Below, piece by piece: positions 1 through 64,000 of a DNA stretch of 64,000 bases; positions within the stretch are counted from its first letter, which is position 1; each line of letters starts with the position of its first letter. The position numbers and the translations under genes are program-made. Source of the DNA: Termitidicoccus mucosus (GTDB lineage Bacteria; Verrucomicrobiota; Verrucomicrobiia; Opitutales; Opitutaceae). Under the pieces are notes generated by a model. That model worked only from the letters and a program-made list of their open reading frames with translations, was not told the DNA's origin and made no database searches. Location: contig NZ_CP109796.1 of the NCBI RefSeq assembly GCF_038725785.1, positions 3,224,001-3,288,000 on the forward strand, in the 5' to 3' direction.

Positions 1-703
1 TTGGTCGTTTGATTTGGGTTTCGAGAATATAGTCCCCAAAAAGACGATTAATACAGCGAACGGGGAATGGCAAAGGAGAGTCAAGTCCAGCACCCTTCCG
101 TCACACGATATTTCCATGACCGTAACCTTTCGAAGGAAAAGGCATTTCAATGGGCCCTCCCGCGCGGAAAAATCGAGCGCGCGCATCCACGTTTTACCCG
201 TGGGAAAAAATTCAAGGCGCCCGCAAAATACGGCCACCTTCGCAACATGCATCCAGCCTAATATTAATCATTTCTAAAAACCAGGTTCGTCGCTGTTTTC
301 GATGCCTGAAAAAGCATGTTTTTCACGCGACGGCGCGACGGCACAAAAAAGGCGTCAAAGCGAATCCGGGCGAAGCGACATGCCTGCCATTCTCATGGAA
401 ATTATTAACTTGGCGAATCATATTAAAATAGCGAAGAACCCAAAACTATAACAATGGAGGGGCGGACTCCATGATGGCCGCGCTGGAGCGTTTTAAATAA
501 TATTGTGGCCGCGTCGGTTAACCCAAAGTGAGTCAGATTTCGCTGGCGCTGCAACCGATTGGGTTGCAGCGCCAGCGACTACAATTTTACTTGGGATGCC
601 CTATTATATTCCTGAGCGTGGATTTATATAAAATCCGCCTTTATAAAATGCAGGGTAGGGTTTGGCACGGACAAGGATGCCCGTGCCACCCCGGGCATTG
701 CCT
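1..703. other. Intergenic region with hairpins, no gene seen
   Basis: No reading frame here has recognisable protein character; the short open frames overlap one another in different frames. The region is lower in GC than the genes around it. A perfect 16-bp inverted repeat with a 5-nt loop lies at 541-577. A smaller hairpin at 663-688 sits just past the stop of the minus-strand DUF4450 gene and lacks a T-run, so it is at best a weak terminator or a repeat remnant. Confidence 0.6.
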
Positions 704-3700
704 TTACCGCTCCAAGGTCACGGCCATGAGGCCGATGACGACTTCGTTGCTCAGGGTGCGCAGGGTGAGCGAGCGCAGCTCTTTTTTCGGGTCGAGCGGG
801 AGATGCAGCACGGTCGCCGCACCTCCGGGGATGGTGCGGCCATTGCCCTTGAACTCGTCCGCATCGAGCGCGCGAAATTCGCCGGTTTTCAGGTTCAGCC
901 GCGCGGGCGGCGGCGTGTCACAGCGGAATTGATAGTCGTCGTAAAACAGGTCCTGCTCGATGGGCCACCACGTGTCGGGATTGCGCAAGGCGAGGCGGGT
1001 GTTCGTGCCGTCGGCGTAGGTGACAATCACCTCGCCGTTGTCGATGCGGCTTTGCATCCAGTTGGTCGAGCCCGCCATCAGGAAATACGCATGGCGCGCA
1101 CGGCCTTCGAGTCGGACGGCCGCCTCGCCGGGGTAGTTGTCCCAAAGCGAGGTGAAAAGGATGTTCGGCGCCTCCGGCTCGCCCGGCGTGGCGAAAAAAA
1201 CGCCGTTGGGAAGCGTGACACGGCCGCCGCCGGTCCGCGCGGCGGCGCGCAGACCGCTGTCGTCGATGTCGGCGGTGGCGTTCACGTGGCCGGCCCACGC
1301 GCCGATGCCTTGCTTCGGGATGGCGAGCGAGACGTGGGGCGAGCGCGGGGAGCGGTATTCGTTTTTGAAGATTTGCGTGACGCGGTCGTTGAAATGAGCG
1401 TCGAGATTCACCGGCGAGAATGTCGCACCCTCGGCAGGCGGAACACTCCAATCGATGGGCGGATTCAAAAGCCGCTGCAATGCGGCCTCAAAATGCGAGC
1501 CCGCAGGAAATTCATCGGCATCGGAATAGATAATGCCGTCGCCGCTCCATGTGATTTCGACCTCCAATTTTTTCGCCGGGATCAAGCGTTCGATGGCGAG
1601 ATATTGACCGGGCAAATTCCGCGCGTGCAGCGTCCGGGTCTCGCCGGTCGTGGTGCATGTGACCGTCGCAGTGCCGCTCAAGACGGGGACACGCAGCGTG
1701 ACGGGCGCCGGTAGCGGGCCGTGTTGCTCGATGACGAATCTTTGCACCTTGCCGTCGCGCTCAAACGTGTAGCTCACGTCGGGATGCTTGATCGAGGCGC
1801 GCGTCCATTTTCCGGGGAAGCCGGGCGCGATGACAAGCTCGCCGGCAAGCGCGTCGGGCTGCACGCCGAAAAGCCCCTCGACCACCGCGCGCGAGGTCAC
1901 GCCGCTGCCGTCGGCAAAATCGCGCTGGGACTCGCGGCGGTAAACGTCGAGATAGTTGAGCGAGCCGACGTTGCCCGGACAGATGCCCATGAACATGCTC
2001 GCGAGCAGCGAGCTTTTCATGAGCGTGAACGCGCGCTCCGGCACTCCGGCCTGCCAGAGACCGAGCGCGGCGTGGATGTTTTCGCCCATGACGACATTGT
2101 TGACCGACCAGGTGTAGGGCATCCAGTCGGTGGAGGAGCGCACGCGGTAATCCCCGTCGTCCGGCACGCCGGGACCGCGCACCGGAATGGCGGGGTAACG
2201 CGCATTGACGTATCGGGCCATTGAATACGCCTCCTCGCGCGTGACGAGGCCGGCGTCCATCGTGTGATAAAACGACCAGAGGCCGGGGCTTTCGTGGAGA
2301 CGGCCCAGGCCGAGGAGATCGCGGAACTCGCCGAACATGCCCACGCCGGGCATCCAGAGAAACTCGCGCATGGCGCGGGCGATGAGCGCGGCCTCGCGTT
2401 CGTAGGGCGTGGCGTCGAGACCGAGGAGACGCGCGAGGCGGGCGGCCTGGGTGTTGTGATACCAGGCGTAGGCGGAGGCGTAGGTGACGCCGCCGCCGTG
2501 ATACTGAAGATCGTCGCTGGCCCAGATCTGCGCGTAGGCCTCGTAGAGCGGAAGTCTCTCGGGGCCGAACTCGCGGCGGAAAAGGCGGCGCTGCCATGCC
2601 AAATGGCGCTCGATGACGGGCCACAACTCGCGGGCAAAATCGAAGTCGCCCGTCCAGAGGAAATGGCGGAAGAGCGCGTCGATATAGACGGTGTTCATGT
2701 CGTAGTGCGAGTTGGCCATGTCGCCGTTGCTGTGGAGCGCGGCCTCGCTGCGGGCGAGGTTGGCGTTCTCGTCGGGCGGCGGGAGCTTTGCGGGGACGGG
2801 ATCGGTGTTCTGGCGCGTGGCCCAGTAGGCGAGATGGCGGCGGGCGCGGTCGTGCCAGCCGAGCGCGTCCATCGCGTAGGGGCCGCGCCAGCCGAGGAGC
2901 TTGGAGCGCCACGCGATCGCGCCGTGCATGACCGCGCCCTGCGGCTCGTCCCAGACGGCGTCGGCGCCGATGTTGAGCGCGGCGACGGCGGCATTGATGA
3001 AGGGGTCGGGCGTCTCGACCGCGATTTGCGAGCGCACGGCCGCGAAATGCGCGGCGGCCTCGCCAAAGACGCGCGGCAGGTCGGCGGCGGCGCAGGCGGG
3101 CGCGAGCGGGATGGGCACGGGCACGGGTTTCGCGCCGGGGCGGCCGGCGGAGGTGACGGCGGCGTAATCGGCGAGCTCGGTGGAGACGGCGGCGGCGGAA
3201 GCGCCACCCGTATCTGTTTCCTGAATACGTTGCAGGCAAAGGAAGAGCGGCCCGACGCCGCCGGCTCCGGCGAGCGGCATCACGGCGGTGACGACCGGGG
3301 ACTGCGGCACGGACGCGCCGCCGGCCGCGGAGGCGAGGAGCGCGGCGGGCGAGGACCAGTACGCGGCATCGGCCAGCGCGAGCCTCGCGGCGGCGGGGAA
3401 CAGCCCGGCGATGGTCGCGGGGCGCGCGCGCAGCGTGAAGCGCGGGCCTTCGAGCGCGAAGGCGTTTCCGGCGCAGGCCTCGGGCTTGAGCTGGAAATAC
3501 TCGCCGATGGGCACGGCCTCGGTGCCGATGTCGCCGTCGCGTTTGCCGCGTCTGCCATTGAGTCCGCCGTAGGCCGCGATGAGTTCGAGGCCGCCGACGG
3601 ATGCGGGCGCGAGGTTTTTCGCCTCGACGCGCACGATGAGGCCGTCGGTCTGGTGGAGCGCAATGGCGTGGAGGCGCAGCACGGCATCCGCGCCGAGGAG

Positions 3701-4108
3701 CGGGTCGCGGATTTCGTAAAGCATTTCGCCGGGGCGGTAGCGGGCGGTGACGCGGGCGGCCTCGTGCAGCCATTTCGCGGAGCCGTCCGCCGCGCGGATG
3801 CCGAGGCGGAGGTTGCCGCCGCGACCGGGCAGGTAGAGCGAAAACTCGGGCATGTCGCCGGCATCGACACGGAAGGCGGTGTGGCCGCCGTAGAGCGGGC
3901 GGTTGAAAAACTCGCCGCCATTTTCGATGACGAAGTCGTGCCCGTCGGGCGCATAACGCAGCGGACGCTCGATGTTGTGGACAAGATTGGGCTGGAGGCC
4001 GCGCGGCTGGAACATTTGCGCGGCGGGCGCAGGCACGGACGCGGCAGAGAGCGCGAGGGGAATTGCGAGGAGGGCGAGGCGCGGGAACAGGGCGGAAGTT
4101 GGTTTCAT
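704..4108 (-). CDS. Large secreted DUF4450 family protein, glycosidase-like
   Basis: Protein of 1134 residues. The chosen ATG (4108) opens on a typical signal peptide: MKPT, then a hydrophobic stretch (LALLAIPLALSAASV), then an Ala-rich cleavage region near residue 30. The frame stays open upstream, but that part is Arg/Pro-rich and does not look like protein. The mature N-terminus (MFQPRGLQPN, RPLRYAPDG, NGGEFFNRPLYGG) matches my memory of the DUF4450 family of Bacteroidetes and Verrucomicrobia. The middle (about residues 430-830), rich in Trp, Tyr and His, resembles the (alpha/alpha)6 barrel of six-hairpin glycosidases (for example GDMANSHYDMNTVYIDALFR). A role in periplasmic or surface polysaccharide breakdown is inferred; no catalytic acid could be assigned. 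It is monocistronic as far as can be seen. Confidence 0.85.
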   Translation of the reverse strand: MKPTSALFPRLALLAIPLALSAASVPAPAAQMFQPRGLQPNLVHNIERPLRYAPDGHDFVIENGGEFFNRPLYGGHTAFRVDAGDMPEFSLYLPGRGGNLRLGIRAADGSAKWLHEAARVTARYRPGEMLYEIRDPLLGADAVLRLHAIALHQTDGLIVRVEAKNLAPASVGGLELIAAYGGLNGRRGKRDGDIGTEAVPIGEYFQLKPEACAGNAFALEGPRFTLRARPATIAGLFPAAARLALADAAYWSSPAALLASAAGGASVPQSPVVTAVMPLAGAGGVGPLFLCLQRIQETDTGGASAAAVSTELADYAAVTSAGRPGAKPVPVPIPLAPACAAADLPRVFGEAAAHFAAVRSQIAVETPDPFINAAVAALNIGADAVWDEPQGAVMHGAIAWRSKLLGWRGPYAMDALGWHDRARRHLAYWATRQNTDPVPAKLPPPDENANLARSEAALHSNGDMANSHYDMNTVYIDALFRHFLWTGDFDFARELWPVIERHLAWQRRLFRREFGPERLPLYEAYAQIWASDDLQYHGGGVTYASAYAWYHNTQAARLARLLGLDATPYEREAALIARAMREFLWMPGVGMFGEFRDLLGLGRLHESPGLWSFYHTMDAGLVTREEAYSMARYVNARYPAIPVRGPGVPDDGDYRVRSSTDWMPYTWSVNNVVMGENIHAALGLWQAGVPERAFTLMKSSLLASMFMGICPGNVGSLNYLDVYRRESQRDFADGSGVTSRAVVEGLFGVQPDALAGELVIAPGFPGKWTRASIKHPDVSYTFERDGKVQRFVIEQHGPLPAPVTLRVPVLSGTATVTCTTTGETRTLHARNLPGQYLAIERLIPAKKLEVEITWSGDGIIYSDADEFPAGSHFEAALQRLLNPPIDWSVPPAEGATFSPVNLDAHFNDRVTQIFKNEYRSPRSPHVSLAIPKQGIGAWAGHVNATADIDDSGLRAAARTGGGRVTLPNGVFFATPGEPEAPNILFTSLWDNYPGEAAVRLEGRARHAYFLMAGSTNWMQSRIDNGEVIVTYADGTNTRLALRNPDTWWPIEQDLFYDDYQFRCDTPPPARLNLKTGEFRALDADEFKGNGRTIPGGAATVLHLPLDPKKELRSLTLRTLSNEVVIGLMAVTLER

Positions 4109-4377
4109 TGGGCAGACAAGTCGAGGGCGGGCGGGACGGCTCGCCTTATCCAAGCACATGAAATGCGGCGGGAAACTCCTTTTGACATCGGACAGTTTGC
4201 AGGGCGGTTCTCCAAGAGGGATGCGCCCGGACTCTTTCCGCCGGTCCCGCGCCGCCGCGGGACGCGGGCATGGGGCGCGTTTCGGCGCAAAAAAGCCCGC
4301 GCCGTTTCGTGCGCGGGACTCGATCGGCGAATGATGCGTGGCGGAGAGTTCCCGTCCCGCATCGCGCGCGGAGGGAT

Positions 4378-4839
4378 TCACTTCATCCAGCTCTTGAGCA
4401 TCCAGACGATCTTCTGGTGCCACTGGAGGCGGGCGATGGCCATGTCCTGCGTCTCGGCGTCCTCGGCCTCGCCGGCGGCATCGCGCAGGGCGGTGAAATC
4501 CTTGATGGTCTTTTCGTGGGCCTCGAGCAGGCTCGTCACGTAGTCGCGGGCCGAAAGGGGGCCGGAAGGCTCCTGCAGGCCGGACACCTTGGCGAAACGC
4601 CCCAGCCCGCCGATGGCATAGGCCTTGAGAAACCGGATGCGCTCGGCCAGTTCGTCCACCGCGGTGAAGAGATCCTGGTATTGCTCCTCAAACGCCGTGT
4701 GCAGCGAGAAGAAGTTCGGGCCCTCGACATTCCAGTGCGCGCTATGCGTGAGCGCCATCAGCGAGTAGGAGTCGGCAAGGACGAGGTCGAGCAACTCGAC
4801 CACGGGAGAGGCGGATTTGGATTTTTTGGATTTTTTCAT
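4378..4839 (-). CDS. dps: Dps/ferritin-like DNA-binding protein
   Basis: A 153-residue protein of normal length for the Dps family: dodecameric ferritins that oxidise Fe(II) with peroxide, store the iron and can coat DNA during stress. The signature is clear: HWNVEGPNFFSLHTAFEEQY, then DLFTAVDELAERIR, which supplies the His, Asp and Glu residues of the inter-subunit ferroxidase centre. The start ATG at 4839 is followed by a Lys-rich tail (MKKSKKSKS), the kind of extension that gives some Dps proteins their DNA affinity. It lies between rpsP and the DUF4450 gene on the same strand with gaps of more than 150 bp, so it is probably its own unit. Confidence 0.93.
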   Translation of the reverse strand: MKKSKKSKSASPVVELLDLVLADSYSLMALTHSAHWNVEGPNFFSLHTAFEEQYQDLFTAVDELAERIRFLKAYAIGGLGRFAKVSGLQEPSGPLSARDYVTSLLEAHEKTIKDFTALRDAAGEAEDAETQDMAIARLQWHQKIVWMLKSWMK

Positions 4840-4934
4840 AAGCGGATGGGATGAGTGAACCAGAAACGAAAATCCCTTTCAAGCAACGAGACCATGTATT
4901 TTCCGCACACCATGGATTTTGCCGGACATCCTAG

Positions 4935-4968
4935 AAAAACAAAATCCCCGGGCGCGGGGCGACCGGGG
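4935..4968 (-). terminator. Intrinsic terminator after rpsP
   Basis: Read on the minus strand, a GC-rich stem (ccccgg pairing with ccgggg, 4946-4968) is followed by a T-rich stretch (4935-4945). It lies 38 bp past the rpsP stop codon. Confidence 0.7.
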
Positions 4969-5005
4969 AAAAGGAAAACGCACTCGATGGCGCGTGGCGC
5001 GAAAC

Positions 5006-5281
5006 TCAGGCCTCGGCCGCGGCAGGCTCGGCGGCGGGGGCGTTTTTGCGGGCTTTTTTGATGAGGCCCTTGGCGGTATCGGTCGGGAGCGCGCCCTTGG
5101 ACAGCCAGTATTCGGCGCGGGCGACATCGAGGGAAAGCTGCTCCTTCTTCGAGCGGGGCGTATAGGTGCCGAGAATTTCGACCGCCGCGCCATCACGACG
5201 TGAACGGGCTTCGGCCACGACCACGTGGTAAATCGGGTTGTGAGTGGCGCCGATGCGGGAAAGACGGATTTTGAGAGCCAT
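5006..5281 (-). CDS. rpsP: 30S ribosomal protein bS16
   Basis: A 91-residue protein with the S16 signature from its first residues (MALKIRLSRIGATHNPIYHV) and the conserved LGTYTP and AEYWLSKGALPTDT segments. bS16 binds 16S rRNA and is needed for 30S assembly. The C-terminus is a short Ala/Pro/Glu-rich tail (PAAEPAAAEA), common in high-GC bacteria. In many bacteria rpsP leads an operon with rimM, trmD and rplS; here the downstream neighbour is dps behind a terminator, so that operon has been broken up. Confidence 0.96.
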   Translation of the reverse strand: MALKIRLSRIGATHNPIYHVVVAEARSRRDGAAVEILGTYTPRSKKEQLSLDVARAEYWLSKGALPTDTAKGLIKKARKNAPAAEPAAAEA

Positions 5282-6111
5282 GTGATTAACTTTTACGGAG
5301 ACTGTTTTTGGAAAAGTCGGTTAATGCACCGCCCCGCGCAAGCAATGTCAAGCGCACTCTTGCAAAGGTAAAACGATGCGCCGCATTTGTAAAAAACAGG
5401 CGCTGGACGGCGCGGTCGCGCTTCCGGAGGAAAACCAGGCGCCGCCAACGCAATTCCGCGCTCCGAAACCGCGCCTCCTGCCACCTCAATCGCCCCGGTG
5501 CCGCTCCCCCACCCGCTTGCGGGGTCGGTCGGCCGCCCGGACCGGAGAACTTCCCGCGCGTCGAATGGCTCCGAATCCGGCGCGCCGGGTGGGTCGCGGA
5601 GTGTCTCGAATCCGCCCGGCCCTCCGGCGTCCAGCCAGCCTTCTCCAGAGCGGCAGGCAAGAGGCGCGCACGGCGGCCCCGCGCGCGGTGCGGCAGCCTG
5701 TCCGTCCATCCGCTGGTGACGCGAAACGCGGTGATTTATAAATTTAACCTTATCGAAACATGGCTATTATAAAAAATTAAGCGGCCATGATTCGTCCGGT
5801 CGCGTCAAAATAATGCTAACAGGCGAAAATCAGCGGCAACTCAGGCCACCACGCAAGATTGCAGCAGTTCATGTGCTAACCACAGGCGATGCCATTATCA
5901 GGTTAATTAATGCAGCCGCATTCTTGCAAATTAATATATAATTAACCAGATCTGCCTCACTGAGTTAATTATATGTCAGTTAACTGCGTCTGTATTTCAT
6001 TGTCTCGACAGATCACATCCAAGATACAGAACCAACCATGCTGAATAAATTTGGTCCACATCATGCAGTCAACGACCCGGTGCCGAAATATGGCGCGACT
6101 CGCGCGATTTC
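5282..6111. other. Long intergenic region, GC-rich then AT-rich
   Basis: An 830-bp stretch without a convincing gene. The first half (about 5390-5720) is very GC-rich; several overlapping frames are open but all give Arg/Pro-rich, family-less proteins. The second half (about 5740-6110) is markedly AT-rich, with short TTAA-containing inverted segments around 5900-5990. It probably holds the promoter region of the histidine kinase that starts at 6112; no single promoter could be fixed. Confidence 0.5.
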
Positions 6112-7242
6112 ATGGAATCTACTACAAAATATAAGGGATTAGACCCTAGGCTCGCGACCTTCCTGGGAAACATGACTACGCGAGCCCGCCGGATTCGACA
6201 TACCGGCGCGGACGAAGAACGCCTGCCTGAGATCCATCCGCTCGCGATGCCGGAGTGGGCATTGCACGGCATGTTTGCCCAAGGGCGCATAGTTGCCTGG
6301 GAAGGCGAGACGAGCCCGCTTTCCGCATCCTGCATCTTTCCGTCCACACCCGCGTTCATCCAGGCGCTGGCCCTGGACCAGGGACGCCGCTGGCATGAAA
6401 TCATACACCCCGCGGACCAGACCCGGGTAAACAACTACTTTGGCGAACTCCCGCGCGACGGTCGCCCGCAATCCATCGAATACCGGCTTGTCGACAGAAA
6501 CGGCAAGGACCTCTGGATACGGCATTCCATTGTGGATGTGGAGCCTCGCGACGGCAAAACCACCATCCGGGGATTCGTGGCGGACATCCAGGCCGAGAAA
6601 GCCAGCCAGCTCGAAAGCATCCAGGCGGGCGAGCGGGAGAAAAACCGCATCGCCCAGGATTTGCACGATGACCTGTGCCAGGTGCTGGCCGGCATCAGCC
6701 TGCTCATGCGCGCAACCGAGGATCGCATCATGGGACGGCTCCCGCAGGAGGCGAAGCAATTTCAGGAACTCAACCGCCAGCTCGGCGCCGCGATGGAGCG
6801 CACGCGCTCGCTCGCCCACGGGTTGTTCACCGACGCCATCCAGTTCAAGGACATCCGCGACGCGCTGGAAGACCTCGCCCGGCAGGTGCACATCCGCTTC
6901 GGCGTCGAGATCCGCACGCAGTTTCCCGCGTTCATTCCCGCGCACACCAGCTCGCAGGTCGTCCAGATTTACCGCATCGCCCAAGAGGCGATGAGCAACT
7001 CCGTCAGGCACGGCGGGGCGACGGAAATCACCCTCGCCCTCGCCCCATCCCCGGGACACGAGCGCATGCAGCTCACCGTGCAAGACAACGGCCGCGGCCT
7101 GCCCCAGACCCAGTCCGCCAAGGCGGGCATGGGATGGCACAGCATGCAGTGCCGGGCGGATCTGCTCGGGGCCGACATCCATCTGTACAATGACGGCCCG
7201 GGCGGGGCCGTGCTGCGTCTCATATATCCGGTTTTCCAGTGA
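6112..7242 (+). CDS. Cytoplasmic PAS histidine kinase, NarL-partner type
   Basis: A 376-residue kinase without membrane segments, so it should sense a cytoplasmic signal. Residues about 60-160 form a PAS/PAC region (HEIIHPADQTRVNNYFG, then VDRNGKDLWIRHSIVDVE). The HisKA_3 phosphoacceptor region follows, with its His in RIAQDLHDDLCQVLAGI. The C-terminal ATPase domain has an N box (AQEAMSNSVRHGG), a G1 box (QDNGRGLP) and a GMGWHSMQ segment. This layout is the one found in partners of LuxR/NarL-type regulators. The next gene is such a regulator and begins at about the stop of this gene, so the two are almost certainly cotranscribed. The signal and target genes cannot be told from the sequence. 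Confidence 0.93.
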   Translation: MESTTKYKGLDPRLATFLGNMTTRARRIRHTGADEERLPEIHPLAMPEWALHGMFAQGRIVAWEGETSPLSASCIFPSTPAFIQALALDQGRRWHEIIHPADQTRVNNYFGELPRDGRPQSIEYRLVDRNGKDLWIRHSIVDVEPRDGKTTIRGFVADIQAEKASQLESIQAGEREKNRIAQDLHDDLCQVLAGISLLMRATEDRIMGRLPQEAKQFQELNRQLGAAMERTRSLAHGLFTDAIQFKDIRDALEDLARQVHIRFGVEIRTQFPAFIPAHTSSQVVQIYRIAQEAMSNSVRHGGATEITLALAPSPGHERMQLTVQDNGRGLPQTQSAKAGMGWHSMQCRADLLGADIHLYNDGPGGAVLRLIYPVFQ

Positions 7243-7256
7243 ATACTACGCCTGCA

Positions 7257-7913
7257 ATGAACCAGAAAATCCGTGTATATATTGTCGATGACCATCCGCT
7301 CATGCGGCGGGGGCTCATCGAGCTTATCAACGGCCAGCCCGACATGACCTGCTGCGGCGAGGCCGAGGACTCCCCGACCGCGTTGAAAATGATATCAACG
7401 ATCAAACCCGACCTGACCATCGTCGATATATCGCTCAAGGGCTACAATGGAATCGAGCTGATCAAAAACATCCGGGCGCTTGACCCCAAGGCGCAGATTC
7501 TCGTGCTGTCGATGCATGACGAGTCGATCTACGCCATGCGCGTGCTGAAGGCCGGGGCGAAGGCGTATGTCATGAAGCAGGAGATGAGCGACAAGGTCCT
7601 CGACGCCATCCGCCGCATTCGTTCCGGCAAGGTGTTCGTCAGCGACCGCGTGGCCAGCCGCATGCTCGATCATGTCGCCGGCGGGGGCGATCCCGGGCAG
7701 GGTTCGCCGGTGGACATATTAAGCGATCGCGAGCTGGAGATCGTGAGCATGATCGGCAACGGCCTGCCCACGCGCGACATCGCCGCGAAGCTGCACATCA
7801 GCATAAAAACCGTCGAGTCCCACCGGGCGCGAATCAAGGAAAAGCTCAGCATCACCAACGCCATCCAGCTCGTGCAGTTCTGCGTGCGCTGGGTCGAGGA
7901 CGGGGCGCATTAG
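7257..7913 (+). CDS. LuxR/NarL-family response regulator
   Basis: A 218-residue regulator: N-terminal receiver (YIVDDHPLMRRGL; phospho-acceptor Asp in LTIVDISLKGYNG; Lys in AYVMKQEMS) and a C-terminal LuxR helix-turn-helix (LSDRELEIVSMIGNGLPTRD, IAAKLHISIKTVESHRARIK). It should be phosphorylated by the kinase just upstream. Two starts are possible: ATG 7257, used here because it begins directly at the receiver fold, or GTG 7239, which would overlap the kinase stop and suggest translational coupling. No target operator is evident nearby. Confidence 0.94.
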   Translation: MNQKIRVYIVDDHPLMRRGLIELINGQPDMTCCGEAEDSPTALKMISTIKPDLTIVDISLKGYNGIELIKNIRALDPKAQILVLSMHDESIYAMRVLKAGAKAYVMKQEMSDKVLDAIRRIRSGKVFVSDRVASRMLDHVAGGGDPGQGSPVDILSDRELEIVSMIGNGLPTRDIAAKLHISIKTVESHRARIKEKLSITNAIQLVQFCVRWVEDGAH

Positions 7914-7936
7914 CGCGCGCCTTGGCCGCCGCCGGA

Positions 7937-8239
7937 TCAAGCCGGGCTTTTCCGCTTCTTCACGCGCGGCGGCGTCCAGACGCGGATGAGGTATTCGGCA
8001 AGATTGCGCATGCTGGTGCGCGCGGCGGGCTCGGCCCGCGCGAGTTCGGCCAGTGACGGCACCACCCCGGCGCGCTCCATGTAATAATATCGCAACTCCC
8101 CGTCCAGCGCGGCGGCGGCGGAGAACTCATCCGGGCTTGCCGCCGCCGTCGCGCGCGTCTTGTCCATCCAGAATCGTTTTTCCTCCGGGTGGGTGTCGAT
8201 ATAATCAAACAGCTGCTGTTCAATCCGGTTGAGGCTCAT
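7937..8239 (-). CDS. Small conserved-looking protein, unknown function
   Basis: A 100-residue soluble protein starting MSLNRIEQQLFDYIDTHPEE. It has no signal peptide or membrane segment and ends in a basic tail (PPRVKKRKSPA). The frame is open further upstream, but that part is Arg/Gly-rich and overlaps the divergent lipoprotein gene region, so the internal ATG at 8239 was chosen. It converges on the response regulator. I do not recognise the family. The regular alternation of charged and hydrophobic residues suggests an all-helical domain. Confidence 0.7.
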   Translation of the reverse strand: MSLNRIEQQLFDYIDTHPEEKRFWMDKTRATAAASPDEFSAAAALDGELRYYYMERAGVVPSLAELARAEPAARTSMRNLAEYLIRVWTPPRVKKRKSPA

Positions 8240-8369
8240 GTGCGGCGGACGCCCACGCTGCGCGAGTCCGGCGCAAAAACAACCGCAAAAGCAGCCGGCC
8301 CGCCCCGCCGCCTTGAAAAATATCCCGTTCCCGCTTCTCGCGCGCCCGCGATCTGCTACGCTGCCATCC

Positions 8370-9983
8370 ATGAAATTCCCGCCTCTCATCATTGTCATCG
8401 GCTGCGCGCTCGCCCTGTCCGGCTGCGGCGGACGCCAAAACCTGTCGGTCGCGGAGGCAAACAAAACCCGGACCCTGCTTGTCGGCAACCTGGCCGAACC
8501 CAATGACCTCGACCCGCACATCGCCGACAGCCACCAGACTTTCCAGATCATCATGGCGTTGTTCGAAGGGCTCGCCCAATACGACCCGGTCACCTGCGAG
8601 CCCCGCCCGGCGGTCGCGACCGGATGGAAAGTCTCCGACGACGGGCTGACGTGGACGTTTTCCCTGCGCCCGGACGCGCGCTGGTCAAACGGAGACCCGG
8701 TCACCGCGCACGATTTTGTCTTCGCGTATCGCCGGATGCTGTCGCCGGGCCTCGCGGCGGAATATGCCTACATGCTTTATGCGCTGAAGAACGGCGAGGC
8801 GTTCAACACGGGAAAAATCACCGCGCCCGGACAAATCGGCGCGCGGGCCGACGGCGACCACACGCTCGTGCTCGCGCTTGAGTATCCGGTGCCATATCTG
8901 CCCGCGATGGTGTGCCACTCCGCCTGGTATCCGGTGCACCCGCCGACCATCGGCAAATTCGGCCCCATAGACCAGCGGGGCACATTATGGACGCGCCCGG
9001 GCAACATGGTCGGCAACGGCTATTTCACCCTGGCGGAATGGACGCCGCACCAGCGCATCCGCTGCGTGAAAAGCGCGACCTACTGGGACCGCGAAAAAGT
9101 GCTGCTGAACGAGGTGGTGTTTTTCCCCATCGAAAACGAGGACGCCGAGGAGCGCGCCTTCCGCACCGGGCAATTGCATGTCACCGCCACGCTGCCCATC
9201 TCGAAAATCGCGGTTTATAAAAACGACCCGCGCGGCGTGTATAATCCCAGCCCCATGTTCGCGACGTATTTTTATCGCTTCAATGTCAACGCGCCCCCGC
9301 TGAACGACGTGCGGGTGCGCCGCGCGCTGGCGATGGCGATTGACCGCGAGCGGCTCGTGCAGTTTGTCGCGCGCGGCGACCAGATTCCGGCGGCAAACCT
9401 CACGCCGCCCGGCATCCCGGGTTTCGCACCCTCCGCGCGCCTCGGCACCGACATCGGGCAGGCGCAAAAGCTCCTGGCCGAGGCGGGCTTCCCGGGCGGC
9501 GCCGGCTTCCCCAGGCTGGAAATCTTGTTCAATACAAACCAGGGCCACCGGCAGATCGCGGAGGCCATCAGCGAGATGTGGCGGCGGAATCTCGGGATCG
9601 ATATCGGATTATACAATCAGGAAGGCAAGGTGTGGTCTGAAACCATGCGCCGGCTGGATTATCAAATCAGCCGGACGGGATGGGTGGGCGACTATCTGGA
9701 CCCGAGCACCTTTCTCGACATCATGGCGTCGGACAGCGGCAACAACCAGACGGGCTGGACCAACGCCGAATACGACCGCCTGCTGGCGCTGGCGCGCTCG
9801 GAACAAAGCCAGGCGAAACGCCTTGAATATTATCAACGCTGCGAGGAAATCCTCGCCGACGAGGCGCCGCTCACGCCGGTTTATTTTTATGTGCGCAACA
9901 ACCTGCGCCTGCCCGGGGTGAAGGGCTGGACCGGAAACCCGCTCGACCTGCACCCGCTCAAGGGCGTGTATATCGAGCCGTAA
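8370..9983 (+). CDS. Oligopeptide-binding lipoprotein (OppA/SBP_bac_5)
   Basis: A 537-residue solute-binding protein of peptide ABC importers. It starts with a lipoprotein signal peptide whose lipobox is LSGC (MKFPPLIIVIGCALALSGCG). The family motifs follow in order: NLAEPNDLDPHIA, ALFEGLAQYDP, GWKVSDDGLTWTFSLRPDARW, HDFVFAYRRML, and near the C-terminus the segment YNQEGKVW...WVGDYLDPSTFLD. It should capture peptides outside the inner membrane and deliver them to an Opp-type permease. No permease or ATPase gene is next to it, so it is an orphan binding protein or serves a transporter encoded elsewhere. Confidence 0.93.
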   Translation: MKFPPLIIVIGCALALSGCGGRQNLSVAEANKTRTLLVGNLAEPNDLDPHIADSHQTFQIIMALFEGLAQYDPVTCEPRPAVATGWKVSDDGLTWTFSLRPDARWSNGDPVTAHDFVFAYRRMLSPGLAAEYAYMLYALKNGEAFNTGKITAPGQIGARADGDHTLVLALEYPVPYLPAMVCHSAWYPVHPPTIGKFGPIDQRGTLWTRPGNMVGNGYFTLAEWTPHQRIRCVKSATYWDREKVLLNEVVFFPIENEDAEERAFRTGQLHVTATLPISKIAVYKNDPRGVYNPSPMFATYFYRFNVNAPPLNDVRVRRALAMAIDRERLVQFVARGDQIPAANLTPPGIPGFAPSARLGTDIGQAQKLLAEAGFPGGAGFPRLEILFNTNQGHRQIAEAISEMWRRNLGIDIGLYNQEGKVWSETMRRLDYQISRTGWVGDYLDPSTFLDIMASDSGNNQTGWTNAEYDRLLALARSEQSQAKRLEYYQRCEEILADEAPLTPVYFYVRNNLRLPGVKGWTGNPLDLHPLKGVYIEP

Positions 9984-10088
9984 TGCCAATCCATGCCCCC
10001 GGGCCCGCCACGACAGGGACGCGCGGGGCCGGAGCTTTCGCGCGGCAGCGCGCTGATTTATACCAATTCCGAACCATTTATAGACTTA

Positions 10089-10160
10089 TCAAGGTAGGGC
10101 GAGGCGTCCCCGCCGAGCCGCAGGCCAGCAACGGCTCGGCGGGACGCCTCGCCCTACCTT
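10089..10160. repeat. Palindromic repeat, family C copy 1
   Basis: Inverted repeat with arms reading TAGGGCGAGGCGTCCCCGCC and its complement around a short loop. Relatives lie at 23526-23579 and 46092-46156. It abuts the family D element that follows, as the copy at 23.5 kb also does. It lies in the 394-bp gap between the peptide-binding lipoprotein and the methyltransferase, where no gene is seen. Confidence 0.85.
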
Positions 10161-10295
10161 GAGCATTTTCGGTTTATTTTGTCGCATGTAGGGCGCGACC
10201 TTGCGTCGCGCCGCGGGCACTAAACCGGCCTGACACAAGGTCAGGCCCTACGGGGACATGGTTTATTTGCGACAGAATAAATAGGAAATGCTCTA
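10161..10295. repeat. MITE-like repeat, family D copy 1
   Basis: About 135 bp with imperfect terminal inverted repeats (GAGCATTTTCGGTTTATTTT at the left; the right end reads, inverted, TAGAGCATTTCCTATTTATT). Inside are two hairpins built on ggcgcgacc/ggtcgcgcc-like and tgacacaaggtca-like words. A nearly identical copy in opposite orientation is at 23599-23735. Confidence 0.88.
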
Positions 10296-10377
10296 AATAT
10301 AAATTTCGTTCGGAAATGATATAGTTTATATGATCCGTATCCGCCAGTATCTCGCGTGATTCGCGAAGGATGCGTCA

Positions 10378-11397
10378 TCATGATGATTCCCGCCACGCGT
10401 GCAGCGCCTGGAATTTCTGGCCGAGGTTGCCGGGGTGCAGGAGTTGCATGAGGGCGAGTTTGCGCGGGCTGGTCGCGGTCGGCTCGCCGGAAGCCTGCGC
10501 GGCGAGCCAGTCGGCGGCGTGGTGAATAAAAAACGCCTCCTGGCGCTCGACCACCGGCGGGGCGAAACGCGCGGATCTGAGCGCGCCGGAGAGCCAGTCC
10601 CAGCAGACATGGCAGGTGAGATCCTGCTCCCCGGGCCGCGCGAGCAGGTCGTTGTGCTGGCGGTGGCGGTAATAGGCGCGGGCGGTTCCGGCCGGCGTAT
10701 CCTCCAGCAATTCGGGCCAGGTTTTCCCGTAATCGAAGGCGAGGAAGAGCCCGCTCCACGGCTGCGCGGCGATCCGGCGCGCGAGCCCGGCGGCGGCAAG
10801 CGGAAGGTCGAGGCGGTAGTTTTCGTGCCAGGGCACGGGAAGCACCGGCAGGCCGTCGCCGTCCGCGCCGGATTGCGTCGCCGCCATTTCCGTCTCGACC
10901 AGCCGGCCGGTGCGCAGCGCCACGCCGAGTTCGCGCCACGCGCCGCCGCGAAAGACCAGGCGGCGGCACGGCTGCGCGTCGAAGAGCTCGTTGGAAAACA
11001 CCACGCAAGGCCCGGAAAGGTCGAGCGGCTCGCCGATGCGGATTTCGCGCGCGGCGGCAAATGGATGCGCGACGCCGGCAAGCACACCGGAGCCCGGCTC
11101 GGCCCCGATCTCGACAAAGGCAAAGTCCGCCGGGCGCGCGCGCCGCCGCGCGATCAACGCGCCCGCGGCGGCGCAGACGAGCTCGCCGAACACCGGCCCG
11201 ACGGACGACGCGGTGTGGAAATCCGTGCCGGGCGCGCGCCCCACGCGGACACGGTCCCGCCGGTAGTAGCCCAGCGCGGGATCATAAAGCGCGAGATCCA
11301 TGAACCGGTCGAACGGCATGACGCCGCCATCGCCGGCGCGCGCGCGAAAGCGTTCGAGAAAAGCGGGGCTGGGAGCGGTGGCGTCGGGTGCGGACAT
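10378..11397 (-). CDS. MidA-like SAM-dependent methyltransferase (COG1565)
   Basis: A 339-residue protein of the MidA/NDUFAF7 family. Typical segments are MPFDRFMDLALYDPALGYY, the DFHTASSVGPVFGELV motif, a SAM-binding region around FVEIGAEPGSGVL and the conserved SNELFDAQPCRRL. Mitochondrial members methylate an arginine of a complex I subunit; what bacterial members modify is less clear. The start at 11397 (MSAPDATAP) was preferred to an upstream ATG because conserved sequence begins soon after it. The gene is divergent from the S41 protease, sharing a 91-bp promoter region. Confidence 0.88.
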   Translation of the reverse strand: MSAPDATAPSPAFLERFRARAGDGGVMPFDRFMDLALYDPALGYYRRDRVRVGRAPGTDFHTASSVGPVFGELVCAAAGALIARRRARPADFAFVEIGAEPGSGVLAGVAHPFAAAREIRIGEPLDLSGPCVVFSNELFDAQPCRRLVFRGGAWRELGVALRTGRLVETEMAATQSGADGDGLPVLPVPWHENYRLDLPLAAAGLARRIAAQPWSGLFLAFDYGKTWPELLEDTPAGTARAYYRHRQHNDLLARPGEQDLTCHVCWDWLSGALRSARFAPPVVERQEAFFIHHAADWLAAQASGEPTATSPRKLALMQLLHPGNLGQKFQALHAWRESS

Positions 11398-11488
11398 GGT
11401 TTGAACCGGAGAAAAAACAATCGGGCGCGCCGTGACGAATCCATTTACAAAAGCCGCGCAATGCGCACAGTGGCCGTTTCTTTTGTAC

Positions 11489-12781
11489 ATGAGCTCCACC
11501 TTGAAACGTATCCTGACCATCGCGTGCGGCGCGGTGCTGGGCTTGTTTATTGCAGACAGCGCGGTGCGGCTGGCCCGGACTTGGGGCTTGTTCCCGGGCG
11601 ACGGGCTCGACAGCTCGTCGGCCTATGTGCGCGACGCGATGCTGCTCATCAACGAACACTACGTGGACGCCGACCGCGTGGGCTTCGGCGAGCTCGGCCG
11701 GTCGGCGCTGCACGGGCTGGTGGAGTCGCTTGACCCGCATTCGGAATTCATGGAGGCGCGCGAATTCAAGCTGCTGGAGGAGGACATAAGCAGCGAGTTC
11801 GGCGGCATCGGCGTGCAGGTGGAGATGCGCAAGGGGCGCGTCTATATCATCGCGCCGGTGGCGGGCGCCCCGGGCGAACGCGCGGGCATCCGCCGCGGCG
11901 ACGAGATTGTCAGCATCGACGGAGACCGGCTCGAGCGCCCGACGATGGAGGACGTGGTGACGCGGCTGCGCGGAAAACCGAAATCCAGGGTGCGCCTCGG
12001 CCTGCTGCGCCCCGACGAGCAGCGCGAATACGAGGTCGCCCTCACGCGCGAGGTCATCCGCAGCGAAAGCGTGCGCGAGGTGCGCGTGCTCCCGGACTCG
12101 GGCGGCACGGGCTACCTGCAAATCACACAGTTCACGGAGCGCACCGGCGCGGAGTTTTCCGACGCGCTCCAGAAATTGCTCGGGCTAAACGCGCGCGCCC
12201 TCGTCATCGACCTGCGCAACAATCCCGGCGGCCTGCTCGACGCGGCGGTGGAAGTGGCGGAGCCGTTTTTCGAAAAGGGCGGGCTCATCGTTTACACGCA
12301 GGGACGCCGCGCGGACGACCGCAAGGAATACCGCGCCGGGTCGTCCGCCCCCCCGCTGCGGCTTCCGCTCGCCGTGCTCATCAACGCCGGCAGCGCCAGC
12401 GCCGCCGAGATCGTGGCCGGCGCGCTGAAGGACACGGGGCGCGCGGTCATTGTCGGGGAGCGCTCGTTCGGCAAGGGCTCGGTGCAGTCCATCTTCGAGT
12501 TGCGCGCGGGCGAGGCGGTGCGGCTGACGACGGCGCGGTATTACACGCCCGGCGGCGCGACCATCCACGAGCGCGGCGTGGAGCCGCAGGTCGAAGTCGT
12601 GTTGAGCGACGAGGAGGACGACAGCGTGGGGCTGCAACTCGCCCGCCCCGACATCAAGGACGCGGCGGCGTTCAAGGAACGCTTCGGCGCGGAATTGATG
12701 CCCGACCGTCAGTTGCAGGCCGCGGTCGAGGTGCTGCGCGGCGTGCTGGTCTTCGGCGAAGGCGCCGCAAGGGCAAAATAG
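11489..12781 (+). CDS. S41 family C-terminal processing peptidase
   Basis: A 430-residue periplasmic serine protease. An N-terminal membrane anchor or signal (ILTIACGAVLGLFIADSAV) is followed by the S41 N-terminal region (YVRDAMLLINEHYVDADRV), a PDZ domain (about residues 85-170, GIGVQVEMRKGRVYIIAPVA) and the tail-specific protease core. The catalytic Ser is in the NAGSASAAEIVAGALKD segment, and the Lys about 25 residues later in GERSFGKGSVQSI. These enzymes trim or degrade proteins from exposed C-termini. Start ATG 11489 is directly before the hydrophobic segment. Confidence 0.94.
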   Translation: MSSTLKRILTIACGAVLGLFIADSAVRLARTWGLFPGDGLDSSSAYVRDAMLLINEHYVDADRVGFGELGRSALHGLVESLDPHSEFMEAREFKLLEEDISSEFGGIGVQVEMRKGRVYIIAPVAGAPGERAGIRRGDEIVSIDGDRLERPTMEDVVTRLRGKPKSRVRLGLLRPDEQREYEVALTREVIRSESVREVRVLPDSGGTGYLQITQFTERTGAEFSDALQKLLGLNARALVIDLRNNPGGLLDAAVEVAEPFFEKGGLIVYTQGRRADDRKEYRAGSSAPPLRLPLAVLINAGSASAAEIVAGALKDTGRAVIVGERSFGKGSVQSIFELRAGEAVRLTTARYYTPGGATIHERGVEPQVEVVLSDEEDDSVGLQLARPDIKDAAAFKERFGAELMPDRQLQAAVEVLRGVLVFGEGAARAK

Positions 12782-12800
12782 AACCGACAAAATCATATTA

Positions 12801-12973
12801 AGCGCGAAGGACGCGAAGAGCGCGAAGCATTGGACGAATTTCAACGACCGCCAGGAGACGCGGGAGCCGCAAAAAGGATTTTGAAGCCTTCCCTGTATTT
12901 TGATTCGGAAGATATGATGACAAACAACATGGCCCCGCCTCCCGACCTCTTCGCATCCTTCGCGCCCTTCGCG
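12801..12973. repeat. Inverted GCGAAGG-type repeat
   Basis: Left arm 12801-12828 (gcgaaggacgcgaagagcgc) pairs with right arm 12948-12973 (cttcgcatccttcgcgcc). This occupies nearly the whole gap between the protease and tsaD. A related half-site (cgcgaaggatgcggg) lies at about 33672-33690. Confidence 0.65.
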
Positions 12974-12984
12974 GTTGCAACAAA

Positions 12985-14022
12985 ATGATACTCGCCCTCG
13001 AAACCTCCTGCGATGAGACCGCCGTGGCGCTGTTCGATCCGGCGCGCGGGCTGACGCATGAGTGGGTGCACAGCCAGATCGCGCTGCACGGCCGTTACGG
13101 CGGCGTGGTGCCCGACCTTGCCACACGCGAGCACCTGCGCACCATCGCGCCGCTGCTGGAGCGCGCGCAGGAGGCCGCCGGGACGGGCTTCGGGGGCGTG
13201 CGGCGCATCGCCGTTACGCACGGGCCGGGGCTGGCGGGCTGCCTCGCCATCGGCACGGCGGCGGCCAAGGCCCTGGCGCTCTCGCTCCGCGTGCCGCTGA
13301 TGGGCGTGAACCATCTGCGCGGGCATGCGTTTTCCCCCTTCATCACGCTGCATGCGGAGGCGCCCGGGGCCTTCGACGGGAAACTCGCCGCGCTGCTGCC
13401 GCATCTCGGGCTCATCGTCTCGGGCGGCAACACCCTGCTCTTCCGGCTCGACCGCGAGCGCCGCATCACCGTGCTTTCCTCGACGCGCGACGACGCGGCC
13501 GGCGAGGCGCTCGACAAGGGCGCGAAACTGCTCGGCCTCGGCTATCCCGGCGGACCGCTCATCGAAAAATGCGCGGCCTCGGGCGCGCCCGCCGCGTTCG
13601 ATTTTCCGCGCGGCATCGGGCCGCGCAGCGATCTCGACTTCAGTTTCTCGGGGCTCAAGACCAGCCTGCGTTACCTGCTCGAAAAAATGACGCCGGAGGA
13701 AATCACGGCGCGGATGCCCGACCTCTGCGCGAGCTACCAGCAGGCCGTGATCGACGCGCTGGCGCGCAAGGCCGGGCTCGCGCTCGCGCAGGGCGGCGAC
13801 TACGCGAGCATGGGCCTGTCGGGCGGCGTGGCCAACAACCGCGCGCTTCGCAACGCGCTCGCCGCCCTGGCGAGCCGCCGCCGCCTGCCGCTGCTCATGG
13901 CCGAGCCGAGGCACACCGGCGACAACGCCGGCATGATCGCCTTCGCCGCCTGGGCCGACCCGGCCGCGCAAAGCGTCCCCGTTGACCAGTTGCGCATCGA
14001 GCCGGGCCTGGAGCTGGCGTGA
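12985..14022 (+). CDS. tsaD: tRNA N6-threonylcarbamoyladenosine synthase TsaD
   Basis: A 345-residue protein, the usual length for TsaD (formerly Gcp/YgjD). It catalyses transfer of the threonylcarbamoyl group to A37 of ANN-decoding tRNAs together with TsaB and TsaE. Diagnostic features: MILALETSCDETAVALFD at the ASKHA ATPase N-terminus, VPDLATREHL, the metal-binding pair in GVNHLRGHAFSPF, LIVSGGNTLLF, and the C-terminal NNRALRNALA with PRHTGDNAGMIAFAA. The ATG lies immediately after a repeat-filled spacer. TsaB and TsaE are not in the window. Confidence 0.97.
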   Translation: MILALETSCDETAVALFDPARGLTHEWVHSQIALHGRYGGVVPDLATREHLRTIAPLLERAQEAAGTGFGGVRRIAVTHGPGLAGCLAIGTAAAKALALSLRVPLMGVNHLRGHAFSPFITLHAEAPGAFDGKLAALLPHLGLIVSGGNTLLFRLDRERRITVLSSTRDDAAGEALDKGAKLLGLGYPGGPLIEKCAASGAPAAFDFPRGIGPRSDLDFSFSGLKTSLRYLLEKMTPEEITARMPDLCASYQQAVIDALARKAGLALAQGGDYASMGLSGGVANNRALRNALAALASRRRLPLLMAEPRHTGDNAGMIAFAAWADPAAQSVPVDQLRIEPGLELA

Positions 14023-14090
14023 GGCGGACGAGCCCGCGCTCCCCGCCCGGAGCCGGCTCTCCATTGGATCCGAAAGTCGCGACGGGGTCG

Positions 14091-14170
14091 TGTGGCATGG
14101 GCGTCCCGCCCATGGACGGCGCTCCGCGCCGCCAAGCCTTCAAACCCACGGGCGAGCCGCCCGTGCCACC
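14091..14170. repeat. REP-like palindrome, family A copy 1
   Basis: Begins GTGGCATGGGCGTCCCGCCC and ends GGGCGAGCCGCCCGTGCCAC, so the two ends form an imperfect hairpin with a GC-rich interior. Relatives are at 40372-40450 and, inside a gene, 57542-57602. Confidence 0.85.
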
Positions 14171-14233
14171 CAAACCGCCAATCGCGGGCACCCGGGTTCA
14201 AATCTCCAGCCCCAGCCCGCCGCCGGACGCCTC

Positions 14234-14833
14234 CTATTTTCGCAGCGATTTCAGCGCCTCGTTGATCTTGGCGAGGTCGCAACGCTCGGAATCATAGTCC
14301 GGGCCGAGCCATTCGATCCACTCGCGTCCGATGTCGGTGTGCGGCTCCTTGATGCAGGCGAGCATGTCGTGATACGCCTCCACGCCGCCGCAATCCTCGG
14401 GCGGCCCCGCGCGTTCGCCGGCGATGCAGGCCGGATAAGTGACGCTTTTCTCCGACGCGAGCGTCTTCTCGACCTTGATGTCCACGCGCCAGCCCTCGCC
14501 GAAAAAGTATTCGTAGAGAAACGCCCCGCGCGCGCCGAGGTCGAGATCGACGAGCGTGGCATCGCGGTCGTCGTCGATCGCCTGCCCCTCGACCCGCACC
14601 GGATTGCCGAGGCGCATGTCGTCGATGGTGAAACAGTGCGTCTGGTAATCATACCAGTCGAGCGCCACCTGGAGCGCGTCGTGCAGCTGGCTCAGCCACA
14701 TGGATTCGCGCACGAGCAGGCGGCGCCAGATCGACGGCTGGCAATCGCGCACCGTGACGAGCAGGGAGAAAACTTTCTCCGCAGATTTCTTTTTGCCGGA
14801 ACCGCCCGGCTGACCATCGAGCACTGATATCAT
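14234..14833 (-). CDS. Plasmid pRiA4b ORF-3-like protein
   Basis: A 199-residue protein of the family named after plasmid pRiA4b ORF-3 (PF07929). The hallmark is near the N-terminus: FSLLVTVRDCQPSIWRRLLV followed by LSQLHDALQVALDWYDYQTH. Later come FLYEYFFGEGWRVDIKVEK and GVEAYHDMLACI, matching the family's YxYDFGDxWxH and GGxxGY-type positions. Function is unknown; members are widespread on chromosomes and mobile DNA. The ATG at 14833 was preferred; sequence upstream of it is Gly/Arg-rich. It is flanked by a REP-like palindrome downstream and is divergent from the next small gene. Confidence 0.85.
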   Translation of the reverse strand: MISVLDGQPGGSGKKKSAEKVFSLLVTVRDCQPSIWRRLLVRESMWLSQLHDALQVALDWYDYQTHCFTIDDMRLGNPVRVEGQAIDDDRDATLVDLDLGARGAFLYEYFFGEGWRVDIKVEKTLASEKSVTYPACIAGERAGPPEDCGGVEAYHDMLACIKEPHTDIGREWIEWLGPDYDSERCDLAKINEALKSLRK

Positions 14834-14979
14834 GAATCGAAACCGTCTAGGCAAACCCGCCCGCCCTCCACAGGCAAGCCAAGGGAACAACCCCGCGGAA
14901 ATACCCGCCAGAATGCCCCACTCTCCCGCTTGCACTCGCGCCCTCGAACCGTCAATTTGGGCGTCTTTTCACATTCACC

Positions 14980-15321
14980 ATGGTCAAGGGCCAGAAAGTC
15001 GTCTGCATCAACGATACCTTCAAGGACTTCATCCGGGCAATCTACACGCAACTCCCGGTCAAGGGTGAAACCTACACCATTCGCGAAGTGTTCCTCGGCC
15101 GCGAGAAAGTCGTGAAAGGCGGCGAGTCCGCCACCGTCGGCCTGCTGCTGGAGGAACTGCGCAACCCGCCCGATCCGTTTCACGCCGGCCGGCAGGAACT
15201 CGGTTTCACCTCGGAACGCTTCGCCCCGCTGGACGAACTCCCGCCCGAGGAAACCGAGGTCGAGGAATCCGTCGGCGCCGGCGCCGGCGCGGGCATCGGC
15301 TTTGGCTACGGCAACAACTAA
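14980..15321 (+). CDS. Small acidic protein, unknown function
   Basis: A 113-residue protein starting MVKGQKVVCINDTFKDFIRA with a KGETYTIREVF segment, which resembles small beta-rich proteins seen in phages and many genomes, though I cannot name the family. The C-terminus is unusual: an acidic run (PPEETEVEESV) then Gly/Ala-rich GAGAGAGIGFGYGNN. No signal peptide. It lies 140 bp upstream of pfp on the same strand but is separated from it by a hairpin, so co-transcription is uncertain. Confidence 0.75.
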   Translation: MVKGQKVVCINDTFKDFIRAIYTQLPVKGETYTIREVFLGREKVVKGGESATVGLLLEELRNPPDPFHAGRQELGFTSERFAPLDELPPEETEVEESVGAGAGAGIGFGYGNN

Positions 15322-15339
15322 GCCGCTCCGCGGCAGTTT

Positions 15340-15453
15340 AAGTCACAAGTTTAAGTTGAAGCCCAAACCACCACATCACCGCCGCGCCACGCTTCACCTC
15401 AAACTCCCCTCTCACCCTCAACTTCAACTTAAACTTAAAACTTAAACTTCATT
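15340..15453. repeat. Inverted repeat of TTAAGTTT words
   Basis: The segment around 15342-15366 (gtttaagtcacaagtttaag) is complementary to 15415-15452, which contains cttcaacttaaacttaaaac. The result is an AT-rich hairpin between the small acidic protein gene and pfp that could act as a weak terminator. Confidence 0.6.
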
Positions 15454-15460
15454 TCCTACC

Positions 15461-16702
15461 ATGACCACATCCACAACCCGTCCCAAGAAAGTCGCGATTC
15501 TCACCGCCGGTGGACTCGCCCCCTGCCTTAGCTCCGCCATCGGCGGACTCATCGAGCGCTACACCGAGATCGCGCCCGACATCGAAATCATCGCCTATCG
15601 CGGAGGCTACAAGGGCCTCCTGCTCGGCGACAGCTACAAGATCGGCCCCGCCGAGCGCGCCCAGGCCCACATCCTCCACCGCCACGGCGGCAGCCCCATC
15701 GGCAACAGCCGCGTCAAGCTCACCAACGTCAAGGACTGCGTGAAACGCGGCCTCGTGAAGGAGGGCCAGGACCCGCAAAAAGTCGCCGCCGACCAGCTCA
15801 TCAAGGACGGCGTGGACATCCTCCACACCATCGGCGGGGACGACACCAACACCGCCGCCGCCGACCTCGCCGCCTTCCTGGCGAAAAACAACTACGGCCT
15901 CACCGTCATCGGCCTCCCGAAGACCATCGACAACGACGTCTATCCCATCCGCCAGTCCCTCGGCGCCTGGACCGCCGCCGAGCACGGCGCGCGCTATTTC
16001 CAGAACGTCGTCGCCGAGGGCGGCGCGAACCCGCGCATGCTCATCATCCACGAAGTCATGGGCCGCAACTGCGGCTGGCTCACCGCCGCCACCGCCCGCG
16101 CCTACCGCCGCCTCCTCGACGCGCAGGACTACGCCCCCGGCCTCGGCCTCTCCCGCGCCAACCTCGAAGTCCACGGCATCTACATCCCCGAGATGGCCGT
16201 CGACCTCGCCGCCGAGGCCGCCCGCCTGAAGTCCCTCATGGACAAGCAGGACAACATCAACCTCTTCATCTCCGAAGGCGCCGGCGTGGAATCCATCGTC
16301 GCCGAGATGCAGGCCAAGGGCCAGGAAGTCCCCCGCGACGCCTTCGGCCACGTGAAACTCGACGCCGTCAACCCCGGCAAATGGTTCGGCGAGCAATTCG
16401 CGAAAATGATCGGCGCGGAAAAGACCCTCGTGCAAAAGAGCGGTTACTACGCCCGCGCCGCCGCCGCCAACACCGACGATCTGCGCCTGATCAAGAGCTG
16501 CACCGACCTCGCCGTCGAATGCGCGCTCCGGCGCGAAAGCGGCGTGATCGGCCACGACGAGGACAAGGCCGGCGTGCTCCGCGCCATCGAGTTCCCGCGC
16601 ATCAAGGGCGGCAAGCCGTTTAATATAGACACCCCTTGGTTCACCGAGACGCTCGCCGCCATCGGCCAGCCGAAAGGTACCCGCGTCGCGGTGAAGCACT
16701 GA
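15461..16702 (+). CDS. pfp: PPi-dependent 6-phosphofructokinase
   Basis: A 413-residue member of the phosphofructokinase superfamily that interconverts fructose 6-phosphate and fructose 1,6-bisphosphate. PPi use is indicated by GGDDTNTAAADLA, where the Asp after GGD replaces the Gly of ATP-dependent enzymes (GGDGS), and by the PKTIDND motif. Further conserved parts are VAILTAGGLAPCLSSAIGGL and EVMGRNCGWLTA. The reaction is reversible, so it can serve glycolysis and gluconeogenesis. A strong terminator follows. The last 21 codons, the terminator and the region beyond are duplicated 2.6 kb downstream (see the direct-repeat entries). Confidence 0.95.
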   Translation: MTTSTTRPKKVAILTAGGLAPCLSSAIGGLIERYTEIAPDIEIIAYRGGYKGLLLGDSYKIGPAERAQAHILHRHGGSPIGNSRVKLTNVKDCVKRGLVKEGQDPQKVAADQLIKDGVDILHTIGGDDTNTAAADLAAFLAKNNYGLTVIGLPKTIDNDVYPIRQSLGAWTAAEHGARYFQNVVAEGGANPRMLIIHEVMGRNCGWLTAATARAYRRLLDAQDYAPGLGLSRANLEVHGIYIPEMAVDLAAEAARLKSLMDKQDNINLFISEGAGVESIVAEMQAKGQEVPRDAFGHVKLDAVNPGKWFGEQFAKMIGAEKTLVQKSGYYARAAAANTDDLRLIKSCTDLAVECALRRESGVIGHDEDKAGVLRAIEFPRIKGGKPFNIDTPWFTETLAAIGQPKGTRVAVKH

Positions 16703-16900
16703 GCATAGCGCGCACGGCAAAAACCTCCGTTCCCCGGCCCGGCCGCCTCACGCGCGCCGGGCCGTTTTTTTAGCCACCAGTTTTCAAGACCGAGTCAAAC
16801 CCAAAACGGCATTGACTATCATGAGGTTAATGCGACGATACCCGTCATGAAACGCCCCGCAAAAGCCAAACTTCGTTTGGCTTAATAACACTGTTTGGCA
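16637..16900 (+). repeat. Direct repeat, left copy (pfp 3' end and downstream)
   Basis: Covers the last 21 codons of pfp, its terminator and about 130 bp beyond, including a hairpin with stem aagccaaac and gtttggctt. The right copy is 19285-19548. In the coding part the two copies differ at two third-codon positions only, both synonymous; the non-coding part is more diverged, but stem bases are kept. Confidence 0.88.
16735..16771 (+). terminator. Intrinsic terminator of pfp
   Basis: A 9-bp perfect stem (cggcccggc with gccgggccg) is followed by seven T residues. Confidence 0.9.
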
Positions 16901-16905
16901 GAAGA

Positions 16906-17127
16906 ATGATTCGCTACTCTCATGTTGCGTTACTGATACCCCTTTTCGAACCTTTAGGCAGAGAGGTTTCAGAATGTTTGCGCGTTACGCCGACGACTAT
17001 CCGAGAATCTAGAGGTTATCGGCGCGGTAGCACTGATGAGCTTGAGCCGTGTATTGACTATACATGGATGCTTGATTCGAAGAAGGATGTTACGAATCAG
17101 CCAGTTGTTCGTCTTCATGCATTGCTA
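16906..17127 (+). pseudogene. 5' part of IS-split gene, DUF4279-like
   Basis: The 74 N-terminal codons of a gene (MIRYSHVALLIPLFEPLGRE, later RVTPTTIRESRGYRRGS and YTWMLDSKKD) cut by an IS630-type insertion after codon 74. If the IS and one TA copy are removed, the frame runs on without change into 18129-18386 and gives a 159-residue protein. The N-terminal pattern (a potential LGL-PT-type segment and a W-L-S segment) resembles DUF4279 proteins, some of which occur as immunity proteins; this match is from memory and tentative. Codon use is clearly more AT-rich than in pfp and other neighbours. Confidence 0.8.
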
Positions 17128-18128
17128 TAGCATTTCAAATAAAGTTATAACCGCATGCGGAAAACCAGCCGAGGGCATCCTGAGGGGAGACGGCGAGCAA
17201 GGCCGAGGCGATGGCGTTGAGCAGATCGGAGTGGGTGCGAGCCTGGGCCTTGCGAAGGAGGGCCTTGACCTTGCTCCACATCATTTCGATGGGGTTGAGA
17301 TCGGGAGAGTAAGCGGGAAGGAAGCGGACCTGTGCGCCGGCTTGTTCGATGAGGGCGAGCGTCCGGTCGTTTTTGTGGGCGCCAAGGTTGTCCATGACGA
17401 CGATGTCTGCGGGCCGAAGCGTGGGCACGAGTATCTCGCGAACATAGGACTGGAAGACCTCGGTATTGGTGGCACCCTCGATGGTCATGCAGGCGGTGGT
17501 GCCGTCCAGCCGCACCGAGGAGATCATCGTGGTGGTGCCCCAATGCCCGTGCGGGGCATGGCAGACCAGTCGTTGGCCCTTGGGCGCGCGACCGCGCAAG
17601 CGCGTCATGTTCGTCTTGGCCGCCGACTCGTCGATAAAGACCAGCCGGGCCGGTCGAGCCCGCTTTGGCCGCGTCTCCATCGGCGGCGCGCTTTCGCGAT
17701 GTCCGCCCGGTTTTGCTCAGCCGCATGGAGCGTCTTTTTTTATATGTCAGCCCCATCTTCTTGAGCACCCAGTGGATCGCCCCAATCGTGCAGTCCAGCC
17801 CCAGCCGCTCCTTCATCTGCGCCAGCGTCAGCTCCGGCTCTTGGGCGATCAGTTGCTTCAACGCCTGCCCATGCTCCGGCAGCACCTTCGCCTTCCTCCC
17901 GCAATACCTATACCTCGGCCTCAAATCCCCCGTCCTTTTCCTCTGCCTGAGCAGCTTCTTCACCAGCTCCAACGACACCTTGAACCTCCTCGCCACCTCT
18001 TCCCTGCTCCCCTCCTTCCCGTCATACGCCTCCACTATCCTCTCTCTCAGATCCATCGATATCGCTTTCTTCATCCTCTCTTCCTTATCTCTCTCCCTTT
18101 AGGTTACAACTTTATTTGAAATGCTATA
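17126..18128 (-). mobile_element. IS630-family insertion sequence
   Basis: A 999-bp element (17128-18126) flanked by TA, the target duplicated by the IS630/Tc1-mariner group. The ends are inverted repeats: the left begins TAGCATTTCAAATAAAGTTA and the right end read backwards is the same except for one base in about 25. The single transposase gene runs on the minus strand. Excision in silico restores an intact host frame, which fixes the boundaries. Confidence 0.93.
17135..18074 (-). pseudogene. IS630 transposase with two frame breaks
   Basis: The N-terminal helix-turn-helix part starts at 18074 (MKKAISMDLRERIVEAYDG) and runs to about 17742. At a run of seven A residues on the coding strand (17735-17741) the family-like sequence continues in the -1 frame (KTLHAAEQNRADIAKARRRW). 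Near 17658 it changes frame again and proceeds as PARLVFIDESAAKTNMTRLR to the end. The DDE catalytic motifs are all present in the last part: VFIDES, VVMDNLGAHKN and SPDLNPIEMMW. The first break could be programmed slippage, as known for several IS630 elements. The second looks like a one-base loss after GLD. The element is probably inactive on its own. Confidence 0.85.
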
Positions 18129-18386
18129 GACCAAATCGAAGAATTTTCAGACAGGCTGCGTTTGTTAGACCCGAAGTATAAACCGTGGATTGATATACTA
18201 TTCCATATTACACCACAGCATCCACATGGTATTACGGGAGAGTTTGACTGGATTACGCTGCCACCCGAAATGATGGGGCGAATGTCACGATTGCAGCTTA
18301 TGCTTTCGTATGAGGTTATGTGGTTTGACCATCCCGACTGGCGACTTCCTTGGTATAAGAGGTTTTTGAGAAAGCTAAGAAAGTAA
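18129..18386 (+). pseudogene. 3' part of IS-split gene, DUF4279-like
   Basis: Continuation of the gene starting at 16906: 85 codons (DQIEEFSDRLRLLDPKYKPW, then FHITPQHPHGITGEF and MLSYEVMWFDHPDW) to a stop at 18386. The frame joins exactly after the cta codon ending at 17127. It has no good start of its own apart from a TTG at 18162. Confidence 0.82.
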
Positions 18387-18388
18387 GA

Positions 18389-18436
18389 GCCGAACCACGC
18401 ACCAGAGCCAACGCGACTGGCGTCGCGTTGTTCGGT
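18389..18436 (+). other. Palindrome with attC-like layout, doubtful
   Basis: An outer pair gccgaac / gttcggt encloses a perfect 9-bp hairpin (caacgcgac / gtcgcgttg). A GTTAAGC word (18496-18502), which fits the GTTRRRY core of cassette recombination sites, lies just before the next gene. The spacing between the outer and inner arms is uneven (13 nt and none), so a functional attC site is not supported; it may be a decayed one. Confidence 0.25.
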
Positions 18437-18514
18437 GCTTTTGCACGCAACCGAGGCATCATTTTTTGTTCGCAATCGCGCGGCTCACCTCTATCGTTAA
18501 GCAAAAATTCGCCC

Positions 18515-19021
18515 ATGCGCAGCATACTAGCCATGCTCACATCGATCCTCCTGTTGGGTGGCTGCTCAAAAGCCAAAGTATCGTCCGCAAAAATCGAGTG
18601 GATTCACCCAAACCTTAAAGTCACGAAAATCGACAATATTGCAGATCAGGCAACCGCATCTCGCCTATTTCGGTTGTTCGACAAGATTGATCGTAAGCAG
18701 GAGGGGACTCCTTGGGATACTCCATTCTATGACGCGGTCATCACATTTTTTATGTCGGACGGTCGGAGTTACCAAGCGAAGGTCTACCTCCCTAGAGAAA
18801 AGATTTTTTCTGGAATGTGGAAACATCCTGACGGAGTTCTGATGTATTTCGAAGCAGAAAATGGCCAATCGTCAGAATTGGTTGAGTTACTCGGCCCACT
18901 CCTCCCGTCCGAGCCGGTTTATCCGAGAACCGTGTATACTGTCCCGAATATTCCGTTCGACCGTGGTATTCCAAACTTCACGAAGAGCGCCCTTCCCATT
19001 AAGGGAGACTTCACACGTTGA
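18515..19021 (+). CDS. Lipoprotein, unknown function
   Basis: A 168-residue protein with a lipoprotein signal peptide and lipobox LLGGC (MRSILAMLTSILLLGGCSKA). The mature part has no recognised domain; it contains EGTPWDTPFYDAVITFFMSD and GRSYQAKVYLPREKIFSGMW, which look like beta strands. ATG 18515 was chosen because the signal peptide begins there. The gene is AT-richer than the chromosome around it and lies in the island between the two pfp 3' ends, in cassette-like spacing with its neighbours. Confidence 0.8.
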   Translation: MRSILAMLTSILLLGGCSKAKVSSAKIEWIHPNLKVTKIDNIADQATASRLFRLFDKIDRKQEGTPWDTPFYDAVITFFMSDGRSYQAKVYLPREKIFSGMWKHPDGVLMYFEAENGQSSELVELLGPLLPSEPVYPRTVYTVPNIPFDRGIPNFTKSALPIKGDFTR

Positions 19022-19086
19022 GTATAAAGCCGAACCAGTAGGGCAAACCAACCGGGTCAGGCCTGAATGGCGCTAAGTTAAGAGAG

Positions 19087-19225
19087 ACGCTTGCGCAAGG
19101 AGGGGCGGCGTCCCGCCGCTCGACGAGGCGAAAGCCTCGCCCGTTTGCGCGCGGTTTATCGAGAGACGATGGGCACGCGTTCCGCGTGTCGGGCGGCGGA
19201 ATGCCGCCCCTCCTTGCGCAAGCGT
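19087..19225. repeat. Long inverted repeat, 23-bp perfect arms
   Basis: Arms 19087-19109 and 19203-19225 (acgcttgcgcaaggaggggc...) are exact inverted copies, and further pairing exists inside (gtcccgccgc and gcggcggaa-type words). It could fold into a long hairpin. No open frame of note inside. Confidence 0.85.
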
Positions 19226-19284
19226 GCTTTTAACCTTATTTCGGGTCGCGTCATGCATAAAGGACAGGTTAGAAACGGGTCATC

Positions 19285-19548
19285 TGGTTCACCGAGACCC
19301 TCGCCGCCATCGGCCAGCCAAAAGGTACCCGCGTCGCGGTGAAGCACTGAGCATAGCGCGCACGAAAAAAAACGTCCGTTCCCCGGCCCGGCCGCCTCGC
19401 GCGCGCCGGGCCGTTTTTTAGCCGCTAGCTTCAAGTACTAAACCGAACCCAACTCAGTATTGACTATCATGCGGTTAATTCAACGATACCTCCAATGAAA
19501 CACCCCGCAAAAGCCAAACTCAGTTTGGCCTAATTTGTTTGGCAAAGA
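19285..19548 (+). repeat. Direct repeat, right copy of pfp 3' end
   Basis: Matches 16637-16900. It restarts in the middle of pfp codons at tggttcaccgagac and reads to the stop with two synonymous changes. Beyond the stop, the terminator, the gactatcatg word and the gccaaac/gtttggc hairpin are kept, with the hairpin loop changed from ttc to tca. There is no pfp sequence upstream of it. Confidence 0.88.
19384..19419 (+). terminator. Duplicated pfp terminator
   Basis: Same 9-bp stem as at 16735-16771 followed by six T residues; it now sits between the lipoprotein gene and the membrane protein gene. Confidence 0.8.
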
Positions 19549-19554
19549 TACTCC

Positions 19555-20010
19555 ATGAAATCGGCTCAAACCGTAGTGCTCCTGTTACTCGGCCTTTTTG
19601 TGCTTTCGGCCGCACCAGACTTCATTCGATTCTTCAGGCATTTCAGCGACTACGTCGGCTTTGTTCAGGCTATTCGTGTCATTCAGTTGGCTCTTGGTTT
19701 GGCAATACTCGCAGGCATCCTTCTGCACTTTCTCAGATTCCGAAACCTGTCCTCAGCCTTAGTCTACATTGGAAGTGTGCTCGGATCACTCGGTGTGGTC
19801 CACCATGGTCATCCGTTGGCATATCCGGTAGCGTATTCATTCTACTTTACCCATTACCCTTCGACGATTGAGGATGTAAAAAGCGTTGTGGGAGTGCGCG
19901 TCGACTTGGTAATGATAACCCTCTTTATTCTCGCGCTCGTGCTGTCCTCAATTGCATGTAGAGCCGAACCAAGCGATACAGACACCCCCGACGTGTCCGA
20001 GAAAGAGTAA
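19555..20010 (+). CDS. Small integral membrane protein, unknown function
   Basis: A 151-residue protein with about four hydrophobic segments: TVVLLLLGLFVLSAA, VIQLALGLAILAGILLHFL, YIGSVLGSLGVVHHGHP and VDLVMITLFILALVLSSIAC. It has a short acidic C-terminal tail. I do not recognise the family. It starts a few bases after the right copy of the pfp-end repeat and has the same lower GC and codon use as the other island genes. Confidence 0.8.
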   Translation: MKSAQTVVLLLLGLFVLSAAPDFIRFFRHFSDYVGFVQAIRVIQLALGLAILAGILLHFLRFRNLSSALVYIGSVLGSLGVVHHGHPLAYPVAYSFYFTHYPSTIEDVKSVVGVRVDLVMITLFILALVLSSIACRAEPSDTDTPDVSEKE

Positions 20011-20111
20011 AGGGCTTTTAGGGGGCAAACCAACCGGGTTGGGTATTGCTGATTTTAAACGCGAAACCTGCGCGCCGTCCCTCGCTTTCTCCACCCTCAA
20101 TCCTGCGTAAC

Positions 20112-20573
20112 ATGACTGCCCTGAAATACCTGTCGCTGCCCCTGATCTGCCTGTTTGCCGTTTCTGCCTTTGCTGAGGTCAAGCCGTCGGTCGAAGTGCA
20201 AAAACTGGCCCAGTCCGAAAAAATGTGGGACGGCACCCCGCTGCCCGCCTACCCTTCGGGCCAGCCGGAAATCACCGTCATCAAGGTCACCATCCCGCCG
20301 CACGGCACCCTGGCCTGGCACAAACATCCTTCCATCAATGCCGGTTATCTCCTGTCCGGCACGCTGACCGTCATCTCCGAGGACGGCAAACAACTGGTGC
20401 TAAAACCCGGCGACGCCCTGATCGAACTGGTGGACAAATACCACTGCGGCCGCAACGACGGCGACGACCCGGTGGAAATCGTAGTCTTCTACGCGGGCAA
20501 ACACGGCGTCCCCCTGTCGGTCGCCCGCCAAGGGAGCGCAAACTACGGCTCCCGCGAGAGCTGTGCTCATTGA
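20112..20573 (+). CDS. Exported cupin-domain protein
   Basis: A 153-residue protein with an N-terminal signal peptide (LPLICLFAVSAFA, cleavage after AFA) and one cupin_2 domain. Cupin motif 1 is seen as HGTLAWHKHPSINAGYLLSG, with His residues for metal binding, and motif 2 as LKPGDALIELVDKYHCGRN. The substrate is unknown. Start ATG 20112 precedes the signal peptide. It is followed closely by a MITE-like repeat. GC is back to chromosomal level, so it lies outside the island proper. Confidence 0.88.
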   Translation: MTALKYLSLPLICLFAVSAFAEVKPSVEVQKLAQSEKMWDGTPLPAYPSGQPEITVIKVTIPPHGTLAWHKHPSINAGYLLSGTLTVISEDGKQLVLKPGDALIELVDKYHCGRNDGDDPVEIVVFYAGKHGVPLSVARQGSANYGSRESCAH

Positions 20574-20603
20574 TTACGCCTCCCCAAGGACAAGCCAAAG
20601 GGG

Positions 20604-20772
20604 GGTGTCCCAAAGCAGTGATGTCATTCCATCTTTCTCTTTATTCTTTCTTCTTTCTCTTTCGTCAGGAACGAGCAGGGAGTTCCGAGCGAAGCGAGAA
20701 GCCTGACAAGAGGAAAGATAAAGAATTAAGAGAAAGATTCCGGCGGGTGACATCACTGCTTTGAGCTACACC
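20604..20772. repeat. MITE-like repeat, family E copy 1
   Basis: About 169 bp. Its terminal inverted repeats are ggtgtcccaaagcagtgatg and, read inverted from the right, ggtgtagctcaaagcagtga. The inner arms are rich in ctttct/agaaag words and the centre carries gttccgagcgaagcgagaag. The inner right arm ends gattccggcggg, shared by other copies. Confidence 0.9.
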
Positions 20773-20843
20773 CGAAGTCACCCCTCGCCCGCATTTTGCA
20801 TTGAGCTTTGCCGGGGGCGGTTTAATTCCTTGGCCTTTTTCCC

Positions 20844-22061
20844 ATGCGCATCCGCTCCTTCCAAGGGCTCCGCCCGTCACCCGCCCAAGCCGCCCAAGTC
20901 GCCTGCGTCCCCTACGACGTGATCAACAGCCAGGAGGCCGCCAGGCTCGCCGAGGGCAATCCCCTCAGCCTGCTCCACGTCATCCGCCCCGAGATCGACC
21001 TGCCCGCGGGCATCGACCTGCACTCGGACCCGGTTTACGCCAAGGCGGTGGAAAACTTCCGCGCGTTTCAGGAAAAAGGCATCCTCCAGCGCGAGCCCGG
21101 GCGCTGCATCTACCTCTACAAGCTCCGCATGGGCGCGCACGAGCAGACCGGCGTCGTGGCCGTCTTCCACACCGACGACTACAACCGCGACATCATCAAA
21201 AAACACGAGAAGACCCGCCGCGACAAGGAGGACGACCGCACCCGCATCACGCACGAACTCAGCGCCAACCCCGAGCCGGTTTTCCTCACCTACCGCGACT
21301 CGTCCGAAATCGACGCCCTCGCCGACGCCGCCGTGAAGCAGGCGCCGCTCTTTGACTTCACCGCGCCCGACGGCATCCAGCACACGGTCTGGCGCGTGGC
21401 CGGCGGCGCGGACTTCGAACACGCCTTTGCCAAAATCCCCGTCGCCTACGTGGCCGACGGACACCACCGCAGCGCCAGCGCCGCGCGCGTGGGCCGCGAA
21501 CGCCGCGAGGCCAACCCCGCCCACACCGGCGAGGAGGATTACAACTGGTTTCTCGCCACCATCTTCCCCGCGTCGCAACTGCAAGTGCTCCCCTACAACC
21601 GCCTCGTCCTCGACCTCAACGGCCTCGCGTCCGAGGCGTTCCTGAAAAAAGTGCGCGCCGTTTTCACGGTCACCGAAAGCGCGTCCGACAAGCCCGCCGC
21701 GCCCGCGCACGTAAATATGTATCTCGGCGGAAAATGGTTCGGCCTCGCGTGGCAAACCGACCCGGCCGCCGATCCCGTCTCGCAACTCGACGTGAGCGTG
21801 CTCCAGGAAAAACTGCTCGCGCCCGTGCTCGGCATCGACGACCCGCGCACAAGCAAGCGCATCGACTTCGTCGGCGGCATCCGCGGCACCGGCGAACTGG
21901 TGAAACGCGTGGACGGCGGCGAGGCCGCGGTGGCGTTTTCGATGTATCCCGTGACGGTGGACCAGCTCATGGCCATCGCCGACGCCGGCCAGATCATGCC
22001 GCCGAAAAGCACGTGGTTCGAACCCAAGCTCCGCTCCGGCCTGTTCGTGCACACATTCTGA
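20844..22061 (+). CDS. DUF1015 family protein
   Basis: A 405-residue cytosolic protein of the DUF1015 family (PF06245), usual length. Recognised by MRIRSFQGLRPSPAQAAQVA, CVPYDVINSQEAARLAEGNP, EKTRRDKEDDRTRITHELSA and ADGHHRSASAARVGRER. Function is not established; in several bacteria members lie next to serine or phosphonate metabolism genes, but that is not the case here. Monocistronic. Confidence 0.93.
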   Translation: MRIRSFQGLRPSPAQAAQVACVPYDVINSQEAARLAEGNPLSLLHVIRPEIDLPAGIDLHSDPVYAKAVENFRAFQEKGILQREPGRCIYLYKLRMGAHEQTGVVAVFHTDDYNRDIIKKHEKTRRDKEDDRTRITHELSANPEPVFLTYRDSSEIDALADAAVKQAPLFDFTAPDGIQHTVWRVAGGADFEHAFAKIPVAYVADGHHRSASAARVGRERREANPAHTGEEDYNWFLATIFPASQLQVLPYNRLVLDLNGLASEAFLKKVRAVFTVTESASDKPAAPAHVNMYLGGKWFGLAWQTDPAADPVSQLDVSVLQEKLLAPVLGIDDPRTSKRIDFVGGIRGTGELVKRVDGGEAAVAFSMYPVTVDQLMAIADAGQIMPPKSTWFEPKLRSGLFVHTF

Positions 22062-22108
22062 CGCCGCCCCGGGATCCGTAACGCCTTGGACGAAACGGAT
22101 TCGGACTT

Positions 22109-22191
22109 TTGGAGGGCCGAGCTCCCGCGAGGCCGTCGCCGAAAAACGTTGCCTGAAACCGCGACGGCCTCGCGGGAGCTCGGCCCTCCAA
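22109..22191. repeat. Perfect inverted repeat, 31-bp arms
   Basis: Arms 22109-22139 and 22161-22191 are exact complements (ttggagggccgagctcccgc...). The loop is 21 nt. The rest of the 316-bp gap before the BON gene shows no gene. Confidence 0.9.
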
Positions 22192-22377
22192 CAAAAAGCC
22201 CCTTTCTCGGTTTGGAAGTGGCATAGGGCGAGGCCGTAACAGAGCAGCGGAGTCTCCGCCGCCGCTCCGTTGCCCACTGCTCCCTGCAATCGCACCCGAC
22301 GCCGGCCGCATCGTGTCCCGAGACTTGGCAGAAACCCAAATATGGGATTTATTTCCCATTCATCCCAATCCCACGCC

Positions 22378-23040
22378 ATGAAAACATCACTGCTCGTTTT
22401 TCTGCTCGGTGTCGCGCTTGGCGCGATCGGATTTTATTACAGCCCCCTCCGCCAGGCCAGGGCGGACGCCGCCCCGCCGCGCGTCGTCGCCTCGAACAAA
22501 ACGACCGCGTCCGACACATCCGGCAAAGCCGCCTCATCCGGCACGGCCACGGCTTCCGGCAGCGCGGCCACTTCCGGCTCGTCCGCGGGCACGGCCGCAT
22601 CCGGCACCGCCAAGCCCACCGTCATGGAGCATGCGCGCGACACCGCGGCCGCCGCGCGCGACGCGGTCGCGCAGAAACTCGTCGAGTGGAAACTCACGCC
22701 GGCCGACATCAAGGAAGAGCTCGCCAAAACCTCGCGCGTGGTGCGCGAAAAGGCGCGATCCACCGGGACGGCGATTTCCGCCGGCGTCTCCAACGCCCGC
22801 ATCATCGCGGTCATCAAGGCGAAATACACGCTCGACCGCGACCTCGACACCGCCGGCATCAGTGTCGATTGCGACGCGGGCAAGGTCACGCTCACCGGCA
22901 CGCTCGCCGACGCCGCGCTCGTGGGCCGGGCCATCACGCTCGCGCTCGACACCGAGGGCGTCAACGAAGTCGTCTCGCTCCTCACCGTGTCCGCGCCCGC
23001 CGCGGATGCGGACAAGAAGGCCGACCCCGCCAAAAAATAA
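22378..23040 (+). CDS. Membrane-anchored BON-domain protein
   Basis: A 220-residue protein. The N-terminal hydrophobic segment (LLVFLLGVALGAIGFYYSP) is an anchor or signal. A low-complexity Ser/Gly/Ala/Thr linker follows (about residues 40-80), then a helical region and a BON domain at about residues 140-205 (KAKYTLDRDLDTAGISVDCD, GKVTLTGTLADAALVGRA). BON domains bind membranes or hydrophobic ligands, as in OsmY-type envelope stress proteins. Expected location is the periplasm. The following DUF1653 gene starts 44 bp after the stop and is probably cotranscribed. Confidence 0.88.
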   Translation: MKTSLLVFLLGVALGAIGFYYSPLRQARADAAPPRVVASNKTTASDTSGKAASSGTATASGSAATSGSSAGTAASGTAKPTVMEHARDTAAAARDAVAQKLVEWKLTPADIKEELAKTSRVVREKARSTGTAISAGVSNARIIAVIKAKYTLDRDLDTAGISVDCDAGKVTLTGTLADAALVGRAITLALDTEGVNEVVSLLTVSAPAADADKKADPAKK

Positions 23041-23084
23041 ATCTCATCGGGAAACGGGATGCGGAATCGCCTGTCTGCCTCCGC

Positions 23085-23384
23085 ATGCGCATCCATCGTC
23101 TTCCTTTTTTTCCCGACACCGCCATCCCCGACGCCCCGCCCGTGGAACCCTTGCCGCCGCTCCCCGCCGAACCCCGCCCCGGGCGCTACCGCCATTTCAA
23201 GGGCCACGAATACGAGGTGCTGGGCTGCGCCCGGCATTCGGAGACGCTGGAAATCCTCGTGATCTATCGTTCCGTCGAGGGTGACAATACCCTGTGGGCG
23301 CGTCCGCGCGCGATGTTCATGGACACCGTTGCGCTTCCGACCGGGGAGCAAGTTCCCCGTTTCGCGCGGGCGGATGGCGAATAG
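23085..23384 (+). CDS. DUF1653 domain protein
   Basis: A 99-residue protein. A Pro-rich N-terminus precedes a DUF1653 domain (PF07866), recognised by PRPGRYRHFKGHEYEVLGCA and EILVIYRSVEGDNTLWARP. These are small beta-rich proteins of unknown function. It directly follows the BON gene on the same strand. Confidence 0.88.
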   Translation: MRIHRLPFFPDTAIPDAPPVEPLPPLPAEPRPGRYRHFKGHEYEVLGCARHSETLEILVIYRSVEGDNTLWARPRAMFMDTVALPTGEQVPRFARADGE

Positions 23385-23525
23385 CGCGGAAACCCGGAAA
23401 AATTTCGGAAGATACCATTTGCCAACTGAAATGGCACCTTGGCAGAACGCGGTTTGGAGGGACGACCTCCATCTAAAGCCGGATTCTTATTGGTATAGTA
23501 TTTTCTCTCGACATTGGCCCAAATG

Positions 23526-23579
23526 GTAGGGCGAGGCATCCCCGCCGAGCCTCGGCTCAGCCGGAGGCTTCGCCCTACC
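23526..23579. repeat. Palindromic repeat, family C copy 2
   Basis: Reads TAGGGCGAGGCATCCCCGCC, then a complementary arm ending CTTCGCCCTA. Its flanks (ctctcgacattgg, gccaatgt) resemble those of the copy at 46092-46156 in reverse. Together with the family D element next to it, it fills the gap between the DUF1653 and homocysteine methyltransferase genes. Confidence 0.85.
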
Positions 23580-23598
23580 GACACTGCCGCGCCAATGT

Positions 23599-23735
23599 TA
23601 GAGCATTTCCTATTTATTCTGTCGCAAATAAACCATGTCCCCGTAGGGTCTGACCTTGTGTCAGGCCGGTTTAGTGCCCGCGGCGCGACGCAAGGTCGCG
23701 CCCTACATGCGACAAAATAAACCGAAAATGCTCTA
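23599..23735. repeat. MITE-like repeat, family D copy 2
   Basis: 137 bp, ends TAGAGCATTTCC and its inverted form GAAAATGCTCTA. It is nearly identical over its length to 10161-10295 in the opposite orientation. Confidence 0.9.
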
Positions 23736-23762
23736 ATCGAAAATATTATAAAAGCCCTGGTA

Positions 23763-24659
23763 TCATTTGCCCAAGGCGCCGCGGGCGGACGCCACGATGT
23801 GGGCGGGCGTCGTCCCGCAACAACCCCCGACGATGCGCGCGCCGAGCGCGAGGTAATGCGCCGCGGCTGCCGCGAAGGCCTCCGGGGTCGTGTGATAAAC
23901 AATGCTGTCGCCGTCGCGCTCGGGGGAACCGGCGTTGGGTTGCACGATGACGGGGGCTCCGTTTGCGGCGGCAACGAGCCGGGCGCACAGCGTGGCGTAG
24001 TCGTCGAGGGAAAGTTGCGTGCCGCAATTGGCGCCGACGATGTCCGCCCCGGCCTCGAGCGCGGCCCGCACGGCGGCGGGGGCATCGGTGCCCATCATGG
24101 TGCGGAATCCGGACGGCGTGTGCTGAAAGGCATACGTGGCAATGACAAGCCGCGCGCCCGCCTCGCGCGCGGCAGCGATGGCGAGCGCGGCCTCGGCGGG
24201 GTCTGACATGGTCTCGACCAGAATGGCGTCGGCGCCGCCGTCGAGCAGCGCGGCGGCTTGCGCGCGGAAGGCGTCGGCCGCGGCGTCGGGCGTGGTTTCG
24301 CCGACGGGTTCAAGGATGCCGCCGAAGGGGCCGATGTCGCCGAGCACCCAGGCGCGTTCGCCGGCGACCTCGCGGGCGAGGCGCACGGCGGCGCGGTTGA
24401 TGTCGGCGGCGCGTTCCGCGAGGCCGTGCGCGGCGAGCGCGAGGGCAGTGCCGCCGAAGGTATTGGTGGTAAGGAGGTCGGCGCCCGCGTCGAAATAGCG
24501 CCGGTGGACGAGGCGGACTTTTTCGGGCTGGTCGAGCACCCAGCGTTCGCAGGACTCGCCGGGGCGGAGGCCGAGTTGCTGGAGTTGCGTGCCGGTCGCG
24601 CCGTCGCATTGGAGCGGGCGGGCGGCGAGGGATTCAAGGAGGGTTTTTAGGCGGGGCAT
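23763..24659 (-). CDS. Homocysteine S-methyltransferase family protein
   Basis: A 298-residue protein of the Pfam S-methyl_trans family, which folds as a TIM barrel and moves a methyl group to homocysteine using a zinc-bound thiolate. The Zn ligands are visible: the first Cys in GADIVGANCGTQL and the Cys pair in GARIVGGCCGTTPAHI. Further family parts are CDGATGTQLQQLG, NTFGGTALALAAHGL and GDIGPFGGILEP. It could be a stand-alone methyltransferase for S-methylmethionine or betaine, or the first half of a split MetH; no cobalamin-binding part follows. ATG 24659 is the last in-frame start before conserved sequence. Confidence 0.92.
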   Translation of the reverse strand: MPRLKTLLESLAARPLQCDGATGTQLQQLGLRPGESCERWVLDQPEKVRLVHRRYFDAGADLLTTNTFGGTALALAAHGLAERAADINRAAVRLAREVAGERAWVLGDIGPFGGILEPVGETTPDAAADAFRAQAAALLDGGADAILVETMSDPAEAALAIAAAREAGARLVIATYAFQHTPSGFRTMMGTDAPAAVRAALEAGADIVGANCGTQLSLDDYATLCARLVAAANGAPVIVQPNAGSPERDGDSIVYHTTPEAFAAAAAHYLALGARIVGGCCGTTPAHIVASARGALGK

Positions 24660-24715
24660 GGGAGGAATTGCGGAAAGTTCAAGGATAGCGCAAAAAAAGC
24701 AAACGGCGCAAACGA

Positions 24716-24868
24716 TCAGGATTTCCAAACCAATGGTTTCAGGCCATCGCGTCTGGCCTCGGCGCGAATTTGTCGTCCGACTTTTTTGAAAGCCCTTTCG
24801 GCGCGGGCAATGAATTCGGATGATGCCTGACGTTTTGCCACAGAGGCCTTGCCTGCTTTTGTTTTCAT
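24716..24868 (-). CDS. 50-residue basic protein, partner of zeta-like kinase
   Basis: A short gene whose ATG overlaps the TGA stop of the zeta-toxin-like gene by four bases (ATGA), a sign of translational coupling. The product starts MKTKAGKASVAKRQASSEFI and is Lys/Arg-rich and helical, ending in KPLVWKS. Short proteins of this kind are often found just after chromosomal zeta-like kinases. Whether it is an antitoxin is an inference from position. Confidence 0.72.
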   Translation of the reverse strand: MKTKAGKASVAKRQASSEFIARAERAFKKVGRQIRAEARRDGLKPLVWKS

Positions 24869-25418
24869 GCGATGAGTAGTTTCCGGACGGAATCAATATC
24901 TGTCGAGATAGATGATGCGAGTTGCCGCGACGGAATTCGAGTGTTGTTCCAAATCACCCAGCGGGTGGCGAGTGGCAGATAATCCGCCAGCAGATGCCCG
25001 CGACTGCGGAAAAAACGCCGCTTTATGTCATCGCTGGGGACATCGTGGCCTCCTTTGCAAACGCGGCGGCGGACGCGGGCGATGGCTTGTTTCGGCGTTG
25101 CAAGCCAGAGGTAGTGAAGCTCGATTTCGTAGCCGAGCTCCAGCGCCCGCCGAAAAAGTTTGATGTAAGTTTTCCCGCTGAGCGTCGATTCGAGGGCAAA
25201 GGTTTCTTTGCGTTGCAGACAGGCGGAAATTTCCTCCAGCAGAATGCGCCCCGCCTTTATCGCGCTTTGCGCGGGCGCGAGCGGGGAGAGGCCGCGGGCG
25301 ATTTCATCGGCGTTGAGGAAGCGCAGGCATTTGACCTCGCTCGGGAGGAAAATTTTGGCGAAGGTGGTTTTGCCCGCACCATTGCAGCCTGCGATGAGGT
25401 AGAGCGTGGGGCGGCGGC

Positions 25419-25431
<13 letters not shown>
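24865..25431 (-). CDS. Zeta-toxin-like P-loop kinase
   Basis: A 188-residue P-loop protein of the zeta toxin family. The Walker A motif is LIAGCNGAGKTTFAKIF at residues about 12-28. It is followed by FLNADEIARGLSPLAP, with the Asp and Arg that align with the catalytic region of zeta kinases, then ESTLSGKTYIKL for substrate binding and the C-terminal LHYLWLATPKQAIARVRRRV. Plasmid zeta enzymes phosphorylate UDP-N-acetylglucosamine and block wall synthesis; the activity of chromosomal relatives of this short type is mostly untested. Its start overlaps the end of glnS by 13 bp, and a 50-codon gene overlaps its stop. Confidence 0.88.
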
Positions 25432-27224
<1,793 letters not shown>

Positions 27225-27289
27225 GACGGGCCAGCCAAGCAAAATGGGGCATCAAAGTAAAGCCGCGCACTTGCGCCACGCGCAGAGAG

Positions 27290-27447
27290 GGTGCAACTCA
27301 AAGTGATGTCACCGCCGGAATCTTTCCTCTTTATTCTTTATCTTTCCTCTTGTCAGGCTTCTCGCTTCTCTCGGAACTCCCTGCCCGTTCCTGACGAAAG
27401 AGAAAGATAAAGAGGAAAGAGGGAGTGACACAACTTTGAGTTACACC
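27290..27447. repeat. MITE-like repeat, family E copy 2
   Basis: Ends are ggtgcaactcaaagtgatgt at the left and aactttgagttacacc at the right. The inner arms are gccggaatctttcctcttta-like and agaaagataaagaggaaaga. The centre carries caggcttctcgcttctctcg, the inverse of the centre of copy 1. It separates the divergent glnS and purU genes. Confidence 0.9.
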
Positions 27448-27527
27448 GGCGCAGAGAGGCACATGGCCCTGCCTCGCTCGCTTCTTGTGTCCCGCGGGCA
27501 AATGGCCTTATGCTGCCCGTTTTTCAC

Positions 27528-28385
27528 ATGAGCACGCCCAATACCATTGTCGCCCTGTTGCACGGTCCCGACCGCGCCGGGCTCGTTGCAAAAACCTCCG
27601 GATGGATCTACGAAAACGGCGGCAACATCCTGCACGCCGACCAGCATCGCGACATGGCGGCGGAAATTTTCTTCCAGCGCATCGAGTGGACCGCAGCCCC
27701 CTCGGGACTCGCCGCCGACGCCTCGCTTTTCAAACGCTTCGCCGAGACCCTGGGCATGACCGTGCGCGTCGCCGACGCCGCGCGGCGCACGAAGGTCGCG
27801 ATCTTCGTCTCGAAGTTCGACCACTGTTTCCACGATCTCATCCTGCGCTGGAAATCCGGCGACCACGCGTGCGACATCGTCGCCATCGTGTCCAACCACC
27901 GCGATCTCGAGGCCGCCGCGAAAGGCTACGGCCTGCCTTATCATTACATCCCGGTGGCCGCCGGGACGAAGGCCGCCGCCGAGACGAAACAGCTCGAATT
28001 GCTCGACCAGCTCGGCATCGAGCTGGTCATCATGGCGCGCTACATGCAGGTGCTGTCGGCCGACTTTCTGGCGAAGTGCGCAAACCGTCCGGTGATCAAC
28101 ATCCACCATTCCTTCCTGCCCGCGTTTGCCGGCGGGCGCCCCTATCAGCAGGCGCACGAGCGCGGCGTGAAGCTCATCGGCGCCACCGCGCACTACGCCA
28201 CGCCGGTGCTCGACGACGGCCCCATCATCCAGCAGGACGTCGTGCGGGTGACGCATCGCCACGGCGTGAACGACCTCGTCCGCAAGGGCCGCGACCTCGA
28301 AAAGATCGTCCTCGCCCAGGCGGTGCGCTGGCACCTGGAGCATCGCGTGCTCGTTTACGGCAACAAGACGGTTGTGTTCGATTGA
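27528..28385 (+). CDS. purU: Formyltetrahydrofolate deformylase
   Basis: A 285-residue PurU, which hydrolyses 10-formyl-THF to formate and THF to balance one-carbon pools. An N-terminal ACT domain (about residues 1-80; VALLHGPDRAGLVAKTSGWI) is followed by a formyltransferase-fold domain. Catalytic residues appear in NIHHSFLPAFAGGRPYQQAH (Asn and His) and in ATAHYATPVLDDGPIIQQD (His and Asp). ATG 27528 starts directly before the ACT domain. Monocistronic, convergent with the dUTPase-like gene. Confidence 0.96.
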   Translation: MSTPNTIVALLHGPDRAGLVAKTSGWIYENGGNILHADQHRDMAAEIFFQRIEWTAAPSGLAADASLFKRFAETLGMTVRVADAARRTKVAIFVSKFDHCFHDLILRWKSGDHACDIVAIVSNHRDLEAAAKGYGLPYHYIPVAAGTKAAAETKQLELLDQLGIELVIMARYMQVLSADFLAKCANRPVINIHHSFLPAFAGGRPYQQAHERGVKLIGATAHYATPVLDDGPIIQQDVVRVTHRHGVNDLVRKGRDLEKIVLAQAVRWHLEHRVLVYGNKTVVFD

Positions 28386-28394
28386 GGCGCGGTC

Positions 28395-28766
28395 CTAAAT
28401 GTGCCGCGAGTCGCCCTCGTCCTTTTTGGCGTAGCCGGTGTCCTGGCGCTGGTGGTTGACCTGGTTTTTTTTCACGTAGGCCTGGTACACATCGTCGGCG
28501 CTCATGCCGAGCGTCTGCGCGAGCGACACGAGGAAGTGGAACAAGTCAACCACCTCCACCTTCGCGTTCTGCTCGTCGAATTTCTGGTATTTCGCCCACC
28601 ACTTCCACGGCACGGAGTCGATCAACTCCGCCGTCTCCTGCTGGAGCGCGCGGGTGTAGTTGAGCACCCACTTCGCTTTTTCCTCGTCACCGGCAGGCGG
28701 CAGCGCGACCCCGATGCGGCGATTGAGCGCGTCCTGCATGCGAAAGATTTCCTCGAGCTTGTCCAT
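28395..28766 (-). CDS. Dimeric dUTPase/MazG-like NTP pyrophosphatase
   Basis: A 123-residue all-alpha protein of the dimeric dUTPase/MazG superfamily. The metal-binding helices are visible: ALQQETAELIDSVPWKWWAK, with its E-x(2)-E pair, and KVEVVDLFHFLVSLAQTLGM, with its E-x(2)-D pair. These enzymes cleave dUTP or other NTPs to the monophosphate and so keep the nucleotide pool clean. The C-terminus is a polar tail. Confidence 0.85.
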   Translation of the reverse strand: MDKLEEIFRMQDALNRRIGVALPPAGDEEKAKWVLNYTRALQQETAELIDSVPWKWWAKYQKFDEQNAKVEVVDLFHFLVSLAQTLGMSADDVYQAYVKKNQVNHQRQDTGYAKKDEGDSRHI

Positions 28767-28913
28767 GCCCGCTAGCTAGGCGGCGGAGGCATGTGGGGCA
28801 ACGCAAAAGGCGCGCCGCGCCCGCGCCGCCCATTTTATGCCCCCAAAAAGGATTTTACACAAAATTTTCTATTGAATCCCGCGACCCGCCATGACGGGAT
28901 GGCTGCTTTGTCT

Positions 28914-30392
28914 ATGCAAAAACCCTCCCCTGCCAGCCCCGCCACAAAGGTGAAATTTTTCAGCGGCGAAGACCTCCCGCTCGAATTGCACAAGGTGCGC
29001 GTCGTCCAGAAACTCCACCTCGTGCCCGTCGAGCGCCGCCTCGCCGCCATCACCGAGGCCAGTTTCAACACCTACCAGCTCAGCACGCGCGACATTTACC
29101 TCGACATGCTCACCGACAGCGGCGTGAACGCCATGAGCGACAACCAGACCGCCGCCATGCACCGCGCCGACGACGCCTACGCCGGCTCGCAAAGCTTCAC
29201 CCGCCTGCGCGACGCCGTCGAGGAGGTGCTCGGCAAGAAATACCTCCTCCCCGTCCACCAGGGCCGCGCCGCCGAGAACGTCATCTCCCGCGCCTTCGTG
29301 AAGCCCGGCAGCATCCTGCCGATGAACTACCACTTCACCACCACGCTCGCCCACATCATGGAAAACGGCGGCAAGGTCGTCGAACTCCTCCACTACCCCG
29401 ACGCGCTGCAAATCAGCAGCACGAACCCCTTCAAGGGCAACATGGACATCGCCGCCCTCGAAGCCCTCATCGCCCGGCACGGCCCCGCCCAAATCCCCTT
29501 CATCCGCATGGAGGCCTCCACGAACCTCATCGGCGGCCAGCCCTTCTCCATCGCCAACCTGCGCGAAGTGCGCCGCGTCGCCGACAAGCACGGCATCCTG
29601 CTCGTGCTCGACGCCTCGCTCATCGGCGAAAACTGCTACTTCATCAAAAAACGCGAGCCCGAGTTCAAGGACGCCTCCGTCGGCGAAATCCTCAAGGTCA
29701 TGTGCGACCTGTGCCCCCTCGTCTATTTCTCGGCGCGCAAGCTCAGCTCGTCCCGCGGCGGCGGCATCTGCACCAACGACAAGGCCATCTACGACAAGCT
29801 GAAAAACCTCGTCGTCCTGTTCGAGGGCTTCGTCACCTACGGCGGCATCAGCGTCCGCGAAATCGAGTCGATGACGGTCGGCCTCCACGAGACCACCGAC
29901 GAGACCGTCATCTCGCAAAGCCCCTCGTTCATCGAGTATTTCGTCAACGAGGCCGTGAAACGCGGCGTCCCGATGGTGACGCCCCCCGGCGGGCTGGGCG
30001 CGCACATCGACGCCGGCGGCATCCTCCCGCACGTCCCCCGCGAGGAATACCAGGCCGGCGCCTTCGCCGCCGCCCTCTACATCGCCGGCGCCATCCGCGG
30101 CATGGAGCGCGGCACCGTGTCGAGCGTCCGGGACGAAAACGGCAAGGACGTCCTCGCCGACATCGAACTGCTCCGGCTGGCGTTCCCGCGCCGCGTGTTC
30201 ACGCTCTCGCAAACCCGCTACGCCCTCGACCGCCTCCACTGGCTTTACCTGAACCGCGGCCTCATCGGCGGCCTGAAATTCGTCGAGGAGCCGCCCGTGC
30301 TGCGCTTCTTCAACGGACGCCTCGCCCCCACCAGCGACTGGCCGCAGAAGCTCGCCGCGAAATTCCGCGAGGACTTCGGCGACAGCCTGTGA
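28914..30392 (+). CDS. Tryptophanase/tyrosine phenol-lyase family enzyme
   Basis: A 492-residue PLP enzyme of the beta-eliminating lyase family. Family segments are NTYQLSTRDIYLDMLTDSG, DDAYAGSQSFTRLRDAVEEV, YLLPVHQGRAAENVISRAF and HETTDETVISQSPSFIEYFV. The PLP lysine is probably the one in YFSARKLSSSRGGG; in well-studied TnaA and TPL this loop reads differently (SxKKD), so the substrate may differ from tryptophan or tyrosine. Two starts are possible (28899 and 28914). No permease or leader peptide typical of tna operons is nearby. Confidence 0.88.
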   Translation: MQKPSPASPATKVKFFSGEDLPLELHKVRVVQKLHLVPVERRLAAITEASFNTYQLSTRDIYLDMLTDSGVNAMSDNQTAAMHRADDAYAGSQSFTRLRDAVEEVLGKKYLLPVHQGRAAENVISRAFVKPGSILPMNYHFTTTLAHIMENGGKVVELLHYPDALQISSTNPFKGNMDIAALEALIARHGPAQIPFIRMEASTNLIGGQPFSIANLREVRRVADKHGILLVLDASLIGENCYFIKKREPEFKDASVGEILKVMCDLCPLVYFSARKLSSSRGGGICTNDKAIYDKLKNLVVLFEGFVTYGGISVREIESMTVGLHETTDETVISQSPSFIEYFVNEAVKRGVPMVTPPGGLGAHIDAGGILPHVPREEYQAGAFAAALYIAGAIRGMERGTVSSVRDENGKDVLADIELLRLAFPRRVFTLSQTRYALDRLHWLYLNRGLIGGLKFVEEPPVLRFFNGRLAPTSDWPQKLAAKFREDFGDSL

Positions 30393-30552
30393 GCCGAGGG
30401 AAAGACTGTAAGGCCGAGGGACTGAAGGGCCGAAAAAAAACGCCCGCGGACCCTCCTTCAGCTCTTCAGCCTTTCAGTCCTTCAACCTTGCCCTGCCTTT
30501 CAACCCGCCGCCGTGCTTCCCAAACGGCCCGGCAACGCGTATAGTGTGCCGC

Positions 30553-31995
30553 ATGTTTTTTCCGCAAGCCAGCTCCGCGCCCGCCTCTCGTCGCTGTTTT
30601 TATCTCGCGGCCTCCGCCGTGTTTGCCTTCGCCGTCGCCGTGGCTCCCGGCGCGCGCGCGGCGAAACCCGACGCCGCGCCCGGCCACGCCGCCCCGCCCG
30701 CGCTCGCGGTTGACGGCACGCCCGTCACGGAAGGCAAACGTCCCCCGCTCGTCAGCTACTCCGACGTCCTCGAGCCCGTGCAGAAGACCGTCGTGTCGGT
30801 CGCTTCCTCGCGCTACGTGCGCCAACGCCTGCCGTTCCCGTGGCTCGCGCCGGGCGGCGGACGCGAGTTCAAGCAGGAAGGCATCGGCTCCGGCGTCATC
30901 GTGACGCCCGACGGCTACATTCTCACCAACCACCATGTCGTCGAGGGCGCGGACGAGCTCATCGTGCGGCTCGCCGACGAGCGCGAGTTCAAGGCCGAGG
31001 TCGTCGGCTCCGACCCGAAGACCGACGTCGCCGTCATCAAGGTGGACGCCGCCGGCCTGCCCGCGGTCACGCTCGCCGACAGCGACAGGATCCGCGTGGG
31101 CGACATCGTGTTCGCCATCGGCAACCCGCTCGGCGTCGGCCAGACGGTCACGATGGGCATCGTCTCCGCGACGGGCCGCCGCGTCGGCATCCTCGACGAG
31201 GTCGCCGGCTACGAGGATTTCATCCAGACCGACGCCGCCATCAACCAAGGCAACTCCGGCGGCGCGCTGCTCGACGCGAAAGGCCGCCTCGTCGGCATCA
31301 ACAGCGCCATCCTCTCGCCCACGCGCGGCAACATCGGCATCGGCTTCGCCATCCCGGTCAACCTCGCGCGCAACATCATGAACAGCCTCGTGACCAGCGG
31401 CAAAGTCTCGCGCGGCTTCCTCGGCGTGAGCGTGGATTCGCTCGGCGGCGAACTGGCCGAGACGCTCGGCCTGCCGCGCGACACCCGCGGCGTCATCATC
31501 ACGGACCTCTCGCCCGGCGGCCCGGCCGAGCAGGCGGGCCTGCAACGCTACGACGTGATCACCGCCATCAACGGACAGCCCGTCACCACCTTTCAGGAAC
31601 TCCGCCTCCAGGTCGCGCGCCAGCAGCCCGACAGCGAAATCGCGATCAGCCTTTTGCGCGACGGGAAAGAACAGCGCGTCACCGCGCGGCTCGGCGGACA
31701 GGGCGAGGCGCTCGGCTACAACGAGCTGCTTCCCGGCGTGCGCGTGAACCGGCTCACCGGCGAACTCCGCCGCAGCCTCAACATCGACCCTCGCCTCGAC
31801 GGCCTCGTCATCGCGTCGGTGGACGACGATTCGCCCTACGCGGAGCGGCTCGCGCCCAACATGGTCATTGTCGAAATCAACCGCGTGCCCGCCGGCAGCA
31901 TCGAGACCGCGCGCCGCTCGATCATCGCCGGACGCAATCTTTTCACCGTTTACCTGAACGGCGCATTCCGCCCGCTCGTGATCGTGGTGAAGTGA
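30553..31995 (+). CDS. DegP/HtrA-type periplasmic serine protease
   Basis: A 480-residue protein. Signal peptide (LAASAVFAFAVAVAPGARA, cleavage near residue 36), then a trypsin-like domain with the triad His in ILTNHHVVEGAD, Asp in DPKTDVAVIKVD and Ser in INQGNSGGALLD. PDZ1 follows at about residues 285-380 (SRGFLGVSVDSLGGELAETL), and a degenerate second PDZ covers about residues 390-475. It should degrade or refold misfolded envelope proteins. The 160-bp gap before it contains an imperfect hairpin of ggactgaa/ttcagtcc words. Confidence 0.94.
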   Translation: MFFPQASSAPASRRCFYLAASAVFAFAVAVAPGARAAKPDAAPGHAAPPALAVDGTPVTEGKRPPLVSYSDVLEPVQKTVVSVASSRYVRQRLPFPWLAPGGGREFKQEGIGSGVIVTPDGYILTNHHVVEGADELIVRLADEREFKAEVVGSDPKTDVAVIKVDAAGLPAVTLADSDRIRVGDIVFAIGNPLGVGQTVTMGIVSATGRRVGILDEVAGYEDFIQTDAAINQGNSGGALLDAKGRLVGINSAILSPTRGNIGIGFAIPVNLARNIMNSLVTSGKVSRGFLGVSVDSLGGELAETLGLPRDTRGVIITDLSPGGPAEQAGLQRYDVITAINGQPVTTFQELRLQVARQQPDSEIAISLLRDGKEQRVTARLGGQGEALGYNELLPGVRVNRLTGELRRSLNIDPRLDGLVIASVDDDSPYAERLAPNMVIVEINRVPAGSIETARRSIIAGRNLFTVYLNGAFRPLVIVVK

Positions 31996-32000
31996 GAGGG

Positions 32001-32099
32001 GAATTTACGACTTACGACTTACGAATTACGATTGAAGGCAGGCGCCCCGAATGCGGCGAAAGCGTTGCGTTTGGGTTTTTCAATCGTAATTCGTAAATT
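32001..32099. repeat. AT-rich inverted repeat
   Basis: Left part gaatttacgacttacgactt and acgaattacgattgaa; right part 32078-32099 reads ttcaatcgtaattcgtaaat. It lies between two convergent genes and may terminate both. Confidence 0.7.
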
Positions 32100-32102
32100 C
32101 CC

Positions 32103-32639
32103 TCACGGGCGCTTTCGTTCCCTCTTCAATATCCTCCGCACGCGCCAGCGCTGGGCTTTGTTCACGATGAATCCCACGCAGTCAGGCGCGCCGCAGCAGC
32201 AGGGATGGTTGCGCCATTCGCTGTAAGGAAAGCCGTAGTCGTAGGTCAACTCCTCGCCCCCGGCGATGTCGCGCAGGGCGCTTATCCAGACATGCCCGCG
32301 CACGACGGCGGTCTCGCAATTCGGCGCGCAGGAGTGGTTGATGAAACGCACGATGTTGCGGGACAGGCGGCCGTCGAGGTCGTGGCGCTTGTTCAGCTCA
32401 AACACATACACGCTGCCGTCGCCGCCGCGCCGCAGGCGCGCGAGCCGGGCCTCGTCACGGCGGAGCGCCTCGGCCTTCGTGATGCGCTCGCCCGTGTATT
32501 CGGCGATGCGCTCGCCCGCCGGGATCGCCCGCCGCGCATAGACGCCGCGGCCGTGGATGGCCGAGCCGGCCTGGCGTATCCATTTATTGGATGCAGAGGC
32601 GGTTTTGACTTTGGTTTTTCGAAGGCTGGAAGCGGACAT
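32103..32639 (-). CDS. SET-domain protein lysine methyltransferase-like
   Basis: A 178-residue protein consisting of a SET domain plus a cysteine-rich post-SET part. SET motifs are GVYARRAIPAGERIAEYTGE, RFINHSCAPNCETAV (SAM- and Lys-binding pseudoknot) and GEELTYDYGFPY. The C-terminal HPCCCGAPDCVGFI supplies Cys ligands for a zinc site. SET enzymes methylate lysines; in bacteria targets are mostly unknown, and the family was probably acquired from eukaryotes or spread among host-associated bacteria. ATG 32639 begins the basic N-terminal tail. Confidence 0.9.
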   Translation of the reverse strand: MSASSLRKTKVKTASASNKWIRQAGSAIHGRGVYARRAIPAGERIAEYTGERITKAEALRRDEARLARLRRGGDGSVYVFELNKRHDLDGRLSRNIVRFINHSCAPNCETAVVRGHVWISALRDIAGGEELTYDYGFPYSEWRNHPCCCGAPDCVGFIVNKAQRWRVRRILKRERKRP

Positions 32640-32677
32640 GCGGATTGGAAAAAATGGGCTCGGGGAGAATGAACAGC

Positions 32678-32790
32678 ACCCGCCGTGGGTTTTCATCTTT
32701 CTCTTTCCTCTTTATCTTTATTCTTTCTCCTTTTTTGGCAAAGCACGGTGTCGTTTGGAGGATGAAGGAAAGAGAAAGATGAGAGCGGGA
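32678..32790. repeat. Degenerate family E-like polypurine palindrome
   Basis: Contains catctttctctttcctcttt and, about 60 bp later, aaggaaagagaaagatgaga. The terminal GGTGTAACTC repeats are not recognisable, so it is either a decayed member or an unrelated palindrome. Confidence 0.55.
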
Positions 32791-32825
32791 CGCGCGCCAT
32801 GCCTTTTCATGGGGCAAAAAAATCC

Positions 32826-33641
32826 TTACCAGCCCTGCACGAAACCGCCGGGGAAAATGCGCCCGGCGGCCGCGAGCACCTCGTCGGACTGGTAGGCCTT
32901 CACGAAGTTGCGCACCTCGGGGCTGTCCTTGTTGTCCTCGCGGGCGACGATCAGGTTCACATATGGCGAATCCTTGCCCTCGACAAAAAGCCCGTCGCGC
33001 GCGGGGTTGAGATCGATCTGGCTGGCGTAGGTGGTGTTGATGATCGCGAGATCCACGTCGGGCAGCGCGCGGGGCAGGTGCGCGGCGTCGAGTTCGGCGA
33101 TCCTGAGCTTTTTCGGGTTGGCGGCGATGTCGAGGACGGTGGCGTCGATGCCGGCCCCGGGGCGCAGCGCGAGCAGTCCCTCGCGCGCGAGGAGCAGCAG
33201 GGCGCGCCCGAGGTTGGTGGGATCGTTGGGCACGGCGACGGTCGCGCCGTCGGCCAGCGCGGAGACGGACTTGATGCGTTTCGAGTATGCGGCGAGCGGA
33301 TACACGAAGGTGTTGCCCACCGCGACGATCTTGTAGCCGCGGTCGCGCACCTGCGCGTCGAGGAACGGACGGTGCTGGAAGGCGTTGGCGTCGATGTCGC
33401 CCTGGTCGAGGGCGGCGTTGGGGATGTTGTAGTCGCTGAGGACAACGAGCTCGACTTCGAGCCCGTGGCGCTCCCGGGCCACCTTCACGGCGGCCTCGGC
33501 GAGCCGCTCCTCGGCCCCGGCGATGACGCCGACGCGGAGGTGGTTGGCGCGGGCCTTGCGCGGGCCGCAGCCTGCTGCCAGCGCGAGCAGCGGAACGGCC
33601 AGGGCGGTGGCGAGGAGGCGGAGGAAAGTGCGTTTTTTCAT
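32826..33641 (-). CDS. metQ: Methionine-binding lipoprotein MetQ
   Basis: A 271-residue NlpA/MetQ lipoprotein. Signal peptide and lipobox are MKKRTFLRLLATALAVPLLA and LAAGC. The mature part has VGVIAGAEERLAEAAVKVAR, DYNIPNAALDQGDIDANAFQ, the NDPTNLGRALLLL segment and INTTYASQIDLNPARDGLFV, all classic for MetQ. It binds methionine and delivers it to the MetI permease, encoded 98 bp upstream on the same strand. The ATPase MetN is not encoded beside them. Confidence 0.95.
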   Translation of the reverse strand: MKKRTFLRLLATALAVPLLALAAGCGPRKARANHLRVGVIAGAEERLAEAAVKVARERHGLEVELVVLSDYNIPNAALDQGDIDANAFQHRPFLDAQVRDRGYKIVAVGNTFVYPLAAYSKRIKSVSALADGATVAVPNDPTNLGRALLLLAREGLLALRPGAGIDATVLDIAANPKKLRIAELDAAHLPRALPDVDLAIINTTYASQIDLNPARDGLFVEGKDSPYVNLIVAREDNKDSPEVRNFVKAYQSDEVLAAAGRIFPGGFVQGW

Positions 33642-33739
33642 GATGAGGAATGCGGGAAAATGATTGCCCGATTAACCGCGAAGGATGCGGGGAAAGCGAA
33701 GAAGATTTTGAGCCCTTGCGTCGTCCTCCATTTTCGGAC

Positions 33740-34393
33740 TCACCGCCGGTCCACGGCCGTGACGAGCCTGTCGCCGAGCCACTGGATGCCTTGCACGAGG
33801 ACGATCAGGATGACCACCACGAGGATCATCACCAGCGGGTCGAAGCGCTGCCAGCCGTAGCGGTTGCCCACGTCGCCGAGGCCGCCGCCGCCGACCGCGC
33901 CGGCCATCGCGGAATAATTCACGAGCGTGACCAGCATCACCGTGACGCCGTGCAACAGTCCCGGCAGCGCCTCGGGCAGGAGCACGCGCCAGATGACGCT
34001 GCGCGCCGGGGCGCCCAGCGAACTGCCCGCCTCGATCAGGCTCGCCGGCACTTCCAGCAACGCGCCGTCCACCATGCGCGCCATGAAGGGAACCGCGCCG
34101 ACCGCGAGCGGCACGATGGCCGCCGCCACGCCGATGGACGTGCCGGTGAGCAGGCGCGTGAACGGAATCATCGCCACGAGCAGGATGTAAAACGGCAGGG
34201 AGCGCCCGGCGTTGATGATCGCGCCGAGCAGGCCGTGCAGGCGCGGGCGGGCGAGGAAGCGCCCGGGCTTGGTGACAAACAACGCCACGCCCAGCGGCAC
34301 GCCGCCGATCACGCCGACCACGCCCGAGACACACACCATCACCAGCGTCTCGCCGAGCGCGCGCAGCAGCAGAAAAGTCATTCCCCAAGTCAT
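33740..34393 (-). CDS. metI: Methionine ABC transporter permease MetI
   Basis: A 217-residue permease with about five membrane segments (for example ETLVMVCVSGVVGVIGGVPL and LVMILVVVILIVLVQGI). It carries the ATPase-coupling EAA loop (VPASLIEAGSSLGAPARSVI) and the MetI hallmark AMAGAVGGGGLGDVGNRYGW. In most bacteria the order is metN-metI-metQ; here a family E repeat lies only 70 bp upstream and the gene beyond is unrelated. ATG 34393 was taken because the frame upstream is not conserved in character. Confidence 0.94.
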   Translation of the reverse strand: MTWGMTFLLLRALGETLVMVCVSGVVGVIGGVPLGVALFVTKPGRFLARPRLHGLLGAIINAGRSLPFYILLVAMIPFTRLLTGTSIGVAAAIVPLAVGAVPFMARMVDGALLEVPASLIEAGSSLGAPARSVIWRVLLPEALPGLLHGVTVMLVTLVNYSAMAGAVGGGGLGDVGNRYGWQRFDPLVMILVVVILIVLVQGIQWLGDRLVTAVDRR

Positions 34394-34463
34394 GGTCACA
34401 GGGGCGCATCCTCGGCGAGGCCGCCCCAAAAGGCAACACGGCTGAGCGGGGGAAGCCCATCCG

Positions 34464-34596
34464 GGTGTAACTCAAAGTCAAATTACCTGCCGGAATCTTT
34501 CCTCTTTATCTTTATCTTTCTCTTTCGTCAGGAACGGGCGGGGAGAAAGAAGAAAGATAAAGAGGAAAGATGGGATAACCTCACTTTGAGTCGCCC
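34464..34596. repeat. MITE-like repeat, family E copy 3
   Basis: Starts ggtgtaactcaaagtcaaat, inner arm gccggaatctttcctcttta, right arm agaaagataaagaggaaaga, right end cactttgagtcgcc. Shorter in the centre than copies 1 and 2. It occupies the space upstream of metI where metN might be expected. Confidence 0.88.
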
Positions 34597-34670
34597 CGCC
34601 GTTGAGCGCCGTCGGACGGTTTCGCGACGTAATTCCTTGCCAACGGGCGCGGGCTGCGAACGTTGGCTCA

Positions 34671-36008
34671 ATGACCGGAACCTCCTCAACGGACTCCCAA
34701 CAACCGGCGACCCCCTGGTCGCTCGCGGTGATGCTGCTCGCGCGGTGGCTCGAAAAAAACGAGCGCGCCGACACGCTGCTCGAATCGCTGCCGCGCACGC
34801 TGGCCGGCGTCGAGCGGGGCCGCTGCCAGAGCCTGCTTTTCGGCGCCATCCGGCACATGGGCCGCATCGACGCGCATTTGTCGGCTCTGGTGGAGCGCGC
34901 GCCGCGTCCGCGCCTGAAGGCGGTGCTGCTGGTGGCGGGTTTTGAGTTGATCGAGGGCGGCGACGAGCATCACGCCGCGCGCGTGGTGCACCACGCGGTG
35001 GAGCAGACCAAGACGCTCGCGAGCGCGCCCGAGGCCCGGCTGGTCAACGCCGTCGTGCGCAGGCTCGCCGCCGCGCTGGCCGCGGACAACGCGCCGCCCG
35101 CGCTCGCGACGGCGGCGCAGCTGGCCGCCTGGTTCTCGCATCCGGAGTGGCTCGTGCAGCGCTGGCTGGCGCAATTCTCGGCGGCGGGAACGCGCGCCTT
35201 TTTGGAATGGAACCAGAAACCCGCGCCGGTGCTGGCGCGCTGGCGGCTGCGCGCGCGGGCGCCGTCGGACGCGGAACTCGCGTGGCTGGCGCCGACGCAA
35301 TGGCCGGAGTTTTACGAGGTGCGCCCGGGGCACTGGGCCGAGACGGGCGCGGCTATCGCGGACGGGCGCATTTATGTGCAGGACGCGTCCACGCGCCTCG
35401 CCGTCGGGCTGCTCGCGCCGAGGCCGGGCGAGCGCATCCTCGACGCCTGCGCCGCGCCGGGCGGCAAGAGCATCCTGATCGCGGACATGCTGGCCGCCGC
35501 GAGGGAGGCGGGCGACGGCGCGCCCGCGCGGCTGGTGGCGCTGGATCTCCCGGGACCGCGCATCGACCGGCTGCGCGAGAACCTGGCGCGCGCGGCGGCG
35601 GGCGTGGAGGTGGCGCTGGTGCAGGCGGACCTGGCGAAGGCGGGGCGGCGCCTGTTTGCGGACCACAACCTGCCGGAGGAATACGACGCGGTGCTGCTCG
35701 ACGCGCCGTGCTCCAACACGGGCGTGATGCGGCACCGCGTGGACGTGAAATGGCGGCTGCGCACGGGCGACATCGAGAAGCACGCGAAGCAGCAACTCGC
35801 GTTGCTCGACGCGGCGGCGCGGCGCGTGGCCGCGAGCGGACGCCTGGTTTACAGCACGTGCAGCGTGGACGAGGTGGAAAACGAGCGCGTGGTCTCGGCG
35901 TTTTTGGAGCGGGCCGGCGCCCGTTTCGAGCTTGAGAAAAGCGTGGTCGCCTATCCGTGGCTCTCCGGGCACGACGGCGCGGCGGCGTTCCTGCTGCGGC
36001 GGAAATGA
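34671..36008 (+). CDS. rsmB: RsmB-type rRNA cytosine-C5 methyltransferase
   Basis: A 445-residue protein with an N-terminal NusB-like RNA-binding domain (about residues 15-140; KAVLLVAGFELIEG) and a C-terminal Rossmann methyltransferase. Motif I is LDACAAPGGKSILIADML; the motif IV catalytic region is VLLDAPCSNTGVMRHRVDV; the second Cys is in LVYSTCSVDEVENERVV. RsmB makes m5C967 in 16S rRNA. ATG 34671 leaves a short leader before the NusB-like domain. A family E repeat ends 75 bp upstream. Confidence 0.9.
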   Translation: MTGTSSTDSQQPATPWSLAVMLLARWLEKNERADTLLESLPRTLAGVERGRCQSLLFGAIRHMGRIDAHLSALVERAPRPRLKAVLLVAGFELIEGGDEHHAARVVHHAVEQTKTLASAPEARLVNAVVRRLAAALAADNAPPALATAAQLAAWFSHPEWLVQRWLAQFSAAGTRAFLEWNQKPAPVLARWRLRARAPSDAELAWLAPTQWPEFYEVRPGHWAETGAAIADGRIYVQDASTRLAVGLLAPRPGERILDACAAPGGKSILIADMLAAAREAGDGAPARLVALDLPGPRIDRLRENLARAAAGVEVALVQADLAKAGRRLFADHNLPEEYDAVLLDAPCSNTGVMRHRVDVKWRLRTGDIEKHAKQQLALLDAAARRVAASGRLVYSTCSVDEVENERVVSAFLERAGARFELEKSVVAYPWLSGHDGAAAFLLRRK

Positions 36009-36027
36009 GCGCGTGCGGAGTCGAGTC

Positions 36028-36186
36028 CGCGGCAGCGCGCCGTCGTAGCGCAGGCATCCCTGCCTGCCGTCAAAACCGAAGGCGCAAAGCGCCGCTGACT
36101 TTCTTCCAAGAAACAAATGAGCGCTTCGCGCGATAAAATAACGACGGCAGGCAGGGATGCCTGCGCTACGACGGCGCGCTGCCGCG
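36028..36186. repeat. Long palindromic repeat, family B copy 1
   Basis: Perfect 44-bp inverted arms (36028-36071 and 36143-36186; core gtagcgcaggcatccctgcc) around a 71-nt loop. A second copy with matching loop sequence, inverted, is at 56960-57086. The remainder of the 298-bp gap holds a half-copy of family A near 36225-36260. Confidence 0.92.
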
Positions 36187-36306
36187 CGTGATGCCAATTT
36201 CCCGAAGAAATTAGGTTTCCCAAATGGAGGGGCGGTCTCCGTGCCGTCCCGCCCATGGCTCAAATCCGGCCAGACGCCGGTGTCCAAAATCCGCCTTCGC
36301 GGGCGC

Positions 36307-38565
36307 CTATTTTCCGGCCCCGTTCTGGACGCGGTTTTCCAGCTCGCGGAGGACGAGATCGCGGCAGTTTTTCAGGTCGAGCTTGCCGGTGCCGAGCATC
36401 GGGACCTTGTCGGTCTGGACGACGATGCGGGGTATCCAGAGATTGGCCAGCCCCGCCTCGGTGAGCCTCGCGCGCAGCACCTCCGGGGTGAGCCCGGGAC
36501 GCGAGGTGAGGAGCACCAAGGCCTCGCCCTTGCCGGGGTCGGGCACGCCGACGACCGCGATGGTCGCGCCGTCCTCGTTCTCGTCGCAGTCAAACGTGTC
36601 TATGATCGTCTGCTCGATGGTGCCGTGCGGGATCATCTCGCCGCCGATCTTGGAGAAGCGCGAGAGGCGTCCCTCGATGTAGAGGAAGCCGTCCTCGTCG
36701 AAGCGCGCGAGGTCGCCGGTGATGAACCAGCCCTTGTGAAACGCGGCGCGGGTTTTCTCCGGGTCCTTCAGGTAGCCGCCGAAGACGTTGGCGCCGCGAA
36801 AGAGGAGCATGCCGGTCTGGGTGACGGGGATCTCCTCCATCGTATCCGGATTCACAATACGCGCGGTGAGGCCGGGCAGCAGGCGCCCGACGGAGCCGAG
36901 ACGCTTGCCGACCTGAAACTCGGCGGTCTCGGTGATGGCCGGCGGGTGGTGCTGGTTGACGTTGGTCACGGGCGTGGTTTCCGTGAGGCCGTAGCCTTGC
37001 ATCACCTCGATGTGAAACTGGTCCACGAAGGCATTGTACATGTCCATCGGCATCTTTTCCGCGCCGGAGACGACGAGCTCCAGTGTGCGCAGTTCGCCGG
37101 GCTCGGCGCGCTTGAGCAGGGGGCGCAGAAACGCGGGCGCACCGATGAGCACGGTGGCGGCCTCCTCGCGGATGGAATCCACGATTTTGCGCGAATCGAG
37201 CGCGCTCGGGACGGTGACGGTGCGGCAGCCGCGCAGCATCATGTACCAAAGGGTGACCGTGAACCCGAAGCCGTGGAAAAGCGGCAGGCAGGCGAGCACC
37301 ACGGCAGAGGGCGGCAGGACGGAGGTGGAGGAAATCTGCCAGCAGTTGGCCAGGATGTTGCGGTGCGTGAGCACGACGCCCTTCGGCTCGCCGGCGGTGC
37401 CGCTGGTGAAAAGCAGGCCGGCCTCCTCGTCGCCGCCGTGCCTGGGCACGCCGCGCAGGACGGGCAGAAGCTGGTTGGGCAGTATCCATGCCATGATCAT
37501 CCAGAAGAGGATGGACAGTTTGCTCATCGCGCCGATTTCCTCCTTCAGGTCGATGGTGGAGGCGGGCCAGGGGAAGTGAGGCAGGCGCTCCTTCATGGCC
37601 GCGGCGGAGAAGACGGTTTGTATCTCGCCGATGCGCATGCTCGCCTCGGTGGAGGCGCGGCCGGCGGTGAAGTTCAGGTTGACGGGAACCTTGCCCGAGA
37701 CGAGGACGGCGAGGTTGGCGATGGCGGCGCCGGCGCCGGGCGGGAGCACGATGCCGACGCGGTGCTCGGGGATGGTCTTGCGAATGCGGCCGGCAAGCGC
37801 GCAGGCGACGCCGATGAGCTTGAGCGAACTGACTTCGGCGCGATCGCCCGTCCGGTCGATGAACTGGATCTGGCGGGGGCGCTTGGCGAGGGCGCGGAGC
37901 ACTTCGCGGCCAAGGTGCCGGTTGAGCACGTCGCGCTTGCGAAACGCCTCCTCGCCGAGGTCGAGCAAGTCCTGGCGCACGCGCGCGGGATCGGCCTCGC
38001 CGGGCGGGATGGGACGGCCGAAGCAGACGCAGACGGGCGTGCGTTTCAGGCGGGGGGACTTGAAGAGATAGCGGTTGTCGGAGAAGGAAAACACCGAGCC
38101 CCAAAGCCCGTCGTGCGCCACCGGCTGCACGGGCACGCCGGCGCGGCGGGCCACGAGTTCGAAACCGCGCTGGAGTTTCATCAGCTCGCCGGTGCGCGAC
38201 ACGCCGCCCTCGGGGAAGAGGAGCACGACCTCGCCCGCCTCGAGCGCCCGCGTGATGCGGCGCATGCTGTCGATGCTGTTCTGCGGCGAAACGATGATCG
38301 TGCCGGTGACCTCGTAGAACCAGTTGAAAAACCAGTTCTGGTTGAGCCCCGCCATGCCGAGGAAACGGATGCGCCGGGGGCACGCGAGCTGGAGCACGGC
38401 GATATCCATGAACGAGAGGTGATTCGCCACCAGCAGCACGCCGCCGCGCGCCGGGATGCGCCCGGCATGAAGCGCGCGGACGCGGTAAAACAGCCGGATG
38501 GACGGCAGCAAAAACAGCTCGAGCAGCCACGGGAGGTAAGTCCGACGGTTGGAGGAGGATGACAT
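36307..38565 (-). CDS. Acyltransferase-acyl-ACP/CoA synthetase fusion (Aas-like)
   Basis: A 752-residue two-domain protein. The N-terminal PlsC domain (residues about 30-220) has the catalytic NHLSFMD motif and LLFPEGGVSRTGEL for phosphate binding. The C-terminal adenylate-forming domain has the P-loop LLFTSGTAGEPKGVVLTHRN, the core QGYGLTETTPVTNVN and the hinge region FITGDLARFDEDGFLYIEGR. The same arrangement occurs in E. coli Aas, which re-acylates 2-acyl-lysophosphatidylethanolamine during membrane lipid repair. A hydrophobic stretch near residue 365 (LFWMIMAWILP) may touch the membrane. ATG 38565 is the start before the Ser-rich leader. Confidence 0.9.
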   Translation of the reverse strand: MSSSSNRRTYLPWLLELFLLPSIRLFYRVRALHAGRIPARGGVLLVANHLSFMDIAVLQLACPRRIRFLGMAGLNQNWFFNWFYEVTGTIIVSPQNSIDSMRRITRALEAGEVVLLFPEGGVSRTGELMKLQRGFELVARRAGVPVQPVAHDGLWGSVFSFSDNRYLFKSPRLKRTPVCVCFGRPIPPGEADPARVRQDLLDLGEEAFRKRDVLNRHLGREVLRALAKRPRQIQFIDRTGDRAEVSSLKLIGVACALAGRIRKTIPEHRVGIVLPPGAGAAIANLAVLVSGKVPVNLNFTAGRASTEASMRIGEIQTVFSAAAMKERLPHFPWPASTIDLKEEIGAMSKLSILFWMIMAWILPNQLLPVLRGVPRHGGDEEAGLLFTSGTAGEPKGVVLTHRNILANCWQISSTSVLPPSAVVLACLPLFHGFGFTVTLWYMMLRGCRTVTVPSALDSRKIVDSIREEAATVLIGAPAFLRPLLKRAEPGELRTLELVVSGAEKMPMDMYNAFVDQFHIEVMQGYGLTETTPVTNVNQHHPPAITETAEFQVGKRLGSVGRLLPGLTARIVNPDTMEEIPVTQTGMLLFRGANVFGGYLKDPEKTRAAFHKGWFITGDLARFDEDGFLYIEGRLSRFSKIGGEMIPHGTIEQTIIDTFDCDENEDGATIAVVGVPDPGKGEALVLLTSRPGLTPEVLRARLTEAGLANLWIPRIVVQTDKVPMLGTGKLDLKNCRDLVLRELENRVQNGAGK

Positions 38566-38576
38566 TCGCGAGGGGG

Positions 38577-39239
38577 TTATTTTGAAGAGGAGGCGATACT
38601 GGTTAACGACTCTTTCCACGAGCGCAAGTCAGACGCCAAGGCCGCAAAACCGGGGAAATCGTATTCCAGGCGGCGGGTGTCGTGCCGGTGCCGCCGCACT
38701 TCCGCCAGCGCCACCTCGGTCTCGTGCGCGAGGGTCGGCCGGTCGGTGCCGTAAACGCGGTTTTTCAGTTCCTTGCGCGTATAGGGCATCACGCCGCGGT
38801 GCTGTCCCGCGGCCCAGGCGGCCTCCGTGACCCGTTCGTCGCGCCCGCAGAGATACCACGCTTCCAGCGCCGGAACCGCGATGCCCACGCCGCGCAACAA
38901 GCGTGTGCGCCCATGCGCGGGCGGCAGGTTTTTGGTGGTTTTGCGAAAAATGCCGCGAAGCTGGCACATGCGGCAGCGCGGATGGTAGTAGCCGGGCGCG
39001 TCGTGCGGCGGCGTGTGCAGCACCGAGTCGTCCGCATCGACCACGACGACGAGCCCGTCGGCATCGGTGTTGAAATGGAGGTGGCGGATGACGGAGGGCA
39101 GCACTTGCGCGACCGACGGCCAGCCGCGCGCGCGCAGCGAGGGCTTGACGACGGCCACCGGCTGCCGCAGCACGGCCTCGACCAGCACCTGCACCGCCGC
39201 CTCGTCGGCCGGGGATTCGCTGAGAATGGCCAGCTTCAT
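38577..39239 (-). CDS. Toprim/DUF4276-like protein, putative defence effector
   Basis: A 220-residue protein whose ATG overlaps the stop of the ATPase gene (TGATG). The layout fits DUF4276-type Toprim-like folds: an acidic residue after the first strand (LAILSESPADEAAV), then a D-x-D pair (GLVVVVDADDSVLH) and the IAVPALEAWYLCGRDE segment, which resembles the conserved P-x-x-E-x-W part of DUF4276. A Cys pair in PRCRMCQLRGIF may hold a metal. Toprim-like partners of ABC-type ATPases act as nucleases in OLD, PARIS-like and related antiphage systems. The nuclease role here is an inference; family membership was judged by eye. Confidence 0.72.
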   Translation of the reverse strand: MKLAILSESPADEAAVQVLVEAVLRQPVAVVKPSLRARGWPSVAQVLPSVIRHLHFNTDADGLVVVVDADDSVLHTPPHDAPGYYHPRCRMCQLRGIFRKTTKNLPPAHGRTRLLRGVGIAVPALEAWYLCGRDERVTEAAWAAGQHRGVMPYTRKELKNRVYGTDRPTLAHETEVALAEVRRHRHDTRRLEYDFPGFAALASDLRSWKESLTSIASSSK

Positions 39240-40276
39240 CACTTTTCGGCGGCGCCGGACGGGCCGGGTTCCTTTTCCTGCGGCACGCCGCCGAGAATGC
39301 CGGCGAACCACATGTCGCCGAGCGAGCCTTCCTCAAGCAGCTCGCCCAAGTCCCCGCGCTCGGACAACCGCCAGAAGCGCGCGAAGGCACCCTCCTTTTC
39401 CGAGACGACCACTTCCTCCGGATGTTCCTTGAAAAGGTCGAGCAGGTAGGGCGAATGCGAGGTCGCGATGACCTGCACCGGCGCGCGCCCGAGTCCCTGC
39501 GATTCCGGATGGCTGAGCCGGTAAAGCACGTCGCGCACCTCCCGCAGCAGCCGCGGATGAAAGCCGCGGTCGATTTCCTCGACGCACACGACGGACGGCG
39601 GGGTCGGCTCAAACGCGAGAGCGAGGATGGCGAGCAGATAGAGCGTGCCTTGCGAAAGATGGTCGGCCGGGATGAGTTCGCCGGTTTCCGCGAGATGCAG
39701 GCCGACCGACACCGTGCCGTCCCGCCCGATGTCCCAGCGCACATCGTCGTATTCGGGCAGGATCCGGCAGAGTTCCGCGCGCAATTCCCCGAACGCCGCC
39801 GGCGAGTGCATCTGCATGGTGGCGAGCACGGCGGCGAGATTGGCGCCGTTTGACATCAATTCCCCGCCGTCGCGCGAGGGGCTGCGCGACGCCAGCGCGC
39901 GGTGGTCAAACACATACGAGCGCATGCGCGCCAGTTGCGCGCGCAACCCGGCCCAGTCGTCCGCGCCCTCGCCCGTCGCCAGCGGAAACACTTGCAGCAA
40001 GTCGCACGAGGCGGCCGTCGCGCCGCTCATCACGACCTCCAGCGCGTCATGCGGCGGCGTGAAATGAAACGTCACCTCGGGGCCGCCCTGCGCCTCGCGC
40101 TCCTCGTCGGCGTTTCCGCGCAGGGGCAGCCTGGCGAGCGCGCGCAGGCGCATGAGGCCGTCGATCAAGCTCGTCTTGCCCGAGCCGTTGGGCCCGATGA
40201 TGAGGTTGAAGGGCAGCAGATCCAGCCGCGCGTTTCGCAGCGCCCGGAAATTGCGAATGGCAACCGAAGAAATCAC
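39239..40276 (-). CDS. ABC/SMC-like AAA ATPase, putative defence sensor
   Basis: A 345-residue ATPase of the AAA_21/RecF-like group. It begins SVAIRNFRALRNARLDLLPF. The Walker A is IIGPNGSGKTSLIDGLMRL (about residues 27-45), the signature motif is in DHLSQGTLYLLAILAL, Walker B is VVCVEEIDRGFHPRLL, and the switch His is in VIATSHSPYLLDLF. There is no long coiled coil, so it is a short overcoming-lysogenisation-type motor rather than an SMC. The GTG at 40276 was chosen because family homology begins right after it; no ATG lies close by. It precedes the Toprim-like gene with a one-base overlap, which argues for a two-protein complex. Confidence 0.85.
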   Translation of the reverse strand: MISSVAIRNFRALRNARLDLLPFNLIIGPNGSGKTSLIDGLMRLRALARLPLRGNADEEREAQGGPEVTFHFTPPHDALEVVMSGATAASCDLLQVFPLATGEGADDWAGLRAQLARMRSYVFDHRALASRSPSRDGGELMSNGANLAAVLATMQMHSPAAFGELRAELCRILPEYDDVRWDIGRDGTVSVGLHLAETGELIPADHLSQGTLYLLAILALAFEPTPPSVVCVEEIDRGFHPRLLREVRDVLYRLSHPESQGLGRAPVQVIATSHSPYLLDLFKEHPEEVVVSEKEGAFARFWRLSERGDLGELLEEGSLGDMWFAGILGGVPQEKEPGPSGAAEK

Positions 40277-40371
40277 GCCGCGAGCCTCGCAAAAACGGAA
40301 GACGAGGCAATAGAGCATTTCAAGAAAACCGTGCCAGCATTTATAGACGGAGGGACGGCGCGCGGGATTGC

Positions 40372-40450
40372 GTGGCGCGGGCGACCCCGCCCATGAGTCC
40401 GTGGGTTTGCGGCGCGGAGCGCCGTCCACGGGCGGGCCGCCCGTGCCACT
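40372..40450. repeat. REP-like palindrome, family A copy 2
   Basis: Begins gtggcgcgggcgaccccgcc and ends gggcgggccgcccgtgccac; related to 14091-14170. A solitary tagagcatttc word at 40311-40321, as at family D ends, lies next to it. Confidence 0.8.
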
Positions 40451-40534
40451 CGACCCGCGCTGCATCGCCTCATGCTCTGTCGGCAAGGTGGAGCCGACGC
40501 CTCGCCTTCCGTTTTTGCGAGGCCGCCGCGCGCC

Positions 40535-41608
40535 TTAATTAAACAGCGGGCGGCGCGCGCTGGTCTCGATGAACTCGCGGATTACTTCCATGCGTTTGCG
40601 CTGGCGGTCCTCCTCGGCGATTTCGTCGAGGGTGCGCTGGTTTTCGTTTTTCGCCATGGCCTTTCGCATCTTGGAAAGCGCGATGTTCTGGAGCTGCCGG
40701 ACACGCTCGCGGGTGACGCGGAATTTCCGTCCGACCTCCTCGAGCGTCATCTCGGTCGCGCCTTCGAGCCCGAAGCGGAGCTTGATGATCTCGGCCTCGC
40801 GCGGATCGAGCGAGTTGACCATCGCGCGGAGATCGGAGTTGAGGTTCCGGTCGCGCAGGCTGTCGAACGGGTTGATGGCGTTTTCGTCGCTGACGATTTC
40901 GCCGAAGGTGGCCGAATCGCCGTCGTCGCCGATGGGCGCGTCCAGCGAAGTGGGGCGCACGCTGACGGATTTGAGGTGCGCGACTTTGCTGGTCGGCACC
41001 TGGAGCTCCATCGCGAGTTCCTCGTCGGTGGGCTCGCGCCCGAGCTCCTCGGTGAGGGCCATCGCGGTGCGGCGCATCTTGGAGATCTTGTCCACGAGGT
41101 GGACGGGCAGGCGGATGGTTTTGCTCTGGTTGGCGAGGGCGCGTTTGATGGATTGCTTGATCCACCAGGCGGCGTAGGTGGAGAGTTTGCCGCCCTTGCG
41201 CGGATCGAAACGCTCGACCGCCTTGATGAGGCCGATGTTGCCCTCGCTGATCAGGTCGAGGATGGGCAGGCCGAAGTCCTTGTAATCATGGGCAATCTTC
41301 ACCACCAGGCGCAGGTTGGCCTTTATCATGTGGTCGCGGGCCTCGCGGTCCCCGCGCTGGATGCGGCGGGCGAGCGCGACCTCCTCCTTTTGCGAGAGGA
41401 GCGGTGTCTTCCCTATTTCCTGAAGGTAGAGCTGGAGGTTGCTCCGCTCGAGCGGGAGCGCCTCGGAGGGTGCGGGCGGATCGTTTTTTTCCAGAAACGA
41501 TGGCGGCGCATCCGGCGGCATGACTGGCTGGGAACCGGGCAGCGGGGCGGAGTCGGAGTTGCCATCAGTTTCGAGCAGGCCGCGAAGTGCGTTGTTTTTT
41601 GGAACCAT
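40535..41608 (-). CDS. Sigma-70 family factor (RpoD/RpoS-like)
   Basis: A 357-residue sigma factor with regions 1.2 to 4.2 but no long region 1.1. Region 1.2 is NLQLYLQEIGKTPLLSQKEE, region 2 DLISEGNIGLIKAVERFDPR and STYAAWWIKQSIKRAL, region 3 IRLPVHLVDKISKMRR, region 4.2 TLEEVGRKFRVTRERVRQLQ. The size and shape resemble RpoS or a group 2 sigma as much as the primary factor; the choice cannot be made without comparing to other sigma genes of this genome. The N-terminal 55 residues are Pro-rich and unconserved in character. It is divergent from the ketopantoate reductase gene. Confidence 0.93.
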   Translation of the reverse strand: MVPKNNALRGLLETDGNSDSAPLPGSQPVMPPDAPPSFLEKNDPPAPSEALPLERSNLQLYLQEIGKTPLLSQKEEVALARRIQRGDREARDHMIKANLRLVVKIAHDYKDFGLPILDLISEGNIGLIKAVERFDPRKGGKLSTYAAWWIKQSIKRALANQSKTIRLPVHLVDKISKMRRTAMALTEELGREPTDEELAMELQVPTSKVAHLKSVSVRPTSLDAPIGDDGDSATFGEIVSDENAINPFDSLRDRNLNSDLRAMVNSLDPREAEIIKLRFGLEGATEMTLEEVGRKFRVTRERVRQLQNIALSKMRKAMAKNENQRTLDEIAEEDRQRKRMEVIREFIETSARRPLFN

Positions 41609-41760
41609 GGGTGTCCTTTCTTTGAAACTGCGTTAAACTTTCACTGACTGCAGGGACATCCACCCGGCCGCATCCCGTCCACGGCCAAGGGGATTGTTTA
41701 ATGTTGATGTCTGCATACGGGCGAGGTCGCGATGCGAAAAGACACAAAAAAGTGTTAATA

Positions 41761-41781
41761 TATCACAGTGCACTTGTGATA
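41761..41781. promoter_or_regulatory. Operator-like palindrome
   Basis: TATCACA and TGTGATA arms separated by 7 bp, in the 295-bp region between the divergent sigma factor and panE genes. It is AT-rich and well placed for a transcription factor. The binding protein is unknown. Confidence 0.4.
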
Positions 41782-41903
41782 CATGATGAATACGGACGGG
41801 CTTGTGAAAATGCCCTGAAGCTCGAAAAAGAATGAACGCCCTGCGTCCGCTCATAATTATTTTTTTATTTCTCTTTGGCACAGGCGGCGCAGAGTTCCCG
41901 GCC

Positions 41904-42830
41904 ATGGAAAAATTGTTTTCGAAAATCGCAATCGTGGGGGCGGGCGCCATCGGATGTTATTACGGCGCCCGGCTGGCCCGGGCGGGCGGGGACGTGCGTT
42001 TCCTGATACGCAGTGATCTGGCCCGGGTGCGCGAGCGCGGGCTGCGCGTGAAGACGCCGGACGAGGAAATCGTCCTGCCCGGAGTGCACGCCGCCGGGAC
42101 GCCGGAGGAGATCGGCCCATGCGACCTGGTGCTGGTCGCGCTGAAAACGACCGCCAATGCGGCGCTGGGACGGCTGCTCGGGCCGCTGGTGCACGGGCGC
42201 ACGACCATCGTGACGCTGCAAAACGGGCTGGGCTCCGACGAGGAACTGGCGCGATTGTTCGGCGCGGAGCGCGTGGCGGGCGGCCTGTGCTTTATAGGCG
42301 TGAACCGCGTCGCGCCGGGCGAGATCGTCTGCCTCACGCCGGGCTCGGTGAGCTTCGGGGAATTCCAGCGGCCGGCGGGCGGGAGGGTGCGCGCGCTGGC
42401 GGACATGTTCTCGCGGGCCGGGGTCAGAACGATCGTGAGCGACAACCTCGCGGAGTTGCGCTGGAAAAAACTGGTCTGGAATGTGCCCTTCAACGGACTC
42501 GCCATCGCCGCGGGCGGTGTGACGACGGATGTGCTGACCGGCGACGAGGAACTGCTGGCGGCGGCGCGGGCCCTGATGCTCGAAATCGTGGCGGCGGCGC
42601 GGGCGGTGACCGGCTGCGAGATCCCGCCGCAATTTGTCGAAAAACAGATCGAGGTGACGAAAGCCATGGGACCTTACAAGCCGTCGAGCCTGATCGATTT
42701 CCTGGAAGGGCGGGAAGTCGAGGTGGAATCAATCTGGGGCGAGCCGCTGAGGCGCGCGCGCGCCGCCGGGGTGGATGCGCCGCGGCTGGCCATGTTATAC
42801 GCGCTGGTGCGGCGGCTGGCGGCGCGGTGA
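41904..42830 (+). CDS. panE: 2-dehydropantoate 2-reductase (ketopantoate reductase)
   Basis: A 308-residue NADPH-dependent reductase of the ApbA/PanE family; it makes pantoate for coenzyme A. The N-terminal Rossmann motif is KIAIVGAGAIGCYYGARLAR. Later come ALKTTANAALGRLL and TLQNGLGSDEELARLFG with the family Asn, and the catalytic Lys region ELRWKKLVWNVPFN. The C-terminal helical domain has KPSSLIDFLEGREVEVESIW, with the conserved S-x-x-D-x-x-x-G-R-x-x-E pattern. Start ATG 41904; an upstream ATG at 41832 would add a hydrophobic leader that a cytosolic enzyme does not need. Confidence 0.93.
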   Translation: MEKLFSKIAIVGAGAIGCYYGARLARAGGDVRFLIRSDLARVRERGLRVKTPDEEIVLPGVHAAGTPEEIGPCDLVLVALKTTANAALGRLLGPLVHGRTTIVTLQNGLGSDEELARLFGAERVAGGLCFIGVNRVAPGEIVCLTPGSVSFGEFQRPAGGRVRALADMFSRAGVRTIVSDNLAELRWKKLVWNVPFNGLAIAAGGVTTDVLTGDEELLAAARALMLEIVAAARAVTGCEIPPQFVEKQIEVTKAMGPYKPSSLIDFLEGREVEVESIWGEPLRRARAAGVDAPRLAMLYALVRRLAAR

Positions 42831-42833
42831 TGC

Positions 42834-42867
42834 AAAAACGCCCCGGCGGTCGGGGACCGCCGGGGCG
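42834..42867 (-). terminator. Intrinsic terminator of first PEP-CTERM gene
   Basis: A perfect 13-bp stem (cgccccggcggtc with its complement) and 3-nt loop. On the minus strand it is followed by five T residues. It lies between the convergent panE and PEP-CTERM genes. Confidence 0.85.
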
Positions 42868-42953
42868 TCAATGCATATTATGGAACTCGATTGCAAACAG
42901 GCTGGCCGCCACGGTCCATCCGGCCCTTGCTTGCCCGGCATGCGGCTGCGCCC

Positions 42954-43778
42954 TCAGGCGGCCGCGGCGGGAAGCTGGGACTTGGAACCCTTGAAACGGC
43001 GGTAGCCGACAAACCCGAGCAACGCACCCGCGCCGATCAAGCCGTAGGTCGAGGGCTCGGGAACGGCGGTCGCGCGCGGCGGAATGAACTGGAAGGCGAC
43101 GACGAGGTCGTTGAAGTCGGCATCGTAGAACGCCGCCGAGTTGCGGGCGTCCTCGAAACCGACAAGCAGCGTGTCGAGGAGGCCGGTGACAAGGTCGCCA
43201 TTGGCGTCGATGTAGGTCGTCTCCACCTGTGTCACCGTCCACTTGGTGTGCAACGAGAGGTCGCTTCCGGAATAGTCGTTGATCGCGCCGAAGGCATGGA
43301 ACACACCGCCTTCGCCGCCACTGTTGAGGAAGAAATCCAGCGTCTCGCCGGCGGCATGGGGAATATAAACCTCATAACCGCTGACGGCGTTCGTCTCGCT
43401 GTCGATGCCGGTGAGCAGGGGGGTGTGCACGCCGGGCGCCGCGCTGGACATGTAGCCGAAGTCATTCAACCACGTGGCGGTTTCGCCGATATAGATCGCC
43501 TTTACTAACCCTGCATAATCAAAGGGGTTGTAGCCGAGTATGCTGGTCAGATTGATGGCCCCGTCGTTCCATGTGGAAATCACACTTGGCACGGTGGCGT
43601 CGGATGAGAAGTAAAAGCTTCCAAGTCCCGCGCTGTAGCTGACCACATTGCTTGCGTAGACTGGCGGCGCAAACGAGTTGGTAGCTGGCAACGGGTCAGG
43701 TAGCTGTGCATTCAAGGGCATTGCGAGCAAGGCGGCAAAACCCGTGATTGCCAATAGGCTGGCACGTATTTTTTTCAT
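42954..43778 (-). CDS. PEP-CTERM surface protein 1, DUF4114-like
   Basis: A 274-residue exported protein: signal peptide (SLLAITGFAALLAMPLNA) and a PEP-CTERM sorting tail (VPEPSTYGLIGAGALLGFVG, then YRRFKGSK), which an exosortase should cleave after export. The region just before the tail (LVGFEDARNSAAFYDADFND, LVVAFQF) fits the calcium-binding-like DUF4114 motif. It is one of three paralogues here but the most diverged, with a different N-terminal half. No exosortase gene is in the window. A 47-bp motif shared with the other two lies about 107 bp upstream. Confidence 0.92.
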   Translation of the reverse strand: MKKIRASLLAITGFAALLAMPLNAQLPDPLPATNSFAPPVYASNVVSYSAGLGSFYFSSDATVPSVISTWNDGAINLTSILGYNPFDYAGLVKAIYIGETATWLNDFGYMSSAAPGVHTPLLTGIDSETNAVSGYEVYIPHAAGETLDFFLNSGGEGGVFHAFGAINDYSGSDLSLHTKWTVTQVETTYIDANGDLVTGLLDTLLVGFEDARNSAAFYDADFNDLVVAFQFIPPRATAVPEPSTYGLIGAGALLGFVGYRRFKGSKSQLPAAAA

Positions 43779-43884
43779 GATGGCTTTTCTGATTTTGGTT
43801 TATACAGAACAGGCAGGTCGCCATGCCGCCAAAGGGCCGCACTTCTCCTGCTTCAAATACAGGCTGACCGGGGAAAATAACGAG

Positions 43885-43932
43885 GCAAGGCGTTCATGGT
43901 AAGGACGGCCCCGCTTGGCCGCTGGGGGAATC
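43885..43932 (-). promoter_or_regulatory. PEP-CTERM upstream motif, copy 1
   Basis: On the plus strand: gcaag, then ggtaagga, then gggggaatc 39 bp after the first base. Distance to the start codon of the gene is 107 bp. Copies 2 and 3 have the same parts at 41 and 40 bp. This copy is the least exact. Confidence 0.55.
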
Positions 43933-44045
43933 CCTTACAAGCCCGGCCGCCGCCCGTCGCCATTATATATTTTCCCCTGGCGGGAAACGCGCCCGCGGCA
44001 TTTGCCGCCATCGCATGGCGCCGGCGGCCCGCGACCGGAATGCAT

Positions 44046-44075
44046 AAAAAAGGCCGCCCCTTTTCCGGGGCGGCC
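44046..44075 (-). terminator. Intrinsic terminator of second PEP-CTERM gene
   Basis: A 9-bp stem ggccgcccc/ggggcggcc with loop ttttcc, then six T residues on the minus strand. Confidence 0.9.
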
Positions 44076-44116
44076 GGGCCATGTGGATGTGTTGTCGTTG
44101 CCGGCACGCCGCGCAA

Positions 44117-44950
44117 TCAAGTCGCCGCGGCCTGGCGGCGGCTCGATTTGAAACGGCGATAACCGACGAGACCCAGCAACACGGAGGCGCCGATCAAGCC
44201 GTAGGTCGAGGGCTCGGGCACGGCGGTTTGCTGGGCGGGCAGGAACTGGAAGGCCACGACGAAGTCATTAAAGTCCTCATCATAGATGCCTTGGTCGTTG
44301 CGCGCATCCTCATATCCGACCAGGATCGTCGGAACAAAATCCGTCACCCAAGCGGAACCGTCCCAGTAATTGGTGAGGACCGAGGCCAAGGCCCAATAAG
44401 TATGGATCGAGGCGTCCGTCCCGGCATATTCATTGGAAAGCCCGAAAGCGTAGAACAATCCGCCCTCGCCGACCGGCCCTCCGCTGTTGACAAAGAAGTC
44501 CAAGGTTTCGCCGGCGCCGTAATTGACGACATGCTCGTAGCCGCTGACCGGATTGCCGCTGGTCACGTCCGTGACGAGAGGCACGTAACTCGGGGGCCCT
44601 GGCGGAATCTTGACATAACCGAAATCGTTTTCCCATTCGGCAGTCTTGCCGAGGTAGACGGCCTTTACCGCGCCGCCGCCAGCCTGCCAATATCCCGATA
44701 CGTCGGCCTGCCCGGGCGCCCAGGTGCTGATGATGCTCGGAACCGTGTCGGTCGAATCAAAATACAAATTCTGGCCGAACAAACTGGCTCCCACGCCGAA
44801 TTGGGCGTTATAGAGGCCGAGATTGGTGGCCGACGGTGATGAGAACAGGTTCACGCCGCTCGGAAACGGCGCGCCGATCTGGGCATTGGCGGTGAAGGTC
44901 AGTCCGGCGGCAAAGACCGCGGACAACATGAGTTTTGCAGACGTCTTCAT
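44117..44950 (-). CDS. PEP-CTERM surface protein 2, DUF4114-like
   Basis: A 277-residue protein: signal peptide (LMLSAVFAAGLTFTANA), DUF4114-type segment (LVGYEDARNDQGIYDEDFND), then the tail VPEPSTYGLIGASVLLGLVG and a basic end. It is a close paralogue of the protein at 46246-47088, sharing for example GAPFPSG/FPSGINLFSSPSA-like and DFGYVKIPPGPPSYVPLV segments. It should be anchored or processed by an exosortase in the envelope. Own terminator, own upstream motif, so separately transcribed. Confidence 0.93.
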   Translation of the reverse strand: MKTSAKLMLSAVFAAGLTFTANAQIGAPFPSGVNLFSSPSATNLGLYNAQFGVGASLFGQNLYFDSTDTVPSIISTWAPGQADVSGYWQAGGGAVKAVYLGKTAEWENDFGYVKIPPGPPSYVPLVTDVTSGNPVSGYEHVVNYGAGETLDFFVNSGGPVGEGGLFYAFGLSNEYAGTDASIHTYWALASVLTNYWDGSAWVTDFVPTILVGYEDARNDQGIYDEDFNDFVVAFQFLPAQQTAVPEPSTYGLIGASVLLGLVGYRRFKSSRRQAAAT

Positions 44951-45060
44951 GGTTTTATTTCCATTTTATACATGCATGCGGGGTGCTGGATGATTTTGCC
45001 GGTTGCGGCACACGCATCACAGCGGTTTACCCTGCACGTTGCCTTCCCTTCCCCAAAATT

Positions 45061-45109
45061 GCAAGTAATCGGCGGGTAGGAGTATGTCCGCGATCAATGT
45101 AGGGGAAAC
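45061..45109 (-). promoter_or_regulatory. PEP-CTERM upstream motif, copy 2
   Basis: Plus strand: gcaag-taatcgg-cgggtaggagta, then ggggaaac 41 bp from the first base; 111 bp upstream of the start codon. The part gggtaggagta is identical in copy 3. Confidence 0.65.
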
Positions 45110-45423
45110 CATTATTAGCAAAACTGAAGATTTTATAATCCAATATCTTGCGCGCCAGAAAGTGAAATCCGATTGCGGACTGATTATCATATTCTATGAC
45201 ATGATAAACATCCGCGCCGGTTGCGACAGGCCGGCGGAGCCGCCCGCATTTGTTTATTTCCCCATGAGACGCCGGATTAGCCTGAATAATATAAACCATG
45301 CGGCACCGTCCGCATAATCACATCTTCACGATGCCGCATCATGCGATAAGAAATACTCCATTTAACCAAGTTTTAATCCGCCGCGCCTTGCAGTGCGCCT
45401 CCTCCAATCCATGATAACAAGTT

Positions 45424-45876
45424 ATGACTTTACATCCCAAGAATCAAGAGGCTCAAAAACTTACCCTGGAAGAAATCACGTTCATAGAGCGGGCCAGACT
45501 TTCGCACAAATACACGGAATTCACCTTCACGACAAAACATGGCACCTACCGGGGATATGGCAGGACCATCGAGGAGGCCCTGGCCCATGTCACCCCCGCC
45601 GCGCCGCCGGAGCCCATCACCGCCCAGGCCGCCACCGTGCTTGCCATCGGCCGCGGTTTTTTCGCGAAATTCCTCAATAGCGGAAGCCCCAAGACAGAGC
45701 TGCATTTCGCCAAGGCCAAACTCTTTTCTCCGAACAATCCAAGGGAGCTCGAGGAAGTCATCTCGAGGCTCTCCGTCCTGGGTATCACTCCTGTGCATAA
45801 GAAGATAATAATCACCCAGGACCACTCCATGGCCGGCGATTTCCCCTCCGGGTATCCGGGCCAGGCATCCCTCTAG
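45424..45876 (+). CDS. Protein of unknown function between PEP-CTERM genes
   Basis: A 150-residue soluble protein starting MTLHPKNQEAQKLTLEEITF. It contains YTEFTFTTKHGTYRGYGRTI, which looks like two beta strands and a turn, and a C-terminal half with ELEEVISRLSVLGITPVHKK. No signal peptide, no family recognised. It lies on the opposite strand to the PEP-CTERM genes, divergent from gene 2. The region 44951-45423 before it is AT-rich and, apart from motif copy 2, shows no feature. Confidence 0.7.
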   Translation: MTLHPKNQEAQKLTLEEITFIERARLSHKYTEFTFTTKHGTYRGYGRTIEEALAHVTPAAPPEPITAQAATVLAIGRGFFAKFLNSGSPKTELHFAKAKLFSPNNPRELEEVISRLSVLGITPVHKKIIITQDHSMAGDFPSGYPGQASL

Positions 45877-46030
45877 AATAGTTTGACAGGACCACCGCCG
45901 CCGCTGGCGATGTAACCCAATGGGTCACATCGCGTCGGGGAAACCTGACAATATTTCAGGCCACAAACCCGGCCGGGGTATTATGACCCGTTGGCCATCG
46001 AGTCTTTTTTCCAAGGTTGCCCAACTACGC

Positions 46031-46058
46031 AAAAGCCGCCCCATGCCAGCGGGGCGGC
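46031..46058 (-). terminator. Probable terminator of third PEP-CTERM gene
   Basis: Stem gccgcccc/ggggcggc with an 8-nt loop, followed by TTTT on the minus strand. It resembles the terminator of gene 2 but lies about 190 bp past the stop; a family C repeat sits in between. Confidence 0.65.
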
Positions 46059-46091
46059 CTTGTGTGACTATTTTAATATTGGAGCGGTAGC

Positions 46092-46156
46092 GCCGGCAGG
46101 GCGAAGCCTCCGGCTGAGCCGCGGCTCGGCGGGGACGCCTCGCCCTACCATTTTGA
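46092..46156. repeat. Palindromic repeat, family C copy 3
   Basis: Reads cagggcgaagcctccggctg, then ggctcggcggggacgcctcg ending in ccctaccattt. The inverse orientation of 23526-23579, with matching flanks (gagagaatactata). It is in the 369-bp gap between the unknown protein and the third PEP-CTERM gene. Confidence 0.85.
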
Positions 46157-46245
46157 GAGAATACTATAAACCGTTTCAGCGTCTGCTACTCGCCTGAAGG
46201 GACAACCCCTCCAGTTTGCCGGCTGCCACGGCATGACCACATGCC

Positions 46246-47088
46246 CTAGACGGATTGGGCGGGGGCGGGCTGGTGCCGGGACGCCCTGAAACGGCGATAC
46301 CCCACAAGCCCGAGCAAAGCACCCGCGCCAATCAAGCCGTAGGTGGCGGGTTCGGGAACGGCGATTTGCTGGGCGGGCAGGAACTGGAAGGCCACGACAA
46401 AATCATTAAAATCCTGATCGTAATATCCCTGGTCGTTGCGCACATCCTCGAACCCGACCAGGATCGTGGGGACAAGGCCGGTCACCCATGCGCTGCCATC
46501 CCAGTATTCGGTATTGACGAGGACGGAGGACCAATAGGTATGCACAGAGCTATCCGCCCCGGCATACTCATTGGAGAGCCCGAAGGCATAGAACAATCCG
46601 CCCTCGCCGACCGGCCCTCCGCTATTGATAAAGAAGTCGAGCGTCTCGCCCGCGTCATAGTTGACAATATACTCATATCCGCTGACGGGGTTGCCGCTGG
46701 TCACGTCCGTGACAAGCGGGACGTAATTGGGGGGCCCGGGCGGGATTCTCACATAGCCAAAGTCATTTTCCCAACCGGCAGTCTTGCCCAGATAGATGGC
46801 CTTGACCGCGCCTCCGCCAGCTTCCCACAAGCCGGACACATTGGCCTGGCCAGGGGTCCACGTATTGATGACACTGGGCACCGTGACGGTGGTGTCAAAA
46901 TACAGATTCTGCAGGAACAGGCTCGCGCCGGAACCGAACTGGGCGTTGTAGAGAGCGACGTTGGTCGCTGATGGCGATGAGAACAGATTAATACCGCTCG
47001 GAAACGATGGACTGATTTGGGCACTGGCCGTAAATGCCAGGCCGGCGGCAAAGGCCGCGGACAATATGAATTTTGCAGGCGTCTTCAT
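46246..47088 (-). CDS. PEP-CTERM surface protein 3, DUF4114-like
   Basis: A 280-residue protein: signal peptide (FILSAAFAAGLAFTASA), DUF4114-type segment (LVGFEDVRNDQGYYDQDFND) and tail VPEPATYGLIGAGALLGLVG. It is highly similar over its full length to the protein at 44117-44950, so the two arose by a fairly recent duplication. The C-terminal end after the membrane segment is longer (YRRFRASRHQPAPAQSV). Same class of expected localisation: exported and sorted by an exosortase encoded elsewhere. Confidence 0.93.
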   Translation of the reverse strand: MKTPAKFILSAAFAAGLAFTASAQISPSFPSGINLFSSPSATNVALYNAQFGSGASLFLQNLYFDTTVTVPSVINTWTPGQANVSGLWEAGGGAVKAIYLGKTAGWENDFGYVRIPPGPPNYVPLVTDVTSGNPVSGYEYIVNYDAGETLDFFINSGGPVGEGGLFYAFGLSNEYAGADSSVHTYWSSVLVNTEYWDGSAWVTGLVPTILVGFEDVRNDQGYYDQDFNDFVVAFQFLPAQQIAVPEPATYGLIGAGALLGLVGYRRFRASRHQPAPAQSV

Positions 47089-47201
47089 AGTTTAGCTTTC
47101 CCACTATACATGCATGTTAGTTGCGTTGGACGACCATGATTGTCATAATTGCTGGAATCATAGCCTTTCGATTTGCATATTTCCTTCATCTCAAGACCGG
47201 T

Positions 47202-47250
47202 GCAAGCGTCTGCCGGGTAGGAGTACCCCCCCGGGCGGTGTGGGGGAATC
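47202..47250 (-). promoter_or_regulatory. PEP-CTERM upstream motif, copy 3
   Basis: Plus strand: gcaag-cgtctgc-cgggtaggagta, then gggggaatc 40 bp from the first base; 114 bp upstream of the start codon. Inside it, taggag and ctccta form inverted ends of a hairpin. The rest of the 306-bp gap to the next gene shows nothing. Confidence 0.65.
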
Positions 47251-47394
47251 TCCTATGCCTGAAATTACTTATGCCTTCGCGAACTGAAATGGCCCTGCCT
47301 GAAGCATAAAGCCCGTCCGCAAACAGGCATTATTCATTTCCCATCCGCCGAATGATATAGACCCGTTTCCCGCCCGGCATGCCATCCCGGCGTA

Positions 47395-48198
47395 CTATTC
47401 GAGCGCAACGTGGTTCACGAGCTCGCCGATGCCCTCGATGCGCACACTCACCGTGTCGCCGGGTTGCAGGAAAACCGGCGGCTTTCGCGCGGCCCCGACG
47501 CCATGCGGCGTCCCGGTCAGGATAACGGTGCCGGCCAGCAGCGTCTTGCTGCCGCTGAGAAACGCGATGAGCGCGGCCACGTCGAAGACCATGTCGGACG
47601 TGGACGTATCCTGCATGACGCGGCCGTTGAGCGTGGTGGTGAGGCGCAGGCTGCCCGGGTCGCGAATTTCATCCGCGGTCACGAGCGCCGGGCCGAGCGG
47701 GCAAAAGGTATCGAAGCCCTTGCCCTGGCAGAACTGCCCCCCGCCCCACTCTTCCTGCCAGTCGCGGGCGGAGACATCGTTGGCCGCTGTGTATCCAAGA
47801 ACATAGGACAGCGCATCCGCCTGCGAAACATTCTTGCAATCGCGGCCGATGACCACCGCGAGTTCGCCCTCGTAGTCCACTTTATGGCTGGCCAGGTGCG
47901 TGGGAATCCTGATGGGGGCGCCGGGGTGCTGCACGCTGGCGGTGTTTTTCATGAAAAGCATCGGGCGCTGCGGCAGCCCCTTGCCCGACTCCTCGGCATG
48001 CGCGCGGTAGTTCAGCCCGATGGCCATGATATTGGGCGGGCGCACCGGCAGCGGGGCAAGCAGCCCGCCGGGCATGGCGCGGCGGCCGGTCACGCGCCAG
48101 TCGCCCAGCAGATCGCCTTCGATGGCGAGCGCGGAGCCGTCGGGTTGAAGCACGGCAAAAGCCGGGCCGGTCGGAGCGAGGTGGCGGATGATTCTCAT
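47395..48198 (-). CDS. Fumarylacetoacetate hydrolase family protein
   Basis: A 267-residue enzyme of the FAH superfamily. The N-terminal lid region is followed by IMAIGLNYRAHAEESGKGLP, and the metal ligands appear in KVDYEGELAVVIGRDCKNV (Glu pair) and GYTAANDVSARDWQ (Asp). The C-terminal GTVILTGTPHGVGAARKPPV is typical. Members hydrolyse or decarboxylate 2-oxo acid intermediates, such as fumarylpyruvate, acylpyruvates or oxaloacetate; the substrate here cannot be told. ATG 48198. Divergent from plsY, with a 203-bp gap. Confidence 0.92.
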   Translation of the reverse strand: MRIIRHLAPTGPAFAVLQPDGSALAIEGDLLGDWRVTGRRAMPGGLLAPLPVRPPNIMAIGLNYRAHAEESGKGLPQRPMLFMKNTASVQHPGAPIRIPTHLASHKVDYEGELAVVIGRDCKNVSQADALSYVLGYTAANDVSARDWQEEWGGGQFCQGKGFDTFCPLGPALVTADEIRDPGSLRLTTTLNGRVMQDTSTSDMVFDVAALIAFLSGSKTLLAGTVILTGTPHGVGAARKPPVFLQPGDTVSVRIEGIGELVNHVALE

Positions 48199-48401
48199 GA
48201 TGCGGCGGTCAGGGCAACGGGCGAAAATGCTGATGAAAATGCCCTGCATGTCCGGCGGTCAAGCGTGTCCGTCCGAACCGGCTCCCGCTCCCGTTTCGCG
48301 TTGCCATCGCGATGCCGGGCTTTTGAGTCGATGGCTCCACTCAACGTCATTCCGACGCCATCATTCGCTTCAACCACGTTCCCCGCACGCCTGATTTCAT
48401 C

Positions 48402-49103
48402 ATGCTGATTTCCATCATCTCCGCCGTTGTCATCGGCTATTTTCTCGGCGCGCTGCCATTCGGATTTCTCGTCGCACGCTCGAAGGGAATAAACATTTTC
48501 GAGCACGGCAGCAAAAACCCGGGGGCGACCAACGTGAAGCGCGTGCTCGGCGAAAAGTTTGGCGCGAGCGGGAAGCGCGCGGGCAATCTCGTGTTTGCGC
48601 TCGACGCGCTCAAGGGCGCGGTGGCGGCGGGCTGGCCGTATGCGGTATTCCTGTGCCAAATGCTAAAATACCGTTTGCGAGGTGGTGTTGTCGCCGGAGT
48701 CAACGAACCGTTTGAAACCATATTGTGGTTGTGGGCGGCCATCGCCGGCCTAGTGGGCGCGCTGCTCGGGCACAGTTTTTCGTGCTTCACGCGCTTCAAG
48801 GGCGGCAAGGGCATCGCGACGGGCGCGGGCGGTTTTCTCGTGCTGATGCCGCTGTCCATCGCGCTGGCTGCGTCGCTGTGGGTGGGCGTGTTCAAGACGA
48901 GCCGCTACGTGTCGCTCGCATCGATTCTCGCGGCGCTGTCGCTGCCGGTGACGAGTTTTGTGACGGCGCGCCTGTGGGGTTTCCCGCCGGTGCAGATCGT
49001 GTGGCTGTCGGCGGCGATCGGCATGTTTGTGACCTACCGCCACCGCGCAAACATCGTGCGCCTGCTCAACGGCACGGAAAACCGGTTCGCGCGGAAAAGC
49101 TGA
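48402..49103 (+). CDS. plsY: Glycerol-3-phosphate acyltransferase PlsY
   Basis: A 233-residue membrane enzyme that transfers an acyl chain from acyl-phosphate to glycerol 3-phosphate, the first step of phospholipid synthesis in most bacteria. PlsY motifs: GYFLGALPFGFLVARSKGI, GSKNPGATNVKRVLG, GHSFSCFTRFKGGKGIATG and a C-terminal YRHRANIVRLLNGTEN. About five membrane segments. An extra loop of some 20 residues (KYRLRGGVVAGVNEPFETI) lies between the first and second conserved blocks. Confidence 0.95.
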   Translation: MLISIISAVVIGYFLGALPFGFLVARSKGINIFEHGSKNPGATNVKRVLGEKFGASGKRAGNLVFALDALKGAVAAGWPYAVFLCQMLKYRLRGGVVAGVNEPFETILWLWAAIAGLVGALLGHSFSCFTRFKGGKGIATGAGGFLVLMPLSIALAASLWVGVFKTSRYVSLASILAALSLPVTSFVTARLWGFPPVQIVWLSAAIGMFVTYRHRANIVRLLNGTENRFARKS

Positions 49104-49132
49104 GCGGGCAGACGAGCCCTCCAGGGGATGCC

Positions 49133-50218
49133 TTACTTGCCCATCGGCAGCACATCGACCGGGTCGCCCGCGCGCAGCATGGCGTTGGGATTGACGATCA
49201 CCGCCGTGTCCGCGGCCAGCGCGCCGGATGTCACCTCGATGCTCGGGCCGAGATTGCGGCCGGGCCGGACCTCGCTGAACGCCACCCGGCCCCCGTTCAC
49301 GACCGCGATCGTGGTCCGTCCGCGATCGACCACCAGCGTGTTGGTGGGCACGACAAACGTGCCCGGCGACGGCGCCAGCTCGAACGCCGCGGTGCCGGTC
49401 AGCCCGGCGGGCAGGATGAAATCCGGGTTTTCCAGCAACAGCTCGACACGCATCGTGCCGGAGGCCGTGTCGAAGACGCGGCTGAAGCGCGCCACCTGCG
49501 CGGTAAAGACCCGGCCCGGCATTTCGTTGAAGCGCACGGTCGCCTCCGCGCCGACGGCAAGGCGCAGCGCGATGTCGGGCGAGGCATTGATGGCAAACCG
49601 CAGCCGGTCGATGCGCGCGACCCGGTAAAGCCAGCCGTCGGTCGCCGCGGCATCGCCGCGCACGTGGTCGCCGCGGTCGAAATTGCGCGCGGAGACCACG
49701 GCGTCGAACGGTGCGCGCACGGTGGCGAACTTCTGCAATTCCTCCAGCCGGGCGAGTTCCGCCCTGGCCGCGCGCACGGCGGCCTCGGTCTCGGTGGCGG
49801 TCGTGGTGCGCTGCTCGGATTCCTCCAGCGAAATCGCCCTGGCGCCGAGCAGATTAGTGGAACGCCCGGCGAGCACGCGGGCGTTTTTTTCGCGGGCGAT
49901 GGCCTGGTCCACGGCGGCGCGGGCGCTCTCGACCGCGCGGTCGATTTCCGGGGCATCCACGGTGGCGAGCACGTCGCCGGCCCGCACCATGTCGCCGATG
50001 TCGAACTTGCGCTCGCGGACGATGCCGGTGGCCCGGGTATAAACGCTGACGGCCTCGTAGGGTTCGGTGCGGCCGGGGATTTGGTAAACGCGGGAAGCCG
50101 TCGCCGTGGACGGCGCGACGGTGCGGACAGTGGTCCGGTTGTCCTGCGCGACCAGCGCCGGAACGGCGGCGAGCAGCGACAGGACGACACTGAGACGGAG
50201 TGATGTGGCAGAGTTCAT
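49133..50218 (-). CDS. RND efflux periplasmic adaptor subunit
   Basis: A 361-residue membrane fusion protein of the AcrA/MdtA type. Signal peptide (LSVVLSLLAAVPALVA), then beta-barrel and lipoyl halves (GRTEPYEAVSVYTRATGIVR, VRAGDVLATVDAPE; FATVRAPFDAVVSARNFDRG) around a helical hairpin at about residues 95-155. It would link an inner-membrane RND pump to an outer-membrane channel. It is encoded 41 bp downstream of the pump gene, which is broken, so the adaptor may have no partner. No outer-membrane factor gene is next to it. Confidence 0.92.
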   Translation of the reverse strand: MNSATSLRLSVVLSLLAAVPALVAQDNRTTVRTVAPSTATASRVYQIPGRTEPYEAVSVYTRATGIVRERKFDIGDMVRAGDVLATVDAPEIDRAVESARAAVDQAIAREKNARVLAGRSTNLLGARAISLEESEQRTTTATETEAAVRAARAELARLEELQKFATVRAPFDAVVSARNFDRGDHVRGDAAATDGWLYRVARIDRLRFAINASPDIALRLAVGAEATVRFNEMPGRVFTAQVARFSRVFDTASGTMRVELLLENPDFILPAGLTGTAAFELAPSPGTFVVPTNTLVVDRGRTTIAVVNGGRVAFSEVRPGRNLGPSIEVTSGALAADTAVIVNPNAMLRAGDPVDVLPMGK

Positions 50219-50259
50219 GAGATGTTGGAAAATACCCTGAAAAAGAACCGGGAGATGCA

Positions 50260-52955
50260 TCAGGAGACGGACGTTTTCGCCCCGAACCGCGCGCGCACGG
50301 TGGCGAACACGATCGGGACAAGGAACAGCGAGGCGCAGGTGCCGAAGACGAGGCCGCCGATCACGGCGCGGCCGAGCGGGGCGTTTTGTTCGCCGCCCTC
50401 GGCGTGGCCGATCGCCATCGGGATGACGCCGAGAATCATCGCCAGCGCCGTCATCAGCACGGGGCGCAGGCGCGTGGTCGCGGCGTTGACCGCCGCATCG
50501 GGCGCGGACACGCCGGCGTTGGTCAGGTCGCGGGCGAAGCTGCTCACGAGCACGCTGTTGGCCGTGGAGACGCCGACCACCATGATGATGCCCATGAGCG
50601 CGGGCACGCTCAGCGGCGTGCCGGTCAGCCAGAGGGAAAAAAGCGCGCCCGACACCGCCACTGGCAGGCCGCTGATCGCCACGAACGGCAGGCTCCACGA
50701 CTGGAAGTTCACCACCATGACCAGAAACACCAGCACCGCCGACAGGCCGAGCCCGCCGATCAGTTCCGAATAGGACGAACGCATGAGCGCAGCCTGCCCG
50801 GCCAGCTCGATGCGGTTGGCCGGCTTCAGGCGCGGGCGGAGTTCGTCGATGATTTTTTCGAGATCGGCGGTGAGGCCGCCGAGGTCACGCCCGGCGGCGT
50901 TGGCCACCACGGTCCAGGTCGGCTGCATGGTGGTGCGCGACACGCTCGCCGGCGCGCGCTTCTCCCCGACCGTGGCAAAGGTCCGCAACGGCACGGGAGC
51001 GCCGCCGCCGGTCGAGGGGCGGATGGGCAGGTTGAGCAGTTGCTCCACCGAGGTGAGAACCGACGGCGGCGCGATGACCTGCACGTCGTAGGCCGCGCCC
51101 GTCGCCGGGTCGGACCAGAAGCTGGGCGCCACCGAGCCGCCGCTGCCCAGCGCGGCGAGCAGCGCGCCGGACGCGTCCTGCTGCGTGATGCCGAGGGTGG
51201 CGGCGCGGGCGCGGTCCACGCGGATCGCGTAGCCCGGCTGGTCGAGCACCTCGCGCAGGGTCACGTCGGCGGCGCCGGGGATTTCCGCGAGCCGCCCGCG
51301 GAACTCCTGCGCGAGGACGAGGTTGCCCGCGATGTCGCGGCCGCTGAAACGCACCTCGAAGGTCGTCGGCGCGCCCGAGGCCAGCGTCTGGCTGGTGGCG
51401 TCGGCGGGACGGAAAAACGCCTGCACCCCGGGAAACTTTTCCGCGAGCATGGCGCGGATGTTTCCGATGTAGCGCTCGCTCGGCCCGTGTTCCGCGGCGA
51501 GCTGCACGAAGATTTCCCCGTCGGCCGAGCTGATGGCGGTGGTCTCCACCCACGCCTGGTTGACGGGGCTGGGCGTGCCGATGTTTTCCACGACGAATTG
51601 CAGCTCGTCGCGCGGGATGAGGCCGCGAATCTCGCGCTGCACGTCGGCCATGATGCGAGCGGTATCCTCGACCCGGATACCACTCGGCACGCGGATGAAG
51701 AGGCGGATGAGGCCGGCGTCGGTGGCCGGGAAAAACTCCCGGCCCGACTGCAAGGCGGCGAAGCAGCCCAGCGCGACGGCGGCGGCGGACGGCAGGAGGA
51801 TGAGCCAGCGCCGCCGCACCAGAAGCGCGCCGAGGATGCGCCCTTGGAGGCGGGCGGCGCGCTCCACGGCGTGCTCGATGGCGTGATGCACGAGCCGAGG
51901 AAGAGCAGCACGACGGCGGCGACGAGACCGCCGACGAGCAGGATTTCGTGGCGCACGCCGTCCACCGCCGCGCGCACGAAGACGGACTGGTCGAAGATCG
52001 GCTCGATGCTCATGCCCGGCGGCGCGGAGGCGCGAATCTCGGGCATGCGCGCGAGGATGCCGTCGATGATGTCGACGGTGGACGCGTTGCCGAGCTTGAG
52101 GATGGAAACCATGACCGCGTTCTGGCCGTTGAGGCGGGCGATGTTGGTGGACACGGCCTCGCCGTCGCGCACGTTGGCAACATCGCGCAGCAGGATCATC
52201 TTGCCGTCCACCGAACGCAGCGGGAGGTCGAGAAATTCCTGGATGTTGTCCGGGCTGGCGTTGATTTCGACGGGCAGTTCGCGCTCGCCCTCGCGCAGGG
52301 AGCCGGAGGGAAGCGTGAGGTTCTGGCGGCCGATCACGGCGCTCACGTCGGCGGCGGACAGCCCGAAGGCATTGAGCGCGTCGGGATCGAGATCGACCAT
52401 CACCTGCCGGGACGCGCCCCCGTAGGGCAGCGAGATGCGCATGCCGGGCACGCTCTGGAGCTGCGCGCGCAGGGCGAGGCGCGCGTAGTCGAAAAGCTGG
52501 CCGCCCGACATGATGTCCGACGACATCACGAGCTGGATGATCGGCACGCTCGACGGGCTGGTGCGCACGACGAGCGGCGGCGTGGTGCCCGCGGGCATGC
52601 GCCGGAGGATCGTCTGCGAGACGCCGGTCGTCTGCGTCATCGCGGTGTTGATGTCCACGTAGGGCTGGAAACGCAGCTTGATGAGCGCGGTGCCGTTGGA
52701 GGTCTCGGAGCGCACCTCGACGAGGTCGTCCACGTTGTTGAGGATCGCGATCTCGGAAAACGAGGTGAGTTTCGACGCCATCTCGGCGGCGTTGAGCCCG
52801 CCGTAGGTCCACACGACCATGAGTTCCGGGCTGTCCACGCGCGGCAGGATGTCGATGGACATGCGCCGGGCCGACATGATGCCGAACAACAGGATGAGGA
52901 TGGCGAGGACACCGATGGTGTATTTGTAGCGGAGAGCGAAGAGGACGATCCACAT
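50260..52955 (-). pseudogene. RND efflux pump with internal deletion and frameshift
   Basis: The start ATG (52955) opens an AcrB/MdtB-like protein (MWIVLFALRYKYTIGVLAIL), intact through the first porter domain to LLVGGLVAAVVLLFLGS (residue about 350). At about 51890 the frame changes by one base and the sequence resumes as HHAIEHAVERAARLQGRILG, running on to a normal C-terminus (SLFLVPIVFATVRARFGAKT). Compared with the usual layout, roughly 150 residues are missing: the region with transmembrane helices 3 to 6 and the LVDDA proton-relay aspartates. So this is a deletion plus frameshift, not a sequencing slip alone. No working pump is expected. Confidence 0.87.
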
Positions 52956-53165
52956 GGCGGCGTGACGGCTTTGGCGGGCGGCGGAATGACGAAGGCCTTT
53001 AACATAGCAGAAACCGGGCTGCGAAGGTGTGCCGGGGGCCGACTGTTTTGTAATAAATCGTGCCGCGGCCGGGGCGGCCGGCACACTTTGTTACACTTTT
53101 CGGGGAGCACCCGGCAAAAGTTGTGCTAACATGGCGACATTTCACCTCGCATCCGAAGTCCGCAC

Positions 53166-53885
53166 ATGGAAACCGCGCCGCACATCGCCGTCGTCGACGA
53201 TAACATGGAAATCCGCGAGCTGGTGATGCGCTATCTCGGCGAGCACGGCTACCGCGTGAGCGCGGCGGAAAACGCGGGCGCGTTTCTCCGGTTGCAGGAA
53301 AGCAGCCCGCCCGATCTCGTCGTGCTCGACATCATGATGCCGGGCACGGACGGGCTGGGCCTGTGCCGCGACCTGCGCGCCGCCAGCCCGGTGCCGATCA
53401 TCTTCCTCACCGCGATCGCCGAGGACACGGACCGGATCGTCGGCCTGGAAATGGGCGCCGACGACTATCTCACCAAGCCGTTCAACCCGCGCGAATTGCT
53501 CGCCCGGATCAAGGCGGTGCTGCGCCGCGTCCAGGGCCAGCCCGCGCGCCGCGGGCCGGCGCGCGCCGGCAAAGTGCGATTCGGCGACCGGGTGCTCGAC
53601 GTGAGCCGCCGCGAGGTGCTCGGGCCGGACGGCGTGGCCGTGCCGCTGAGCACCGCGGAGTTCCGGCTCCTCGGCGTGTTTCTCGAACATCCCGGCGCGG
53701 TGCTCAGCCGCGACCAGCTCCTCGACCTCACGCTCGGGCGCACCGCCGATGTGTGGGACCGCAGCGTGGACAACCAGGTGAGCCGCCTGCGCCGCAAAAT
53801 CGAGACCGACCCCGCCCGGCCCGTGCTCATCAAGACCTGCTGGGGCGACGGATACCAGTTCACCACCGAGATCGAACCGGCATGA
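53166..53885 (+). CDS. OmpR/PhoB-family response regulator
   Basis: A 239-residue regulator. Receiver domain: acidic pair in IAVVDDNMEIRELV, phospho-acceptor Asp in LVVLDIMMPGTDGL, Lys in YLTKPFNPRELL. The C-terminal winged helix (residues about 140-235) has LSTAEFRLLGVFLEHPGAVL and VDNQVSRLRRKIETD. It is divergent from the RND genes with 210 bp between, so control of that efflux locus is likely by position. The kinase gene overlaps its stop (ATGA). Confidence 0.95.
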   Translation: METAPHIAVVDDNMEIRELVMRYLGEHGYRVSAAENAGAFLRLQESSPPDLVVLDIMMPGTDGLGLCRDLRAASPVPIIFLTAIAEDTDRIVGLEMGADDYLTKPFNPRELLARIKAVLRRVQGQPARRGPARAGKVRFGDRVLDVSRREVLGPDGVAVPLSTAEFRLLGVFLEHPGAVLSRDQLLDLTLGRTADVWDRSVDNQVSRLRRKIETDPARPVLIKTCWGDGYQFTTEIEPA

Positions 53886-55774
53886 AACGCTTCGGTTTGC
53901 GCACCCTCAGCAGCCAGCTCATCGGTGTGATGCTGCTCGCCATCGCGCTCTCGCAAGGCGTGTCGCTGTATGTGTTCCACCGCGAGCACCAGCGCAGCAT
54001 GCGCGGCGTGCTGCGCGACGAATGCCTCGGCCGCATCGCCTCCGCCATGCGCCTCGTCCAGGTGACGCCGCCCGACCAGCGCGCCGCCACGCTCGCCGCC
54101 GTGAGCACCCCGCTCACGCGCTACTGGCTCACGCCCGATCCGCCCGCGTCGTCCGCCGGCTGGCAGCAGTCCGCGCGCGAGCAACTCCTGCGCCACACGC
54201 TCTCCGCCGACCACGGGCAGCCCACGCCCAGCCTGTTTCAACACGACCCGATGCTCGACCGGCGCTCGGCCGCGGAATGGGAGGAACTCCCGGCCGACAC
54301 CTGGCTCGTCGGCCTGCCCGTGCGCCAGCTCGACCTCGCGCCGTGGAACGGCTTCGGCTTCGCGCTCCGGCTCGGCGGCGGCGACTGGCTCAACACCGTT
54401 TTCGCCAAGCCCGACTACCTCACGAAGACGCGGCTCACCACCGAGTATTACGCCGCGCTCATCGCCACCGCGCTGCTTTTTGCCTTCGCCGCCTGGCTGA
54501 TCGCCCGGCGCATCTCGTGCCCCCTGCGCACGCTCGCCCGCTCGGCGGAACGGCTCGGGCGCGGCGAGAGCCCGGAACTGCTGCCCGAGGAAGGACCCGA
54601 CGACATCCGCGCCACCGCCATCACCTTCAACCGCATGCAGGTGCGCCTCCGGCGTTTCGTGGAAGACCGCACGCAGATGATCGCCGCCATCAGCCACGAC
54701 CTGCGCACGCCCATCACCTCGCTCCGCCTGCGCGCCGAGTATGTCGAGGACCCTGAGATGCGGGAAAATGATCGGCACGCTCGACGGCATGCAGGCGATG
54801 ACGCAGGCCGTGCTCGCCTTTGCCCGCGAGGAATCGACGGCGGAAACCACGCGCACCGTCGATATGGCGACTGGCTCAACACCGTTTTCGCCAAGCCCGA
54901 CTACCTCACGAAGACGCGGCTCACCACCGAGTATTACGCCGCGCTCATCGCCACCGCGCTGCTTTTTGCCTTCGCCGCCTGGCTGATCGCCCGGCGCATC
55001 TCGTGCCCCCTGCGCACGCTCGCCCGCTCGGCGGAACGGCTCGGGCGCGGCGAGAGCCCGGAACTGCTGCCCGAGGAAGGACCCGACGACATCCGCGCCA
55101 CCGCCATCACCTTCAACCGCATGCAGGTGCGCCTCCGGCGTTTCGTGGAAGACCGCACGCAGATGATCGCCGCCATCAGCCACGACCTGCGCACGCCCAT
55201 CACCTCGCTCCGCCTGCGCGCCGAGTATGTCGAGGACCCCGAGATGCGGGAAAAAATGATCGGCACGCTCGACGGCATGCAGGCGATGACGCAGGCCGTG
55301 CTCGCCTTTGCCCGCGAGGAATCGACGGCGGAAACCACGCGCACCGTCGATATCGACGCGCTCATCGAAAGCGTCTGCGACGACCTCGCCGGCCTCGGCT
55401 GGGACGTGAAGTTCGCCGACGGGCACCGCATTCCCTTCCGCTGCCGTCCCGACGGGCTGAAGCGTGCGCTGGCCAACATCATCGAAAACGCCGTGCGCTA
55501 CGGCCAGCGCGCGCGCGTCCACCTCGACCTCGCGGCCGAATGCCTCGGCATCGTCATCGACGACGACGGGCCGGGCATCGCCGCGGAGGACCGCGAGCGC
55601 GTGTTCGCGCCGTTTTTCCGGCTGGAAAGCTCGCGCAACCGCGCCACCGGCGGCGTCGGTCTCGGCCTGGCCATCGCCCGCTCCATCGTCCGCGCGCACG
55701 GCGGCGACATCGTGCTCGCCAACCGCGCCGAGGGCGGCCTCCGCGCGACCATCCGCCTGCCCGTGGCGAAATAA
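53882..55774 (+). CDS. Sensor histidine kinase with internal tandem duplication
   Basis: The frame encodes 630 residues, where about 468 would be normal. N-terminal membrane segment (LIGVMLLAIALSQGVSLYVF), periplasmic sensor (to about residue 170), second membrane segment (YYAALIATALLFAFAAWLIA), HAMP and the H-box MIAAISHDLRTPITSLRLRA. Then 36 out-of-frame codons (ENDRHARRHAGDDAG...) lead into a repeat of membrane segment, HAMP and H-box. The ATPase domain follows, with N box ANIIENAVRYGQRA, G1 DDDGPGIAAEDRERVF and G2 GGVGLGLAIARSIVRAHGG. Copy 1 has lost 2 nt at an A-run; this keeps the whole chain open. Cotranscribed with the regulator upstream. Confidence 0.85.
   Translation: MKRFGLRTLSSQLIGVMLLAIALSQGVSLYVFHREHQRSMRGVLRDECLGRIASAMRLVQVTPPDQRAATLAAVSTPLTRYWLTPDPPASSAGWQQSAREQLLRHTLSADHGQPTPSLFQHDPMLDRRSAAEWEELPADTWLVGLPVRQLDLAPWNGFGFALRLGGGDWLNTVFAKPDYLTKTRLTTEYYAALIATALLFAFAAWLIARRISCPLRTLARSAERLGRGESPELLPEEGPDDIRATAITFNRMQVRLRRFVEDRTQMIAAISHDLRTPITSLRLRAEYVEDPEMRENDRHARRHAGDDAGRARLCPRGIDGGNHAHRRYGDWLNTVFAKPDYLTKTRLTTEYYAALIATALLFAFAAWLIARRISCPLRTLARSAERLGRGESPELLPEEGPDDIRATAITFNRMQVRLRRFVEDRTQMIAAISHDLRTPITSLRLRAEYVEDPEMREKMIGTLDGMQAMTQAVLAFAREESTAETTRTVDIDALIESVCDDLAGLGWDVKFADGHRIPFRCRPDGLKRALANIIENAVRYGQRARVHLDLAAECLGIVIDDDGPGIAAEDRERVFAPFFRLESSRNRATGGVGLGLAIARSIVRAHGGDIVLANRAEGGLRATIRLPVAK
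54380..55353 (+). repeat. Tandem direct duplication inside the kinase gene
   Basis: Copy 1 is 54380-54865 (486 nt), copy 2 is 54866-55353 (488 nt). They differ by one substitution (gaccctgag against gaccccgag) and by a run of four A residues in copy 1 against six in copy 2. A 488-nt unit is not a multiple of three; the 2-nt loss makes it one. Confidence 0.93.
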
Positions 55775-55807
55775 GGCGCGGACGGGGAATCCCGCGCCCT
55801 TTTTGCC

Positions 55808-55961
55808 CGTGTGCAACCCCCGTCGGAATCTTTCCTCTTTATTCTTTATCTTTCCTCTTTCTCCCTGCTTGTGCCTGACGAAAGAGAAAGAGAAAGAGAA
55901 AGAGAAAGAGAAAGAATAAAGAGGAAAGATTCCGGCGGGTGGCATCCCTTTGGGGTACCCC
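55808..55961. repeat. MITE-like repeat, family E copy 4
   Basis: Starts gtgcaacccccgtcggaatc and ends gattccggcgggtggcatcc followed by ctttggggtaccc. The right arm contains an expanded hexamer run (gaaaga repeated about six times, roughly 55879-55915), so this copy has undergone slippage. Confidence 0.88.
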
Positions 55962-56029
55962 CTTCTGCCCGCCGCCGCGCACGCATCCTTGCCAGCCGGC
56001 GGGAGTTGGTGGTTGGCTTCGCGGCAAAG

Positions 56030-56851
56030 ATGCAGGCCGAAAAAATCACCAGTCTCCAGAACCCGCGCGTGAAACAGCTCGTGAAACTGCGCGACCGGCG
56101 TCCGCGCGACGAGGCGGGCGTGTTCCTCGTCGAAGGCTACCGCCAGATCCGCCGCGCGCTCGAAAAGGACATCGCGCTGTCCGAACTGTATTTTTCGCCG
56201 GACTGGTTTCTGGGCGAAAACGAGCCCGCGCTCATCGAGCGGGCGGCGGCGGCGGGCGCGGCGCTCTTCGAATTGTCGAAGGACGCCTTTGCCAAGGTCG
56301 CCTACCGCGAGCGCCCCGACGGGCTGCTCGCCACCGCGCCGCAATGGCGGCGCTCCCTCGCCGACCTCGCCGCGCGGCTTGACGCGCCCGCCGGTGGCCG
56401 CGCTCCGTTCCTGCTCGTGGTCGAGGCCATCGAAAAGCCGGGCAATCTCGGCACCATCCTGCGCAGCGCCGACGCGGCCGGCGCGGACGCGGTGATCGTG
56501 TGCGACCCGGTCACCGACATCTTCAACCCCAACGTCGTGCGCTCCTCGACCGGCGTGCTCTTCTCGGTGCCCGTGGTCGTGGAGGAAAGCAGCCCGGTGC
56601 GCGCGTGGCTGCGCGGGCGCGGCATCCGCGCCGTCGCCACCACGCCGTCGGCCGACGCGCTTTACACCGACACCGATTTGCGCGGCCCGCTCGCCATCGT
56701 GATGGGCAGCGAGCAATACGGCCTGAGCGATTTCTGGCTGCGCGAAAGCGACGCGCGCGTGCGCATCCCGATGGCCGGCCAGGCCGACTCGCTCAACGTC
56801 GCGATGGCGACCATCATCACGCTGTTCGAAGCCGTGCGCCAGCGCGGCTGA
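56030..56851 (+). CDS. TrmH/SpoU-family RNA 2'-O-methyltransferase
   Basis: A 273-residue SPOUT methyltransferase. The N-terminal substrate-binding part has SLQNPRVKQLVKLRDRRPRD and FLVEGYRQIRRALEK. The knotted C-terminal domain has motif 1 VVEAIEKPGNLGTILRSADA (Asn and Arg), motif 2 LAIVMGSEQYGLSDFW and motif 3 VRIPMAGQADSLNVAMATII. The product is a 2'-O-methylated ribose in rRNA or tRNA; the site is unknown. ATG 56030. Confidence 0.93.
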   Translation: MQAEKITSLQNPRVKQLVKLRDRRPRDEAGVFLVEGYRQIRRALEKDIALSELYFSPDWFLGENEPALIERAAAAGAALFELSKDAFAKVAYRERPDGLLATAPQWRRSLADLAARLDAPAGGRAPFLLVVEAIEKPGNLGTILRSADAAGADAVIVCDPVTDIFNPNVVRSSTGVLFSVPVVVEESSPVRAWLRGRGIRAVATTPSADALYTDTDLRGPLAIVMGSEQYGLSDFWLRESDARVRIPMAGQADSLNVAMATIITLFEAVRQRG

Positions 56852-56856
56852 ATGCG

Positions 56857-59625
56857 ATGCGCGGGCGCGGCGAAAACAGTTTTGCGGAAACACCCACTGC
56901 CGGCGGACGCGCGGCAGGAGATCATGGCGCGCAAGATCAAACCGGCCCGGGCAAACCCCGTAGCGCAGGCATCCTTGCCTGCCGTCGGAAAGAAATTCGC
57001 GCGAAGCGCGGCACTTGTTCCTTGGAAAAAAGTCAGCGGCGCTTCGCGCCTTTCGTTTTCGACGGCAGGCAGGATGCCTGCGCTACGCCACGCGCCGCCG
57101 CGCGCAGTGGCCGCCTGCCGGCGGCGCTGTTCGCGCTGGTGCTGTGTTTCGCGAGCGGCCTTTTGCGGGCGGACGGCGATGGCGGGCGCGCCGTCGCGCT
57201 CGACATCCCGATCCTCACGGCGGGATACGGGAGCGCGTTTTTCGAGGAAACCGCGCGGGAGTTCGAGCGGCTGCGCCCGGGCGTGCGGGTCAACATTTCC
57301 GGCGATGCGCGCGTGCATGAAAAGGTGCGCATCCGCGTGATGGCGGACGAACCGCCCGACGCGACCGACGCGGTGCTGCTCTATGACACGCTCATCGGCT
57401 CGGGCCGGATCCTCGACCTCGCGCCGTGGCTCGACGGACCGAACTGGGAAGGCGACGCGCGCTGGCGCGACACGTTTCTGCCCGGCGTGCTCGACCGCTG
57501 GACGCGCGAAAGCGGCGCGGGCTGCCAGCCCGTGGATTCGGGTGGCATGGGCGACTCGCCCATGTTTCCGCCGCACGAACACGGGCGAGTCGCCCGTGCC
57601 ACTTCGCGCGCGTTTGCGCTGCCGTTTGCCCATGCGGTGTGGGTTGTGTTTTATAACGAAGGGCTTTTCGAGGCCCGAGGCTGGAGCGTGCCGCGCACGT
57701 GGGACGAGTTTTTCGCGTTGTGCGAGGACATGCGCGGGGCGGACGTCGCGCCGCTCACGCTGCCGGGGGTTTACATGCGCTACGGCGACGCGTTTTTGCG
57801 CGCGGCGCACTACAACCTCGCCGGGCCGGAGGGATTTCGCGCGTATCAGGAGCTGATGCCGGGCGCCTACAACGACCCGCGGTTCGTGCGCGCGGCGGAG
57901 GTGCTGCGGCGCGTGAGCGCGGGCGGGCTGCTGCGCGGCTGGGAGGGCATGACGCACACGGCGGCGCAGCAGGCGTTTCTCGACGGACGCGCGGCGATGA
58001 CGGTGAGCGCGTCGTGGTTCGTGAGCGAGATGCGCGGAAAAATCCCGGCGGGCTTCCGGCTGGGCGCATTCAACCTGCCGGTGTTCGCGGACGGCGAGCC
58101 GGCGGCGGCGGGCGGGAGCGTGGCCGCCGGCTCGCGCGGCGCGACGGGCGCGGTGCAGGCGCAGAGCGCGTATTACTTTTTGTTCGCGACGGGCGACGCG
58201 GAGCGCGAGCGGGCGACGGTGGATTTTTTTCGGTTCCTCACCTCGCGGGAGCGGGCGCGGGCATTTGCCCGGACGCTCGACGCGCCGGTGGCGTTGCGCG
58301 CGGTGCGCCCGGAGGATTACGCGTCGCACGCGATGCGGCAGATCGCGGCGATGACGCGCGACGCGCCGGCGGTGTTCGACTCGGCGCCGCCGGCGTCGGC
58401 GGAGTTCCAGGCGCTCATCAGCCAGGCGATGACCGACGCGCGCGAGCAGTTGATGACGGGGCGGGCGACGGCGGCGGAGTTTGGCGCGCAACTGGAAGCG
58501 GCGGCGGCGCGCGAGCGGGCGCGCGCGGCGGATCCCGGCCGGGTGGAGGCGCGGCATCCGCTGAAGGCGGCGGCGTTGCTGCTGGCGGTGGCGGCGCTGG
58601 CGGGCGGCTGGCTCGGCGGAGCGCGGACGCGGGGCGGACGGCCCGCGGCGAAAGCGCCGCCGGAAGGCAGGGGCGGCGGCGCGGGAAAGGACGCCGCCCT
58701 GCCGGCGCGCGCCACCCGGGGACGGCGCGCCACGCTGCGGCCCGCGTTCGCGGCGGGATTCGTGGGGCCGGCGCTGGCGCTGTTCGGCGCGTTCGTCATC
58801 GCGCCGGGCGCGGCCTCGCTGGCGTGGGCGTTCACGCGCTGGGACGGGTTTTCGGAGCGGTCGTGGGCGGGCCTGTTCAATTTCAAGTGGCTGCTGCTGG
58901 AGAGCGACACGTTCTGGTTCGCGTTAAAAAACAACCTCTACCTCATGGTGGTGCCGACGCTGTTCGTGGTGCCGCTGGCCCTTGTATTGGCCGCGCTGAT
59001 ACATCGCGGCGTGCGGGGCGCGGGGGTGTTTCGCGCGGTGTTTCTGTTTCCCAACCTGCTCGGCGGCATCGCGGCGACGCTGCTGTGGATGCACGCCTAC
59101 GACCCGCACGGCGGCCTGGTGAACGCGGCGCTCGCGCGGCTGGGCGCGTGGACGGGCATCGGGTGGCTCCAGGCGTTCGAGGGCTTCGCGTGGTTGTCGC
59201 CGGAAAACCTGTATCGCGCGCTCATCCCGATTTACCTGTGGATGGCGTGCGGGTTCAACCTCGTGCTCTACCTCGCGGCGATGCAGGGCATCAACCCGGA
59301 GCTCTACGAGGCGGCGGAGCTGGACGGCGCGTCGGCGGCGCGGCAGTTTTTCACCATCACGCTGCCGCTCATCCGCGGCGTGCTGGCCATCTCGGCGGTG
59401 TTCATCGTCATCGCGGGGCTGAACACGTTTGAAATGGTCTGGCTGCTCACCTCGCAGGACCCGGCGAGCGGCTCGCATGTGCTGAGCACGCTGATGGTTT
59501 CGACGATGTTCAAGGAGTTCCAGATCGGCCGCGCCACGGCCATCGCGGTGGTGATGTTCGTGCTCGTGATGGCCGGCTCCGCGCTGGTGCTGCGCGCGAT
59601 GAAAACACGGGAGGAGCCGGAATGA
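56857..59625 (+). CDS. ABC sugar importer: binding protein fused to permease
   Basis: A 922-residue fusion. A signal-like segment (LPAALFALVLCFASGLLRA) precedes an SBP_bac_1-type binding domain (TAGYGSAFFEETAREFERLR; later ALPFAHAVWVVFYNEGLFEA). A membrane anchor (ALLLAVAALAGGWLGG) and a charged linker lead into a MalF/UgpA-type permease with the EAA loop NPELYEAAELDGASAARQFF. The start is uncertain: the only in-frame ATG (56857) puts about 70 residues, half of them encoded by a family B palindrome, before the signal segment; a rare CTG or GTG start nearer 57115-57139 is possible. A family A palindrome is also translated inside the binding domain. Its stop overlaps the next permease gene (ATGA). 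Confidence 0.8.
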   Translation: MRGRGENSFAETPTAGGRAAGDHGAQDQTGPGKPRSAGILACRRKEIRAKRGTCSLEKSQRRFAPFVFDGRQDACATPRAAARSGRLPAALFALVLCFASGLLRADGDGGRAVALDIPILTAGYGSAFFEETAREFERLRPGVRVNISGDARVHEKVRIRVMADEPPDATDAVLLYDTLIGSGRILDLAPWLDGPNWEGDARWRDTFLPGVLDRWTRESGAGCQPVDSGGMGDSPMFPPHEHGRVARATSRAFALPFAHAVWVVFYNEGLFEARGWSVPRTWDEFFALCEDMRGADVAPLTLPGVYMRYGDAFLRAAHYNLAGPEGFRAYQELMPGAYNDPRFVRAAEVLRRVSAGGLLRGWEGMTHTAAQQAFLDGRAAMTVSASWFVSEMRGKIPAGFRLGAFNLPVFADGEPAAAGGSVAAGSRGATGAVQAQSAYYFLFATGDAERERATVDFFRFLTSRERARAFARTLDAPVALRAVRPEDYASHAMRQIAAMTRDAPAVFDSAPPASAEFQALISQAMTDAREQLMTGRATAAEFGAQLEAAAARERARAADPGRVEARHPLKAAALLLAVAALAGGWLGGARTRGGRPAAKAPPEGRGGGAGKDAALPARATRGRRATLRPAFAAGFVGPALALFGAFVIAPGAASLAWAFTRWDGFSERSWAGLFNFKWLLLESDTFWFALKNNLYLMVVPTLFVVPLALVLAALIHRGVRGAGVFRAVFLFPNLLGGIAATLLWMHAYDPHGGLVNAALARLGAWTGIGWLQAFEGFAWLSPENLYRALIPIYLWMACGFNLVLYLAAMQGINPELYEAAELDGASAARQFFTITLPLIRGVLAISAVFIVIAGLNTFEMVWLLTSQDPASGSHVLSTLMVSTMFKEFQIGRATAIAVVMFVLVMAGSALVLRAMKTREEPE
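56960..57086. repeat. Long palindromic repeat, family B copy 2
   Basis: Ends gtagcgcaggcatccttgcc and ggcaggatgcctgcgctac; the loop matches that of 36028-36186 in reverse. It lies in the first part of the fusion gene frame, between the ATG and the signal-like segment. Confidence 0.92.
57542..57602. repeat. REP-like palindrome inside a gene, family A copy 3
   Basis: gtggcatgggcgactcgccc at the left and gggcgagtcgcccgtgccac at the right, with a short loop. It is translated in frame inside the binding-protein domain as SGGMGDSPMFPPHEHGRVAR and does not cause a stop. Confidence 0.9.
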
Positions 59626-60476
59626 AAAGACAACGGCACGATCTTTCCCGCCGGCTGGTTTTCGCGGCGTTGTGCGGCTATCTGCTGTGGGTGGTTTACC
59701 CGATGGCGTGGGTGGCCTACAGCTCGCTCAAGCCCGACGAGGCGGTGTTTCGCGACGCGTTTGCCCTGCCGGAACTCGACGTGCTCCAGTGGGGCAACTA
59801 CGCGCGGGCGTGGAGCGAGGCGCGGTTCGGCGCGTATTTCTTCAACAGCGTCGCGGTCACGTCGGCCTCCGTGGCGCTGATCCTGCTGCTCGGCTCGATG
59901 GCGGCGTATGCGCTCAGCCGGTTCCATCATCCGCTGGGCAACGCCGTTTACTGGCTGTTTCTCGCGGGGCTGATGATCCCGGTGCAGTTGAGCGTGGTGC
60001 CGCTGTTCTTCGAGCTGCGCGCGCTCGGCCTGCTCAACTCGCGCCTCGGCCTCGTGCTGGTTTACACGGCCAACGGGCTGCCGTTCGCGGTGTTCATCCT
60101 CGCGGGATTTTTCCGCGCGCTGCCGCGCTCGCTCTACGAGGCGGCGGTGGTGGACGGCTGCGGCGAGGCCGGGGCGTTCTGGCGCGTGATGCTCCCGCTG
60201 GCGCGGCCGGGGCTCGTGACCGTGGCGATCTTCCAGTTCATCGGCATCTGGAAGGAGTATTTTTTCGCGTTCATGTTCACCTCGGGCGCGGGCGGCGACA
60301 GCGCGCGCACGCTGCCCATCGGGCTGGCAAACCTCTCCATCACCGCGCAATACCAGAACGACTACGCCATGCTCTTCGCGGGCGTGATCATCGTGACGAT
60401 CCCCATCCTGCTCATCTATCTCGCGCTGCAAAAACATCTCGTGCGCGGTGTGACGGCGGGCGCGCTGAAGGGCTGA
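59622..60476 (+). CDS. Carbohydrate ABC transporter permease (MalG/UgpE type)
   Basis: A 284-residue permease with six membrane segments (for example LVFAALCGYLLWVVYPMAWV). The family N-terminal motif SSLKPDEAVF and the EAA coupling loop SLYEAAVVDGCGEAGAFWRV are present. Its ATG overlaps the stop of the fusion gene, so the two form the heterodimeric channel of one importer for sugars, sugar alcohols or glycerol phosphates. No ATPase gene follows; a shared MsmK/UgpC-type ATPase encoded elsewhere is likely. Confidence 0.94.
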   Translation: MKRQRHDLSRRLVFAALCGYLLWVVYPMAWVAYSSLKPDEAVFRDAFALPELDVLQWGNYARAWSEARFGAYFFNSVAVTSASVALILLLGSMAAYALSRFHHPLGNAVYWLFLAGLMIPVQLSVVPLFFELRALGLLNSRLGLVLVYTANGLPFAVFILAGFFRALPRSLYEAAVVDGCGEAGAFWRVMLPLARPGLVTVAIFQFIGIWKEYFFAFMFTSGAGGDSARTLPIGLANLSITAQYQNDYAMLFAGVIIVTIPILLIYLALQKHLVRGVTAGALKG

Positions 60477-60927
60477 GGCGCGGACCGGTGATACGCCTTC
60501 CGGGGCCGGCGGCGGCCTTTCGCGCTGTATTCATCCTGTTGTGCAAATCATGTCCTTTCGGTCAAATTTTGCATCGGATTTTTGTCTCCAAGGCATGTAT
60601 CCAAGCGGGCAGTCAATTTGCAAAAAACCCCGCTTTATGCTTCAGTAAAACCCTCACAAGACGGCGGCGGTTCAAGCCGCGCCGGCACTGTATCCGCCCA
60701 AGCGGATAATCGTGTAATTTCAAGCCGTTTTTTCTCAAAAAAAGCTGCGGATTTGACTTGTAAAAAATTCTTTCCCGCGCAATTTTTACATGAAGTATTC
60801 CCCTGTGAATAACTTTCCAGCAAATTGCCCCATAATCAGTTATGAAACCAAAAAAAATTTGCCATTTAACAACAAAAAGACTCGCCTTGCCAAAAAATTA
60901 GCCCACTACATGGAACCTTTCCGCCCT
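60477..60927. other. Long leader region before the reductase gene
   Basis: A 451-bp region without a gene. It is AT-rich from about 60715 onwards. No clear NrdR box pair or cobalamin riboswitch core could be made out. In-frame start-like codons at 60790 and 60910 precede the chosen start of the reductase. Confidence 0.5.
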
Positions 60928-63456
60928 ATGAAAAAAAACAGCCCAATTTCCATCGCCAACATCCTTCCCTCCGACTCTTCCGCGACCGCTCCGAAGGGCG
61001 CCCAGCTGCTGAACCGTTCCATCCCTGCGGATGCCCGCATGGTCGTAAAACGCGACGGTTCCCGCGCCCGCTTTGACCAGAACAAAATCACCCGCGCCAT
61101 CGCCCTCGCCTTCTACGACGTCCGCAACGACAACGCCCCCAATCCCTCCCGCGACGACTTCCTCGCCCAATACGGCCTCGACAACGACACCTTCATCGAA
61201 GCCGTGAAAATCGGCGAGGGCGTCTCGCAGATGCTCGAGCTCTACTACCGCGACGGCAAGCATCCCACCATCGAGCAGGTGCAGGACGCCACCGAAAAGG
61301 CCATCGCCGCCTCCGGCAACTGGGAGGTCGCCCGCTCCTACGTCCTCTACCGTATCCAGCACGCCACCACACGGCTGGCCAAATACGAGGAAAACGGCCT
61401 CGGCGACTACATCGCCATGGCCAAATACGCCCGCTACCGCCCCGAGCTCGGCCGCCGCGAGACCTTCCCCGAGGCCGTGGAACGCGTGCGCGACATGCAC
61501 AGCACCTTCTTTGCCAGCAAGCTCGACGCGAAAATCCCCGCCACGCTGCCCGCCGACATCGCCGGGCTCGCCGGCCCCGCCGCCGCGCAACTCACCGCCG
61601 CCCTCGGCGGCAAGACCCTCCACGACCTCATCCACCTCGTCTTCGACAAGGTCTCCTCCAAGGAAGTCCTCCCCTCCATGCGCTCCATGCAATTCGGCGG
61701 CGAGGCCATCCTGAAAAACCACAGCCGCATGTTCAATTGCAGCTTCGCCAACGTGGACCGCGTCGAGTTTTTCCGCGAATATTTCTACCTCCTCCTCAGC
61801 GGCTGCGGCGTCGGCTTCTCCGTCCAAAAACACCACGTCGCCCTCCTGCCCCCGCTGCCCGCCCGCGGCAACGAATACGACCTCCCCGTCTGGCACTACC
61901 ACATCGGCGACACCATCGAGGGCTGGTCCGACGCGCTCCACGCGCTCTTCATCTCCTTCTACGAGAGCAAAAAAATCGAGTTCGATTACTCGATCATCCG
62001 CGGACGCGGCATCGCCCTCAAGACCTCCGGCGGCAAGGCCCCCGGCCACCTCCCCCTCAAGCGCGCGCTCAATCAGGTCGAGGAAATCCTCAACCAAGCC
62101 TCCGGCCGCGCCCTCCGCCCGATCGAGGTTTACGACATCAACATGTTCGTGGCCAAGGCGGTCCTCGCCGGCGGCATCCGCCGCTCCGCCACCATCTGCC
62201 TCTTCTCCCCCGACGACGAGGAAATGATGAACGCCAAGACCGGCAACTGGTTCGAAAAATACCCCCAGCGCTCCGCCTCGAACAACTCCGCCGTCCTCGC
62301 CCGCGCCGAGAACAACCACGAAAACTTCAAGAAACTCTTCAAGGCCCAGAAGGAATTCGGCGAGCCCGGCTTCTTCTTCTGCGACCATCCCGACGCCGGC
62401 TGCAACCCCTGCGCCGAGATCAACCTCCTCCCCGTGGTGGACTGGGAGCTTTCCGGCGAGGAATACAGCAAGCTCCTCGCCTGGGGCTACAAGGGCGAGC
62501 TCCCCGGCATCAACCGGCTCTCCGGCTTCCAGATGTGCAATCTGACGACCATCAACGGCCGCGCCGCCGAGACCGAGGAAGCCTTCTACTCCGCCTGCAT
62601 CGCCGCCACCGCCATCGGCACGCTGCAAGCCGCCTACACCGACATGCCCTACCTCGGGCCCGTCACCCGCCTCATCAACGAGCACGACGCCCTCCTCGGC
62701 GTCTCCATCTGCGGGTTCATGGACAATCCCAACATCCTCTTCGACTCCGACATCCTCGCCCGCGGCGCCAGCCTCTGCCGCGCCACCAACCGCCTCGTCG
62801 CGCGCCTCATCGGCATCCGCCCCGCGGCCAAGCTCACCACCTGCAAGCCCGAGGGCACCGCCTCGCTCCTCCTCAACGCCGCCAGCGGCATCCACCCGCA
62901 CCACGCCCGCCATTACTTCCGCCGCGTGCAGGCCAACCGCAAGGAGCCCATCTACGCCTTCTTCAAGAGCATCAACCCGCAGATGGCCGAGGCATCCGTT
63001 TACAGCCCCGAGACCGACGACGTCATCAGCTTCCCCGTCGAGGCCGCGCCGCAGGCGATCCTCCGCAAGGACATCAACGCCGTCCAGTTCCTCCAGCTCG
63101 TCGCCCTCGTGCAGCACTCCTGGGTCATCCCCGGCGGCGACCCCGAGTCCCGCTCGCCCAACCTCCACCACAACGTCTCCAACACCTGCACCGTGCGCCA
63201 GGACGAGTGGAACGACGTGGCCGAATTCATTTGGGAGAACCGCGAATCCTTCACCGGCGTCTCGCTCCTGCAGGATGCGGGCGACAAAGTCTATCCGCAG
63301 GCCCCGCGCGAGGAGATCGTCACCGAGACCGACGTCGCCAAGTGGAACGCCCTCAAGCCGCGCCGCGTGGATTACACGAAGATGCGCGAGGCCACCGACG
63401 AGACGAACCTCAAGGACATCGTGGCCTGCGCCGGCGGCGCCTGCGAGATTGTCTGA
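60928..63456 (+). CDS. nrdJ: Class II (B12-dependent) ribonucleotide reductase
   Basis: An 842-residue reductase that makes deoxynucleotides with adenosylcobalamin, with or without oxygen. An N-terminal ATP-cone (RMVVKRDGSRARFDQNKITR) handles allosteric control. The active-site cysteines are visible: RMFNCSFANVDRVEFF and GFQMCNLTTINGRA for the redox pair, and AGCNPCAEINLLPV for the radical Cys and catalytic Glu. The C-terminus ends VACAGGACEIV, the Cys pair that re-reduces the enzyme. The SGCGVGFSVQ segment points to the monomeric triphosphate reductase branch. Start: ATG 60928 or, six codons earlier, 60910. Confidence 0.95.
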   Translation: MKKNSPISIANILPSDSSATAPKGAQLLNRSIPADARMVVKRDGSRARFDQNKITRAIALAFYDVRNDNAPNPSRDDFLAQYGLDNDTFIEAVKIGEGVSQMLELYYRDGKHPTIEQVQDATEKAIAASGNWEVARSYVLYRIQHATTRLAKYEENGLGDYIAMAKYARYRPELGRRETFPEAVERVRDMHSTFFASKLDAKIPATLPADIAGLAGPAAAQLTAALGGKTLHDLIHLVFDKVSSKEVLPSMRSMQFGGEAILKNHSRMFNCSFANVDRVEFFREYFYLLLSGCGVGFSVQKHHVALLPPLPARGNEYDLPVWHYHIGDTIEGWSDALHALFISFYESKKIEFDYSIIRGRGIALKTSGGKAPGHLPLKRALNQVEEILNQASGRALRPIEVYDINMFVAKAVLAGGIRRSATICLFSPDDEEMMNAKTGNWFEKYPQRSASNNSAVLARAENNHENFKKLFKAQKEFGEPGFFFCDHPDAGCNPCAEINLLPVVDWELSGEEYSKLLAWGYKGELPGINRLSGFQMCNLTTINGRAAETEEAFYSACIAATAIGTLQAAYTDMPYLGPVTRLINEHDALLGVSICGFMDNPNILFDSDILARGASLCRATNRLVARLIGIRPAAKLTTCKPEGTASLLLNAASGIHPHHARHYFRRVQANRKEPIYAFFKSINPQMAEASVYSPETDDVISFPVEAAPQAILRKDINAVQFLQLVALVQHSWVIPGGDPESRSPNLHHNVSNTCTVRQDEWNDVAEFIWENRESFTGVSLLQDAGDKVYPQAPREEIVTETDVAKWNALKPRRVDYTKMREATDETNLKDIVACAGGACEIV

Positions 63457-63493
63457 GCTTTCCCGGGAGCTGCAAACAACGACTCACCACCCG

Positions 63494-63527
63494 ACGCGCG
63501 GCCCAAAACGCCGCGCGTTTTTCTTTT
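63494..63527 (+). terminator. Intrinsic terminator of nrdJ
   Basis: Stem acgcgcggc/gccgcgcgt with a 7-nt loop, followed by a T-rich tract. Confidence 0.88.
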
Positions 63528-63603
63528 CGGTCACCCCGATGTCCGATGCCGGAATCCTGGTTTGCCACATGAGGGGGACGGCGGCAGCATTCATACTTCC
63601 GTG

Positions 63604-64000
63604 ATGCCTCGTCCGCAGCAAAAGACCTTTCGCCCCAGACTCGCGCCCCGGCTGGGAATGCTCCTTTTCAACGGGATCATGCTTGCCGCATGTGTATGTG
63701 TTGTCGTGTTTCTTGGCGTCCCGGACAAACCGTTCATGATGCTGGCTGCATTCCTCCTGCTTGGGTGGTCATGCAGGACCGCCGCCTCGGTGGTTGCCTG
63801 CCTTAGGCAAATCCACGTCACTCCGGAAGGCATCCGGAAAACGCCTCTGGGATTTCATCTCCGCTGGAAGGAAATCGCACGCTGGTCGGTTGAAAACGCC
63901 GGGGACTCCGCGAATTTTTACCCGCACAAAAAAACGCGCCCGAAAAAGATCTCCGCATCGGAGGCCGGCGTCCCCGGATTCGGAAGGTTCGTCGCCGAAG
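63604..64000 (+). CDS. Membrane protein, start only (cut by window end)
   Basis: 132 codons are visible and the frame is still open at the end of the window. After a basic N-terminus (MPRPQQKTFRPRLAPRLG) come two membrane segments (MLLFNGIMLAACVCVVVFLG and FMMLAAFLLLGW). They are followed by a cytosolic part (IHVTPEGIRKTPLGFHLRWK) whose pattern of an exposed turn and a W-x-E-I-like strand resembles bacterial PH domains. No function can be given. Confidence 0.75.
   Translation, partial: MPRPQQKTFRPRLAPRLGMLLFNGIMLAACVCVVVFLGVPDKPFMMLAAFLLLGWSCRTAASVVACLRQIHVTPEGIRKTPLGFHLRWKEIARWSVENAGDSANFYPHKKTRPKKISASEAGVPGFGRFVAE

Follow-up and report, generated by a model that had tools for sequence, protein, structure and literature searches.

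A 15-bp dyad as a probable shared operator of PEP-CTERM, exosortase, and exopolysaccharide genes in an Opitutaceae-like family of Verrucomicrobiota

The window, a stretch of 64,000 nucleotides from the 7.9-Mb genome of Termitidicoccus mucosus (G000; other genomes compared also carry G numbers), contains three minus-strand genes whose products all match the PEP-CTERM motif PF07589 over its cut-off. Each gene is preceded by a 15-bp dyad (Box A, TNRGGGWWWCCCYNA; scored out of 19), a second half-site, and a CTTGC element:

42954..43778, minus strand: gene 1, PEP-CTERM protein of 274 aa, with a DUF4114-like match below cut-off
43885..43889, minus strand: CTTGC of gene 1 (GCAAG on the plus strand), possible -35 element, starting at base 34 past Box A
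43898..43905, minus strand: second half-site of gene 1, GGTAAGGA on the plus strand, TCCTTACC in the sense direction
43923..43937, minus strand: Box A dyad of gene 1, sense TAAGGGATTCCCCCA, score 19/19
44052..44075, minus strand: terminator-like hairpin with T-run, 3′ of gene 2, 9 pairs, all G-C
44117..44950, minus strand: gene 2, PEP-CTERM protein of 277 aa with 80% identity to the gene 3 product
45061..45065, minus strand: CTTGC of gene 2 (GCAAG on the plus strand), starting at base 35 past Box A
45074..45084, minus strand: second half-site of gene 2, GGGTAGGAGTA on the plus strand
45100..45114, minus strand: Box A dyad of gene 2, sense TAATGGTTTCCCCTA, score 17/19
46246..47088, minus strand: gene 3, PEP-CTERM protein of 280 aa
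47202..47206, minus strand: CTTGC of gene 3 (GCAAG on the plus strand), starting at base 35 past Box A
47215..47225, minus strand: second half-site of gene 3, GGGTAGGAGTA on the plus strand
47241..47255, minus strand: Box A dyad of gene 3, sense TAGGAGATTCCCCCA, score 17/19

The terminator-like hairpin behind gene 2 suggests a separate promoter for gene 1; six terminator-like sites were found in the region, compared to 4.4 (SD 2.2) in shuffled sequences. A protein-alignment scan of the genome contigs for relatives confirmed none among 112 stretches.

The initial annotation had described GCAAG, GGTARGGA, and GGGGAA at near-fixed spacing on the plus strand ahead of all three genes, and both the letters and the coordinates were confirmed, including the identity of genes 2 and 3 at the second element (from 45074 and 47215) and its divergent form in gene 1 (from 43898). 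GGGGAA starts 40 bases past the start of GCAAG in gene 1 and 41 in genes 2 and 3. The distance to the genes is indeed nearly fixed, but the gaps measure 106-113 bp, one less than the 107-114 bp given, with the sense-strand CTTGC starting 111, 115, and 118 bp ahead of the ATG of genes 1, 2, and 3, respectively. Likewise, the element written as gggg(g)aa is present but constitutes only one half of Box A, which had gone unnoticed. An exact gapped pattern of the layout, which misses gene 1 by one spacing base, occurs in the entire genome before genes 2 and 3 only, and its reversed control does not occur.

Because genes 1-3 are tandem relatives, the upstream likeness could be a remnant of shared ancestry without any function. 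In a 65-bp block, genes 2 and 3 share 38 identical positions, and gene 2 shares 40 with its syntenic relative in another genus (G006), both in the same register and above the maximum of 32 reached in 300 random comparisons. Gene 1, which had been said to keep the layout, retains the landmarks at nearly the same spacing, but its block similarity (28) falls within this null, as does that of the orthologue in G112 (26, at a different offset), so that the landmarks alone are kept there. Identity between genes 2 and 3 does continue past the block (7-9 of 15 positions in windows 45-90 bp past the dyad start), in line with common descent; however, it peaks within the block, also between genera at approximately 50% protein identity, and the dyad recurs before unrelated genes, making mere ancestry an improbable account.

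Across genera, CTTGC is kept at a fixed distance in the orthologues of G006 and G112, starting at base 34 or 35 past the dyad in all five orthologous promoters (three of them in the window). The YTACC half-site is kept in G006, whereas the G112 orthologue has CCCCAAC at that position. Within 70 bp of a dyad, YTACCC was present at 7 and CTTGC at 14 of 24 dyads. The observed numbers near dyads, 8 for YTACCC and 17 for CTTGC, compare with 1.0 and 5.2 expected from genome background and with 2.6 and 7.1 expected from dyad-less PEP-CTERM upstream regions. From these counts, the second half-site and CTTGC were rejected as regulon-wide elements and retained for this PEP-CTERM gene family only.

Motif discovery on 62 PEP-CTERM upstream regions did recover a shared element, TcgGGGtTTcCCcga, but this is the dyad and not the three-part layout; the full layout was found solely at this gene family and was absent before most PEP-CTERM genes examined. 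A strong dyad (score of at least 17) precedes 17 of 82 PEP-CTERM genes from six genomes (3/3 for the window in G000, 5/15 in G006, 8/27 in G112, 1/17 in G012, 0/13 in G022, and 0/7 in G005), the remaining 65 regions scoring below 17. These sets took in 15 of 18 PEP-CTERM matches in G006, 27 of 33 in G112, 17 of 19 in G012, 13 of 33 in G022, 7 of 21 in G005, and 0 of 137 in G007, and some long frames are absent from them. In the whole T. mucosus genome, six PEP-CTERM genes were detected, three with a strong dyad, one with a weak dyad (16/19), and two with none (13/19); a second tandem relative in G006 also has no dyad (12/19). Random 260-bp windows of G006, G112, and G000 reached 17 in 4 of 1732, 3 of 1748, and 6 of 1223 cases (0.2-0.5%), respectively. 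These random windows are mostly coding, and the scoring scheme was devised with the G006 and G112 sites already in view, which makes the enrichment partly circular. Dinucleotide shuffles of the 62 upstream regions reached 17 in 36 of 3100 cases, above the rate of the random genome windows. Exact GGGWWWCCC occurred three times in 3.9 kb of PEP-CTERM upstream DNA in G006 and four times in 7.0 kb in G112, compared to two and four times in 200 kb each of comparison DNA and to one in 7.9 kb (G006) and none in 4.0 kb (G112) of non-ORF background.

A less circular measure was the count of the exact 15-bp pattern, which gave 27 sites in nine genomes against one for a reversed, equally palindromic control. 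Family-wide, the excess was modest, with the pattern in 125 and the reversed control in 93 of 252 genomes. Among the nine exact sites in T. mucosus, four lie in duplicated segments (two of these within an ORF) and one lies within a TonB-plug ORF; thus, about half of them look unrelated to the regulon. Such duplications, together with the palindromic nature of Box A, are what a small dispersed REP-like element accumulating in intergenic DNA would produce. At just 15 bp and nine exact copies in 7.9 Mb, with flanks that vary between promoters and conservation at gmd, wcaJ-like, and exosortase promoters across genera, Box A is most improbable as an element of this type.

The exopolysaccharide (EPS) and exosortase sites broaden the picture. 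Box A lies in the divergent region between exosortase and WcaI-like glycosyltransferase genes in G000 and again in G007 (exosortase at 48% over 484 residues by tblastn), before gmd in G000, and, in G006, G112, and G007, upstream of EPS-initiation genes resembling wcaJ. Later, unselected cases include gmd-fcl in G005 and G019 and a wcaJ-like/outer-membrane gene region in G050. An NCBIfam search with the long frame after the G007 dyad (L207:4759-8982) gave no match. Judged partly by their NCBIfam names, the wcaJ-like, wcaI-like, gmd, and fcl-like genes at Box A have colanic-acid counterparts. With twelve query proteins, an EPS or PEP-CTERM neighbor was found at 10 of the 43 Box A loci listed and at none of the 30 control loci listed (30 loci per pattern being listed in the family-wide scans), where the ten include one self-match and one weak glycosyltransferase match (31%) and the control loci come from genomes other than those of the Box A loci. 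These comparisons show an excess of the dyad in part of the family and its conservation at orthologous promoters across several genera; its sites fall in the promoter regions, several of which are divergent, of EPS, exosortase, and PEP-CTERM genes. The earlier proposal of a selected cis-element of a PEP-CTERM regulon holds insofar as the layout is kept in G006, its dyad-CTTGC part is kept in G112, and the dyad stands before other PEP-CTERM genes; the unit of the regulon, however, is the dyad, and the regulon is wider than PEP-CTERM, including exosortase, gmd-fcl, wcaJ-like, and glycosyltransferase promoters.

Probably, a single dimeric transcription factor uses Box A as its operator and thereby co-regulates EPS synthesis, exosortase, and PEP-CTERM surface proteins in this Opitutaceae-like family. 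Such a dimer would bind the dyad; in the three genes of the window and in their G006 orthologue, it may also touch the YTACC half-site 23 bp further on, approximately two helical turns away. The bound factor would then help RNA polymerase at a weak promoter with the conserved CTTGC/TTGC as its putative -35 element, so that matrix polysaccharide, sorting enzyme, and sorted proteins would be produced jointly. The position of the dyad, upstream of -35-like elements, makes an activator site plausible and activation likelier than repression; in two wcaJ-like promoters, the dyad center lies approximately 53 bp ahead of a common TAGTAT. For none of the three window genes did a sigma-70 consensus scan return a promoter in the stretch from Box A to the start, and the region gave two matches compared to 2.1 expected, i.e., no excess.

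The similarity of CTTGC to a -12 TTGC raises a different arrangement, in which the promoters would depend on sigma-54 and Box A would be the enhancer site of an NtrC-like, PrsR-type protein. Proteobacterial PEP-CTERM genes are under sigma-54 control (PMC1569441, PMC9850573), the sigma-54 activator AauR binds the vaguely similar dyad TTCGG-N4-CCGAA (PMC7962211), and proteins matching the PrsR model (TIGR02915), although below its cut-off, occur in all four genomes tested, none of which has a match over the cut-off. However, GG at -24 of the conserved CTTGC is present in none of the five orthologous promoters, and gene 3 has no GG-N10-GC anywhere in 300 bp. At 28 promoters, the best -24/-12 match in the stretch from Box A to the start was set against 300 random stretches; the most unusual one (gmd of G000) was equaled by 10 of 300, which is possible by chance over 28 tests. 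A sigma-54 promoter is therefore highly unlikely.

Equally slight is the probability of a structured leader or attenuator, in which the inverted repeats would fold in 5′ untranslated RNA. In genes 1 and 3, the left arm of Box A and the second half-site could form a stem, and two of the four sequences folded gave low z-scores (-1.85 for gene 3, with that pairing, and -2.07 for the G006 orthologue); gene 1 (+0.28) and gene 2 (-1.30) did not follow, and the predicted structures differ. The single Rfam match (E 0.98) scored 24 bits where the gathering score is 99, and the dyad is also found in divergent promoter regions, which a single RNA leader explains poorly.

As an operator, Box A resembles known systems only in part. 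The PrsK/PrsR/sigma-54 motifs 1 and 2 of Haft et al. 2006 likewise form a conserved two-part cis-element before PEP-CTERM genes, with large noncoding regions and a tie to EPS (PMC1569441). Among the species discussed there, these motifs are common to Proteobacteria only, and further regulators and motifs are expected outside that phylum (PMC1569441). Compared to the system as described there, the Box A case has no -24/-12 element, no PrsR over cut-off, and an unrelated dyad, and it includes EPS, exosortase, and gmd genes. The RcsAB box (TaAGaatatTCcta) of enterobacterial capsule genes is likewise a dyad that serves EPS genes, is comparable in length, and, at hmsC, lies 59 bp upstream of the start with an extra half-site (PMC4325325). 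The positions are of the RcsAB type, with Box A before wcaJ-like, WcaI-family glycosyltransferase, and gmd-fcl genes, whereas the cores differ by inspection (AGaatatTC versus GGGWWWCCC), the phylum is different, and any Rcs-type regulator of Box A would be putative. The AauR site of Pseudomonas shares the GG...CC dyad but has other spacing, an RpoN-dependent setting, and amino-acid transport genes as targets (PMC7962211). Among the papers listed by literature searches, including one for the literal sequence and covering mostly non-subscription papers, there was no report of such an EPS/exosortase/PEP-CTERM operator. If the proposed operator is real, 15 bp join EPS initiation, sugar-nucleotide supply, exosortase, and PEP-CTERM genes, giving a testable point of entry to matrix control in this Verrucomicrobiota family, and regulation alone would support the view of PEP-CTERM proteins as matrix proteins produced jointly with EPS.

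A search near Box A sites gave no cognate regulator; with crude gene calls, the regulator genes seen there do not recur between genomes. Candidates rejected for lack of recurrence were an AraC-like gene beside a glycosyltransferase gene in G112 (L206 6299-7285, identified by eye) and two genes of G000, one of the LacI family close to a site (L200 8671-9855) and one LacI-like and close to gmd (L219, identified by eye). In G007, a KaiB-like/histidine-kinase cluster in the vicinity of wcaJ (named by eye) had no obvious link. A NarL-type response regulator (L198 3189-3848) near a perfect Box A (G000:C1:1210182-1212230) is only a lead. Among the 19 GerE loci of the T. mucosus genome, one lies within 1.5 kb of a perfect Box A and two more reach 17, and the flanks of the two relatives found of the NarL-type regulator score at best 16/19 and 14/19. 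The receiver-Hpt protein encoded beside the same perfect Box A as the NarL-type regulator matched no DNA-binding domain. That these two proteins form an Rcs-like phosphorelay of Verrucomicrobiota, controlling the polysaccharide/exosortase/PEP-CTERM program via Box A and evolved independently of enterobacterial Rcs and proteobacterial PrsR, is a speculative and rather unlikely extension. The candidate target sequence proposed for the NarL-type regulator is TAGGGGAAACCCCTA.

The GCAAG, GGTARGGA and GGGG(G)AA elements that the initial annotation placed upstream of three minus-strand PEP-CTERM genes are present in the window sequence with the letters and positions described, and PF07589 matches above cut-off in 3/3 of the encoded proteins. 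The genes, with the scores of the upstream palindrome (Box A; see below), are:

42954..43778, minus strand, PEP-CTERM gene 1, score 19
44117..44950, minus strand, PEP-CTERM gene 2, score 17
46246..47088, minus strand, PEP-CTERM gene 3, score 17

The spacing of these elements is nearly fixed: genes 2 and 3 are the sole sites of the exact gapped pattern searched for in the 7.92-Mb genome (0 matches there for the reversed pattern), and gene 1 is off by one spacing base. Searches of Pfam and NCBIfam at E 1 gave no match for a 150-aa ORF (45424-45876) that lies among these genes. In the stretch separating genes 2 and 3, TAACCCAATGGGT followed by GTCGGGGAAACCTGAC (45911-45952) forms an imperfect second dyad; it is 3′ of gene 3, away from any start, and lacks an obvious target.

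A total of 79 PEP-CTERM loci were taken from five relatives. Motif discovery used 62 upstream regions, comprising those of the three window genes and 59 belonging to three of the relatives. The element common to these regions is the palindrome TcgGGGtTTcCCcga, and this dyad is, on sequence grounds, the predicted functional core of the upstream layout. Scored as TNRGGGWWWCCCYNA (maximum 19; strong, at least 17), Box A reached 17 or more in 17/82 PEP-CTERM upstream regions, a count that is partly circular because the scored pattern came from these same sites.

PEP-CTERM upstream regions with Box A scores of 17 or more
Home genome (G000): 3/3
Relative G006: 5/15
Relative G112: 8/27
Relative G012: 1/17
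Relative G022: 0/13
Relative G005: 0/7

Random 260-bp windows, which are mostly coding DNA, reached 17 in 4/1732 (G006), 3/1748 (G112) and 6/1223 (G000) cases, dinucleotide shuffles of the PEP-CTERM upstream regions in 36/3100, and shuffles of the upstream DNA of the window genes in 40, 17 and 23 of 2000 each. The DNA upstream of PEP-CTERM genes holds three exact GGGWWWCCC sites in G006 (3.9 kb) and four in G112 (7.0 kb), versus two and four, respectively, in 200 kb of background, whose non-ORF share of only 7.9 and 4.0 kb holds one and none. The home genome encodes five PEP-CTERM genes above the Pfam cut-off and one just under it, as well as four weaker matches of a strength that also occurs in control genomes. 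The remaining home-genome PEP-CTERM genes score 16, 13 and 13. The proposal of a PEP-CTERM regulon motif was right in kind, although its scope was too narrow and it was centered on the wrong letters rather than on the dyad.

With a threshold of E 1e-8, 8/252 family genomes, from 6/49 genera, contain relatives of the protein, some of them short C-terminal matches. G006 carries two tandem relatives in the same neighborhood as the window genes, flanked (by eye) by a panE-like gene on one side and a fumarylacetoacetate-hydrolase-like gene on the other; the first has the same layout upstream (plus strand: GCAAG, 8 bases, GGGTAAGAT, then TAGGGGAAACC), and the second lacks it. The orthologue in G112, a third genus, has a perfect dyad, TGAGGGAAACCCTCA, with CTTGC (the sense-strand reading of GCAAG) at the same distance and CCCCAAC in place of YTACC between them. 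In 5/5 cases (genes 1-3, G006 and G112), CTTGC starts at base 34 or 35 past the dyad. Dyad-anchored identity is 8-13/15 within the dyad window, which the anchoring itself inflates, and mostly 1-6/15 upstream of it. The 65-bp block of gene 2 shares 38 identities with gene 3 and 40 with G006 (maximum of 300 random comparisons, 32); the values for gene 1 (28) and G112 (26) are not above that maximum.

The exact pattern has 27 sites in nine genomes versus one for the reversed control, including nine versus zero in the home genome. One home site, TAGGGGTTTCCCCTA (C1:5897536), lies directly upstream of an exosortase gene (PF09721), with a divergent WcaI-family glycosyltransferase gene also downstream of it; in G007, a dyad lies between a WcaI-family gene and an exosortase-like gene (the latter by tblastn). 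Another home site is 75 bp ahead of the likely start of gmd (TIGR01472 above cut-off); the next gene, of the epimerase family, is taken for fcl. Dyads also precede gmd-fcl in G005 and G019, and wcaJ-like genes in G006, G112, G007 and G050. With twelve query proteins, picked after the first loci were known (those in G005, G019 and G050 were found later), an EPS/PEP neighbor was matched at 10/43 dyad loci, including one self-match (L181) and one weak match (L250), versus 0/30 control loci; PEP-CTERM genes recognized by eye at L188 and L190 were not matched by these queries. Counting against a regulon, 4/9 home sites lie within duplicated segments, 1/9 lies inside a TonB-plug ORF, and across the whole family the pattern occurs in 125/252 genomes versus 93/252 for the reversed control.

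The twice-present segments (L195/L201 and L196/L202; G000:C1 near 0.32, 0.42, 7.55 and 7.61 Mb) are probably mobile and contain four exact Box A matches; their genes are nearly identical between the copies and, by eye, resemble ParA and conjugation genes. Elsewhere in the home genome (L006, L194, L217; C1 ~2.325 Mb), a weaker-scoring exosortase gene without a strong Box A ahead of it (13/19) adjoins a large vWA-like protein (by eye), whose C-terminal sorting signal is slightly under the PEP-CTERM cut-off. A KaiC-like/KaiB-like/histidine-kinase cluster lies near an EPS wcaJ-like gene (all names by eye) in G007 (L208/L226; C1 ~5.301-5.305 Mb).

Box A would be bound by a symmetric dimer. By inspection, genes 1-3 and the G006 orthologue have a further half-site, YTACC, 23 bp beyond the dyad, about two helical turns; in the CTTGC that follows, TTGC could open a -35 element. 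TAGTAT, common to two wcaJ-like promoters 45-46 bp beyond the dyad, would, if a -10 element, place the dyad centre near -65. The placement of dyad, half-site, CTTGC and TAGTAT thus favors an activator; a consensus scan of that region detected no sigma-70 promoter.

Haft et al. 2006 (PMC1569441) associate proteobacterial PEP-CTERM motifs with sigma-54, report that, of the species they discuss, Proteobacteria alone have these motifs in common, and anticipate further motifs. As far as tested here, a sigma-54 promoter was set aside: GG at -24 is missing in 5/5 cases, no -24/-12 match exceeded the chance expectation for 28 tests, and PrsR was above cut-off in 0/4 genomes. An RNA element was not convincing. 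In a sigma-54 survey published in 2025, with Opitutia among the groups covered, neither "exosortase" nor "exopolysaccharide" appears in the main text. No earlier report of a Box A operator was among the literature matches listed, which cover few subscription papers; the RcsAB box (PMC4325325) is the closest analogue in role.

Of 19 GerE-domain matches in the home genome, one lies within 1.5 kb of a perfect Box A, and two weak matches have a Box A scoring 17. The former is a receiver-GerE response regulator (L198 3189-3848) whose gene converges on one for a receiver-Hpt-like protein (Hpt match under cut-off). This second gene has TAGGGGTTTCCCCTA in its upstream region, and the pair recalls an Rcs-type phosphorelay. 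However, the fetched flanks of the two relatives of this regulator that were confirmed by scan lack a strong Box A; one of the two, at 73% identity, belongs to Geminisphaera colitermitum TAV2. At L139 (G022:C1:3719188-3720891), a LuxR-type regulator gene, its stop codon overlapped by GGGTAAGGTCACCCATTGGG, ends a little upstream of a PEP-CTERM gene, possibly a different kind of PEP-CTERM control; the sampled PEP-CTERM genes of G022 are without a strong Box A. At L206 (G112:C27), an AraC-like regulator gene (6299-7285, by eye) follows a glycosyltransferase gene that shares with a wcaJ-like gene a common promoter region holding a Box A.
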